Assembly: GCA_022567695.1 (NCBI GenBank)
Contig: JADFGN010000011.1
Span: forward strand, 1-34,695
Direction: 5' to 3'
DNA: 34,695 nucleotides
DNA from: Candidatus Poribacteria bacterium
Lineage (GTDB): Bacteria > Poribacteria > WGA-4E > PCPOR2b
Each line of letters begins with the position of its first letter. The stretch's first letter is position 1. Below, one piece after another: positions 1 to 34,695 of the stretch. The notes beneath the pieces are model-generated. The model had not been told where the DNA came from. It did no database searches and was given only the letters and a program-made list of their open reading frames with translations. The position numbers were made by a program, and so were the translations under genes.

Positions 1-46
1 TCAAGCGAGTCGCGATTTGGCTTCAAACCCGCTTGAGGATTGAATC

Positions 47-66
47 CTTATATCGAACTGACGTTA
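47..66. repeat. Right end of inverted-repeat element family B
   Basis: The 20 bases here match, with one difference, the right terminal repeat of the nested element at 2618-2788. The left end of this copy is not visible, so it is either outside the window or lost. The preceding bases contain a small inverted repeat (positions 1-7 and 31-37) that may be element interior. Nothing in 1-218 looks coding. A CCTTCGGGTGG-type motif near 100-110 recurs at about 4485 and 4987. Confidence 0.55.
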
Positions 67-218
67 TTTAGACATTTTTCTGCCCAAAGAAAACGGGCCC
101 TTCGGGTGGTCCGAAGAACGGAGTACACCTCACGCAAAACGAGAAAACGTGAGAGAAGCGGCTCTCAGCGTTATATTGGAAGTCTTTACATTTTATCAAT
201 TTAATTTTGTCTAGGCAC

Positions 219-325
219 TTAACTAATTTTCGATTGAAGATTGAAGATTGAAGATTAGAAAAACCCGCATCAATGCTACCATTGACGAATCAGGAATGTA
301 TAGTTTTTTATTGAAAATTAGTTAA
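219..325. repeat. MITE-like element, family A, copy 1
   Basis: A perfect 13-bp terminal inverted repeat, TTAACTAATTTTC at 219-231 and its complement at 313-325, encloses about 80 bp with no coding capacity. The ends can be read as TA target duplications flanking ACTAATTTTC repeats, as in IS630/Tc1-type MITEs; this is an inference. Inside, three copies of the heptamer GATTGAA plus a partial one lie at about 232-256. The element ends five bases before the start codon of the next gene, so it may supply part of that gene's leader. Confidence 0.7.
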
Positions 326-330
326 AGGCC

Positions 331-1239
331 ATGCGAAAAACGAAACGACTTTTGCCATTTATCGGGTTAGTCCTTCTAACTGCTATTCTGGCTCGGTATA
401 TCAACTTCAGCCACCTAATCAACCTTCGTCAACAAGCCGAGGGAAAAGTCCTTGGAGTGGCAGTCGCTTTGACGATTCCATTTCTGCTCTGCAAAGCACT
501 CAAGTGGTACTATCTACTCCGAACAAGCATTCCCAACGTCTCCTATGTATCGGCGCTACGTTCCTTTTTGATTGGCATGGCAGCCAGTCTTTTTACTCCA
601 GCCCGCCTCGGTGAACTCGCAAGGGTTGCATGCTTCCCGAGCCAGCGCTTCTCAGTGCTGGGGTTAGTCATGGTTGATAAATTGGTTGATATAGGGATAT
701 TGCTGGGTTTATTCGTACTAAGTTTTCTCGTCTTTTCACCGTGGCTGGGTTTAACAGGTGTTCTAGCTGGAGGGGTGTTGGTTTTTGGGCTATCGGTGCT
801 TTTACGGTCAACGCACTGGGTAACTCGAATACCACAGCCGACATGGTTGACTGAAGTATGGCGCGGATTGCGCAACCAGCCTCGACGATTAATCACCTTA
901 AACGCTAGTCTAACTTGCCTCTGTTTTGGATGCATGATGCTACAATTCCAGCTGTTTCTCTCGAGTCTGCAATCGGTTTCATGGTGGGCTGGCCTAATGC
1001 TTCCAATTATCCTACTGGTAAGCAGTGCTCCCGTTTCAATATCAGGACTGGGTCTCCGCGAAGGGATTACGGTGCTGCTCTTAAGTCGTTATGCGGTCTC
1101 AATTGAGACCGCAATCGCTGTGTCGCTATCTGTTTTTGCTGTGACCTCTTTGCTTCCGGGTCTAATCGGCTTGCTTTTGTCGCCGACATTGATCAAGCTC
1201 CGTCCTCAAGACATTCATCCTCCAAAAGAGTTCAGTTAA
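331..1239 (+). CDS. Lysylphosphatidylglycerol synthase TM-region/flippase-like membrane protein
   Basis: A 302-residue polytopic membrane protein with about seven or eight hydrophobic segments. The pattern resembles the UPF0104/LPG_synthase_TM family (PF03706; AglD/MprF flippase-like). Family features visible are the basic-aromatic stretch after the second helix (KALKWYYLL), the conserved loop SLFTPARLGELAR at about residues 86-98, and VMVDKLVDIG at about 113-122, followed by the APVSISGLGLREG region at about 234-246. Members are thought to translocate lipids or lipid-linked sugars across the inner membrane; the substrate cannot be read here. There is only a weak ribosome site (AAAGG) close to the ATG, and a family A repeat lies immediately upstream. 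The gene stands alone in front of decayed secretion genes. Confidence 0.75.
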   Translation: MRKTKRLLPFIGLVLLTAILARYINFSHLINLRQQAEGKVLGVAVALTIPFLLCKALKWYYLLRTSIPNVSYVSALRSFLIGMAASLFTPARLGELARVACFPSQRFSVLGLVMVDKLVDIGILLGLFVLSFLVFSPWLGLTGVLAGGVLVFGLSVLLRSTHWVTRIPQPTWLTEVWRGLRNQPRRLITLNASLTCLCFGCMMLQFQLFLSSLQSVSWWAGLMLPIILLVSSAPVSISGLGLREGITVLLLSRYAVSIETAIAVSLSVFAVTSLLPGLIGLLLSPTLIKLRPQDIHPPKEFS

Positions 1240-1272
1240 CTGAAATGCTAAATACAAAAGGATACTTGCGTA

Positions 1273-1449
1273 ATGCCTCATAAATGGATTGTTCTTATAA
1301 TTCCGATTGTTGCTATCGGTGTGTTTTCAATCAACGCGATTACGCAAGCCCAACGTCCAGATCGAGGGGAAATGCGTAGCAGGCAAGGGAGGGGAAGCCA
1401 AAGTGGTTCAAGCGGGGGACAGAGGCTGTCCTTTGTTGGTGATTCATAG
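1273..1449 (+). CDS. Small secreted protein, possibly a truncated gene start
   Basis: A 58-codon reading frame beginning MPHKWIVLIIPIVAIG with a clear signal-peptide-like hydrophobic segment (residues 5-20) and a likely cleavage after TQA (residues 24-26). The mature part is short, Arg/Gly/Ser rich and ends at a TAG. An AAGGA stretch lies about nine bases before the ATG. The abrupt low-complexity tail, and the neighbouring gene being a transposon-truncated secretion-type gene, suggest this may be the front of a larger envelope protein cut short by a stop or frameshift. No family was recognised. Confidence 0.45.
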   Translation: MPHKWIVLIIPIVAIGVFSINAITQAQRPDRGEMRSRQGRGSQSGSSGGQRLSFVGDS

Positions 1450-1483
1450 ATCGATATCACTTTAGGAACAATAAAAGAAACAT

Positions 1484-2257
1484 ATGAAACGGCAATTGAC
1501 ATTTACCATATTTATTATCGGTTGTTGTTTGTTGTTATCAATGTCCCTCTTGAGGTTAGAGCACAACCTTTATGCCCGAAACGAAACCGATGAAAAAGCA
1601 CCACAGATTTATAGCACTCAGAACCCATCGACTTCCCTCCGCCCGCGCTTGGAAACTTCGCCTCCGGCCAATCTTCGAGAATACTATCAGGTTATTGTTG
1701 AAAACAACCTGTTCCCCTTTGCCAAGCTCGCCAACTGCATGCTCCACGCTACTTTTAAATTGCCCGCCCAAATCAAAGAGGTGGCTAAGACGGTACGCCA
1801 AACGCTCTGTTGTCAGTTTAGCCGACTGTTTTTCGTCCAAACAGCTCGCCAAACCACGAACAACCGCTCGTTCGGGCAACGGTTGCGACGCTTCGTTGAA
1901 CAGGTCCGGCGCCTCGCGGGAGAAGACAATGGAAGTCGGGTGAGGAGGTGGATAGAGCGGAAAAAGGCGGGCTGGCACGTCCTGTTTGCGGATGCCAACA
2001 TTCCCAAAACGACCACGCCAATCGACCAGATCCACAATGCGATAGACCGGAAGCTGTTTATGATGAAAGGGTTTCATCACGAAGATGGCAGCCAACGGGT
2101 TTTCCTCAATGGTTTTGCGATCTTGGCGAACTTGATTCCTTACCAGCGGCGAGCAATAAATGGGGGGAAGTGTGCGATACAGGTGGAAGGGGGAAAGGTA
2201 CCGACCAAGGATTGGTTCCTCAATCTCCAGATCCTGACTAGCGGCGGGTTTCAGTGA
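1484..2257 (+). pseudogene. GspC/PilP-like N-terminus fused in frame to a transposase C-terminal remnant
   Basis: The 257-residue frame has two unlike halves. Residues 1-77 have a short cytoplasmic start, one membrane helix (residues 5-23), a low-complexity linker and the motif YYQVIVENNLF, which resembles the start of the periplasmic region of GspC/PilP-type secretion or pilus proteins, where a conserved Phe-Arg-Pro normally follows. From about base 1715 the sequence changes to a basic, transposase-like protein. Its end (residues about 185-257: PIDQIHNAIDRKLFMMKGFHH, then PYQRRA and LNLQILTSGGFQ) looks like the C-terminal helix region of a DDE transposase. I infer that a transposon inserted at this point and that both genes are now remnants. 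The antisense 236-codon frame is taken to be a shadow. Confidence 0.5.
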
Positions 2258-2259
2258 CT

Positions 2260-2412
2260 TTACCACTTAATTCGATGGAATGTGAGAATTTGTTCCCGAT
2301 TCTCAACGAACTGTCGTGAACATTCGTTGCAATAGTGATTCTGCTTGCCATTGTGAATATGGCCATTCTTTTTGGTATTCGTGCTGTCACAGGTGGGACA
2401 ACATATACTCAT
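2260..2412 (-). pseudogene. IS1-family InsA-like zinc-ribbon fragment
   Basis: A 50-codon minus-strand frame whose N-terminus reads MSICCPTCDSTNTKKNGH, then YCNECSRQFVEN. The two CxxC pairs and the KNG and RQFVEN blocks are characteristic of the zinc ribbon at the start of IS1-family (InsA/InsB) transposases. The protein stops after about 50 residues, where the helix-turn-helix and DDE domain should follow, so it is a truncated relic. Upstream, on the minus strand, CCAAGGAGA gives a usable ribosome site. It lies tail-to-tail, two bases apart, with the end of the plus-strand transposase remnant, so the locus holds debris from at least two different elements. Confidence 0.7.
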
Positions 2413-2595
2413 GGTTAGTCTCCTTGGTTATTTCGGACATGTCACAGAGGATAACCAAGATTCGTAAATGTGTCAATCACATTTGACAGCATTACATGTA
2501 GCGCACCACCCATTTCAAAACCTCCATAAGTTGTTGTTGAGTTACCGTTCTCATTGCACGAACCGTCGAGATCGGGTTATCCACCCCAAAACACA
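2413..2595. other. Non-coding flank of IS debris
   Basis: No credible gene was found. A GGTTAT...ATAACC inverted repeat lies at about 2433-2458. This stretch may include the outer end of the truncated IS1-like element, but a terminal repeat could not be paired because the other end is missing. Confidence 0.3.
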
Positions 2596-2617
2596 TAACT
2601 AAATTTCTCTATTAAAG

Positions 2618-2788
2618 TAACGTGAGTTCGACGTAAGAAGTCAGTGTGGTGACTGGTATCTGGTGACTGGTGACCAGACTACCAGACTACCAGACGACAA
2701 GACAACAATGGTCGAAGCGCCGCAAAAACACCCGTCACCCCGTACAAAACCGCTTGCGCACCTACATCCTTATATCGAACTCACGTTA
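2618..2788. repeat. Nested inverted-repeat element, family B
   Basis: The ends TAACGTGAGTTCGACGTAAG (2618-2637) and CTTATATCGAACTCACGTTA (2769-2788) are inverted repeats matching at 18 of 20 positions, with the outer 14 perfect. TTAAAG occurs on both sides (2612-2617 and 2786-2791) and fits a target duplication. A related end is present at 47-66. The interior carries short tandem repeats and no gene. Confidence 0.7.
2648..2707. repeat. Short tandem repeats (7-mer then 8-mer)
   Basis: Four near-identical heptamers (GGTGACT, GGTATCT, GGTGACT, GGTGACC) at 2648-2675 are followed directly by four near-identical octamers (AGACTACC twice, AGACGACA, AGACAACA) at 2676-2707. They lie inside the nested element and resemble the short tandemly repeated repetitive sequences described from cyanobacteria. 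Confidence 0.7.
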
Positions 2789-2940
2789 AAGTATATATTT
2801 CAAACTACGGGAACCGCATGATTTGCGGCGCCCCGACCATTACTGATTTCTTTCGGGAACTCATTCATGAAAATTAGTTAAGTGAAAAACTTATCAATAT
2901 TCAATAATACTCAACCATGCACGATGTGTCATCTTGAGCA

Positions 2941-2962
2941 GGAGTCGAGCCCGGAGACGAGT
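2941..2962 (-). repeat. 22-bp segment shared with two other repeats, site 1
   Basis: The reverse complement of this 22-base segment is identical to 27126-27147 and 31728-31749. The core CTCCGGGCTCGACTCC is easy to recognise. Here it sits at the outer edge of the hairpin-rich repeat that precedes flgB. Confidence 0.8.
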
Positions 2963-2995
2963 AAAAGGTCTTGTTTTGGCCGTACCTGAAAGATT

Positions 2996-3062
2996 CTTCA
3001 CGAAGCCTGTCCGTAGCCTGTCCTCGAATCCTTCACTTCGTTCGAGGACAGGCTTCGTGAAG
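2996..3062. repeat. Perfect 17-bp inverted repeat upstream of flgB
   Basis: CTTCACGAAGCCTGTCC at 2996-3012 is the exact reverse complement of 3046-3062, leaving a 33-base loop that contains a smaller CGAA...TTCG palindrome. The surrounding bases (about 2925-3095, starting with TCATCTTGAGC and ending with CCAGAATGACAT) look like a dispersed intergenic repeat. The stem would form a strong RNA or DNA hairpin about 70 bases before flgB. Confidence 0.7.
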
Positions 3063-3133
3063 GAAACGCAGTGAAGGGTCCAGAATGACATTTTGTGAAC
3101 TACTGATATTAAAATGTGAGGAGGACATCGAAT

Positions 3134-3574
3134 ATGTCTCGACTCTTCGACACCACTATGCGAGTTTTGGAAACTGGAATCGAAGGCAGGAAGCTGAAAC
3201 ACCAAATCATCGTGAACAACCTTGCAAATGTCGATACGCCGGGGTTCCAAAGCAGTGATCTGAAATTTGAAGAGGCGTTGGGAAGAGAATTGCGACCACC
3301 GAATCCAAATCCACCGCGAAATTTTGAGGAACGGATTGAACGTCTTGCAAACAAAAAATTCCAAGTCGGGATTAAAAACCGCGTGCCGTCCAATCAACTC
3401 AAGGCCACCATCGTCGCCGAAGCACACGATCAGCCGCGTCTGGATGGAAATACGGTTGATATTGATCGCGAAATGATCAAGCTCACAAAGAACACTCTTC
3501 TTCACAACGCTTACATCGAACTACTGAATCGCAAGTTTAGTCTTCTCAAAATCGCAATTAGCAGAAACGGATAA
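3134..3574 (+). CDS. flgB: Flagellar basal-body rod protein FlgB
   Basis: A 146-residue protein starting MSRLFDTTM. The N-terminal rod motif NNLANVDTPGFQSSDLKFEEAL (about residues 31-52) is the signature shared by FlgB, FlgC, FlgF and FlgG, and the length fits FlgB. The C-terminal region (DIDREMIKLTKNTLLHNAYIELLNRKF) is the coiled-coil half of the rod fold. FlgB forms the proximal rod of the flagellar motor in the periplasm and is exported by the flagellar type III system. I prefer this ATG over an in-frame GTG at 3116 because GAGGAGG lies eight bases upstream. It is the first gene of a flgB-flgC-fliE set and is preceded by several repeats instead of another flagellar gene. Confidence 0.93.
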   Translation: MSRLFDTTMRVLETGIEGRKLKHQIIVNNLANVDTPGFQSSDLKFEEALGRELRPPNPNPPRNFEERIERLANKKFQVGIKNRVPSNQLKATIVAEAHDQPRLDGNTVDIDREMIKLTKNTLLHNAYIELLNRKFSLLKIAISRNG

Positions 3575-3598
3575 CCGTCCAGAGGAAGGTAAAAACAG

Positions 3599-4069
3599 AT
3601 GGAATTAACACTCTTTACGGCAATGGAAACTAGCATGTCCGGTTTGAAAGCACAACGTTATCGGATGAACATCATCGCCGAAAACCTTGCCAATGTACAC
3701 ACCACACACACAGATACAGGCGATCCCTATCGTCGCAAGGAAGTTCTTTTTGCGACAAAGGATGCGATACCAATCTTTGAAGATATTCCCAATAAAGCGT
3801 TTGAAAAATATCTCCGTCTCACCAACGCCTTTAGCTATTCCAGAGGTGTATACGTCACCGGGGTCATCGAAGATGAAACACCATTCCGCGAAGTTTATGA
3901 CCCAGGACACCCAGATGCCAACGAAAAGGGAATTGTTCGACTGCCAAATGTAAATCCACTGATCGAGATGGTTAATATGATGTCCACCGCCAGATCTTAT
4001 GAATCCAACATTACCGCGATAAATTCTGCTAAGAGAATGGCACAAAAGGCTCTCGAAATTGGAAACTAA
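3599..4069 (+). CDS. flgC: Flagellar basal-body rod protein FlgC
   Basis: A 156-residue proximal rod protein. The N-terminus has the rod motif AENLANVHTTHTDTGDPYRR (about residues 27-46), the FlgC-type HTDTGDPYRRKEV extension and a DPGHPDANEKG block before the conserved end VNPLIEMVNMMSTARSYESN (about 117-136). That end forms the C-terminal helix packing in the rod. The gene follows flgB by 24 bases, with AGGAAGG as ribosome site, so co-transcription is very likely. It stacks on FlgB between the MS ring and the distal rod. Confidence 0.94.
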   Translation: MELTLFTAMETSMSGLKAQRYRMNIIAENLANVHTTHTDTGDPYRRKEVLFATKDAIPIFEDIPNKAFEKYLRLTNAFSYSRGVYVTGVIEDETPFREVYDPGHPDANEKGIVRLPNVNPLIEMVNMMSTARSYESNITAINSAKRMAQKALEIGN

Positions 4070-4123
4070 AATAAAAAATTGCAATTCGTCCCATAGCTTC
4101 ATCATTAGGGAGACGTACTGAAA

Positions 4124-4438
4124 ATGAACATACAACGTACCTTAAAATCCATCGCATCACAGCCAACACAATCCAAGAAAAGTTTGGATCAAAGTCCGAA
4201 GGAACAAAACGCAGACGAACCGTCCTTCACGGAAACCTTGAAGGAATCTATTGCTGATGTTAATCGCTTACAAAAGGAGGCGGATCAGGCAATTGAATCA
4301 TTTGTGGTTGGCAAAACGAAAGATATTGCTCAGACAATGGTTGCCGTTGAAAAGGCAAATATCTCTTTTCAATTGATGACGCAAGTCCGCAACCGCATCC
4401 TTGAAGCGTATCAAGAAGTCATGCGTATGCAACAATGA
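4124..4438 (+). CDS. fliE: Flagellar hook-basal body complex protein FliE
   Basis: A 104-residue protein with a disordered polar N-terminus and the conserved helical core. The core carries SFTETLKESIADVNRLQKEAD, then DIAQTMVAVEKANISFQLMTQVRNRILEAYQEVMRM at the C-terminus, which is the FliE signature. FliE links the MS ring protein FliF to the rod. The gene sits 54 bases after flgC with GGGAGAC ahead of its ATG. In many bacteria fliF, fliG and the export genes come next. Here a family A repeat begins three bases after the TGA and no further flagellar gene follows in the window. Confidence 0.92.
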   Translation: MNIQRTLKSIASQPTQSKKSLDQSPKEQNADEPSFTETLKESIADVNRLQKEADQAIESFVVGKTKDIAQTMVAVEKANISFQLMTQVRNRILEAYQEVMRMQQ

Positions 4439-4441
4439 TGT

Positions 4442-4536
4442 TAAGTAAATTTCTCTATTAACGTATATATTTCAAACCACATGCCCTTCGGGTGGGAAGG
4501 CAGACCTTGCAGGAACTTATTCCCGAAAATTAGTTA
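4442..4536. repeat. MITE-like element, family A, copy 3
   Basis: This 95-bp element starts TAAGTAAATTTCTCTATTAA and ends GAAAATTAGTTA, in the same orientation as copy 2 at 2596-2880. It begins three bases after the fliE stop codon. The interior contains CCCTTCGGGTGGGAAGG and a GACCTTGC segment also echoed in other intergenic repeats. It has no coding capacity. Confidence 0.7.
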
Positions 4537-4820
4537 AACGTTTGGGCATAGTTCAGAACCTCGTGATTCTTGCCGTCTCAAGCATCGGATAGAGCGTATT
4601 GCTCATGAGACAATCTGAATTAAGCAAAAATTGTGACCGAAGGAAATCCCGTTGGAGCCGTCATAACCCATGCTATCGCTGCATCCGGCGTACGATTATC
4701 CGTTGATTTTGAAGTTTAGGTCAGCGACATCGCTTTTGTCATTATAATCCCCAAAAAATTCTACCTTCCTATGACCGATCGATGTGACATTTCATCGCAC
4801 TTTCTTGAGGAAAGCCTGCC
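4537..4820. other. Intergenic stretch with no convincing gene
   Basis: Only short open stretches are present, about 30 codons on the plus strand from about 4632 and 17 on the minus strand at about 4600. None has a ribosome site with a recognisable protein. It could contain decayed coding sequence, but nothing can be named. Confidence 0.4.
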
Positions 4821-4936
4821 TAACTAATTTTCAGTATTAAAGTCAATATTTTATGGAGTGAAAAACTTGTTTTGCAGAGATTGAGCAAACAAGTCACCCA
4901 CTCCAAAATGTATAGTTTATTCATCAAAATTAGTTA
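4821..4936. repeat. MITE-like element, family A, copy 4
   Basis: The terminal inverted repeats TAACTAATTTT (4821-4831) and AAAATTAGTTA (4926-4936) are perfect over 11 bp. The 116-bp interior is itself a long imperfect palindrome (GGAGTG...CACTCC, AAACTTGTTT...AAACAAGT), so the whole element could fold as one hairpin. The segment ATGTATAGTTT near its right end is shared with copy 1. Confidence 0.75.
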
Positions 4937-4955
4937 CTCAACGGCAGAGGTTTTT

Positions 4956-5073
4956 GGACAGTAGGTCGAGATTCTGATCTCGACTTACCTTCGGGTGGTG
5001 GGAAGCCTTTCAGGTGGGAGGAAGAACCTCATGCAAACCCAACACATTTTGGAAAATCGACCTACAACTGTCC
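4956..5073. repeat. Palindromic intergenic repeat upstream of the histidine kinase
   Basis: GGACAGTAGGTCGA at 4956-4969 pairs with TCGACCTACAACTGTCC at 5057-5073 with a three-base bulge. A second hairpin, GTCGAGATTCTGATCTCGAC, lies at the left arm, and CCTTCGGGTGG appears at about 4987. No gene is seen up to the kinase start. Confidence 0.6.
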
Positions 5074-5227
5074 ACATATTTACGCCGCGCTGTACTAGAA
5101 TGCCCACTTTTGATACGTTTCCAGTATGATGCGTAGTAGCGCTGTACAAAGACAAGATGACATTTTTCGAGCCACCTGCTCGATAGAAGCGCTCATATTG
5201 AAAAAATATAAAACCGGAGAAACAGAG

Positions 5228-6496
5228 ATGGCTGATATTGTCAAAGCAAATGCATCCAAGGAGATCACTTTACAAAAATCAGCGGGACTCGAATCGGACG
5301 TGGCCGACATCATGGCCACACATCCACTCCATAAGGTGGACAATTCAGCGCTGATCGAAGAGTTAATCAAGTTGATAACTGTGGAGGGGAATCGCCTATT
5401 GGATGGAGAAAGTGTTCCCTCGGACTCGACGGTCGGAGTCGAATCGCGCAACGCTGATCGGATAGGAGAACTTCTCATCAAGGAAGGGTGGGTTCATCAA
5501 GATGATATCCAGAAAGCAGTGCAAGAGCAGAATATGGGCGATCCACGGCACATTGGGGAGATTCTCGTGGAGCAGGGCGCCATACGGCCACAGCAGGTCA
5601 TCGAAGCACTAAACCGCCAGAAAGAAATCCGACTTTTGAAGGGATTGTACATAGAAGCTCAGGCGTCACTGCAAGAAAAAGAGATGCTGCTCAAGGAACT
5701 CCAACGAGCCAAAGAAAATGCTGAAGCCGCCAACCGTGCGAAGAGTGAATTCCTCGCCAATATGAGCCATGAGCTTAGAACGCCGATGAATGCGATTATC
5801 GGCTTTTCGGAACTCCTTGAAGATCAGGTATTTGGCAAACTGAACGATAAACAGAAAAGATATGTCGATCATATCCTTAAAGGTGGACGTCACCTGCTTC
5901 AACTGATTAACGATCTTCTCGACTTGTCGAAAATCGAAGCGGGACGTATGGAACTGCACTTGTCATCGTTTGATGTCACCGATGCGATATCCGATGCCGT
6001 GAACATCATCAAGCCGCTGGCTGACAAAAAGCGTATTGCACTCAACGTTTCTGTTGAATCAGACTTGCCTATTCTCATCGCCGACGAAACAAAGTTCAAG
6101 CAGATTCTCTACAACCTTCTCAGCAATGCCATTAAGTTCACTCCGGATGCGGGAAATGTGAAGATAACAGCGATCTCGATTTCAAAACCCGCTGCCATCG
6201 AGGTCTCTGTCTCTGATACGGGTATCGGTATAAACCCCGAAGATCAACGCCGCATCTTTAATGTATTTGAACAAGTGGACGCTTCGTATTCCCGTCATCA
6301 GCAGGGGACAGGTCTTGGACTGACATTGACCCGACAACTGGTCCAGATGCAGGGGGGCAGAATCTGGGTGGAAAGCGAAGGTGAGGGGAAGGGCAGCACT
6401 TTCACCTTTATCATACCATTGAGTAATAAAATTGAAACACGGCACACAGGAATGCAGCGGGGCCCGCTACGTGATAAAATAATAAATGCAAGGTGA
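5228..6496 (+). CDS. Histidine kinase with tandem MshEN-like sensory repeats
   Basis: A soluble 422-residue sensor kinase with no membrane segment. Residues 78-101 (RIGELLIKEGWVHQDDIQ..Q) and 108-131 (HIGEILVEQGAIRPQQV..Q) are two 24-residue units matching the xxGxxLxxxGxIxxxxVxxAxxxQ pattern of the MshEN/GspE N-terminal domain, which binds c-di-GMP. A coiled coil (about 140-172) leads to the HisKA motif MSHELRTPMNAIIGF with phosphorylatable His181. The HATPase domain follows, with Asn300 in LLSNAIKF, DTGIG (330-334) and GTGLGL (360-365). The start at 5228 is chosen because GGAGA lies seven bases upstream; an in-frame ATG at 5126 would add 34 unlikely residues. It is followed by two response regulators. 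Ligand binding is inferred only from the repeat pattern. Confidence 0.88.
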   Translation: MADIVKANASKEITLQKSAGLESDVADIMATHPLHKVDNSALIEELIKLITVEGNRLLDGESVPSDSTVGVESRNADRIGELLIKEGWVHQDDIQKAVQEQNMGDPRHIGEILVEQGAIRPQQVIEALNRQKEIRLLKGLYIEAQASLQEKEMLLKELQRAKENAEAANRAKSEFLANMSHELRTPMNAIIGFSELLEDQVFGKLNDKQKRYVDHILKGGRHLLQLINDLLDLSKIEAGRMELHLSSFDVTDAISDAVNIIKPLADKKRIALNVSVESDLPILIADETKFKQILYNLLSNAIKFTPDAGNVKITAISISKPAAIEVSVSDTGIGINPEDQRRIFNVFEQVDASYSRHQQGTGLGLTLTRQLVQMQGGRIWVESEGEGKGSTFTFIIPLSNKIETRHTGMQRGPLRDKIINAR

Positions 6497-6547
6497 TATC
6501 AATCGAAAAACAAGATCGATTCGTATAAAACTGAGGAAAGCAAAAAC

Positions 6548-6931
6548 ATGACCGGAAAAAAAATCTTGATCATCGAGGACAATTTGGCAAACATGGAACT
6601 GATAACGGACTTACTGGAAATCGCCCGTTACGTCGTCCTTCAGGCAGAGACAGCCGAAGAGGGAATCGCGTTGGCAAAAGCGGAATCTCCCGACCTGATT
6701 CTTATGGACATTGCCCTGCCGGGGATGGATGGCCTGAGCGCAACGCGGATTCTGAAACAGGAGGCAAAAACTAAGAATACCTCCATCATTGCTCTGACCT
6801 CCTACGCAATGGAGCGTGACAAAGAGGAAGCGTTAGCAGCGGGTTGTGAGACGTACATGACGAAGCCGATTGACACGCGGGAATTCCCTTTGGCAATCGC
6901 ACATTTCATTGAATCTGCCTCAGAAGCATAA
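6548..6931 (+). CDS. Single-domain response regulator (CheY/DivK-like)
   Basis: A 127-residue stand-alone receiver. The acidic pair Glu10-Asp11 (IIEDN), phospho-acceptor Asp54 (LMDIALPGMDG), Thr84 (ALTSYAM) and Lys106 (TKPID) are all present, so it should accept phosphate. There is no output domain, so it acts by protein-protein contact, like DivK or CheY. It lies 51 bases after the kinase, with an AGGAAAG ribosome site, and 23 bases before the next regulator. The three genes likely form one phosphorelay operon, with this protein as a direct target of His181 or as a shuttle. Confidence 0.92.
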   Translation: MTGKKILIIEDNLANMELITDLLEIARYVVLQAETAEEGIALAKAESPDLILMDIALPGMDGLSATRILKQEAKTKNTSIIALTSYAMERDKEEALAAGCETYMTKPIDTREFPLAIAHFIESASEA

Positions 6932-6954
6932 CTGATCGTATAAGGAGAAATCAG

Positions 6955-8055
6955 ATGGAAAAAGAAGATATGCGTATTCTGCTCATCACCGATGAGAATC
7001 AGAACATAACTGAGGTAGTTGCTAGCCTGAAGTCAAAGGGATTTTCCCTGGAAGTGCCTGCCAATCCAGAAGCCGGTAGAGACGTCTTAAAAGGGTATAA
7101 ACCTCACGCGCTCCTACTCAGCTTCCATACATTTGAATTAACAGAAGTTTATCATCTAAGTCTTCAACAAGATGAAGGGTTGTCCACGATTTTCCTCTGT
7201 ACAATATCAGAAGTGGACAAAGCCTTCCGACTCTTGACAGCGGGAAAGATTAATGACTACTTTATCCTCAACCCCATATATGATCCAAACCGACTTTCGG
7301 TCTGTATCCAGCATATATTCAATAATCTAAAACTTCGTGAAGAATTGCGGGAGAGTCAAGAGAAAGAGAATTTCAATAAGAGTGCCCAATTACAAGCGGA
7401 GGCGGAGCAAGCTCAAATGAGACTGGTTCAAAGCATTGAGGAAAAGCTTGCTGAATTTGAAAAGAAAATGGCATCGTCTGAATTTAATGATGCGGTTGAA
7501 GTGAAAGATTTGAAGAAGTTAGCTCAACACTTTGATCATTTGAAAAACGAGGAATTTGAATCCGCCTTTGAAAGCTTTCAGGAGGAATCTCTTGATTCGT
7601 TTGACGGTTATTTTGGCGAGTTAAAAACGCTGTATCACAAAAGACTCCAGCGAGAACGAAGCCATATCCAAGAATCGCACAATAAAAAGTCTCCTTATTC
7701 TATTTTAGTCGTTGAAGACGATCCCCAAAGCATGGAATTGCTAGTGGAAATACTGGAAATAGAAGGATTTAAGGTCTACCAAGCTAGAAATGGGAAGATA
7801 GCCGCTATGCTGGTCTCAAAAAACCTACCAAACCTGATCTTAATGGATATTCAGATCCCCGGTATTGATGGTCTGAAATTAACCCAAAAATTGAAGAGAC
7901 ATCCCAAATTTAAGGACATTCCAATTGTGATGGTGACGGCACACACCTCACAGGCCATCCTCCAACAAAGCCTTAAGGTACGTGCTTCTGGTCTCATTGC
8001 CAAGCCGATTAGTCGTAAGGTCGTGTTGGATAAAATTCGAGAGTTTCTCAATTAA
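6955..8055 (+). CDS. Pseudo-receiver/coiled-coil/receiver regulator
   Basis: A 366-residue protein. Residues 6-122 have the alternating pattern of a receiver but lack its active site: Asp-Asp is replaced by ITDENQN, the phospho-site region reads LLLSFHTFE with Ser56, and the Lys position reads ILNPIYD. Residues about 125-240 are charged, Glu/Gln/Lys rich and predicted helical coiled coil. Residues 248-366 form a complete receiver with VVEDD (252-256), Asp298 (LMDIQIPGIDG), Thr328 and Lys350 (AKPIS). No DNA-binding or enzymatic output is visible, so it probably scaffolds or dimerises to bring the intact receiver to a partner. Its ATG follows AAGGAGA. It ends the kinase operon. Confidence 0.85.
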   Translation: MEKEDMRILLITDENQNITEVVASLKSKGFSLEVPANPEAGRDVLKGYKPHALLLSFHTFELTEVYHLSLQQDEGLSTIFLCTISEVDKAFRLLTAGKINDYFILNPIYDPNRLSVCIQHIFNNLKLREELRESQEKENFNKSAQLQAEAEQAQMRLVQSIEEKLAEFEKKMASSEFNDAVEVKDLKKLAQHFDHLKNEEFESAFESFQEESLDSFDGYFGELKTLYHKRLQRERSHIQESHNKKSPYSILVVEDDPQSMELLVEILEIEGFKVYQARNGKIAAMLVSKNLPNLILMDIQIPGIDGLKLTQKLKRHPKFKDIPIVMVTAHTSQAILQQSLKVRASGLIAKPISRKVVLDKIREFLN

Positions 8056-8191
8056 AAAAATACGACCATAATCCGGTTACGTCGTCATTTCCCTGTCACT
8101 CACCATTTGGGCAATGCTTACCAACGTGAGAGGGCAGTTTGTGTCGTTGCTAAATATACTCTCGGCGAGGGGTGAAGGTTAAGATCTCCAG

Positions 8192-9006
8192 CTATATTGC
8201 TTTGGCACTCTTCGGCTCGCCTTTCGGGAAAGCTTTAATGTATTGCTGGAGGGCAACTCGTAACCTAGGCGGAACCCGATCAAGATGACCCGGTGCAAGC
8301 ATCGCTTCCCGATCCGCACAGTCTTCCCACCAGACAGGGACATCGATCCGCCAAAAACCTGCAAACAACGTTCGACGCCATACACCGTCGGGATTCAAAC
8401 CACGATGCAAAAGGTTTCCGTGACGAAAGGCAATATCGCCTGGTTCTAATTCAATGGTAAGTTGGCCCGGCATGTCATCGTTTCGATCGTTCCTATATAC
8501 GGCGACCTCTTCCTCAGTCGCCGAACGAGCATGGCTGCCAGGAATAACTTGAAGAAATCGATCTCCCGGTTCCAGAGGTGCGTGGAATGAACACTGTCGC
8601 AACAGGTCGCGTTTAAGTACCAGACCTCAACCGGATGGTCAACATGGCAGTAGTCACGATGCCAGGGTGTTCTGTAGTGGTGCCCGTTACCCGAGGCTAG
8701 CATGGTAAGCCAACTGCAACGAGTCGACGCATCAAAGATGGCTTCTATAGTTGGTATAATATCAGCATCAAACCATTCTCCCAAGGCTGGCTGATATTCG
8801 TCAGGAGTTAGCATGTTGTTGACACTGACTGGTATCCGGCGTTCCTCATCCACCCATTTGAGTGGTCTCTTAAACTCGCCAGCGCGTGCCTTTTCAAGAA
8901 ATTGCTCAACGGCATCGACCAACGACTGCACACACTTTGCGTCGAAAGCTTGTCGAATAATAATTTTTTGCAGTGTTTTTCGGTGTTCATCGGTAATTGC
9001 ATTCAT
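8192..9006 (-). pseudogene. Phytanoyl-CoA dioxygenase (PhyH) family protein, frameshifted
   Basis: Two overlapping minus-strand frames together make one PhyH-type Fe(II)/2-oxoglutarate oxygenase of about 270 residues. The front part (start at 9006, after AGGAGAAT) carries the metal-binding His-x-Asp in TPWHRDYCHVDHP. The rear part carries FLQVIPGSH and the distal His/Arg region HGNLLHRGLNPDG. The reading frame shifts near 8612-8614, a TTT run on the plus strand. Adding one A on the coding strand would give WYLKRDLLRQCSFHAPLEPGD and restore a continuous protein. The family hydroxylates small organic substrates and is often expanded in Poribacteria. Either the base is missing from the assembly or the gene has recently been inactivated; all active-site motifs are intact. 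Confidence 0.8.
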
Positions 9007-9068
9007 GTGGCTATTCTCCTGTCGCCAAACGTAACACGTCAGACGCAATTCAACATCAGGCAATACGC

Positions 9069-10049
9069 TCAAAGCATCATGTAATAATCAATGCTCGGCA
9101 GTTCCCGATACAAGCCGGCATTCCAGCACATCTGGCGCGTCTGCTCATTCACTTCACCTAAATCCGCACTCAAACTGACGTAGCGCAGATTCCTTTCACG
9201 GAAGGTGTTAAAAGCATCCACGCAGATCGCACACCCGATGCCTTTTCCTCGAAACTCAGGCGTTACACCAAGTGTAAAGATTTTGCCGAGTTTTTGTTGA
9301 TGCGTGGCACCGAGAAAAGCAAATCCTGCCGGACATCCATCTTCCATGACGATTCGCACTTTTCTAGGCGCATCGGCGGCTCGTTTGGTGGATTCATCGA
9401 CCCTGTGATTAAGTGTTTCCTTGAAGGCGATTTCAAAGATTTCGTGGCCCACTGTGTTCATGATGGATTCGTACACAGAACCCCAAGCCTTTCGGCACAT
9501 TTGTGAAATCAGATCTATGTCGTCTGGGTCCGCCCATCGGAAACTCAGCGAAGATCGGATGGGAATGCGTGCGACTTCATCAAGGTAATTGTAGTATTGA
9601 GAGCGTTTCACGCCCAAACGCATCCCGACATTTCGATATTCCGCCCGTGCCGGACCATGCGCCGGGTCCATGCCTGTATGCACCTTAAGACACTTGTAGC
9701 CCTTTATGTGAAAATTGTCCACCACCCAACGCATCTGTGCGGTGCCGATGCCGCGTCCCTGAAATCTCGGGTCAACCGCATTGCCGCCGAGTTCACCAAA
9801 GATACCTTCGACGGGTGCCTCCCATGTCGCGAACCCCATGATTTCATCATCAAGTTCGGTAACGATTCCGGCTGCGTTAATGAACCAACCTTCCTCCCAA
9901 CCTTTCCAAATATCGTTCCATATTTCATCACCGACGATCATTCGGTAGCGGTCAAAAATCGGCGTCCAAGCTTGGACAGCGATTTCGTGTATTCGAGGTT
10001 TATCATCGTCCGTCGAATGACGAATCGTTCCGGAGATTGGTGTTTTCAT
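9069..10049 (-). CDS. Tandem GNAT-domain acetyltransferase
   Basis: A 326-residue protein made of two GCN5-related N-acetyltransferase domains. The first (about residues 6-160) has the acetyl-CoA loop VDPRFQGRGIGTAQM. The second (about 166-326) has VTPEFRGKGIGCAIC and ends with the typical WNAGLY...YYM strand. Both loops keep the Q/RxxGxG/A pattern, so both domains may bind acetyl-CoA; double GNATs often use only one. The acceptor substrate is not predictable. AGGAG lies nine bases upstream of the ATG at 10049. It is 62 bases upstream of the frameshifted PhyH gene on the same strand and may be co-transcribed with it. Confidence 0.85.
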   Translation of the reverse strand: MKTPISGTIRHSTDDDKPRIHEIAVQAWTPIFDRYRMIVGDEIWNDIWKGWEEGWFINAAGIVTELDDEIMGFATWEAPVEGIFGELGGNAVDPRFQGRGIGTAQMRWVVDNFHIKGYKCLKVHTGMDPAHGPARAEYRNVGMRLGVKRSQYYNYLDEVARIPIRSSLSFRWADPDDIDLISQMCRKAWGSVYESIMNTVGHEIFEIAFKETLNHRVDESTKRAADAPRKVRIVMEDGCPAGFAFLGATHQQKLGKIFTLGVTPEFRGKGIGCAICVDAFNTFRERNLRYVSLSADLGEVNEQTRQMCWNAGLYRELPSIDYYMML

Positions 10050-10113
10050 GAAAGGTGCTCCTGAATGTCATAGTGTCGAACAGACATTTTCGGCAATTGT
10101 TAATCGGGTAACG

Positions 10114-10143
10114 TTGATATACATCCATCAAATCGATTATAAT
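10114..10143 (+). promoter_or_regulatory. Likely sigma70-type promoter of the toxin-antitoxin pair
   Basis: TTGATA at 10114-10119 and TATAAT at 10138-10143, separated by 18 bases, lie 35 bases before the antitoxin start. The -10 box is flanked by ATCGAT/TATCG and a second ATCGAT occurs at about 10163. Such repeats are a plausible operator for autoregulation by the AbrB-type antitoxin. Confidence 0.55.
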
Positions 10144-10178
10144 ATCGTTTACATTTTATCTATCGATGGAGGTTAATC

Positions 10179-10385
10179 ATGGAAACTGTAATTGTTTCTC
10201 CAAAGTATCAGATCGTAATTCCACGCGCAATCCGGAAATCATTAGGTATAGAACCCGGACAGAAAATTCAAGTACTGCAATCCCAGAATCGCATTGAACT
10301 TATTCCCTTGAAAGACATTAAGGAAATGCGCGGGTTCTTAAAAGGCATTGACACAACAGTCGAACGTGGTGGAGATCGATTATGA
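10179..10385 (+). CDS. AbrB/MazE-type antitoxin (VapB-like)
   Basis: A 68-residue protein whose first 45 residues form a SpoVT/AbrB swapped-hairpin DNA-binding domain (SPKYQIVIPRAIRKSLGIEPGQ). The charged C-terminal tail would be the toxin-binding part. The ATG follows GGAGG at a good distance. The stop overlaps the start of the PIN toxin gene by four bases (ATGA), the classic coupling of type II modules. Expected role: neutralise the toxin and repress its own promoter. Confidence 0.9.
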   Translation: METVIVSPKYQIVIPRAIRKSLGIEPGQKIQVLQSQNRIELIPLKDIKEMRGFLKGIDTTVERGGDRL

Positions 10386-10762
10386 ATTTAGTAGATTCAT
10401 CTGGTTGGCTTGAGTATTTTGCTGATGCCCCTAACGCCGACTTTTTCGCACCCGCTATTGAGGATTTTGACAATTTGCTTGTGTCCTCAATCAACATCTA
10501 TGAAGTGTTCAAACGCATCCTACAACAACGAAATGAATACGTAGCGCAACAGGCGGTTGTTTTAATGATGCAAGGAATCATTATAGATGTGAGTCCTTCT
10601 ATTGCGATGCATGCAGCCAAACTGAGTGACGAATTAAAAATTCCACTTGCAGACAGCATGATATTGGCGACTGCCCGCGACAACGATGCTGTTGTATGGA
10701 CACAAGACTCAGATTTTAAGGAACTTGAGGGAGTTAGGTATATTGAAAAGCAAAAAGACTGA
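10382..10762 (+). CDS. PIN-domain ribonuclease toxin (VapC-like)
   Basis: A 126-residue PIN-domain protein. The four expected acidic metal ligands are visible: Asp5 (NLVDSSGWLEY), Glu41 (SINIYEVFKR), Asp91 (LADSMILATA) and Asp109 (WTQDSDF). The length and motif spacing are those of VapC toxins, which cleave specific tRNAs or rRNA sites with Mg2+. Translation is coupled to the antitoxin by a four-base overlap. The pair has no close partner gene on either side and may be a mobile module; the target RNA is unknown. Confidence 0.92.
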   Translation: MNLVDSSGWLEYFADAPNADFFAPAIEDFDNLLVSSINIYEVFKRILQQRNEYVAQQAVVLMMQGIIIDVSPSIAMHAAKLSDELKIPLADSMILATARDNDAVVWTQDSDFKELEGVRYIEKQKD

Positions 10763-10787
10763 CAACCCATCCCATGTTATCATTCCT

Positions 10788-11534
10788 CTAACTACCATCC
10801 AAATGACGATCAATCGTCTCCGTCAGATGGCTCACGAGACGGGCGATTCCCTCTTCCCCTCTTTCGACAGAGGCAGTCCGGGCATCTTCACCCATCTGTC
10901 CAAACAGCGGATGGTTCGGATCGAAGCAGACACCAGCGTGCCGTTTTTCGAGTGGTGGCGCGTCACCTTTGGGCCAAGCCGAGGCATCCCGTCCCGGATG
11001 TAGGGCGTTCATATCAATTAACTCAGGAAACAGGCTGAGTCCGTAAGAGGTCTCCTCACGGGCGGCATGGTCGCCACGGAGCTTGATATCATCGCGACAG
11101 ATCGACATTTCAGTGCCCCACAAAATAAGGATGTCAGGATGGTTCTCTTGAACTGGCGGGATATGCTTGGTTAATATGCCCTGCCACGGATAATGGCCTG
11201 CGAGTAGAACAATCGCTTGAAACCCAAACCGGATGAGTTGTTCGGTCGTATTGACTAGAATCGAGGCGGTGGCTTCCTCCGGTTGATAGTGCGTCCAGAG
11301 GAAATCACCGTGACCGCCATTCGCTCCCCACCACATTGTTGGGAGAATGATGCCCCCTGTGTTCTCGGCGATTCGGATACAGATTCGCTCTGCCTTGATT
11401 CCATCGTATCCAACGGGGAGATGCCATCCGTGATGCTCGATAAGACCAAGCGGCCAAAAGGCAATTGGTGTAGATTCGATAAATTCAGCCAGTTCGTCGG
11501 GACGCAGTTCGTGGTATCGTTTCCAAAATTGCAT
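10788..11534 (-). CDS. Creatininase-family amidohydrolase
   Basis: A 248-residue protein of the creatininase/MftE superfamily of metal-dependent amidohydrolases. The metal-binding signature GLIEHHGWHLPVGYDG (residues 30-45; Glu33, His35, Asp44) corresponds to the family E-x-H...D motif. The second site GDHAAREETS (about 153-162) supplies the later His and Glu. The usual NGxGGN loop is replaced by AGHYPWQ, so the substrate probably differs from creatinine. The ATG at 11534 follows AGGAGAAT. It converges with the toxin gene, with 25 bases between their stops. It is the only complete gene between the toxin module and the asd-like pseudogene. Confidence 0.85.
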   Translation of the reverse strand: MQFWKRYHELRPDELAEFIESTPIAFWPLGLIEHHGWHLPVGYDGIKAERICIRIAENTGGIILPTMWWGANGGHGDFLWTHYQPEEATASILVNTTEQLIRFGFQAIVLLAGHYPWQGILTKHIPPVQENHPDILILWGTEMSICRDDIKLRGDHAAREETSYGLSLFPELIDMNALHPGRDASAWPKGDAPPLEKRHAGVCFDPNHPLFGQMGEDARTASVERGEEGIARLVSHLTETIDRHLDGS

Positions 11535-11566
11535 CGTTTATTCTCCTGTTTTGATTGACATGGGAA

Positions 11567-11590
11567 ATGGACAAATGGGCAAATGGGCAA
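11567..11590. repeat. Octamer tandem repeat
   Basis: Three tandem octamers (ATGGACAA, ATGGGCAA, ATGGGCAA) lie in the leader between the creatininase-family gene and asd. Confidence 0.7.
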
Positions 11591-11682
11591 GAAGAAAGAA
11601 AAAACAGAGCCACAAGTTCGTATACGACTTGGGTATAGTAACTTTTGGCTTTAGCCTTGGGTCACAGAGCACCAAGTCTTCA

Positions 11683-11706
11683 TTTGCATATTTACATATT
11701 TGCATA
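11683..11706. repeat. Octamer tandem repeat
   Basis: Three tandem octamers (TTTGCATA, TTTACATA, TTTGCATA) lie about 100 bases downstream of the asd-like stop codon. They have a different sequence from the octamers at 11567-11590 but the same unit size. Confidence 0.7.
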
Positions 11707-11806
11707 TTCCTTTGACCTTTCATACAAAGTTCAGTCCAGCGGTAGACATCGCCATAAAGTTGTTAAAGCATTCCGACGACTTCTCCCGACCTCATTTCCG
11801 TGTCCC

Positions 11807-12909
11807 TTACTTCGCCTCAAGATATCCTTCGGCTTTCAGCAATTCTGCTGTGAGTATTGCACCGCCAGCCGCACCACGAACCGTGTTGTGGCTCAACGCC
11901 ACGAACTTGTAATCGAAGATGTTGTCTTCGCGTAAGCGTCCGATTGTAATTCCCATGCCGTTTTCCGCATTGCGGTCTAGCTTCGTTTGTGGTCGATCTG
12001 TTTCCTCAAAGTAAGTTATAAACGCAACGGGTGCCGAGGGCAGTTTTAATTGTTGGGGCTTGCTTTTGAATCCCCTCCACGCTTCAATCATACGATCCAA
12101 AGTTGGCTTAATTTCAAAGGACACAGAAACGGCTGCGAGATGCCCATCTGTGACCGGTACGCGAATGCATTGTGCAGAAATTTCTGGCAGATTGGCGTTG
12201 ACAATCTGATCGTCTTTGATACTTCCCCAAATCTTGAGCGGCTCTCTTTCGCTTTTCTCCTCCTCACCACCAATGAACGGAATGACATTATCAACCATTT
12301 CAGGCCAACTATCAAACGTCTTTCCGGCACCAGAGATTGCCTGATATGTGCAGATAACCACCTTGAGTGGATTAAATTCGGCAAGTGAGTGTAAGGCTGG
12401 TACATACGACTGAATCGAACAATTCGGCTTGGTCACTACAAATCCAGATTTCGTGCCGAGTCGTTTTCGTTGCGTGGAAATAATATCAAGATGCTCCGGG
12501 TTAATTTCCGGTATAATCATCGGCACATCAGGCGTCCAACGGTGTGCCCCCGCAGCAGATATGACAGGGGTTTCTCGTTTGGCATAGGCATCTTCGAGAG
12601 CGCGAGTTTTCTCTTTATCCGAACTGCCAGTCGCATTTTTTATATCCGTTGCGTCAAAAACGAAGTCAACTTCGTCCGCAACCGCATCGACCTCCATTAC
12701 CTCTTTTACAGCAAGATCGGCGATATGAACTGGAAGGTCTTCTGCCATTGCCCATCGCCCTTCCACTGCTTCGCGATATGTTTGCCTGCCGACCGTTCAC
12801 TGGCAGCAACTGTGACAATCTCAAACCACGGGTGGTCTACAAGCATCGTCACGAACCGTTGTCCGACCATGCCGGTTCCACCAAGAATGCCGACACGTAA
12901 TCTTTCCAT
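11807..12909 (-). pseudogene. asd: Aspartate-semialdehyde dehydrogenase, frameshifted
   Basis: Two overlapping minus-strand frames make one protein of about 366 residues. It resembles the archaeal/fungal-type enzyme that reduces aspartyl phosphate to the semialdehyde for Lys, Met and Thr synthesis. The front (12909 start) has the NADP-binding [14 protein letters not shown] and AASERSAGK. The rear has the active-site Cys in TKPNCS, QAISGAGKTFDSW, and the substrate-binding RVPVTDGH. The frame changes at about 12781-12783, a TTT run on the plus strand. One extra A on the coding strand gives [18 protein letters not shown] and a continuous protein. As the enzyme is normally essential, a sequencing or assembly error is more likely here than true loss, unless another copy exists. 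Confidence 0.85.
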
Positions 12910-13009
12910 TGTTTTTTCCCTTCGTTATTATGATAAATTCACATGAAACCACGATCTAATCTTGACCATAATTGCTATAAAAATTATAATCAAAATCGTG
13001 CGAGGCGTC

Positions 13010-13042
13010 AAAAAAAAAGCGCCCCAGTTGACTAGGACGCTT
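13010..13042 (-). terminator. Rho-independent terminator after the adaptor gene
   Basis: On the minus strand AAGCGTCC pairs with GGGGCGCTT around a nine-base loop and is followed by a run of nine T. It lies about 15 bases after the stop of the adaptor gene and should end the export operon transcript. Confidence 0.85.
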
Positions 13043-13056
13043 AAACTACGTTTGGA

Positions 13057-14979
13057 TTACCCTCTGCCACCAAATCCTCCCGGCCCTTTCCGTTTACGCG
13101 GAGGTAGGATAACTCGATCGCCCTCCATCACGCCACTCTTAATGATGATTTCAGTAGCGTTCTGCATTCCTGTTTCAATAGGGATCTTTCGACCTTTCGG
13201 TCTGTTTTTGCCATCCGCAGATGTGCTTCCCTCATCCAGCGTCACGAACTTTTCCTTGGACATTTTAATCGTTGCCGTAACGCCAGCCAGTTTCTGTTTG
13301 CCATTGACAAGTAGTTCAATGGTACGCTGGCCAGGGCGTAGCCCGCGTTGTGAGCTATCTACACTAATCGTTACTTCGCTACTCCCAACGCTTACGACCT
13401 TTCCTTTGAAGGTTTTACCGGCTATATTTTTTATTTCGATCTGTTGATTTTCTTTGAAATCTGACGCAGCATTGCCAGCCTGTGCGGTGACGATTATCGA
13501 TGTTTTATCTTCGACGGCATCAATCGGTAGTAGCAGAACATCCTTTTCCTCGTAAGTAATAATATCCACATCGGTGCTCATGCCGGGGCGCAATTCAGAT
13601 GGTGAACCGGCGACCTCGATCATCACCTCAAAGGTAATAATGTTGTCACGTTCTTCACCGCTCGGTGCAATTTCGGCGACACGTCCCTTATATCTTTTCT
13701 TCTCATAGGCATCAACCTTGATTTCAGCGGATTGATCCAGACGTAGCCTTTCCATATCGACTTCATTGATGTAAGTCTTCACAACCATTTTCGATAAATC
13801 TGCAATCGTCATCAGCGGTGGACTTTGCGAGAAAGCGGATCGACCTGACGTGACAATTTCGCCCTCCTCCACATCTAGTCGCGTAACCGTGCCAGCCATC
13901 GGTGCCTTAATCGATGTCCAACCTAAACGTTCTTCTTGGTTTATCAAAGTGCTTTCATTTCGGAGAACACTCGCCGCCGCACTCACCGTCCCTTCCGCAA
14001 CGACACGCTTTTCATTTTCAATCGTTTCGATAATCTCTTTAAGCCGGGTTTGGGCAATTTGTAGTTGAAGCTGTGACTGTTCCTCTTGAGACTGCCTGAC
14101 TTCAATCTGTTTTTCCAGATTGATTTTCTGATAGGCCAAGGTGGCTTCACGGCTGGCAATCGCACGCTCCCGCGTTTTTATCGTTTGCGTTTGAGATTCG
14201 ACGGTCTTCTCTTGGGATTCCACGCGCTGAATAGAAGTTTTGTGTTGTGATGACGCATTGGCACGGCTTGATTCAGCATCCTCTAAGGACTTCTTGGCGA
14301 CCAGTTTTTTCTCAAACAGATCTTGATTTCGCTGGAGTTCGGATTCTGCGTTATCGAGGGTAACCTTAGCGGAGTCACGTGAGTTTTTGAGTTCAGAGAG
14401 AGATAAGTCTGCCCTGTTGAGTTCGATTTTGGCTTGCTCAAGGGCAATTTGATCTTGCGCCAAAGCGTTCTGCGTGGTTTGGATGTCAGTTTCCACCTGT
14501 GTAATTCGCGTTTTTGACTCCGCGATTGTTGTCTTCAAACTCGATTCGGAAATCTTTACGTTGTCTTTTGCCTGCCGCAACCCGCTATCGAGAGATTTCT
14601 GTGTCAAATCAACATTGAGTTCAGCCTGCTTAAACTGAGCCTTTGCGGCATCGACATTTGCTTGCGCCTGTTTTTTTTCCTGCTCAATCTGTTCGGGGTC
14701 GAGATCTATTAAGACGTCGCCCTTCTCAACATAATCACCCTCTTTGACATAGAGTTTAATAATTTCGCCTTCGACATTTGACTTGACTTCAACATCAAGA
14801 AGGGGTTCAAGGTTTCCCGTCGCGCTAATTCGCATTTGGAAATCCCCACGCCTGACCACTTCGACTTTTTTCTCCGCGGTGATGTCGTCTGATTTTTTTC
14901 CTCCACAACTGACGAATCCAACGGCAGCAGCAATTGCTAAAGCCACAATCACGACAAGACTGATGATGATTTTTTTCAC
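13057..14979 (-). CDS. MacA-like periplasmic adaptor (HlyD/RND family) with extended coiled coil
   Basis: A 640-residue membrane-fusion protein. It has a short N-terminal helix (residues 4-22) ending in VSCGG, possibly a lipoprotein signal. A biotinyl-lipoyl-like half motif follows (GNLEPLLDVEVKSNVEGEI, about 56-74), then a very long Gln/Glu/Ala-rich helical hairpin (about 95-345), the second lipoyl half (SIKAPMAGTVTRLDVEEGE) and beta-barrel domains. It ends in an Arg/Gly-rich tail (KRKGPGGFGGRG). MacA proteins are usually near 370-400 residues, so the hairpin is unusually long. The start is a GTG with AAGGAG ten bases upstream. It is the last gene of an operon with two MacB-like permeases and would bridge them to an outer-membrane channel. 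Confidence 0.88.
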   Translation of the reverse strand: MKKIIISLVVIVALAIAAAVGFVSCGGKKSDDITAEKKVEVVRRGDFQMRISATGNLEPLLDVEVKSNVEGEIIKLYVKEGDYVEKGDVLIDLDPEQIEQEKKQAQANVDAAKAQFKQAELNVDLTQKSLDSGLRQAKDNVKISESSLKTTIAESKTRITQVETDIQTTQNALAQDQIALEQAKIELNRADLSLSELKNSRDSAKVTLDNAESELQRNQDLFEKKLVAKKSLEDAESSRANASSQHKTSIQRVESQEKTVESQTQTIKTRERAIASREATLAYQKINLEKQIEVRQSQEEQSQLQLQIAQTRLKEIIETIENEKRVVAEGTVSAAASVLRNESTLINQEERLGWTSIKAPMAGTVTRLDVEEGEIVTSGRSAFSQSPPLMTIADLSKMVVKTYINEVDMERLRLDQSAEIKVDAYEKKRYKGRVAEIAPSGEERDNIITFEVMIEVAGSPSELRPGMSTDVDIITYEEKDVLLLPIDAVEDKTSIIVTAQAGNAASDFKENQQIEIKNIAGKTFKGKVVSVGSSEVTISVDSSQRGLRPGQRTIELLVNGKQKLAGVTATIKMSKEKFVTLDEGSTSADGKNRPKGRKIPIETGMQNATEIIIKSGVMEGDRVILPPRKRKGPGGFGGRG

Positions 14980-15019
14980 GGTCCAACAACTCCTTAATTT
15001 TTATTCGAATTGATAATTG

Positions 15020-16339
15020 CTACTCAGATCTGATGGCTTCTACGGGAGTTAGCTTTGCGGCTTTGTTTGCAGGGTACAGCCCAAAGAACACGCCGACAAA
15101 CACAGATACACCGATGGCAATGATTATTGTCCAAACGGAGATAATCGAGGGCCAATTACTCCCCTCCCACACAAACTTTTCGATAAGTGCAGCGGCACCT
15201 CTCCCCATAAACACACCGAGAATCGCGCCTAGAATTCCACCCATCAAGGTAAGCACAACCGCCTCAATGAGAAACTGCATTAAAATATCGTGTCTCTTTG
15301 CACCTATCGCTTTACGCAACCCGATCTCCTTTGTGCGTTCGGTAACAGATACGAGCATAATATTCATCACGCCGATTCCTGCAACAAAGAGTGCAATTCC
15401 TGCAATGCCTCCCATTACGAGTTTCATAGTTTTCCCGATCTTCTCGGCGGTGGCAAGTTCTTCTACTGCTGTCCAGTATTGATACTCCTCTCCCGAATTT
15501 TTGTGGATACGTCCCAATATCCTTTTTGATTCTGCTTTCGCAAGCTCAATTTGGTCTATACTTGTCGCTTCCACGCGAATTCTCTCTACATCCTTTCGCC
15601 CTTTAAAGCGCTGCTGCAAGGTAGTTATCGGAATGATGAATCGGTCATCCCATCCTTCCGTGTCCATCGCATCGCCTTTTTCTTCCATCACACCAATCAC
15701 CGTTAGACGGACATCGTAACGGGGCCCCCAGGAGGTTGCCCTTGTTGCCTTGATTTCTATGCCGCTTGGATCTTCCTTATTTTTAAAGAGATCGGGAAAA
15801 ACCTCCTCGTAAATTTTCGAACCGATAACAGCGACCATATCAGCCCCTTCGACCTCTTCTTCGGTGAAGAAACGTCCTATCTGTGGATACCAATTATGCG
15901 ACCGATCGTAACCCGCCGTCGATGCAACGATTCGTGACTGTTTACTCCTGCCTTCGTAATTTACGCTCCAGCCGCCCATGTCGTCTTCAGCGATAACGTG
16001 GGCAACGCCCTTTGCTTGCTCAAGGATGGCAAAGGCATCCGCGGTCTCAAGGTGTTCCGCACGGTTACGTTTCCATCGTTTACTCCTTATTGTACGTCCT
16101 GCTGCCCGAGTCAAGGTTCCCGACTGTTTGTCCCAGTCGTCTCGGTAGATCTCGATTATGGTAACTCCACCCGTGCGTTGGATTTCCCTGAGAACTAGCG
16201 CGCGGGAGCCATCACCGATCGACACCATGCAGACCACCGATCCCACGCCGATGACGATACCCAAAACCGTCAAAAATGAACGTAGCGGGTGTCGACGTAA
16301 ACTCGCTAGCCCAATCACGATATATTCTATGAAGTTCAT
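15020..16339 (-). CDS. MacB-like ABC permease, FtsX domain (second copy)
   Basis: A 439-residue permease. It has an N-terminal helix (RRHPLRSFLTVLGIVIGVGSVV, about residues 15-36), a large periplasmic MacB-PCD domain (about 45-285), and three C-terminal helices of the FtsX domain. The first of these contains AGIGVMNIMLVSVTERTKEIGLRKAIGAKR, the family signature, and the end is AAKLTPVEAIRSE. It lacks an ATPase domain, so it is a half-transporter of the split MacB/LolCE type. It lies 40 bases upstream of the adaptor gene on the same strand, with AGGAGG and AGGAT before its ATG. It resembles but is not identical to the preceding permease, so a heterodimer is plausible. Confidence 0.9.
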   Translation of the reverse strand: MNFIEYIVIGLASLRRHPLRSFLTVLGIVIGVGSVVCMVSIGDGSRALVLREIQRTGGVTIIEIYRDDWDKQSGTLTRAAGRTIRSKRWKRNRAEHLETADAFAILEQAKGVAHVIAEDDMGGWSVNYEGRSKQSRIVASTAGYDRSHNWYPQIGRFFTEEEVEGADMVAVIGSKIYEEVFPDLFKNKEDPSGIEIKATRATSWGPRYDVRLTVIGVMEEKGDAMDTEGWDDRFIIPITTLQQRFKGRKDVERIRVEATSIDQIELAKAESKRILGRIHKNSGEEYQYWTAVEELATAEKIGKTMKLVMGGIAGIALFVAGIGVMNIMLVSVTERTKEIGLRKAIGAKRHDILMQFLIEAVVLTLMGGILGAILGVFMGRGAAALIEKFVWEGSNWPSIISVWTIIIAIGVSVFVGVFFGLYPANKAAKLTPVEAIRSE

Positions 16340-16399
16340 AATATCCTAAGCCTCCTGTTTTATGACTCATACACATCAGTTGTCCAGCAATTAATCTCA

Positions 16400-16460
16400 T
16401 CGACGAAGCGCCCAGCTCCATACTTGTCAGGATTCAAGATACAGGAGGGCACTTCGTCGA
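16400..16460. other. Long-stem hairpin between the two permease genes
   Basis: TCGACGAAGCGCCC (16400-16413) and GGGCACTTCGTCGA (16447-16460) pair at 13 of 14 positions around a 33-base loop. No T run follows, so it does not look like a simple terminator. It lies inside the 182-base gap between two genes of one apparent operon and may be a dispersed repeat or an mRNA-processing or stability element. Confidence 0.5.
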
Positions 16461-16521
16461 TTTGAAATACGTAGCTCCCTGTTACACGCTTATAACCCGG
16501 CATGCACTTAAAAAATCACGA

Positions 16522-17832
16522 TTATTCTGTTCGCAACGCTTCAATGGGGGAAAGTTGCGCTGCTTTAATGGCAGGATAAACGCCAAAGACAATACCAATG
16601 ACTGCCGAAAAGGTGAATGAACCGATCATCCACGCTGTGGAAATGACGGCGGGCCATTCAGGAACGATCTTAACGATTTTCACTGCAATATCTGCCATGC
16701 CCTGTCCGGCAAGTATTCCCAGCCCGATGCCGAGTAATCCACCGACACTGCACATCATGACCGCCTCGATTAAAAATTGGAAGAGAATATCGCGACGTTT
16801 GGCGCCGAGTGCTTTTCGCAGCCCAATCTCTCTTGTGCGCTCGGTGACGGAAACCAACATCATATTCATAATGCCGATGCCACCAACAAGCAGAGAAAAT
16901 GCAGCAATAGGACCGAGTGTCCATTTGATTATCTTTTCAATTTTTGCGAATTGCTCCATACTCTCCGCCATTTTCCGGATCGTGAAGAAATTGTCTTGGT
17001 TGCGATGTCGCTTTCTCATGACCGCTTTGATCTCTTCCTCGGCTTTGTCAACCAGACTTATATCTTTGGCAACAACGGTAAGCATCACGATTCGGTCATT
17101 TCCTGTAAATCTTTCCTGTACAGTGGTCAGCGGTAAGTACACCCTATCGTCCAAATTCCACCCAAAACGAAGGCTTCTTCCGCGTTCTTCCATAGTACCT
17201 ATAACGGTAAACCGTTCTGAACTTCTTTCTCGCTTTCCCCGTCCGCCATCGCCATAGTGCCCACGACGACCCGCGCCCCGAGCAATTTTAATCTCCTTGC
17301 CAAGCGGATCCTTGCCCTCAAATAGTGCCATCACCACTTCCGATCCAAGGACACAGACTTTTGCTTCGTTATTGATATCGTCCTCTGAGAAAAATCGTCC
17401 CTGTTGCACGTTCCATTTCATCCCTGTTGCAAAGGCGGCATCAACGCCGTTAGTTCCTGTGCGTGTTTCTACGCCACCTTCTGCTTGAACCAGCACACCA
17501 CGCCACTGTGGTATGCGCGGGATGACCGTTTTAACTGAGGGACATTCCGCTTCAATCGCCAGTACATCCTCATACTCAAAATATTCACTGCTGCGGTTCC
17601 GTACCCAACGGTCACCCTTACGAATGTGGCCACTACGGTACATTGTCAGCTGACTTGGACCACCGAGCTTGTCGGCATCTGCAAGGATAATTGACTTCGC
17701 ACCGTCACCGATAGCAACCATCGCAAGGACAGCAGCCACGCCAATAATGATGCCGAGCATGGTCAGTAGAGAACGCATCTTATTGACCCACATTCCCCTT
17801 AACCCAACTGAAAACCCTTCGCCAATTTTCAA
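16522..17832 (-). CDS. MacB-like ABC permease, FtsX domain (first copy)
   Basis: A 436-residue half-transporter permease with the same build as its neighbour. It has an N-terminal helix (NKMRSLLTMLGIIIGVAAVLAM), a periplasmic MacB-PCD domain with a Gly/Arg-rich insertion (ARGAGRRGHYGDGGRGKRE), and three C-terminal helices. These include GGIGIMNMMLVSVTERTREIGLRKALGAKRRDI, and the end is QLSPIEALRTE. It is the first permease of the minus-strand export operon, with AGGAGG about ten bases before the ATG. No ABC ATPase gene is present on either side, so the motor subunit must come from elsewhere. The substrate could be a lipoprotein, peptide or small molecule and cannot be told from the sequence. 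Confidence 0.9.
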   Translation of the reverse strand: MKIGEGFSVGLRGMWVNKMRSLLTMLGIIIGVAAVLAMVAIGDGAKSIILADADKLGGPSQLTMYRSGHIRKGDRWVRNRSSEYFEYEDVLAIEAECPSVKTVIPRIPQWRGVLVQAEGGVETRTGTNGVDAAFATGMKWNVQQGRFFSEDDINNEAKVCVLGSEVVMALFEGKDPLGKEIKIARGAGRRGHYGDGGRGKRERSSERFTVIGTMEERGRSLRFGWNLDDRVYLPLTTVQERFTGNDRIVMLTVVAKDISLVDKAEEEIKAVMRKRHRNQDNFFTIRKMAESMEQFAKIEKIIKWTLGPIAAFSLLVGGIGIMNMMLVSVTERTREIGLRKALGAKRRDILFQFLIEAVMMCSVGGLLGIGLGILAGQGMADIAVKIVKIVPEWPAVISTAWMIGSFTFSAVIGIVFGVYPAIKAAQLSPIEALRTE

Positions 17833-17959
17833 TTTTATATCCTCCTAGCTTTAATGTGTGTCTAATAAAGTCCCCATATTTGACGGCTTGTTTCAGAATT
17901 GGTTTACTCTACATAATTGGAGATTTCCAACCTTTCAAAGGTCTATATCCTGTGGTATA

Positions 17960-18211
17960 CTAATAGGGCTTGTGCCGATTGATTTTTGACTCTAATTGTC
18001 TTGGAAGCACAAACTGCTCTAACAGACGGCGGAACCGCGAGGTATAAATTAGGTGATACAGTTCCATCCGATCCGGTACAAGTTTTTCAGCTTCGGCTTG
18101 CGTCCTCTGAATGAGCTCGATTGCTTCCTGCAACGTTAGATGACTCCATTGCAACTGTTCGCTTGTATAATCAACTAACTGCCTGAGTTGAGCGAGAATT
18201 CTATCTTCCAT
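17960..18211 (-). CDS. Small hypothetical protein upstream of the export operon
   Basis: An 83-residue soluble, largely helical protein with the Glu/Gln-rich segment LTLQEAIELIQRTQAEAEKLVPDRMELYHLIYTSRFRRLLEQF. It has no cysteine pairs, signal peptide or membrane helix. AAGGAC lies eight bases before the ATG, and the gene points into the permease operon 127 bases away, so it may be its first gene or stand alone. The ordered heptad-like pattern and usable ribosome site make a real gene likely, but I do not recognise the family. Confidence 0.6.
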   Translation of the reverse strand: MEDRILAQLRQLVDYTSEQLQWSHLTLQEAIELIQRTQAEAEKLVPDRMELYHLIYTSRFRRLLEQFVLPRQLESKINRHKPY

Positions 18212-18274
18212 CTTATGTCCTTAAAATCAATCACATTTTAAGATGAGAAAAGTGTACCACATACACAGAACTTA

Positions 18275-19132
18275 ATGGAAACTTCCTACATTAATTTTGA
18301 AATCTCACCAGTCGGAAATGTCCCGATTTTTTTCAGACGGTGGGGCAACGGTCCGAAAGTGTTGCTGGTCCACGGTTGGCTAGATACCAGTCTGAGATGG
18401 CGACGACTCGGTGAATACTTGTCATCGCATTATGAGATATGGGCCCTCGATCTGCCCGCTTTTGGTCAAACTTCAGCGATTCCGCTGCGTTATACAACAC
18501 TCGAAATCTATGCAGAAATTCTCGAAAAATTTATTGCTCACGTTGCTAAAGAAAATGGTTTGCACAGTTTAGTGGGACATTCGATGGGTGGGTTATTGTC
18601 GCTATTGACACTCAAGAATTCGCGCTGTTTTACAAAACGCCTCATCGTGTGCGGTGCCTCGGTAACAGGAATTGGCTATCTGAAGTCTCTGACAGATCAC
18701 ACAAATACTGTCACCAACTGCTTGATGGCATTTCAGAAGCTACCGACAATGTTGAGGAGGTCTATCATCAAGTTCGGCAGTTTCCTTTCCTTCAGATCGC
18801 CGCGTGCTGCGAAGAACGAATCTCGAGATCTAGGCGATGTCGATGCACCAGCAGCCGCTAGCCTTTTGAAACAGGTGTGTGCCTGCAACCTCCTTTATCA
18901 ACTCCAGCTTCCGGCTAGTCCGATTCCCTCGGTGAATGTACTGGTCATGCGCGGGCGCTACGATCCGTTTACTTCTCATGTAGCATATGTACAACTCGCG
19001 GAAATTCTCGGCGGAACATTCTACGAATTTCGAGACGCTGGGCATTCACCAATGGTTGAGCAACCAGATCGCTCTTATCGCGTTATACGGCAGTTTTTGG
19101 AGAAAACGGAGTCATGTTTTCCAAACTCTTAG
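18275..19132 (+). CDS. Alpha/beta hydrolase
   Basis: A 285-residue alpha/beta-hydrolase fold protein. The oxyanion-hole strand VLLVHGWLDTS (about 29-39), nucleophile elbow GHSMGG with Ser103, and the late catalytic residues Asp230 (MRGRYDPF) and His257 (DAGHSPM) form a full triad. There is no signal peptide, so it is cytoplasmic. The cap region contains many Arg/Lys residues and no family-specific motif, so the substrate (ester, lactone or C-C bond) is open. The start lacks a strong ribosome site. It is divergent from the small gene at 17960-18211, and a palindromic repeat begins one base after its TAG. Confidence 0.85.
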   Translation: METSYINFEISPVGNVPIFFRRWGNGPKVLLVHGWLDTSLRWRRLGEYLSSHYEIWALDLPAFGQTSAIPLRYTTLEIYAEILEKFIAHVAKENGLHSLVGHSMGGLLSLLTLKNSRCFTKRLIVCGASVTGIGYLKSLTDHTNTVTNCLMAFQKLPTMLRRSIIKFGSFLSFRSPRAAKNESRDLGDVDAPAAASLLKQVCACNLLYQLQLPASPIPSVNVLVMRGRYDPFTSHVAYVQLAEILGGTFYEFRDAGHSPMVEQPDRSYRVIRQFLEKTESCFPNS

Positions 19133-19252
19133 TACACGAGTTTTTCAGTTAGCACGTAGAGCAGCCAGCCAGCCCGTTGCCAAGCGCGCTGGTAAGAGAA
19201 CAAGCTGGATGAGCGCCTGCTCTACTTTTGACCCGTAAGTGAAAAACTCGTA
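19133..19252. repeat. Palindromic element, family C, copy 1
   Basis: The ends TACACGAGTTTTTCAGTTA (from 19133) and TAAGTGAAAAACTCGTA (to 19252) are imperfect inverted repeats. The interior pairs GTAGAGCAGCC with a segment ending CTGCTCTAC. A larger relative lies at 30237-30471. The element starts directly after the hydrolase stop codon. Confidence 0.7.
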
Positions 19253-19289
19253 TTAGTAGATAATAAAAAAGAAACAGGGAGTTCTTTAT

Positions 19290-20735
19290 ATGAATAGACC
19301 GATTTCAAATGCCCGTCCCGCCCCTGACCAAATACTTGTTGACATCGCCGAATACGTGAATTCTGGCGTTATCGACAGTGACTCCGCCTACGATACCGCC
19401 CGGCATTGTCTGATAGATTCTCTCGGTTGTGCCGTCCTTGCGCTGCGTTATCCTGAATGCGCTAAACATCTGGGCCCGATTGTTCCGGGCACACACGTTC
19501 CGCATGGTGCCCGAATTCCGGGAACACAGTTTGCGTTAGATCCGGTGCAGGGGGCCTTCAACATCGGCTGTTTGATTCGCTGGTTGGACTATAACGATAC
19601 ATGGCTCGCAGCAGAATGGGGACATCCATCAGACAATTTGGGAGGCATATTAGCCACCGCAGATTATCTTAGCCGCCGAAATCTTGCGGAAGGTCGTCCA
19701 CCGCTTGTAATGCGTGATGTTCTCAGCACAATGATCAAAGCCTACGAGATCCAAGGGGTTCTCGCGTTAGAAAACAGCTTGAACCGAGTGGGTTTAGACC
19801 ATGTGTTATTTGTGAAAATTGCCTCAACGGCTGTCATCACCGGGATGCTGGGCGGGCAAGTGGAAGAAATCATCGATGCGGTTTCCAATGCTTTCGTTGA
19901 TGGTGGGAATTTGCGGGTCTACCGACAAGCGCCGAATACCGGATCGCGGAAATCGTGGGCGGCGGGAGATGCAACCAGTCGTGCGGTGTGGCTGGCACTG
20001 ATGGCTATGAGGGGAGAAATGGGCTATCCCTCTGCGTCGACTGCTAAAACATGGGGATTTCACGATGTTCTGTTCAAAGGAAAGTCATTTGTCCGCCAGC
20101 GTCCTTATGGCTCTTACGTCATCGAGAATATTCTGTTCAAGATTTCATTTCCTGCAGAATTCCATGCCCAAACCGCTGTAGAATGTGCTTTCAAGCTTCA
20201 TGACCAAGTTAAGAATCGTCTTGATGAGATTAATGAGATTACGATTACAACGCATGAATCCGCAATTCGTATCATTGATAAAACGGGCCCGCTTCACAAC
20301 GCCGCCGATCGCGATCACTGTTTGCAATACATAGTCGCAATCGGGCTAATCTATGGCACCTTAACCGCTGACCACTACGAAGATGAAGTTGCGGCTGACC
20401 CACGCATTGATGCCTTGCGCGAAAAAATGACCATTGTAGAAGAACCGCAATACAGCAAAGACTACCTCGACCCTGACAAACTCTCGATTGCCAACGCCAT
20501 CCAAGTCCATTTTAAAAAAGATGGTTCGACCACGGAAAAGGTCACCATCGAATATCCGCTGGGTCACCGCCGTCGTCGATCTGAAGCGATTCCACTGTTA
20601 GAGGAGAAATTCACTACTAACCTCGCAACCCGCTTTCCAGCAAAACAAGCAAAGGCAATTATTAGGCTTTGTCTTGATCAGAAGCACCTTGAAGCCACGC
20701 GAGTCAATGAGTTTATGCAGATGTTTGTAATCTAA
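19290..20735 (+). CDS. MmgE/PrpD family protein (2-methylcitrate dehydratase-like)
   Basis: A 481-residue protein of the MmgE/PrpD family. The N-terminal helical domain shows the family start pattern ([16 protein letters not shown], about 33-48) and the [13 protein letters not shown] and [21 protein letters not shown] blocks (about 94-133), which carry conserved His and Asp residues. PrpD dehydrates 2-methylcitrate in propionate catabolism, and close relatives isomerise or dehydrate other polycarboxylates. Without prpB or prpC nearby the substrate is uncertain. GGGAG lies nine bases before the ATG. It is followed by a 2-hydroxyacid dehydrogenase 79 bases downstream, and the two probably act on related hydroxy acids. 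Confidence 0.88.
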
Positions 20736-20814
20736 GAATCGAAGTTCGATGATTCTCAGCTTGAGTTTGCCATTTACACAAAGAAATAGCCTCTATAATA
20801 AGGAAGGAAATTTG

Positions 20815-21831
20815 ATGAACAGGCCCAAAATTCTATATCTCCCTACATCGGGACATACCGAAAACGTGTTTAAGCCTGAAGTTTTTGAAAGGTTTCGGAA
20901 TCGATTTGATGTGACGCTAAACGAAACGGGAACAAACTACACAAGCGATCGGGTCGCAGAAATGATCGCCGGATTCGATGGCATCGTGACCGGATGGGGA
21001 ACACCGTTAATCACTGAACAGGTCATGCAAAATGCCGATGCGCTGCGAATCATCGCGCATTCGGCAGGCTCGGTCAAGGGGCTGATTGGATGGGTTGCCC
21101 AAAAATATATCGTGCCTCGCGGAATCTGTGTCTTCAGTGCCAATCAAGCGATCGCGTTTAATGTCGCCGAATCGACCATCGGCATGATGATTATGACCTC
21201 GCGCCGATGGGTTGATTTTATCGCTCACATTCGCTCGGGGAGGTGGAATCGGAACGAATTGCACTGGAAGGGGCAATGCCTACAGGGAAGCGTTGTTGGT
21301 ATTATCTCAGCAAGTACCGTTGGACGCGAAGTGATTAAACTCCTAAAGCCTTTCAACGTTACCCCGCTGATTTACGATCCGTATCTATCCGATTGGGAGG
21401 CGGGAAGTCTCGGCATCAAGAAGGTTGGGTTGAACGACCTATTTGCTAAATCCGATATTGTGACCGTTCATGCGCCGAGCATACCTGAGACAAATAACCT
21501 GATCGGTGCCGAACAACTGCAATTACTGCGGGATGGCACAACGCTGGTCAACACGTCGCGGGGAAGTGTCATCGATCACGATGCATTACTGGCGGAAGCA
21601 CGCACAGGACGGATACTCGTTATGCTTGATGTCACAACGCCAGAGCCGTTACCGGTCGATAGCGAATTTCGGCGACTGCCGAATGTCTTTGTTACGCCTC
21701 ACGTTTCAGGCACCGGTAATTACGGTTACTCCAAAATCGGTGAGATGACGCTTGCGGCCTTGGAGGACTTCTTCGCGGATAAACCTGTTGTCGGTGCTGT
21801 TAATTTCGGGCGTTTTGATCGGCTCGCATAA
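20815..21831 (+). CDS. D-isomer-specific 2-hydroxyacid dehydrogenase
   Basis: A 338-residue NAD-dependent dehydrogenase. The catalytic triad is visible as Arg249 (NTSRGSVID), Glu277 (TTPEPLP) and His296 (TPHVSG). The nucleotide-binding loop reads GIISASTVG (162-170), a departure from the usual GxGxxG, with the acidic residue Asp188 (IYDPY) at the end of the next strand suggesting NAD over NADP. The start at 20815 follows AGGAAGG; an in-frame ATG at 20749 lacks one. The family reduces 2-keto acids to D-2-hydroxy acids or the reverse (lactate, glycerate, phosphoglycerate, formate branches). The gene is in tandem with the MmgE/PrpD gene. Confidence 0.9.
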   Translation: MNRPKILYLPTSGHTENVFKPEVFERFRNRFDVTLNETGTNYTSDRVAEMIAGFDGIVTGWGTPLITEQVMQNADALRIIAHSAGSVKGLIGWVAQKYIVPRGICVFSANQAIAFNVAESTIGMMIMTSRRWVDFIAHIRSGRWNRNELHWKGQCLQGSVVGIISASTVGREVIKLLKPFNVTPLIYDPYLSDWEAGSLGIKKVGLNDLFAKSDIVTVHAPSIPETNNLIGAEQLQLLRDGTTLVNTSRGSVIDHDALLAEARTGRILVMLDVTTPEPLPVDSEFRRLPNVFVTPHVSGTGNYGYSKIGEMTLAALEDFFADKPVVGAVNFGRFDRLA

Positions 21832-21867
21832 TTCAAACTAAATCGGCTGACGTAAGTAATTTTGAAA

Positions 21868-21952
21868 AATAAACTTATGTTTGTAGTGGCGACTTCAGTC
21901 GCTTTCTCGCAATCAAACGAGTAACTAAAGTCGCCACTACGAATGTGAACTT
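21868..21952. repeat. Palindromic element, family D, copy 1
   Basis: GTAGTGGCGACTT occurs as a perfect inverted repeat with a related outer part (ACTTATGTTT and GAATGTGAACTT), enclosing a short loop. A second copy is at 31702-31802. It lies 36 bases after the dehydrogenase stop and holds no gene. Confidence 0.75.
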
Positions 21953-22126
21953 GCTTAACTTTAAGGTTCTGCGCCCTCGACCTCCAAGAATTCCAAGAAC
22001 TTTAAGTTGACCTCATGCGTTTTATATGTTATAAGTTATGAACGTAAGTTTCCGACTGCGTTAAACTTTTGGGTTGAAAATTCGTTTTATCTTTGTAAGG
22101 ATATATTTCTAAAGGAGGAACAAAGA

Positions 22127-22774
22127 ATGAAATCGAGAATTAGTTTTCTCTTGATAGCTCTCTTGGCTTTGGGAGTTATGAGCCTTAGCGTCATGGGATG
22201 TGGAAGTGATGATGAAGAAGAAAAAGATGTCGGAGCAACACCCACAACGTCTACAAAACCGGCAGACGATGGTGGAGGTCAGATTGCTGTATCTAAAATC
22301 GATCCTATCGAAAAAGAGGAGATTTTAGCTGTGTGGGCGAATTTCATGCAATTCTACAACGATAAAAAGCTGACTGACATCAAAAAGCTCTGGAACGGTA
22401 AAGGGTCAGACTACATCTTCATAAACATCTCCGATAAGGAGCGGATAGAGGCAACCGGAGCGGCGGGTGTCCAGACTCAGCTGAAACAGCTTCGAACAGG
22501 GCATCTGGTCACGATAAATGACAAGTGGACGGGTGGAAACATGACCACCTTTTGGATACGCTCAAAAGGTGGACAGCTACAGGCAAGCGCTCACGGTCCC
22601 AACGCCTTCCGCGTAGGTGAAACGTGGGCGTATTTTGTAAAGGACAGAGGAACGTGGAAAATTAGCCAGGTGGAATCTATCGAAACTAGAAATCTCGCTA
22701 GCCACGTTAAAATAGAGATTCACGAGAACCAGGGTCGTGGATTCTTCGATAATGACAAGTACTTGATTCCATAA
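22127..22774 (+). CDS. Lipoprotein with a SnoaL/NTF2-like domain
   Basis: A 215-residue lipoprotein. The signal peptide (KSRISFLLIALLALGVMSLSVMGC) ends in a lipobox with Cys25, and an acidic, Thr-rich linker follows. The folded part (about residues 60-185) begins EEILAVWANFMQFYNDKKLTDIKKLW and contains TGHLVTINDKWTGGNMTTFWIRS and WAYFVKDRGTWKISQVE. This is the pattern of NTF2-like/SnoaL or DUF4440-type domains, in which a final Trp-Lys-Ile strand closes the cone. Its ligand is unknown. AAAGGAGGAAC supports this ATG; an in-frame upstream ATG at 22007 gives an unlikely leader. It is followed by a strong terminator and so is probably monocistronic. Confidence 0.8.
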   Translation: MKSRISFLLIALLALGVMSLSVMGCGSDDEEEKDVGATPTTSTKPADDGGGQIAVSKIDPIEKEEILAVWANFMQFYNDKKLTDIKKLWNGKGSDYIFINISDKERIEATGAAGVQTQLKQLRTGHLVTINDKWTGGNMTTFWIRSKGGQLQASAHGPNAFRVGETWAYFVKDRGTWKISQVESIETRNLASHVKIEIHENQGRGFFDNDKYLIP

Positions 22775-22819
22775 TACGTCAGCTTACTAAAAGCCTGAGT
22801 TAAGCATTTCTGATACGAG

Positions 22820-22846
22820 GGAGGCAAATGCCTCCCTTTTTTATTT
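22820..22846 (+). terminator. Rho-independent terminator after the lipoprotein gene
   Basis: A perfect GGGAGGC/GCCTCCC stem with a four-base loop is followed by TTTTTTATTTC. A second short palindrome, TGCACCAAATGGTGCA, follows at 22849-22864. Confidence 0.9.
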
Positions 22847-22901
22847 CTGCACCAAATGGTGCAAAAATAAAAGTTTAGCCTTGACCGTTTTGGGCATAGA
22901 A

Positions 22902-23036
22902 ATGCCGATTGGTATCGAAGAATTCGTCTGGTTAGCGTCTTCACCGATGATTGCGCTGATGGCATACAAATTGCTCAATCCCCGCAACATAGTGGATTCT
23001 TGTAATGTATTGGAGATTGCAAGGGTCCTGAATTGA
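22902..23036 (+). CDS. Possible 44-residue peptide upstream of the DUF4159 gene
   Basis: An open frame of 44 codons starts MPIGIEEFVWLASSPMIALM with one moderately hydrophobic segment. Its TGA overlaps an ATG (23036) in frame with the next gene. There is no ribosome site before it and no family resemblance, so it may be leader sequence or a remnant. The rest of 22865-23083 shows no other gene. Confidence 0.2.
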   Translation: MPIGIEEFVWLASSPMIALMAYKLLNPRNIVDSCNVLEIARVLN

Positions 23037-23083
23037 TGTCTAAGAACTCACAACATTTACAGATAAAATTTGGAGGCAAAATA

Positions 23084-24559
23084 ATGAGTGCGAAGAGAAC
23101 TTCAGGTGCTTTTATGACATCGTTAATTATTCACGGTGTCATTATCATAATTGCCGGTTTGATTTTAGTTTCCCAAACCCAACAGTTCAAAGATCTTGTT
23201 GGCGCGGATGTGCTAAAAGCCAAAGATCCGCCCAAACCCAAAGTCAGAAAACCGGTCGTCAAACCCATTATCAGACCCACCGTTCCGACCGAAAGTACCA
23301 TCATTGTCGAACCGGTTCAGGTTCAACCCCGCGTCACGACCGCCTTCGTTAGGATTTCAAATGTCCAACCCCAGACCGTTTTGGAATTCTCAAACAAGGT
23401 CGTGAGAATTGACGCCCCTCTGAATCCCAACGTCCCGAAAGTGGTCAATCCTAACGCCCCGGTGCCACAGGTCGTCACTCATGCAGACCTGCCGGTTTCA
23501 GATGCCCCAGGCGCATTGGCATTCTCTGCTCCCGTGGCTTCTGCCCCAAGTGCAGGACCTGCCAACATTGGTCGTGGGATTGGTGGTGTGGTTCAAGTGA
23601 AAGTCGCTTTCGAGCGTCCCCCCGGACTCACCATGGTTGAGCACGTTGGTGCTGCTGCCGATGCGTTGGGTGATGTGGTTGAAAACATCACGCTCGGTAA
23701 TGTTGAAGTGCCCCCGCTGGCCAGAGGAGAACCCGGTGGTCGTGTGATTGGAAAAGGTCGCGACATTCGCGGCGTGTTCCGCTTCACAAGAATTCGTCAC
23801 AGTCTGAGTGACTGGTGGGCAGATGCGTCCTCCCTGAATGCATTGACCAAATGGCTCAACGAGCGGACGAAAATTAAGACCGACATGAACGTTGAAGGTG
23901 GCGCGTTGAAGTTTACCGATGCCAACCTGCATAAGAGCCCAATGGTATTCATGACGGGACACGATCCTGCCTTGGTTCGTTCCAGAAACCTGCTGGGAAG
24001 CAACTATTCCGGTGGTAAATTGGATAACCGTTTCTCCGAAACCGAAGCCGCTGCCCTTCGCCGTTATTTGGTGGAAAAAGGTGGATTGATGGTCTTTGAC
24101 GACTGCGGTGTGAACGCACCTGCCCAAGCGATGATTCGCTTATTCCTCGCTCAGATGCGTTATGTCATGCCGGAATTCCAGGTTGAAAGAATTCGAAACG
24201 ATCACGAAATTTACAATAACTTCTATGAGATGGGTGGTCCTCCGGTTGGATTTGACATCTTCTGGTGGGGTACACGTCCACCGAGACGGAATTATCTTGA
24301 AGGAATTTCCGTCGGTGAAAAGTTGTCTGTGATTGTGGTACGTCGTGACTACATGTGTGCGATGGAATCGGTGAGTTTGCCAACTCGTAGTGTGCACTAC
24401 TCGCCGGGTGTGTATCGTTTCATGACCAACGTTGTGGTTTACTCGTTGACGACGGGTGACATTTCCGACTACTCGGGTTATATCCCCGAAGATATGTTGG
24501 CACAGAAATTGCTACCCACCAGCGCACCGGAAGCATCAAAGATTGGTGCTGTTGAGTAA
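23084..24559 (+). CDS. TonB-like N-terminus fused to a DUF4159 domain
   Basis: A 491-residue protein with an inner-membrane anchor like TonB (residues about 10-30, MTSLIIHGVIIIIAGLILV). It is followed by a Pro/Lys/Val-rich periplasmic stretch (about 47-200) with repeats of K-P-x-V-x-K-P and P-x-V-P-x-V type. The C-terminal half (about 245-460), starting FRFTRIRHSLSDWWADASSL, with PMVFMTGHDP, RRYLVEKGGLMVFDDCG, then AMIRLFLAQ and ending in RFMTNVVVYSLT, fits DUF4159, a glutamine-amidotransferase-like fold lacking an obvious catalytic Cys-His pair. The start is taken at 23084 after GGAGG; an ATG at 23036 is the alternative. It stands alone between terminators, without exbB or exbD. Confidence 0.8.
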   Translation: MSAKRTSGAFMTSLIIHGVIIIIAGLILVSQTQQFKDLVGADVLKAKDPPKPKVRKPVVKPIIRPTVPTESTIIVEPVQVQPRVTTAFVRISNVQPQTVLEFSNKVVRIDAPLNPNVPKVVNPNAPVPQVVTHADLPVSDAPGALAFSAPVASAPSAGPANIGRGIGGVVQVKVAFERPPGLTMVEHVGAAADALGDVVENITLGNVEVPPLARGEPGGRVIGKGRDIRGVFRFTRIRHSLSDWWADASSLNALTKWLNERTKIKTDMNVEGGALKFTDANLHKSPMVFMTGHDPALVRSRNLLGSNYSGGKLDNRFSETEAAALRRYLVEKGGLMVFDDCGVNAPAQAMIRLFLAQMRYVMPEFQVERIRNDHEIYNNFYEMGGPPVGFDIFWWGTRPPRRNYLEGISVGEKLSVIVVRRDYMCAMESVSLPTRSVHYSPGVYRFMTNVVVYSLTTGDISDYSGYIPEDMLAQKLLPTSAPEASKIGAVE

Positions 24560-24601
24560 TAAAGGCATATTGTTCAGGAACTTTGGAGTCATCTAATCAA
24601 C

Positions 24602-24633
24602 AAAAAAGCAGCCATTGACGTGGCTGCTTTTTT
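24602..24633. terminator. Bidirectional terminator between convergent genes
   Basis: AAAAAAGCAGCC and GGCTGCTTTTTT form a perfect stem with an eight-base loop and T runs on both strands. It serves the DUF4159 gene (plus) and the CotH-like gene (minus), whose stops flank it. Confidence 0.92.
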
Positions 24634-24656
24634 GTTGCGTTTAAATTTGGTTACGG

Positions 24657-26051
24657 CTAAAGCGATTTGATATGTCCATCCATCCACTGAACCCGATTCC
24701 TCAACCAGGTTTTCAATCTGTCAACCTCTCCCTCATAGGTGCGAGGATAAGGATATTGATTGGGCCATACATACTGTCCAAGGATGCGCCATCGCTGAAA
24801 ATTTCGCGGGTGTGCTTCCGCGAGGTATTCAACCGTTTGATCAATCATCTTCACAATATTTGAAAGTGCAAGTTCATTTTTTATCAACTCGTTCCACCGC
24901 TTGGTGAGTTGCTGTTTGAAGTTTCTATCTTTAAGGAGCCGATGCCACCAAAAAGGAACTGGTCTCGTATGAAGCAACCAACCATTAGGTTTCCAACCAT
25001 CAGAATAATTTGCATTCCCCATCGATAAGTTAAAATCCCAAACGGGCCCCATCCTCAACTTCCCACCCCTGTCTCTGTGCATGTATGTGCTGATATGAAA
25101 CGCATCAATGTTTCTGAAAAGCTCGTTGATGATGAAATAGTCGATAAAAGAGCTTGTATCAATATATTTCGCATAGCCGCGCTTAGGGTCTTTGATTAAC
25201 GCAGTTTCAAAGGCATTCATATAGTTCTTAATCCATGCTTTTTGGGCATCATTAATCTGGTTGCCCTTCGGATAAACATGAATGAGTTGCGTGCCAAAAT
25301 CGGTAAAAAAATAGCTGTCATACGGATCGATCTTGTCGATCTTAAGGATATACCCGCCTGTAATTTCAAGGGGTTCATGGTGAGTTGGCTCCAAAGATTG
25401 AATATCAATCCTGTCTTTTCCTCGCTTGATCTTTTCCATGAGCAGATAGACACCGGCGTAGTGCCGCTGCGTGATTTTTGCCTCCCCTGTATGATTCATA
25501 AACAATTCAACAAACTTCGCTCTCGGAGCATACCTGCCGATTTGATTGCTGAAATGATAAGCCAAGAAATTTCGAATCAGCGTTTTGTCCGAATATGGGG
25601 CATGTAGTATCCAGTCCGATTCCGCTGGCAAATTTAATAACGGGGCATCCACAGCTTCGCCGTTGTCTCCCACAATCTCAAATCCGTACTGTTTTTTAGG
25701 AAACATTTGCGAAGTTTTCCCTCTGACTTCTATGCCGATTTTACCTTCAAAGTGGACGTGGGAACTTTTCACAGAATTTCTTCCTCCAGACTCGTCGTAA
25801 ATGATTGTCAACTTTGCATGGATTTTTGGCTCGTCAGGAATCCATTTGCCAGATGTGTCAACAATCACGATTGGCAGGTTTGAGGTCAACGACCATTTTC
25901 GGAGAACGGACGGCGTCGATTCTCGGCGAGGGGTAGGCGCGGGGTTTGAGTTCCTGCCAGTTCTGCGGGTGTCGCGGTTGCCCTCGGTTCTGCAACACAG
26001 CAGCACAACACTCAAAAGCAGAAGTACAGTTGCTTTATTGCATAACATCAT
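24657..26051 (-). CDS. CotH kinase family lipoprotein
   Basis: A 464-residue exported protein. The N-terminus has a hydrophobic signal (ATVLLLLSVVLLCC) with a Cys pair, probably a lipoprotein signal. A strand-rich domain follows (LPIVIVDTSGKWIPDEPKIHAKLTI, about 59-83). The CotH-like kinase core is next: IEVRGKTSQMFPKKQYGFE (about 107-125), ESDWILHAPYSDKTLIRNFLAY, then YAGVYLLMEKIKRGKDRIDI and MGPVWDFNLSMGNANY, where the Asp of VWDFN is the likely catalytic metal ligand. Bacillus CotH is an atypical kinase that phosphorylates spore coat proteins. In this kind of organism the role is more likely in surface or exported protein modification. The ATG follows AGAGGGG. Confidence 0.88.
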   Translation of the reverse strand: MMLCNKATVLLLLSVVLLCCRTEGNRDTRRTGRNSNPAPTPRRESTPSVLRKWSLTSNLPIVIVDTSGKWIPDEPKIHAKLTIIYDESGGRNSVKSSHVHFEGKIGIEVRGKTSQMFPKKQYGFEIVGDNGEAVDAPLLNLPAESDWILHAPYSDKTLIRNFLAYHFSNQIGRYAPRAKFVELFMNHTGEAKITQRHYAGVYLLMEKIKRGKDRIDIQSLEPTHHEPLEITGGYILKIDKIDPYDSYFFTDFGTQLIHVYPKGNQINDAQKAWIKNYMNAFETALIKDPKRGYAKYIDTSSFIDYFIINELFRNIDAFHISTYMHRDRGGKLRMGPVWDFNLSMGNANYSDGWKPNGWLLHTRPVPFWWHRLLKDRNFKQQLTKRWNELIKNELALSNIVKMIDQTVEYLAEAHPRNFQRWRILGQYVWPNQYPYPRTYEGEVDRLKTWLRNRVQWMDGHIKSL

Positions 26052-26094
26052 CGTAAACCCCTCTCTGGTTTCGAGCAGTATTTTATAAAAAGTT

Positions 26095-26169
26095 AAAAAG
26101 TGTAGCGGACAAACTCCGTACTCGAAGTTACCTTAACGGAGCAACAATTTACGCCACGATACACTTTTT
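26095..26169. repeat. Hairpin abutting the methyltransferase stop codon
   Basis: AAAAAGTGTA (26095-26104) and TACACTTTTT (26160-26169) are perfect inverted repeats enclosing an inner CTCCGT/ACGGAG pair. On the minus strand the structure starts at the stop codon of the homocysteine methyltransferase-like gene and ends in T-rich sequence, so it may act as its terminator. Confidence 0.6.
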
Positions 26170-27070
26170 ATTGTCTCGACGTTTTGCTAAGCACCTTCGC
26201 CATTGCCCGAAGATGTTCAGGACCAGAGCCACAACAGCATCCAATGTAGTTGACACCGATCGCCGCTGCTTCGCGGGCATAGTCCGCCATATGGGTTGGA
26301 GCGAGTACCCGTTTCGGCCAGTCGCGAACACCATGAAGATGTGTGTAGTCAGGCCAGCAACGGAAGCCAATCGGTTGCATGGCCATAGGCCCCTCCACTG
26401 CCTCCCGCATCCAGCGCATTAGCGGCAACATTCGGGAAGGCTCCCGCATGCAGTTAATTCCGACGACGTCTGCCCCCGCCGCTTTGAGTTTTCGAGCACA
26501 CTCGCCCAGTGATACATTGTCATCGGTGGTTTCTTTTTCCTTAAACGACGCTGTGAACATGACAGGAAGTTCGGTAGCCTTTGCGGCTTCCAATGCTACC
26601 AACATATCATCCATCCACATGAAGGTCTCGACAATCAAGAAATCTACGCCGAAGTCAGCAAGAAGGTTGCATTCTTCTTGATACAACCCGCGTGCGTCGT
26701 CAAGGGTCAATCCCGCCTGCGCTAATCCCTTTGAACCGACTGCCGATCCGACGGAGCCCGCAACTAAAGCTTGGTTGCCAGCCACCTCTTGAGCCAAAGC
26801 AACAGCACGTTGATGGATTTCCACATAATGCTCCGCCATACCAATCTGCTCCAGCCGATTGCGTGTCCCCTGAAACGTCTGCGCTTGAATCACCTCTGCA
26901 CCCGCATCGAAGAATTCTTGGTGAAGTTGTCGAATTGCGTCTGCGTGCGTGAAGATAGCATAGGGCGTGTAACCTTCCATCGGCACGCCGCGCTGCTTGA
27001 GAATGTAAACATAACCCCCATCACCTAACACGGGACCTTCTGCAAGTTGCTCCAAAATCGGTTTGGGCAT
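26168..27070 (-). CDS. Homocysteine S-methyltransferase family protein
   Basis: A 300-residue zinc-dependent methyltransferase of the Hcy-binding family (BHMT, MmuM and MetH N-terminal domain type). The barrel start LAEGPVLGDGGYV is followed by EVIQAQTFQGTRNRL. The zinc ligands appear as Cys in GINCMREP and the Cys pair in IGCCCGSGPEHLRAM near the C-terminus. It transfers a methyl group to homocysteine or a related thiol. The donor cannot be told, although the lack of a cobalamin domain argues for a small methylated donor. The ATG at 27070 is chosen because AAGGAG lies eight bases upstream; the in-frame GTG at 27079 would sit on the ribosome site. Confidence 0.88.
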   Translation of the reverse strand: MPKPILEQLAEGPVLGDGGYVYILKQRGVPMEGYTPYAIFTHADAIRQLHQEFFDAGAEVIQAQTFQGTRNRLEQIGMAEHYVEIHQRAVALAQEVAGNQALVAGSVGSAVGSKGLAQAGLTLDDARGLYQEECNLLADFGVDFLIVETFMWMDDMLVALEAAKATELPVMFTASFKEKETTDDNVSLGECARKLKAAGADVVGINCMREPSRMLPLMRWMREAVEGPMAMQPIGFRCWPDYTHLHGVRDWPKRVLAPTHMADYAREAAAIGVNYIGCCCGSGPEHLRAMAKVLSKTSRQ

Positions 27071-27104
27071 GAATTTCACTCCTTATCTTCGATTAATTAA
27101 GGTA

Positions 27105-27173
27105 ACCGTTCAGGTGGAAGGGTGAACTCGTCTCCGGGCTCGACTCCCCCGCCGAACTCTGCTCCTGAACGGT
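27105..27173. repeat. Palindromic element, family E, carrying the 22-bp segment
   Basis: ACCGTTCAGG (27105-27114) and CCTGAACGGT (27164-27173) are perfect inverted repeats. The shared 22-bp segment (27126-27147) lies in the loop. A partial relative, ATCGTTCAGGTA, occurs at about 31632. The element sits 20 bases beyond the ADP-ribosylglycohydrolase stop and 34 bases before the methyltransferase start. Confidence 0.7.
27126..27147 (+). repeat. 22-bp segment shared with two other repeats, site 2
   Basis: Identical over 22 bases to 31728-31749 (24 with flanks) and to the reverse complement of 2941-2962. It lies inside the loop of a family E hairpin. Confidence 0.8.
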
Positions 27174-27192
27174 AAACATAAATTTTAGCACA

Positions 27193-28317
27193 TCACTCAT
27201 TGAATACCGTTGCGTAGAAATTCTCTGCACTTGCAACGAGATCGAAACCGTAAACGGTTCGATTGGCCTTCAGGACTGCGCTGACCCACTCATCAGGGAG
27301 TGCTGACAACCCACGCATCGCGCCGACAAGTGCCCCTGTCACATACCCGACGCAATCAATATCCCGCAATTTGAGAAGCTTGCCATCCGGCGTTAAGATG
27401 CGATGATTGCATGCCATGAGGATGGAACGCATCGGATGGCCGTTTGTACGATAGATGATGGTCATCGGTACGCAGAGAACGTCAACTGGATCAAAGACGT
27501 GAAGGTGTTCGCATTCTCGTGCCAATACATTCATTAACATCCGATCGCTTTCTACGCCATCCGCCAATTCAAAGAGGTGTTCTAATCGTTTAGTCATCTG
27601 ACGTCCTGTGAAGCCATTGAGAATGGCTGCGTAAGGATTGATGTCTGGAGCACGTTGGACAATCTCTCGCGGGGAAAGTTGACCCTCCACGCTCATCGCA
27701 ATCATCGTTGCTAGCATTGCTGTTGCATCTTTCGCATAGCCAAGGTCACAGAATGCAAGCTCAAATGTTTTTTCGTAGGCCTGTTGAGGTTCGCCTGCCC
27801 ACAGCAAGCCTGCCGAAGATAGAACCAGTAGGCCAACAATCGCGGGAAAGCCTCCCCAAAAACAGTCACTATCCAAAACGTGAACAGGGATATCAGAGTG
27901 TTCGTCTGACGGAATGCCAAGGTATCCTGAGCAGCGAGAGTACCAGGGTCGTAATTGCTCTCGTGCTAGAGTGATATATTTGGGGTAGTACCGTTCAACA
28001 TGCCGGTACCGTTCGATGTATTCCTCTGCGAGGATGTGAGCGTTTATTTTTCCGCGATGTTTAATCACACTTTCCAAAAAGATCTGGTTGTAACGAGTAT
28101 CATCCGTACCTGTTCCTTTTGGTGCGTTATCTACCCATACGCCATGTGGACTTGCAGACCTACGGTATGGTCGCATGTCGTCGATCCAATCAGCACCGTT
28201 AAGCTCCGTTCTCACGCGCTCGGCGGTTGCCATTTCAAGGGGTCCCCCGATGCTATCGCCGATACTCGCTCCAACTACACAACCTAGCACTTTATCTAAT
28301 TGTGAATCAACTTTCAT
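27193..28317 (-). CDS. ADP-ribosylglycohydrolase family protein
   Basis: A 374-residue member of the ADP-ribosylglycohydrolase (DraG/ARH) family. It opens with LGCVVGASIGDSIGGPLE (about 11-28), carries the dinuclear metal motif GTGTDDTR (68-75), and near the C-terminus RDIDCVGYVTGALVGAMRG with Asp319 and Asp321 in place of the usual D-T-D-T. The family removes ADP-ribose from proteins or small molecules in the cytoplasm. Its start overlaps the stop of the Uma2 gene by four bases (ATGA), so it is translated by coupling. The conserved Gly-rich regions suggest an active enzyme; its target, and any partner ADP-ribosyltransferase, are not in the window. Confidence 0.88.
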   Translation of the reverse strand: MKVDSQLDKVLGCVVGASIGDSIGGPLEMATAERVRTELNGADWIDDMRPYRRSASPHGVWVDNAPKGTGTDDTRYNQIFLESVIKHRGKINAHILAEEYIERYRHVERYYPKYITLAREQLRPWYSRCSGYLGIPSDEHSDIPVHVLDSDCFWGGFPAIVGLLVLSSAGLLWAGEPQQAYEKTFELAFCDLGYAKDATAMLATMIAMSVEGQLSPREIVQRAPDINPYAAILNGFTGRQMTKRLEHLFELADGVESDRMLMNVLARECEHLHVFDPVDVLCVPMTIIYRTNGHPMRSILMACNHRILTPDGKLLKLRDIDCVGYVTGALVGAMRGLSALPDEWVSAVLKANRTVYGFDLVASAENFYATVFNE

Positions 28318-29102
28318 TCATTGGTTGTCCGGGTTTGATTAAGTAAGGCTCGGAGTTGAATTAACTCAGCTTCGGCTTGCCGCCGGGCTAAAGCTTCCTG
28401 TTGTACTCTTTCTTCAGCTTGTTGTGCCCTTGTTTCAGCTTGTCGTCGGGCTTTCGCCTCCTGTTGTGCCTTCGCTTCAGCTTGTTGTGCTTTCACCTCC
28501 GCTTGCTCCACCGGTTTCAACACCCAGTTTTTCGTCAAGGGATCGTATAACCTCAACACACCAGTTTCCTCTCCAAGTTCTAAGCCTAAAGTCTGTGAAG
28601 GTAATCGATTTCCAACGGTTTGAATTGGAGAATAGATGCCATCAACAAGACGATAGCCTTGAAGAGAGGGCTGCAAATATTGCCCATCGGGGTCATACAG
28701 GTAATACTCTTTGACACCAAGTATTCGCGCGTACAAATCTTTTTTCTCTTTCAAATCCTTCCGGTAAGTCTTTTTGCTGGAGAGCTCGATGACAAAGTCA
28801 GGCCCTTTTCTTTCTTCCCATAGCAAGTATGTTCGACGCGGTTTTTTTTCGACTCCGAAGACCATAAATACATCAGGAGCAACAGACTTTCTAGGATTTC
28901 CTTCCTCATAGTATAAAAGCAGGTTTCCTGATACATAAACATCAGGGCGATCTTTAAAGTGATTTCTGAGTATATCGATTAAATCAACCATCAGGTCGCG
29001 GTGAGTGTCGGTTTCAGCCATAGGTTCTCCATCCGATTCAGGATAAATCACCGCCTGCTCAGTGGGCAGGAAACGGATTTTGGGTGAAGTTTTTTGTGCC
29101 AT
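28314..29102 (-). CDS. Uma2 family (DUF820) protein with C-terminal coiled coil
   Basis: A 262-residue protein of the Uma2/DUF820 group, which has a PD-(D/E)xK nuclease-like fold. Candidate active-site residues lie in SVAPDVFMVFGV (about 72-83) and GPDFVIELSSKKTYRKDLKEKKDLYARILGVKEYYLYDPDG (about 99-139), with the E-L-S-S-K-K segment supplying Glu and Lys. The last 60 residues (AEVKAQQAEAKAQQEAKARR and similar repeats) form an Ala/Gln/Arg coiled coil typical of the larger members. The function is unproven; these genes multiply in cyanobacteria and Poribacteria. GGAGGAGAT precedes the ATG, and translation continues into the ADP-ribosylglycohydrolase gene by a four-base overlap. Confidence 0.88.
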   Translation of the reverse strand: MAQKTSPKIRFLPTEQAVIYPESDGEPMAETDTHRDLMVDLIDILRNHFKDRPDVYVSGNLLLYYEEGNPRKSVAPDVFMVFGVEKKPRRTYLLWEERKGPDFVIELSSKKTYRKDLKEKKDLYARILGVKEYYLYDPDGQYLQPSLQGYRLVDGIYSPIQTVGNRLPSQTLGLELGEETGVLRLYDPLTKNWVLKPVEQAEVKAQQAEAKAQQEAKARRQAETRAQQAEERVQQEALARRQAEAELIQLRALLNQTRTTNE

Positions 29103-29168
29103 CGGTCAATATCTCCTCCCTTGATGCGTGAAATGTAAATTTAGAGATTTCAATTTTTGTATCTTTGA

Positions 29169-30188
29169 TTATTTTACTTTCGCTTCAACCTCTCTCCATA
29201 CCATATCAACTGGGAGTTTTTTCATGCACTCCCAACCGATCTTGCACTTATGGGCACTACAGGGCCAACACGGCATATCGCGCCGCACAACCGTTGCTTT
29301 GTCACTAAGCGGCTTCCAGACGACGTGGTCGGTGGGTCCAAAAAGTGTGACCATCGGCACGTCCAGCGCAGCGGCGATGTGCATCGGACCGGAGTCGTTG
29401 CACACCACGAGGTTACATTGTTTCAACAACGCAGCAAGTTCGCGGATGGACTTGGGCGCGTATGCAATCGATGCCGACTGCATCGATTGCCGAATATTTC
29501 GATCGAGTTCAGCTTCTCTAGGACCTCGTAAAATCAGAATCCTTGCGTTATATTCCCGCACAAGCTGATCGGCAATTTGAGCGTAACTCCCCTCGGGCCA
29601 CCGTTTATCGAACGAGCTTCCACCGGGGTGAATGCCAACTATAAAGTCATCGGGAGTAATACCCCAATCGGAAAGTTGGCACTTCGCATGCGCAATCTCA
29701 TCGTCCAGTAGATTGAACACGAGTCGCCGATCTCCGCCGCCTTCGCAGATTAACTGAACCAACTCTAGATTCCGATCGACCTCATGAACATTGCCCTTCT
29801 GATACTCTCCCTTCCATGCGTGAGTCAAGGTGTGCTTAAACCGCTTGTGATAGCGTCCCAACCGATACCGCGCGCCGGACAAAAACGCTACAAAATTAGA
29901 CCATGAGGCGGTTCGCATTGCGATGGCGAGGTCGTACTTCTCTCGGCGAAGGTCATGATAAAACCGCAACCGACTCCCTACCTCCCGATCGAAGATCAGG
30001 ACGCAATCGACGTCGGGATTGCCGATCAGCACGGGGGCGTTCAGCGATCGAGCCAGCACAGCGATTTCTGCATCGGGATAGTTCTGACGCAACAACGCAA
30101 TGGCGGGTGTCGAATTGAGCAGATCGCCGATGCCATCGTTGCGGATGATCAGGATTTTGCGGACGTTAGGAAGAGGTCGATTGGGCAT
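29169..30188 (-). CDS. Glycosyltransferase family 9 (ADP-heptose:LPS heptosyltransferase-like)
   Basis: A 339-residue GT-B fold glycosyltransferase. Family GT9 features are the N-terminal IRNDGIGDLLNSTPAIALLR (about 14-33), VGIHPGGSSFDKRWPEGSYAQI (about 184-205) for the sugar-nucleotide site, and CNDSGPMHIAAALDVPMVTLFGPTD (about 263-287). Enzymes of this family add heptose or another sugar to the LPS inner core at the cytoplasmic face of the inner membrane. The C-terminal Cys-rich part (PCWPCSAHKCKIGWECM) is common in GT9 proteins. The ribosome site is weak. It is likely a single gene, separated from its upstream neighbour by a long palindromic repeat. Confidence 0.9.
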   Translation of the reverse strand: MPNRPLPNVRKILIIRNDGIGDLLNSTPAIALLRQNYPDAEIAVLARSLNAPVLIGNPDVDCVLIFDREVGSRLRFYHDLRREKYDLAIAMRTASWSNFVAFLSGARYRLGRYHKRFKHTLTHAWKGEYQKGNVHEVDRNLELVQLICEGGGDRRLVFNLLDDEIAHAKCQLSDWGITPDDFIVGIHPGGSSFDKRWPEGSYAQIADQLVREYNARILILRGPREAELDRNIRQSMQSASIAYAPKSIRELAALLKQCNLVVCNDSGPMHIAAALDVPMVTLFGPTDHVVWKPLSDKATVVRRDMPCWPCSAHKCKIGWECMKKLPVDMVWREVEAKVK

Positions 30189-30236
30189 GGAATATAGTGG
30201 AACCGAGATTCAAGATTGATGCATGAATTCATTCGC

Positions 30237-30471
30237 CGACTTTTTCACTTAGGGACCTCTCCCCCTGCCCCTCTCCTGTGAGGATTCAGGGGCGGACAGT
30301 TTCATATTTGAAAACATGAAGGATCAGACGTAGAGCGAGCCGCTGGCTTGTTCATTGGCATTCTGAACGGGCGAGCCGCCCGCTCTACACCGAAGTGTCC
30401 GCCCCTGAACCTCGCAGGGAAGGGGGGGGGTTAGGTCTGACTGCATTCGGATGATAACTGAAAAACTCGTA
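30237..30471. repeat. Long palindromic element, family C, copy 2
   Basis: The outer ends GACTTTTTCACTTA and TAACTGAAAAACTCGTA match copy 1. Within are nested inverted repeats: CAGGGGCGGACA with TGTCCGCCCCTG, a CCCCTCTCC/GGGAAGGGG pair, and GTAGAGCG with CGCTCTAC around a loop. The whole 235 bp could fold as one extended hairpin. It starts three bases past the stop codon of the beta-barrel gene on the minus strand and has no coding capacity. Confidence 0.75.
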
Positions 30472-30474
30472 ATA

Positions 30475-31608
30475 TTAAAATGTGGAAATCAATGCGCTAC
30501 TTATAGCCAATCCCTGCAAATCAACAGTATCATCTTTCATGTAGCCTTGTGATAGCCTCGCTCCAATCTCTAGTGTCAGACTGTCTGTGAGACCCCTTCT
30601 GAATCCACCGCCGATGCTCAAAACATTGGCTTTTCCCTGTCCTTCGTTTTGCAACCGACGTTGATTTTCTATGAGTCCGTTGAGGGTCAATTTGCGGTTC
30701 AAGCGATAATCGGCGGTGAGCGAAAGCAGGATACGATGCCCTTGCTGATCTTTGTCCCCTTTGACCAATTCGCCCCCTGCATCCGCAAGCGCATTCTTCT
30801 GGCGAAAGGTATTACGAGAATAGATTGTCGTGGATAAACGCGCATTCCGATAGCTCACGCTATTTTCAACGATCGTTTCTGCCCCCTGTCGAAATTGCTC
30901 AATGCCCTCAAGCCTGTCCGGAGTATATGCCGTGAAGATCAGCCCGCTTCGGACGTGAAACCGTTGGATGTCCCAATTAACGCTCAAAACGCCGCTATAT
31001 TGGTTCCCCGGATTATAGGAAGGCGCGCCCTCGATGTCCAGCGGCTCGTAGGCCGCCTTGTCTAAGTAACTCGTCCCGAATCCAAGTGTGACGGGCCCGA
31101 AAGTGTGGACACCCGCTAAACCGATGCTTGCCCCACGTCCTTCGCCTAATCGCCCGATGCGAAACCGGAGTGTCTCAGAGTAGAGTTGGCGGAAGACCTG
31201 CGCTTCGCTAGAATCTAACCGGCTCTTTCCCGTTGGAAGGCCGATACCACCTGTCAACAATAGCTTCTGAGGGATAAGGCTGTATGAGAGTTTGATTTTT
31301 GTATCTCCAATACCACTCAAACGCTGGCTGTCGGCGTCGGGAGATTGGGTGTCATCCGGCAGCGAAATTGTTGAGATGGCGTTTGCTTCCGAAATAAAGA
31401 GTTGAAAGCGTCGCGAAATTGTGTGGCTGATAAAAAGCGGCAAAGCGAATTGAGTTAATCGCCGCTGATCATTATCTTCTGTCAGCCTCCAGGTCTGGAC
31501 GTACACAGTTGAATAAACGGTAGTGCGATGTCCGTATTGCGCATCTGCGACTTGGATGAGTCCCAACAAAAAACAGAAACAACAGGTGTAATGGTAAATT
31601 CTTCTCAT
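30475..31608 (-). CDS. Predicted outer-membrane beta-barrel protein
   Basis: A 377-residue exported protein with a signal peptide (YHYTCCFCFLLGLIQVADA, cut after about residue 23). The mature part is dominated by alternating amphipathic strands (TTVYSTVYVQTW, SIGLAGVHTFGPVTLGFGTSYLD, RILLSLTADYRLNRKLTLNGLIE) and ends in a terminal Phe (SSALISTF), the classic sign for outer-membrane barrel insertion. It resembles barrel proteins of the transporter/DUF3187 kind in which GIGDTKIKLSYSL and GGIGLPTGKS blocks recur. It follows the TPR/CsgG-like gene on the same strand. The substrate is unknown. Confidence 0.75.
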   Translation of the reverse strand: MRRIYHYTCCFCFLLGLIQVADAQYGHRTTVYSTVYVQTWRLTEDNDQRRLTQFALPLFISHTISRRFQLFISEANAISTISLPDDTQSPDADSQRLSGIGDTKIKLSYSLIPQKLLLTGGIGLPTGKSRLDSSEAQVFRQLYSETLRFRIGRLGEGRGASIGLAGVHTFGPVTLGFGTSYLDKAAYEPLDIEGAPSYNPGNQYSGVLSVNWDIQRFHVRSGLIFTAYTPDRLEGIEQFRQGAETIVENSVSYRNARLSTTIYSRNTFRQKNALADAGGELVKGDKDQQGHRILLSLTADYRLNRKLTLNGLIENQRRLQNEGQGKANVLSIGGGFRRGLTDSLTLEIGARLSQGYMKDDTVDLQGLAISSALISTF

Positions 31609-31701
31609 CGGTTATCTCTTTGACTTGACGTAATCGTTCAGGTACAGTCTCAAATGCTATGCATGGGAGGGTGAGAGAGCCTCTCCGCCGAACCATAAGA
31701 G

Positions 31702-31802
31702 CACTTGCGTTTGTAGTGGCGACTTCAACTCGTCTCCGGGCTCGACTCCCTTTCTGGCAGTCAAATGAACGACTAAAGTCGTCACTACGAATGTAAACTT
31801 TA
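31702..31802. repeat. Palindromic element, family D, copy 2
   Basis: The outer arms GCGTTTGTAGTGGCGACTTCA and TAAAGTCGTCACTACGAATG match copy 1 at 21868-21952. Here a short internal GTCG of copy 1 is replaced by the shared 22-bp segment (31728-31749). It lies 20 bases past the stop of the TPR/CsgG-like gene. Confidence 0.75.
31728..31749 (+). repeat. 22-bp segment shared with two other repeats, site 3
   Basis: Identical to 27126-27147 and to the reverse complement of 2941-2962. It sits inside one arm of a family D hairpin. Confidence 0.8.
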
Positions 31803-31821
31803 ATACGCAAAGTCGAGTTAG

Positions 31822-33183
31822 TTAAGGTTCCCAAATAATGGTGATCGGCACGGTGCGCCCGGTCAAAGGATCGATTTCGGCCTGATCGCTTCCGCCGCCT
31901 CGTGCCGTATCTTCGCCTTCCGCGGTTGAAGCGGTGCTAGCACTTTTAGGTTGTTGGATGAAACCTTTGGAAACTTTGGCATCAATCCCCGCGAGTGCTT
32001 CTACCTCCGCTGGCGGTGCCACGAATACTTGTACCTCATCCGCCGCTGCCGCTTCAATTTCGGCTTCCGCCACGTCCAGATCTGGCGCAGCTATGGTAGG
32101 GGCCGCTGTAATCTCTTGCACTTCTGTCACGTAATCTTGAGCTTCCGTGAAACCCGGATCGAGTTCGACTGCCTCCTGAAACGCTTCGATGGCGGCGTCA
32201 TAGTTGGCTTTATCGACCCCATCTAGCCCGCGTGAATACGCCAAGAACGCCAACAAGTTTTCGGTCGGCCGCTTTTGAATCGCTTCTTCCTCTTCGGGAG
32301 AATACGGAATCTTCATCTCATCAAGAACGCGAAAGACCAACGCCTTTTCCATATCGAATATCTCCTGAAGGCGTCCCTGGCGAGAGTCAACAACTTTAAT
32401 CTCTGCGGTTGATGTTTCGCTGAAAGAGACATTAATCAGCAAGTTTTCGTCTGCTAGGGCGGTGAAGCTGCCCTTGACAACCTTAGCTGCACCGAGTAGG
32501 CGTCCCGTGCGAGGAATGGTACTTTCATCGATAACGCCCGTTTCCGCCAATTCCATCTCTTCGAGCAACTTTTGTAAACGTGCTCGCTCAACGACCTTTA
32601 ACGCACTCACCTTCGATAAATCGGTAATCACCAGATCTGTCAACCCTTTGCGTAGCGGTTCTAATTCTTCAGAATTGGCGATGTTGTCGAAATACATCAC
32701 AGCCACGGTGTTGGTTTGAATTTCAGGATAATTCCCTTCGGCTTCTGCGGTGAGGGCTTCTTTGGCCAACTGTGTCATGCGTTGATTGATCAAAATCCGA
32801 AGCCGCGTTTCAATTTTCTTGCGCGTTCGGCTTAAACGCCCCACTTGCGTATAATTCCGATACGCCTGAATCGCATCGTCAGAGTTGCCTTGCCTTTCAT
32901 GGACTAACCCAAGGTAGAGAATCGTCCCTCCATCTTCAGGCATCTGTTCAAAAGCACGGTTGAGGTAATTGAGTGCTTGAGGGTAATCACCTTTTTTGTA
33001 GTATGCAATTCCGACATCCCGAAGGGTTTGCCCGGAATCAGGGGTTTCTTGAAGGACGGCTTCAAATGTCTGAATGGCGGCGTCGTATTGCTCGTTCCTC
33101 AAGAAATCCCGGCCCTGCTCATACGGCGTCATTGCACACCCGATGATGAGAAAAAAGCTGATTGTTAGGAGGATTCGGTGCAT
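31822..33183 (-). CDS. TPR lipoprotein with a CsgG/FlgO-like domain
   Basis: A 453-residue outer-membrane lipoprotein. It has a signal peptide with a lipobox (SFFLIIGC, Cys16), then tetratricopeptide repeats (about 20-135: YEQGRDFLRNEQYDAAIQTFEAVL, DVGIAYYKKGDYPQALNYL, LGLVHERQGNSDDAIQAY). A CsgG/FlgO-like domain follows (about 160-300), starting VAVMYFDNI and including RKGLTDLVITDLSKV, VVERARLQKLLEEM and GRLLGAAKVVKGSF. A last TPR (about 340-372) and an Ala/Glu-rich tail end the protein. CsgG forms the curli export pore, and related domains occur in flagellar and polysaccharide systems. AAAGGAAC precedes the ATG. It lies between the cohesin-like lipoprotein and the barrel gene. Confidence 0.85.
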   Translation of the reverse strand: MHRILLTISFFLIIGCAMTPYEQGRDFLRNEQYDAAIQTFEAVLQETPDSGQTLRDVGIAYYKKGDYPQALNYLNRAFEQMPEDGGTILYLGLVHERQGNSDDAIQAYRNYTQVGRLSRTRKKIETRLRILINQRMTQLAKEALTAEAEGNYPEIQTNTVAVMYFDNIANSEELEPLRKGLTDLVITDLSKVSALKVVERARLQKLLEEMELAETGVIDESTIPRTGRLLGAAKVVKGSFTALADENLLINVSFSETSTAEIKVVDSRQGRLQEIFDMEKALVFRVLDEMKIPYSPEEEEAIQKRPTENLLAFLAYSRGLDGVDKANYDAAIEAFQEAVELDPGFTEAQDYVTEVQEITAAPTIAAPDLDVAEAEIEAAAADEVQVFVAPPAEVEALAGIDAKVSKGFIQQPKSASTASTAEGEDTARGGGSDQAEIDPLTGRTVPITIIWEP

Positions 33184-33276
33184 TTTTGGCGTTCCTTTCG
33201 GGTTATTTTCTGTCCTGCTTTTTGCAACTTACTACAGATGGCCTAGAATTAAGTCTCATGTTTTTCTAAAAAGAAA

Positions 33277-34107
33277 TTACCTGACATTCACCGTCACAGA
33301 AGCCCGTGTCAGAAATTCCGCGAGTCTTTCAAAATCAGCGATGACCTCTCCGCTAGGCTGCTGCAAAGCGAAAACGTCACTCTCCGTCTTCTGTGCGACG
33401 CGGATGGTTGCGCTTCCCGGTGCGGTTGCCTGAAAATTGACAACGGCGGCAATCCCGGAATCGGTTACGCCTGTTGAACCCCCGCGTTGAGCGATGGCGA
33501 TACCTAGCCGATTTGTTGTTTCACTCAAGCCTCGATCATCGAAGAGAATGGGATTCGTTCCGAAAAACGGCCCTGCCAATATATCAACAGGCGCAAGTCT
33601 TTGATTATCAAAAATCACCTCAAGAGTTACGGCGAAAAGGTTTGTCACTTCAGCGACCGAGATCTCGACGGCAAAGATTTCGCCAACGGTCAACTCTGTT
33701 TTTGAGGTTGTAAGATTGAGATGCGTCACTGGATTCAACAACACCGTAATCTTTGGATTCGTTGCGTCCAGTTCCTCTAGCCGTGACTCTCCGCGGAAGG
33801 CCGCACGTTCTTCACCGCTGTCATCAATCTCGAAAACTTCGACCCTGAGAACAGTTGCATCCAAGGGAATAAACAAACTGACGTCTAACCGCCGCTCATT
33901 GGATTGGGGCGAGAATTCCTGCACAATGGGTGCAAAGCCCGTGCCTACGACGGTGACCTCAATTCGATTGACATTGAGTGCCTGTTGAGAAATGCCTGGG
34001 GCAAGTTTGAGTTCGAGTTGAGGATAGGCGTACTCAATATCATCGCTTGCCCCACAGCCAATCAGAATAATTATTACGGCAAATAAAAATGTCTGGTATC
34101 TGTTCAT
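33277..34107 (-). CDS. Lipoprotein with a cohesin-like domain
   Basis: A 276-residue lipoprotein: the signal FLFAVIIILIGC has Cys18. Residues about 25-125 form a beta-rich domain. Residues about 130-276 look like a cohesin/type-I fold: LTVGEIFAVEISVAEVTNLFAVTLEVIFDNQRLAPVDI, then GLGIAIAQRG-type strands and GIAAVVNFQATAPGSATIRV. Cohesin domains bind dockerins on partner proteins, so this may be a surface anchor. In Poribacteria such domains often accompany secreted proteins with dockerin-like repeats and a C-terminal sorting domain, and a protein with such a sorting domain is encoded just upstream. AGGAAAAT precedes the ATG. Confidence 0.75.
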   Translation of the reverse strand: MNRYQTFLFAVIIILIGCGASDDIEYAYPQLELKLAPGISQQALNVNRIEVTVVGTGFAPIVQEFSPQSNERRLDVSLFIPLDATVLRVEVFEIDDSGEERAAFRGESRLEELDATNPKITVLLNPVTHLNLTTSKTELTVGEIFAVEISVAEVTNLFAVTLEVIFDNQRLAPVDILAGPFFGTNPILFDDRGLSETTNRLGIAIAQRGGSTGVTDSGIAAVVNFQATAPGSATIRVAQKTESDVFALQQPSGEVIADFERLAEFLTRASVTVNVR

Positions 34108-34124
34108 ATTTTCCTAAGACCTAT

Positions 34125-34173
34125 TGCATCTTGTGTCTTGTATTTTGCATCCTGTATCTTATATTTTACATCT
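34125..34173. repeat. Degenerate heptamer tandem repeat
   Basis: Seven consecutive heptamers of consensus TRYRTYY (TGCATCT, TGTGTCT, TGTATTT, TGCATCC, TGTATCT, TATATTT, TACATCT) fill the gap between the last two genes. Confidence 0.8.
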
Positions 34174-34178
34174 TGATA

Positions 34179-34695
34179 CTATTTCACAATTACCATTCGC
34201 CGCGTCTGGGTGTAATCACGAGCGACAAGGTGATAGATATAAATGCCACTCGCAAGGGGTTCTCCGAGATTATTTCGTCCATCCCAGTAAGCGGCTTTAT
34301 TCCGCTCAATATAATACCCCGCGGGTTTCTGCCCCACGTCCAGCATCCGAACTTGTTTCCCCTTGAGGTCGTAGATCTCGATTTGAACGGCGGCAACCTC
34401 TGCCAATTGATACGGTATCCACGTTTCAGGATTAAATGGATTGGGGTAATTCGGCAGCAGCTTGGTTTGATCAGGGATATGTTGCTTACGGAGTGTCGCG
34501 ATTCGTTGAGTCAGCCAACTCCGCAATGCCAACGTTCCTTTCGTCACGACGCCGTAGCGGTCGAGTGCATCGAGCATCCGTTGATAGAGTTGCAAGTCGA
34601 TTGTTACGTCGGGGTTAAACCCCGACGTATCTGCTACCGCCGGATGTTCGGGCGCAGCCGGCGGGGACAGATTACGGGACCGAAGCCAGTTTTCT
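34179..34695 (-). CDS. Secreted protein with C-terminal FlgD-Ig/sorting-type domain, partial
   Basis: The last 171 residues of a larger protein whose frame stays open to the right edge of the window, so the start is missing. The C-terminal domain (about 85 residues) begins LLPNYPNPFNPETWIPYQLA and continues VQIEIYDLKGKQVRMLDVG, AAYWDGRNNLGEPLASGIYIYHL and RRMVIVK. This matches the FlgD-Ig-like (PF13860) domain found at the ends of poribacterial and Bacteroidetes-type sorted proteins. The part before it (DVTIDLQLYQRMLDALDRYG) is a helical linker. No dockerin is visible in what remains. It is transcribed toward the cohesin-like lipoprotein, 71 bases before it, and a tandem repeat fills the gap. 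Confidence 0.88.
   Translation of the reverse strand, partial: ENWLRSRNLSPPAAPEHPAVADTSGFNPDVTIDLQLYQRMLDALDRYGVVTKGTLALRSWLTQRIATLRKQHIPDQTKLLPNYPNPFNPETWIPYQLAEVAAVQIEIYDLKGKQVRMLDVGQKPAGYYIERNKAAYWDGRNNLGEPLASGIYIYHLVARDYTQTRRMVIVK

Follow-up and report, generated by a model that had tools for sequence, protein, structure and literature searches.

The flagellar genes flgB, flgC and fliE of the Poribacteria MAG studied here form a three-gene unit apart from fliF. On the evidence of gene order this isolation is derived, because flagellated relatives keep flgB-flgC-fliE-fliF-fliG-fliH-fliI together. We consider the likely explanation to be a lineage-specific fission of the operon, in a MAG that is rich in repeats, and the insertion of a MITE into the non-coding spacer. 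Copies of one MITE family, family A, mark that spacer, and we found no evidence for them as the makers of the break. The window (the whole stretch of DNA analyzed, 34,695 nucleotides) is the entire contig C174 of a 7.3-Mb MAG that comprises 733 contigs, is 91% complete and has an estimated contamination of 6.68%. A comparison of FlgC showed Candidatus Poribacteria MAGs to be close relatives, and on this basis we treat the genome as poribacterial.

The three-gene unit and its repeats

FlgB and FlgC make up the proximal rod, and FliE connects the rod with the MS ring and the export gate. For FliE, the adaptor role is also described in a published account (PMC8546590). The products of all three genes scored above the curated NCBIfam equivalog cut-offs. 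As an earlier, sequence-only reading of this DNA had described, flgB, flgC and fliE lie between two same-orientation family A copies, the second of which begins 3 bp past the fliE stop; all three genes are intact (Table 1). That reading counted two family A copies, and both are present, but they belong to a total of four elements.

Table 1. Features of the flgB-flgC-fliE region, in window coordinates
Feature	Position	Strand	Remarks
Family A MITE, second subfamily	220..324	+	A TIRs
Probable insertion-sequence debris, 5' of flgB	1484..2412	.	ORF 1484-2257 (+) and a short minus-strand ORF
Family A MITE with nested family B element	2596..2880	+	A TIRs at both ends
Family B MITE, 171 bp, nested in A	2618..2788	+	Perfect 14-bp TIRs TAACGTGAGTTCGA...TCGAACTCACGTTA
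flgB, proximal rod protein	3134..3574	+	NCBIfam TIGR01396, 89.1 bits (cut-off 59.05)
flgC, proximal rod protein	3599..4069	+	TIGR01395, 159.4 bits (cut-off 102.1)
fliE, rod/MS-ring adaptor	4124..4438	+	Pfam FliE, 5.1e-29; TIGR00205, 93.9 bits (cut-off 30)
Family A MITE, diverged copy	4442..4536	+	Lies in the spacer where the ancestral operon would have continued into fliF
Family A MITE, second subfamily	4821..4936	+	A TIRs
Histidine kinase and two response-regulator genes, 3' of fliE	5126..8055	+	

The family A element measures 92 to 116 bp when free of nested insertions, carries a 12-bp TIR (TAACTAATTTTC) and is too short to code for a transposase of its own. The 285-bp copy upstream of flgB consists of an A element of about 111 bp and the 171-bp family B insert. 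Without the insert and one copy of AAG, it aligns with an element on contig C476 at 97.8% identity over aligned pairs, except for an 18-bp insertion. Since uninterrupted A copies read ATTAAAGTATATATTT at the insertion site, the family B insertion probably duplicated a 3-bp target, AAG; the alternative is a longer duplication with shorter TIRs. The copies that we inspected have TA at either end and, in many cases, TTAA; TIR and target duplication are inseparable without an empty site.

The two bracketing copies differ considerably from each other. Their alignment gave 73 identities, 9 mismatches and 42 gap positions, and the longest exact run that they have in common is 16 bp. Among the copies compared, the closest relative reached 97.8% identity over aligned pairs for the upstream copy versus 90.2% for the downstream copy. 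Their outer flanks, searched for a common target duplication, showed none.

The neighborhood on both sides of the unit was likewise characterized; the flanking genes are an LPG-synthase-like gene (331-1239) and the histidine kinase gene (5126-6496). The kinase and regulator genes 3' of fliE differ from the NtrB/NtrC-like pair found 5' of flgB in family f4. In the probable insertion-sequence debris, the short minus-strand ORF matched the InsA zinc-ribbon N-terminal domain weakly (E value = 0.0031, under the curated cut-off), and a Pfam search with the 257-amino-acid ORF at 1484-2257 returned no match. Read by eye, the latter ORF resembles an unrelated secreted-protein start fused to a transposase-like second half. 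Promoter and terminator scans of the window remained at about chance level, the A element 3' of fliE, in which a hairpin was sought, folded no better than its shuffles (z = 0.53), and window positions 1-9000 had no Rfam match. At the far end of the window, a minus-strand ORF (34179-34592) encodes FlgD Ig-like and Por secretion-tail domains; it resembles a C-terminal sorting domain and not flagellar FlgD.

Gene order in relatives and elsewhere in the MAG

The proposal that the operon had been cut is upheld by the relatives. In family f4 (L017, L018 and L019) and in L058, L063 and L069, which represent families more distant than f4, flgB-flgC-fliE-fliF-fliG-fliH-fliI is uninterrupted; fliF, rather than being far away in all relatives, directly follows fliE there, and does not do so here. 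On its short contig, L064 shows this order from flgC through fliH. The continuous order is thereby kept by flagellated relatives at order, class and phylum level. It is not universal: some f7 genomes have a cluster flgB-flgC-fliE-fliI plus a separate fliE with fliF and fliG.

The nearest orthologues of the window's genes are the f4 operons (L017/L035, L018/L030 and L019/L031), which hold orthologous genes in the same order, with protein identities of 61 to 67% for FlgC, 58 to 64% for FliE and about 70% for FliI. Whereas the f4 operons are continuous, the operon here is split 3' of fliE, is probably interrupted 3' of fliI by sensory genes and is split again between fliR and flhB. Both f4 genomes of genus g7 (G011 and G014; L020 and L021) have an additional, diverged flagellar cluster that includes a fliE, a fliG and a fliI of its own, and the contig that bears it also holds a second flhA. 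G011, G014 and G016 each gave 8 to 14 flagellin N-terminal matches, some of them in very long frames (up to 1,589 amino acids).

We searched 85 genomes of the phylum for FliE, and 15 were positive. Among the nine genomes of family f1 that were searched, fliE was found only in this MAG and flhA only in this MAG and G003, a distribution that suggests flagellum loss among most members of the family. Most of the genomes G001 to G008 are without fliE and flhA, including a single-contig genome that is 98% complete. The only other flagellated f1 genome found, G003, has flhA, hook and rod genes and flagellin; because fliE and fliF are both absent from its assembly, it cannot date the split.

The remaining flagellar genes lie on other contigs of the MAG. 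The window holds neither fliF nor fliG, as had been noted, and the assembly has a single fliF, which lies on C185 in the order fliF-fliG-fliH-fliI. The search for flhA, motA and motB was successful as well: C206 carries flhB, flhA and flhF, and C520 carries fliJ, a motE-like gene, fliK, flgD, flgE, motA, motB, fliL, fliM, fliN, a fliO-like gene, fliP, fliQ and fliR. Gene names on these two contigs rest mainly on gene order, similarity to G014 and a reading of the translations, with FliJ, MotA and MotB also compared with NCBIfam.

C185 begins within a high-copy family C repeat, and the view 5' of fliF stops at 612 bp. These 612 bp are non-flagellar DNA with B- and C-type repeats, and no family A end was found in them. 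Pieces of the B- and C-type repeats are what this flank shares with the window, the remainder being at chance level. Promoter-like matches numbered 5 (shuffle mean, 1.0), but the best overlaps the ribosome-binding region and was not relied on. Family C, the third high-copy repeat (end, AACTGAAAAACTCGT), occurs at window positions 30415-30471 and at L008:1-62, and several of its copies are close to contig ends.

A GAF-HisKA kinase frame runs open off the end of C185, and C520 starts with an open receiver-Hpt frame just 5' of fliJ. Because of these open frames, the two contigs are probably neighbors bridged by one hybrid kinase gene, an arrangement that would place sensory genes between fliI and fliJ. 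If the contigs adjoin, a response regulator and a hybrid histidine kinase (L008:6419-8155 and L140:1-664) appear to occupy this position. At the second break, fliR is followed on C520 by about 2.2 kb without a recognized gene, and flhB on C206 is preceded by a VWA gene, as in G003, and has no A end on its side; in G014, fliR adjoins flhB.

With 733 contigs, many repeats and 6.68% estimated contamination, the isolation of the unit might be ascribed to assembly or binning. We regard such an artefact as very improbable, since the spacer from the A copy to about position 4800 has no second copy that we found in the genome, the A copy 3' of fliE has no near-identical partner among the 40 of 182 candidates scored, the fliF contig independently has non-flagellar DNA 5' of fliF and both parts match one and the same f4 operon.

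Family A across genomes and the origin of the break

We counted family A copies as exact TIR ends (TAACTAATTTTC and its complement), with the reversed pattern as a control, and obtained 165 ends genome-wide versus 3 for the control. One A copy used as a query gave at least 42 matches (40 of 182 candidates scored). Numerous copies are identical or almost so, and from this family A looks to have been active recently. Across the 19 genomes searched, exact ends numbered 165 here, 26 in G003 and no more than 4 in any of the 17 others. The expansion coincides with the presence of flhA in the same two f1 genomes, which are too few to show a link. Because family A is so abundant (the window's first 5 kb hold four elements), its copies are no specific bracket. 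A 4.7-kb part of the window holds 5 exact ends (0.1 expected from the genome mean), and a comparable cluster on contig C208 has 6 exact ends per approximately 4 kb.

Some bacterial MITEs with short TIRs derive from IS630/Tc1-mariner elements. Family A resembles these in length, in its 12-bp TIRs, in its many scattered non-coding copies and in its terminal TA; an IS630 origin is a candidate only. Within the body of literature searched, no paper mentions Poribacteria together with miniature inverted-repeat elements.

The sequence-only reading had offered recombination between the repeats as a cause of the cut. In such a scenario, ectopic recombination between two A copies would have cut the operon, the copies would have diverged since and later insertions would have masked the reciprocal junction. 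An A copy does lie at the side of the breakpoint, immediately past fliE, and the family is abundant and apparently recently active. We nevertheless consider the scenario improbable. Among the strongest points against it are the 612 bp 5' of fliF without an A end, the best partner of the copy at 4442-4536, which is just 85% identical (40 of 182 candidates scored), and the A copies in the flgJ/flgM and flgK/flgL gaps of the C127 flagellar operon, which is unbroken. The short exact run common to the bracketing copies and the missing A end by flhB at the second break argue in the same direction. An old event with decayed traces would be compatible with all of these points. In G003, flgJ adjoins flgM, and no exact A end is present there. 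It is similarly doubtful that family A expansion fragmented the operon through repeat-mediated rearrangement as a step toward the absence of flagellar genes in other family members.

Alternatively, flgB, flgC and fliE may have moved as a unit into an unrelated locus, either on an insertion sequence or as a segment with MITEs at its borders. Both neighbors of the unit are unlike those in f4, with the NtrB/NtrC-like regulators missing upstream and fliF missing downstream, and probable insertion-sequence debris lies 5' of flgB; but the A copies are too unlike to have formed the two termini of a single recent composite element, their outer flanks have no target duplication in common and a relocation of the fliF side is equally possible. 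We judge such a move unlikely. A composite transposon likewise has genes flanked by two same-orientation repeats, as the three genes are here, but it requires near-identical flanking elements, and we rejected it on the divergence of the window's repeats and the lack of a common outer target duplication.

A probable operon fission and its possible consequences

Under the fission that we favor, the ancestral Poribacteria operon would have read regulators-flgB-flgC-fliE-fliF-fliG-fliH-fliI-fliJ-...-fliR-flhB-flhA-flhF, and the break between fliE and fliF would have arisen in the lineage of this MAG, leaving the flgB-flgC-fliE unit and placing fliF-fliG-fliH-fliI at a separate locus. Family A MITEs would have multiplied in the lineage and, presumably after the split, entered non-coding DNA on both sides of the unit as they did other intergenic spacers. 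Against this reading stands the density of family A around the unit, which exceeds the genome mean; the 612-bp limit of the view 5' of fliF, the number of contigs and the estimated contamination are further caveats.

Operon fission and MITE insertion are each already well known. What this case adds is a MITE family specific to the lineage, many of whose copies are nearly identical, together with a caution: repeats at the end of an operon are weak evidence for the mechanism of a break when the same repeats occur genome-wide. For the organism, a working flagellum is plausible because flagellin, hook, motor and export genes were all found in the genome, and both units may be expressed and still build it. 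The derived split is documented in a flagellar operon that is conserved among relatives, in a phylum in which most genomes searched are without fliE, and it would uncouple transcription of the rod-adaptor genes from that of the MS ring.
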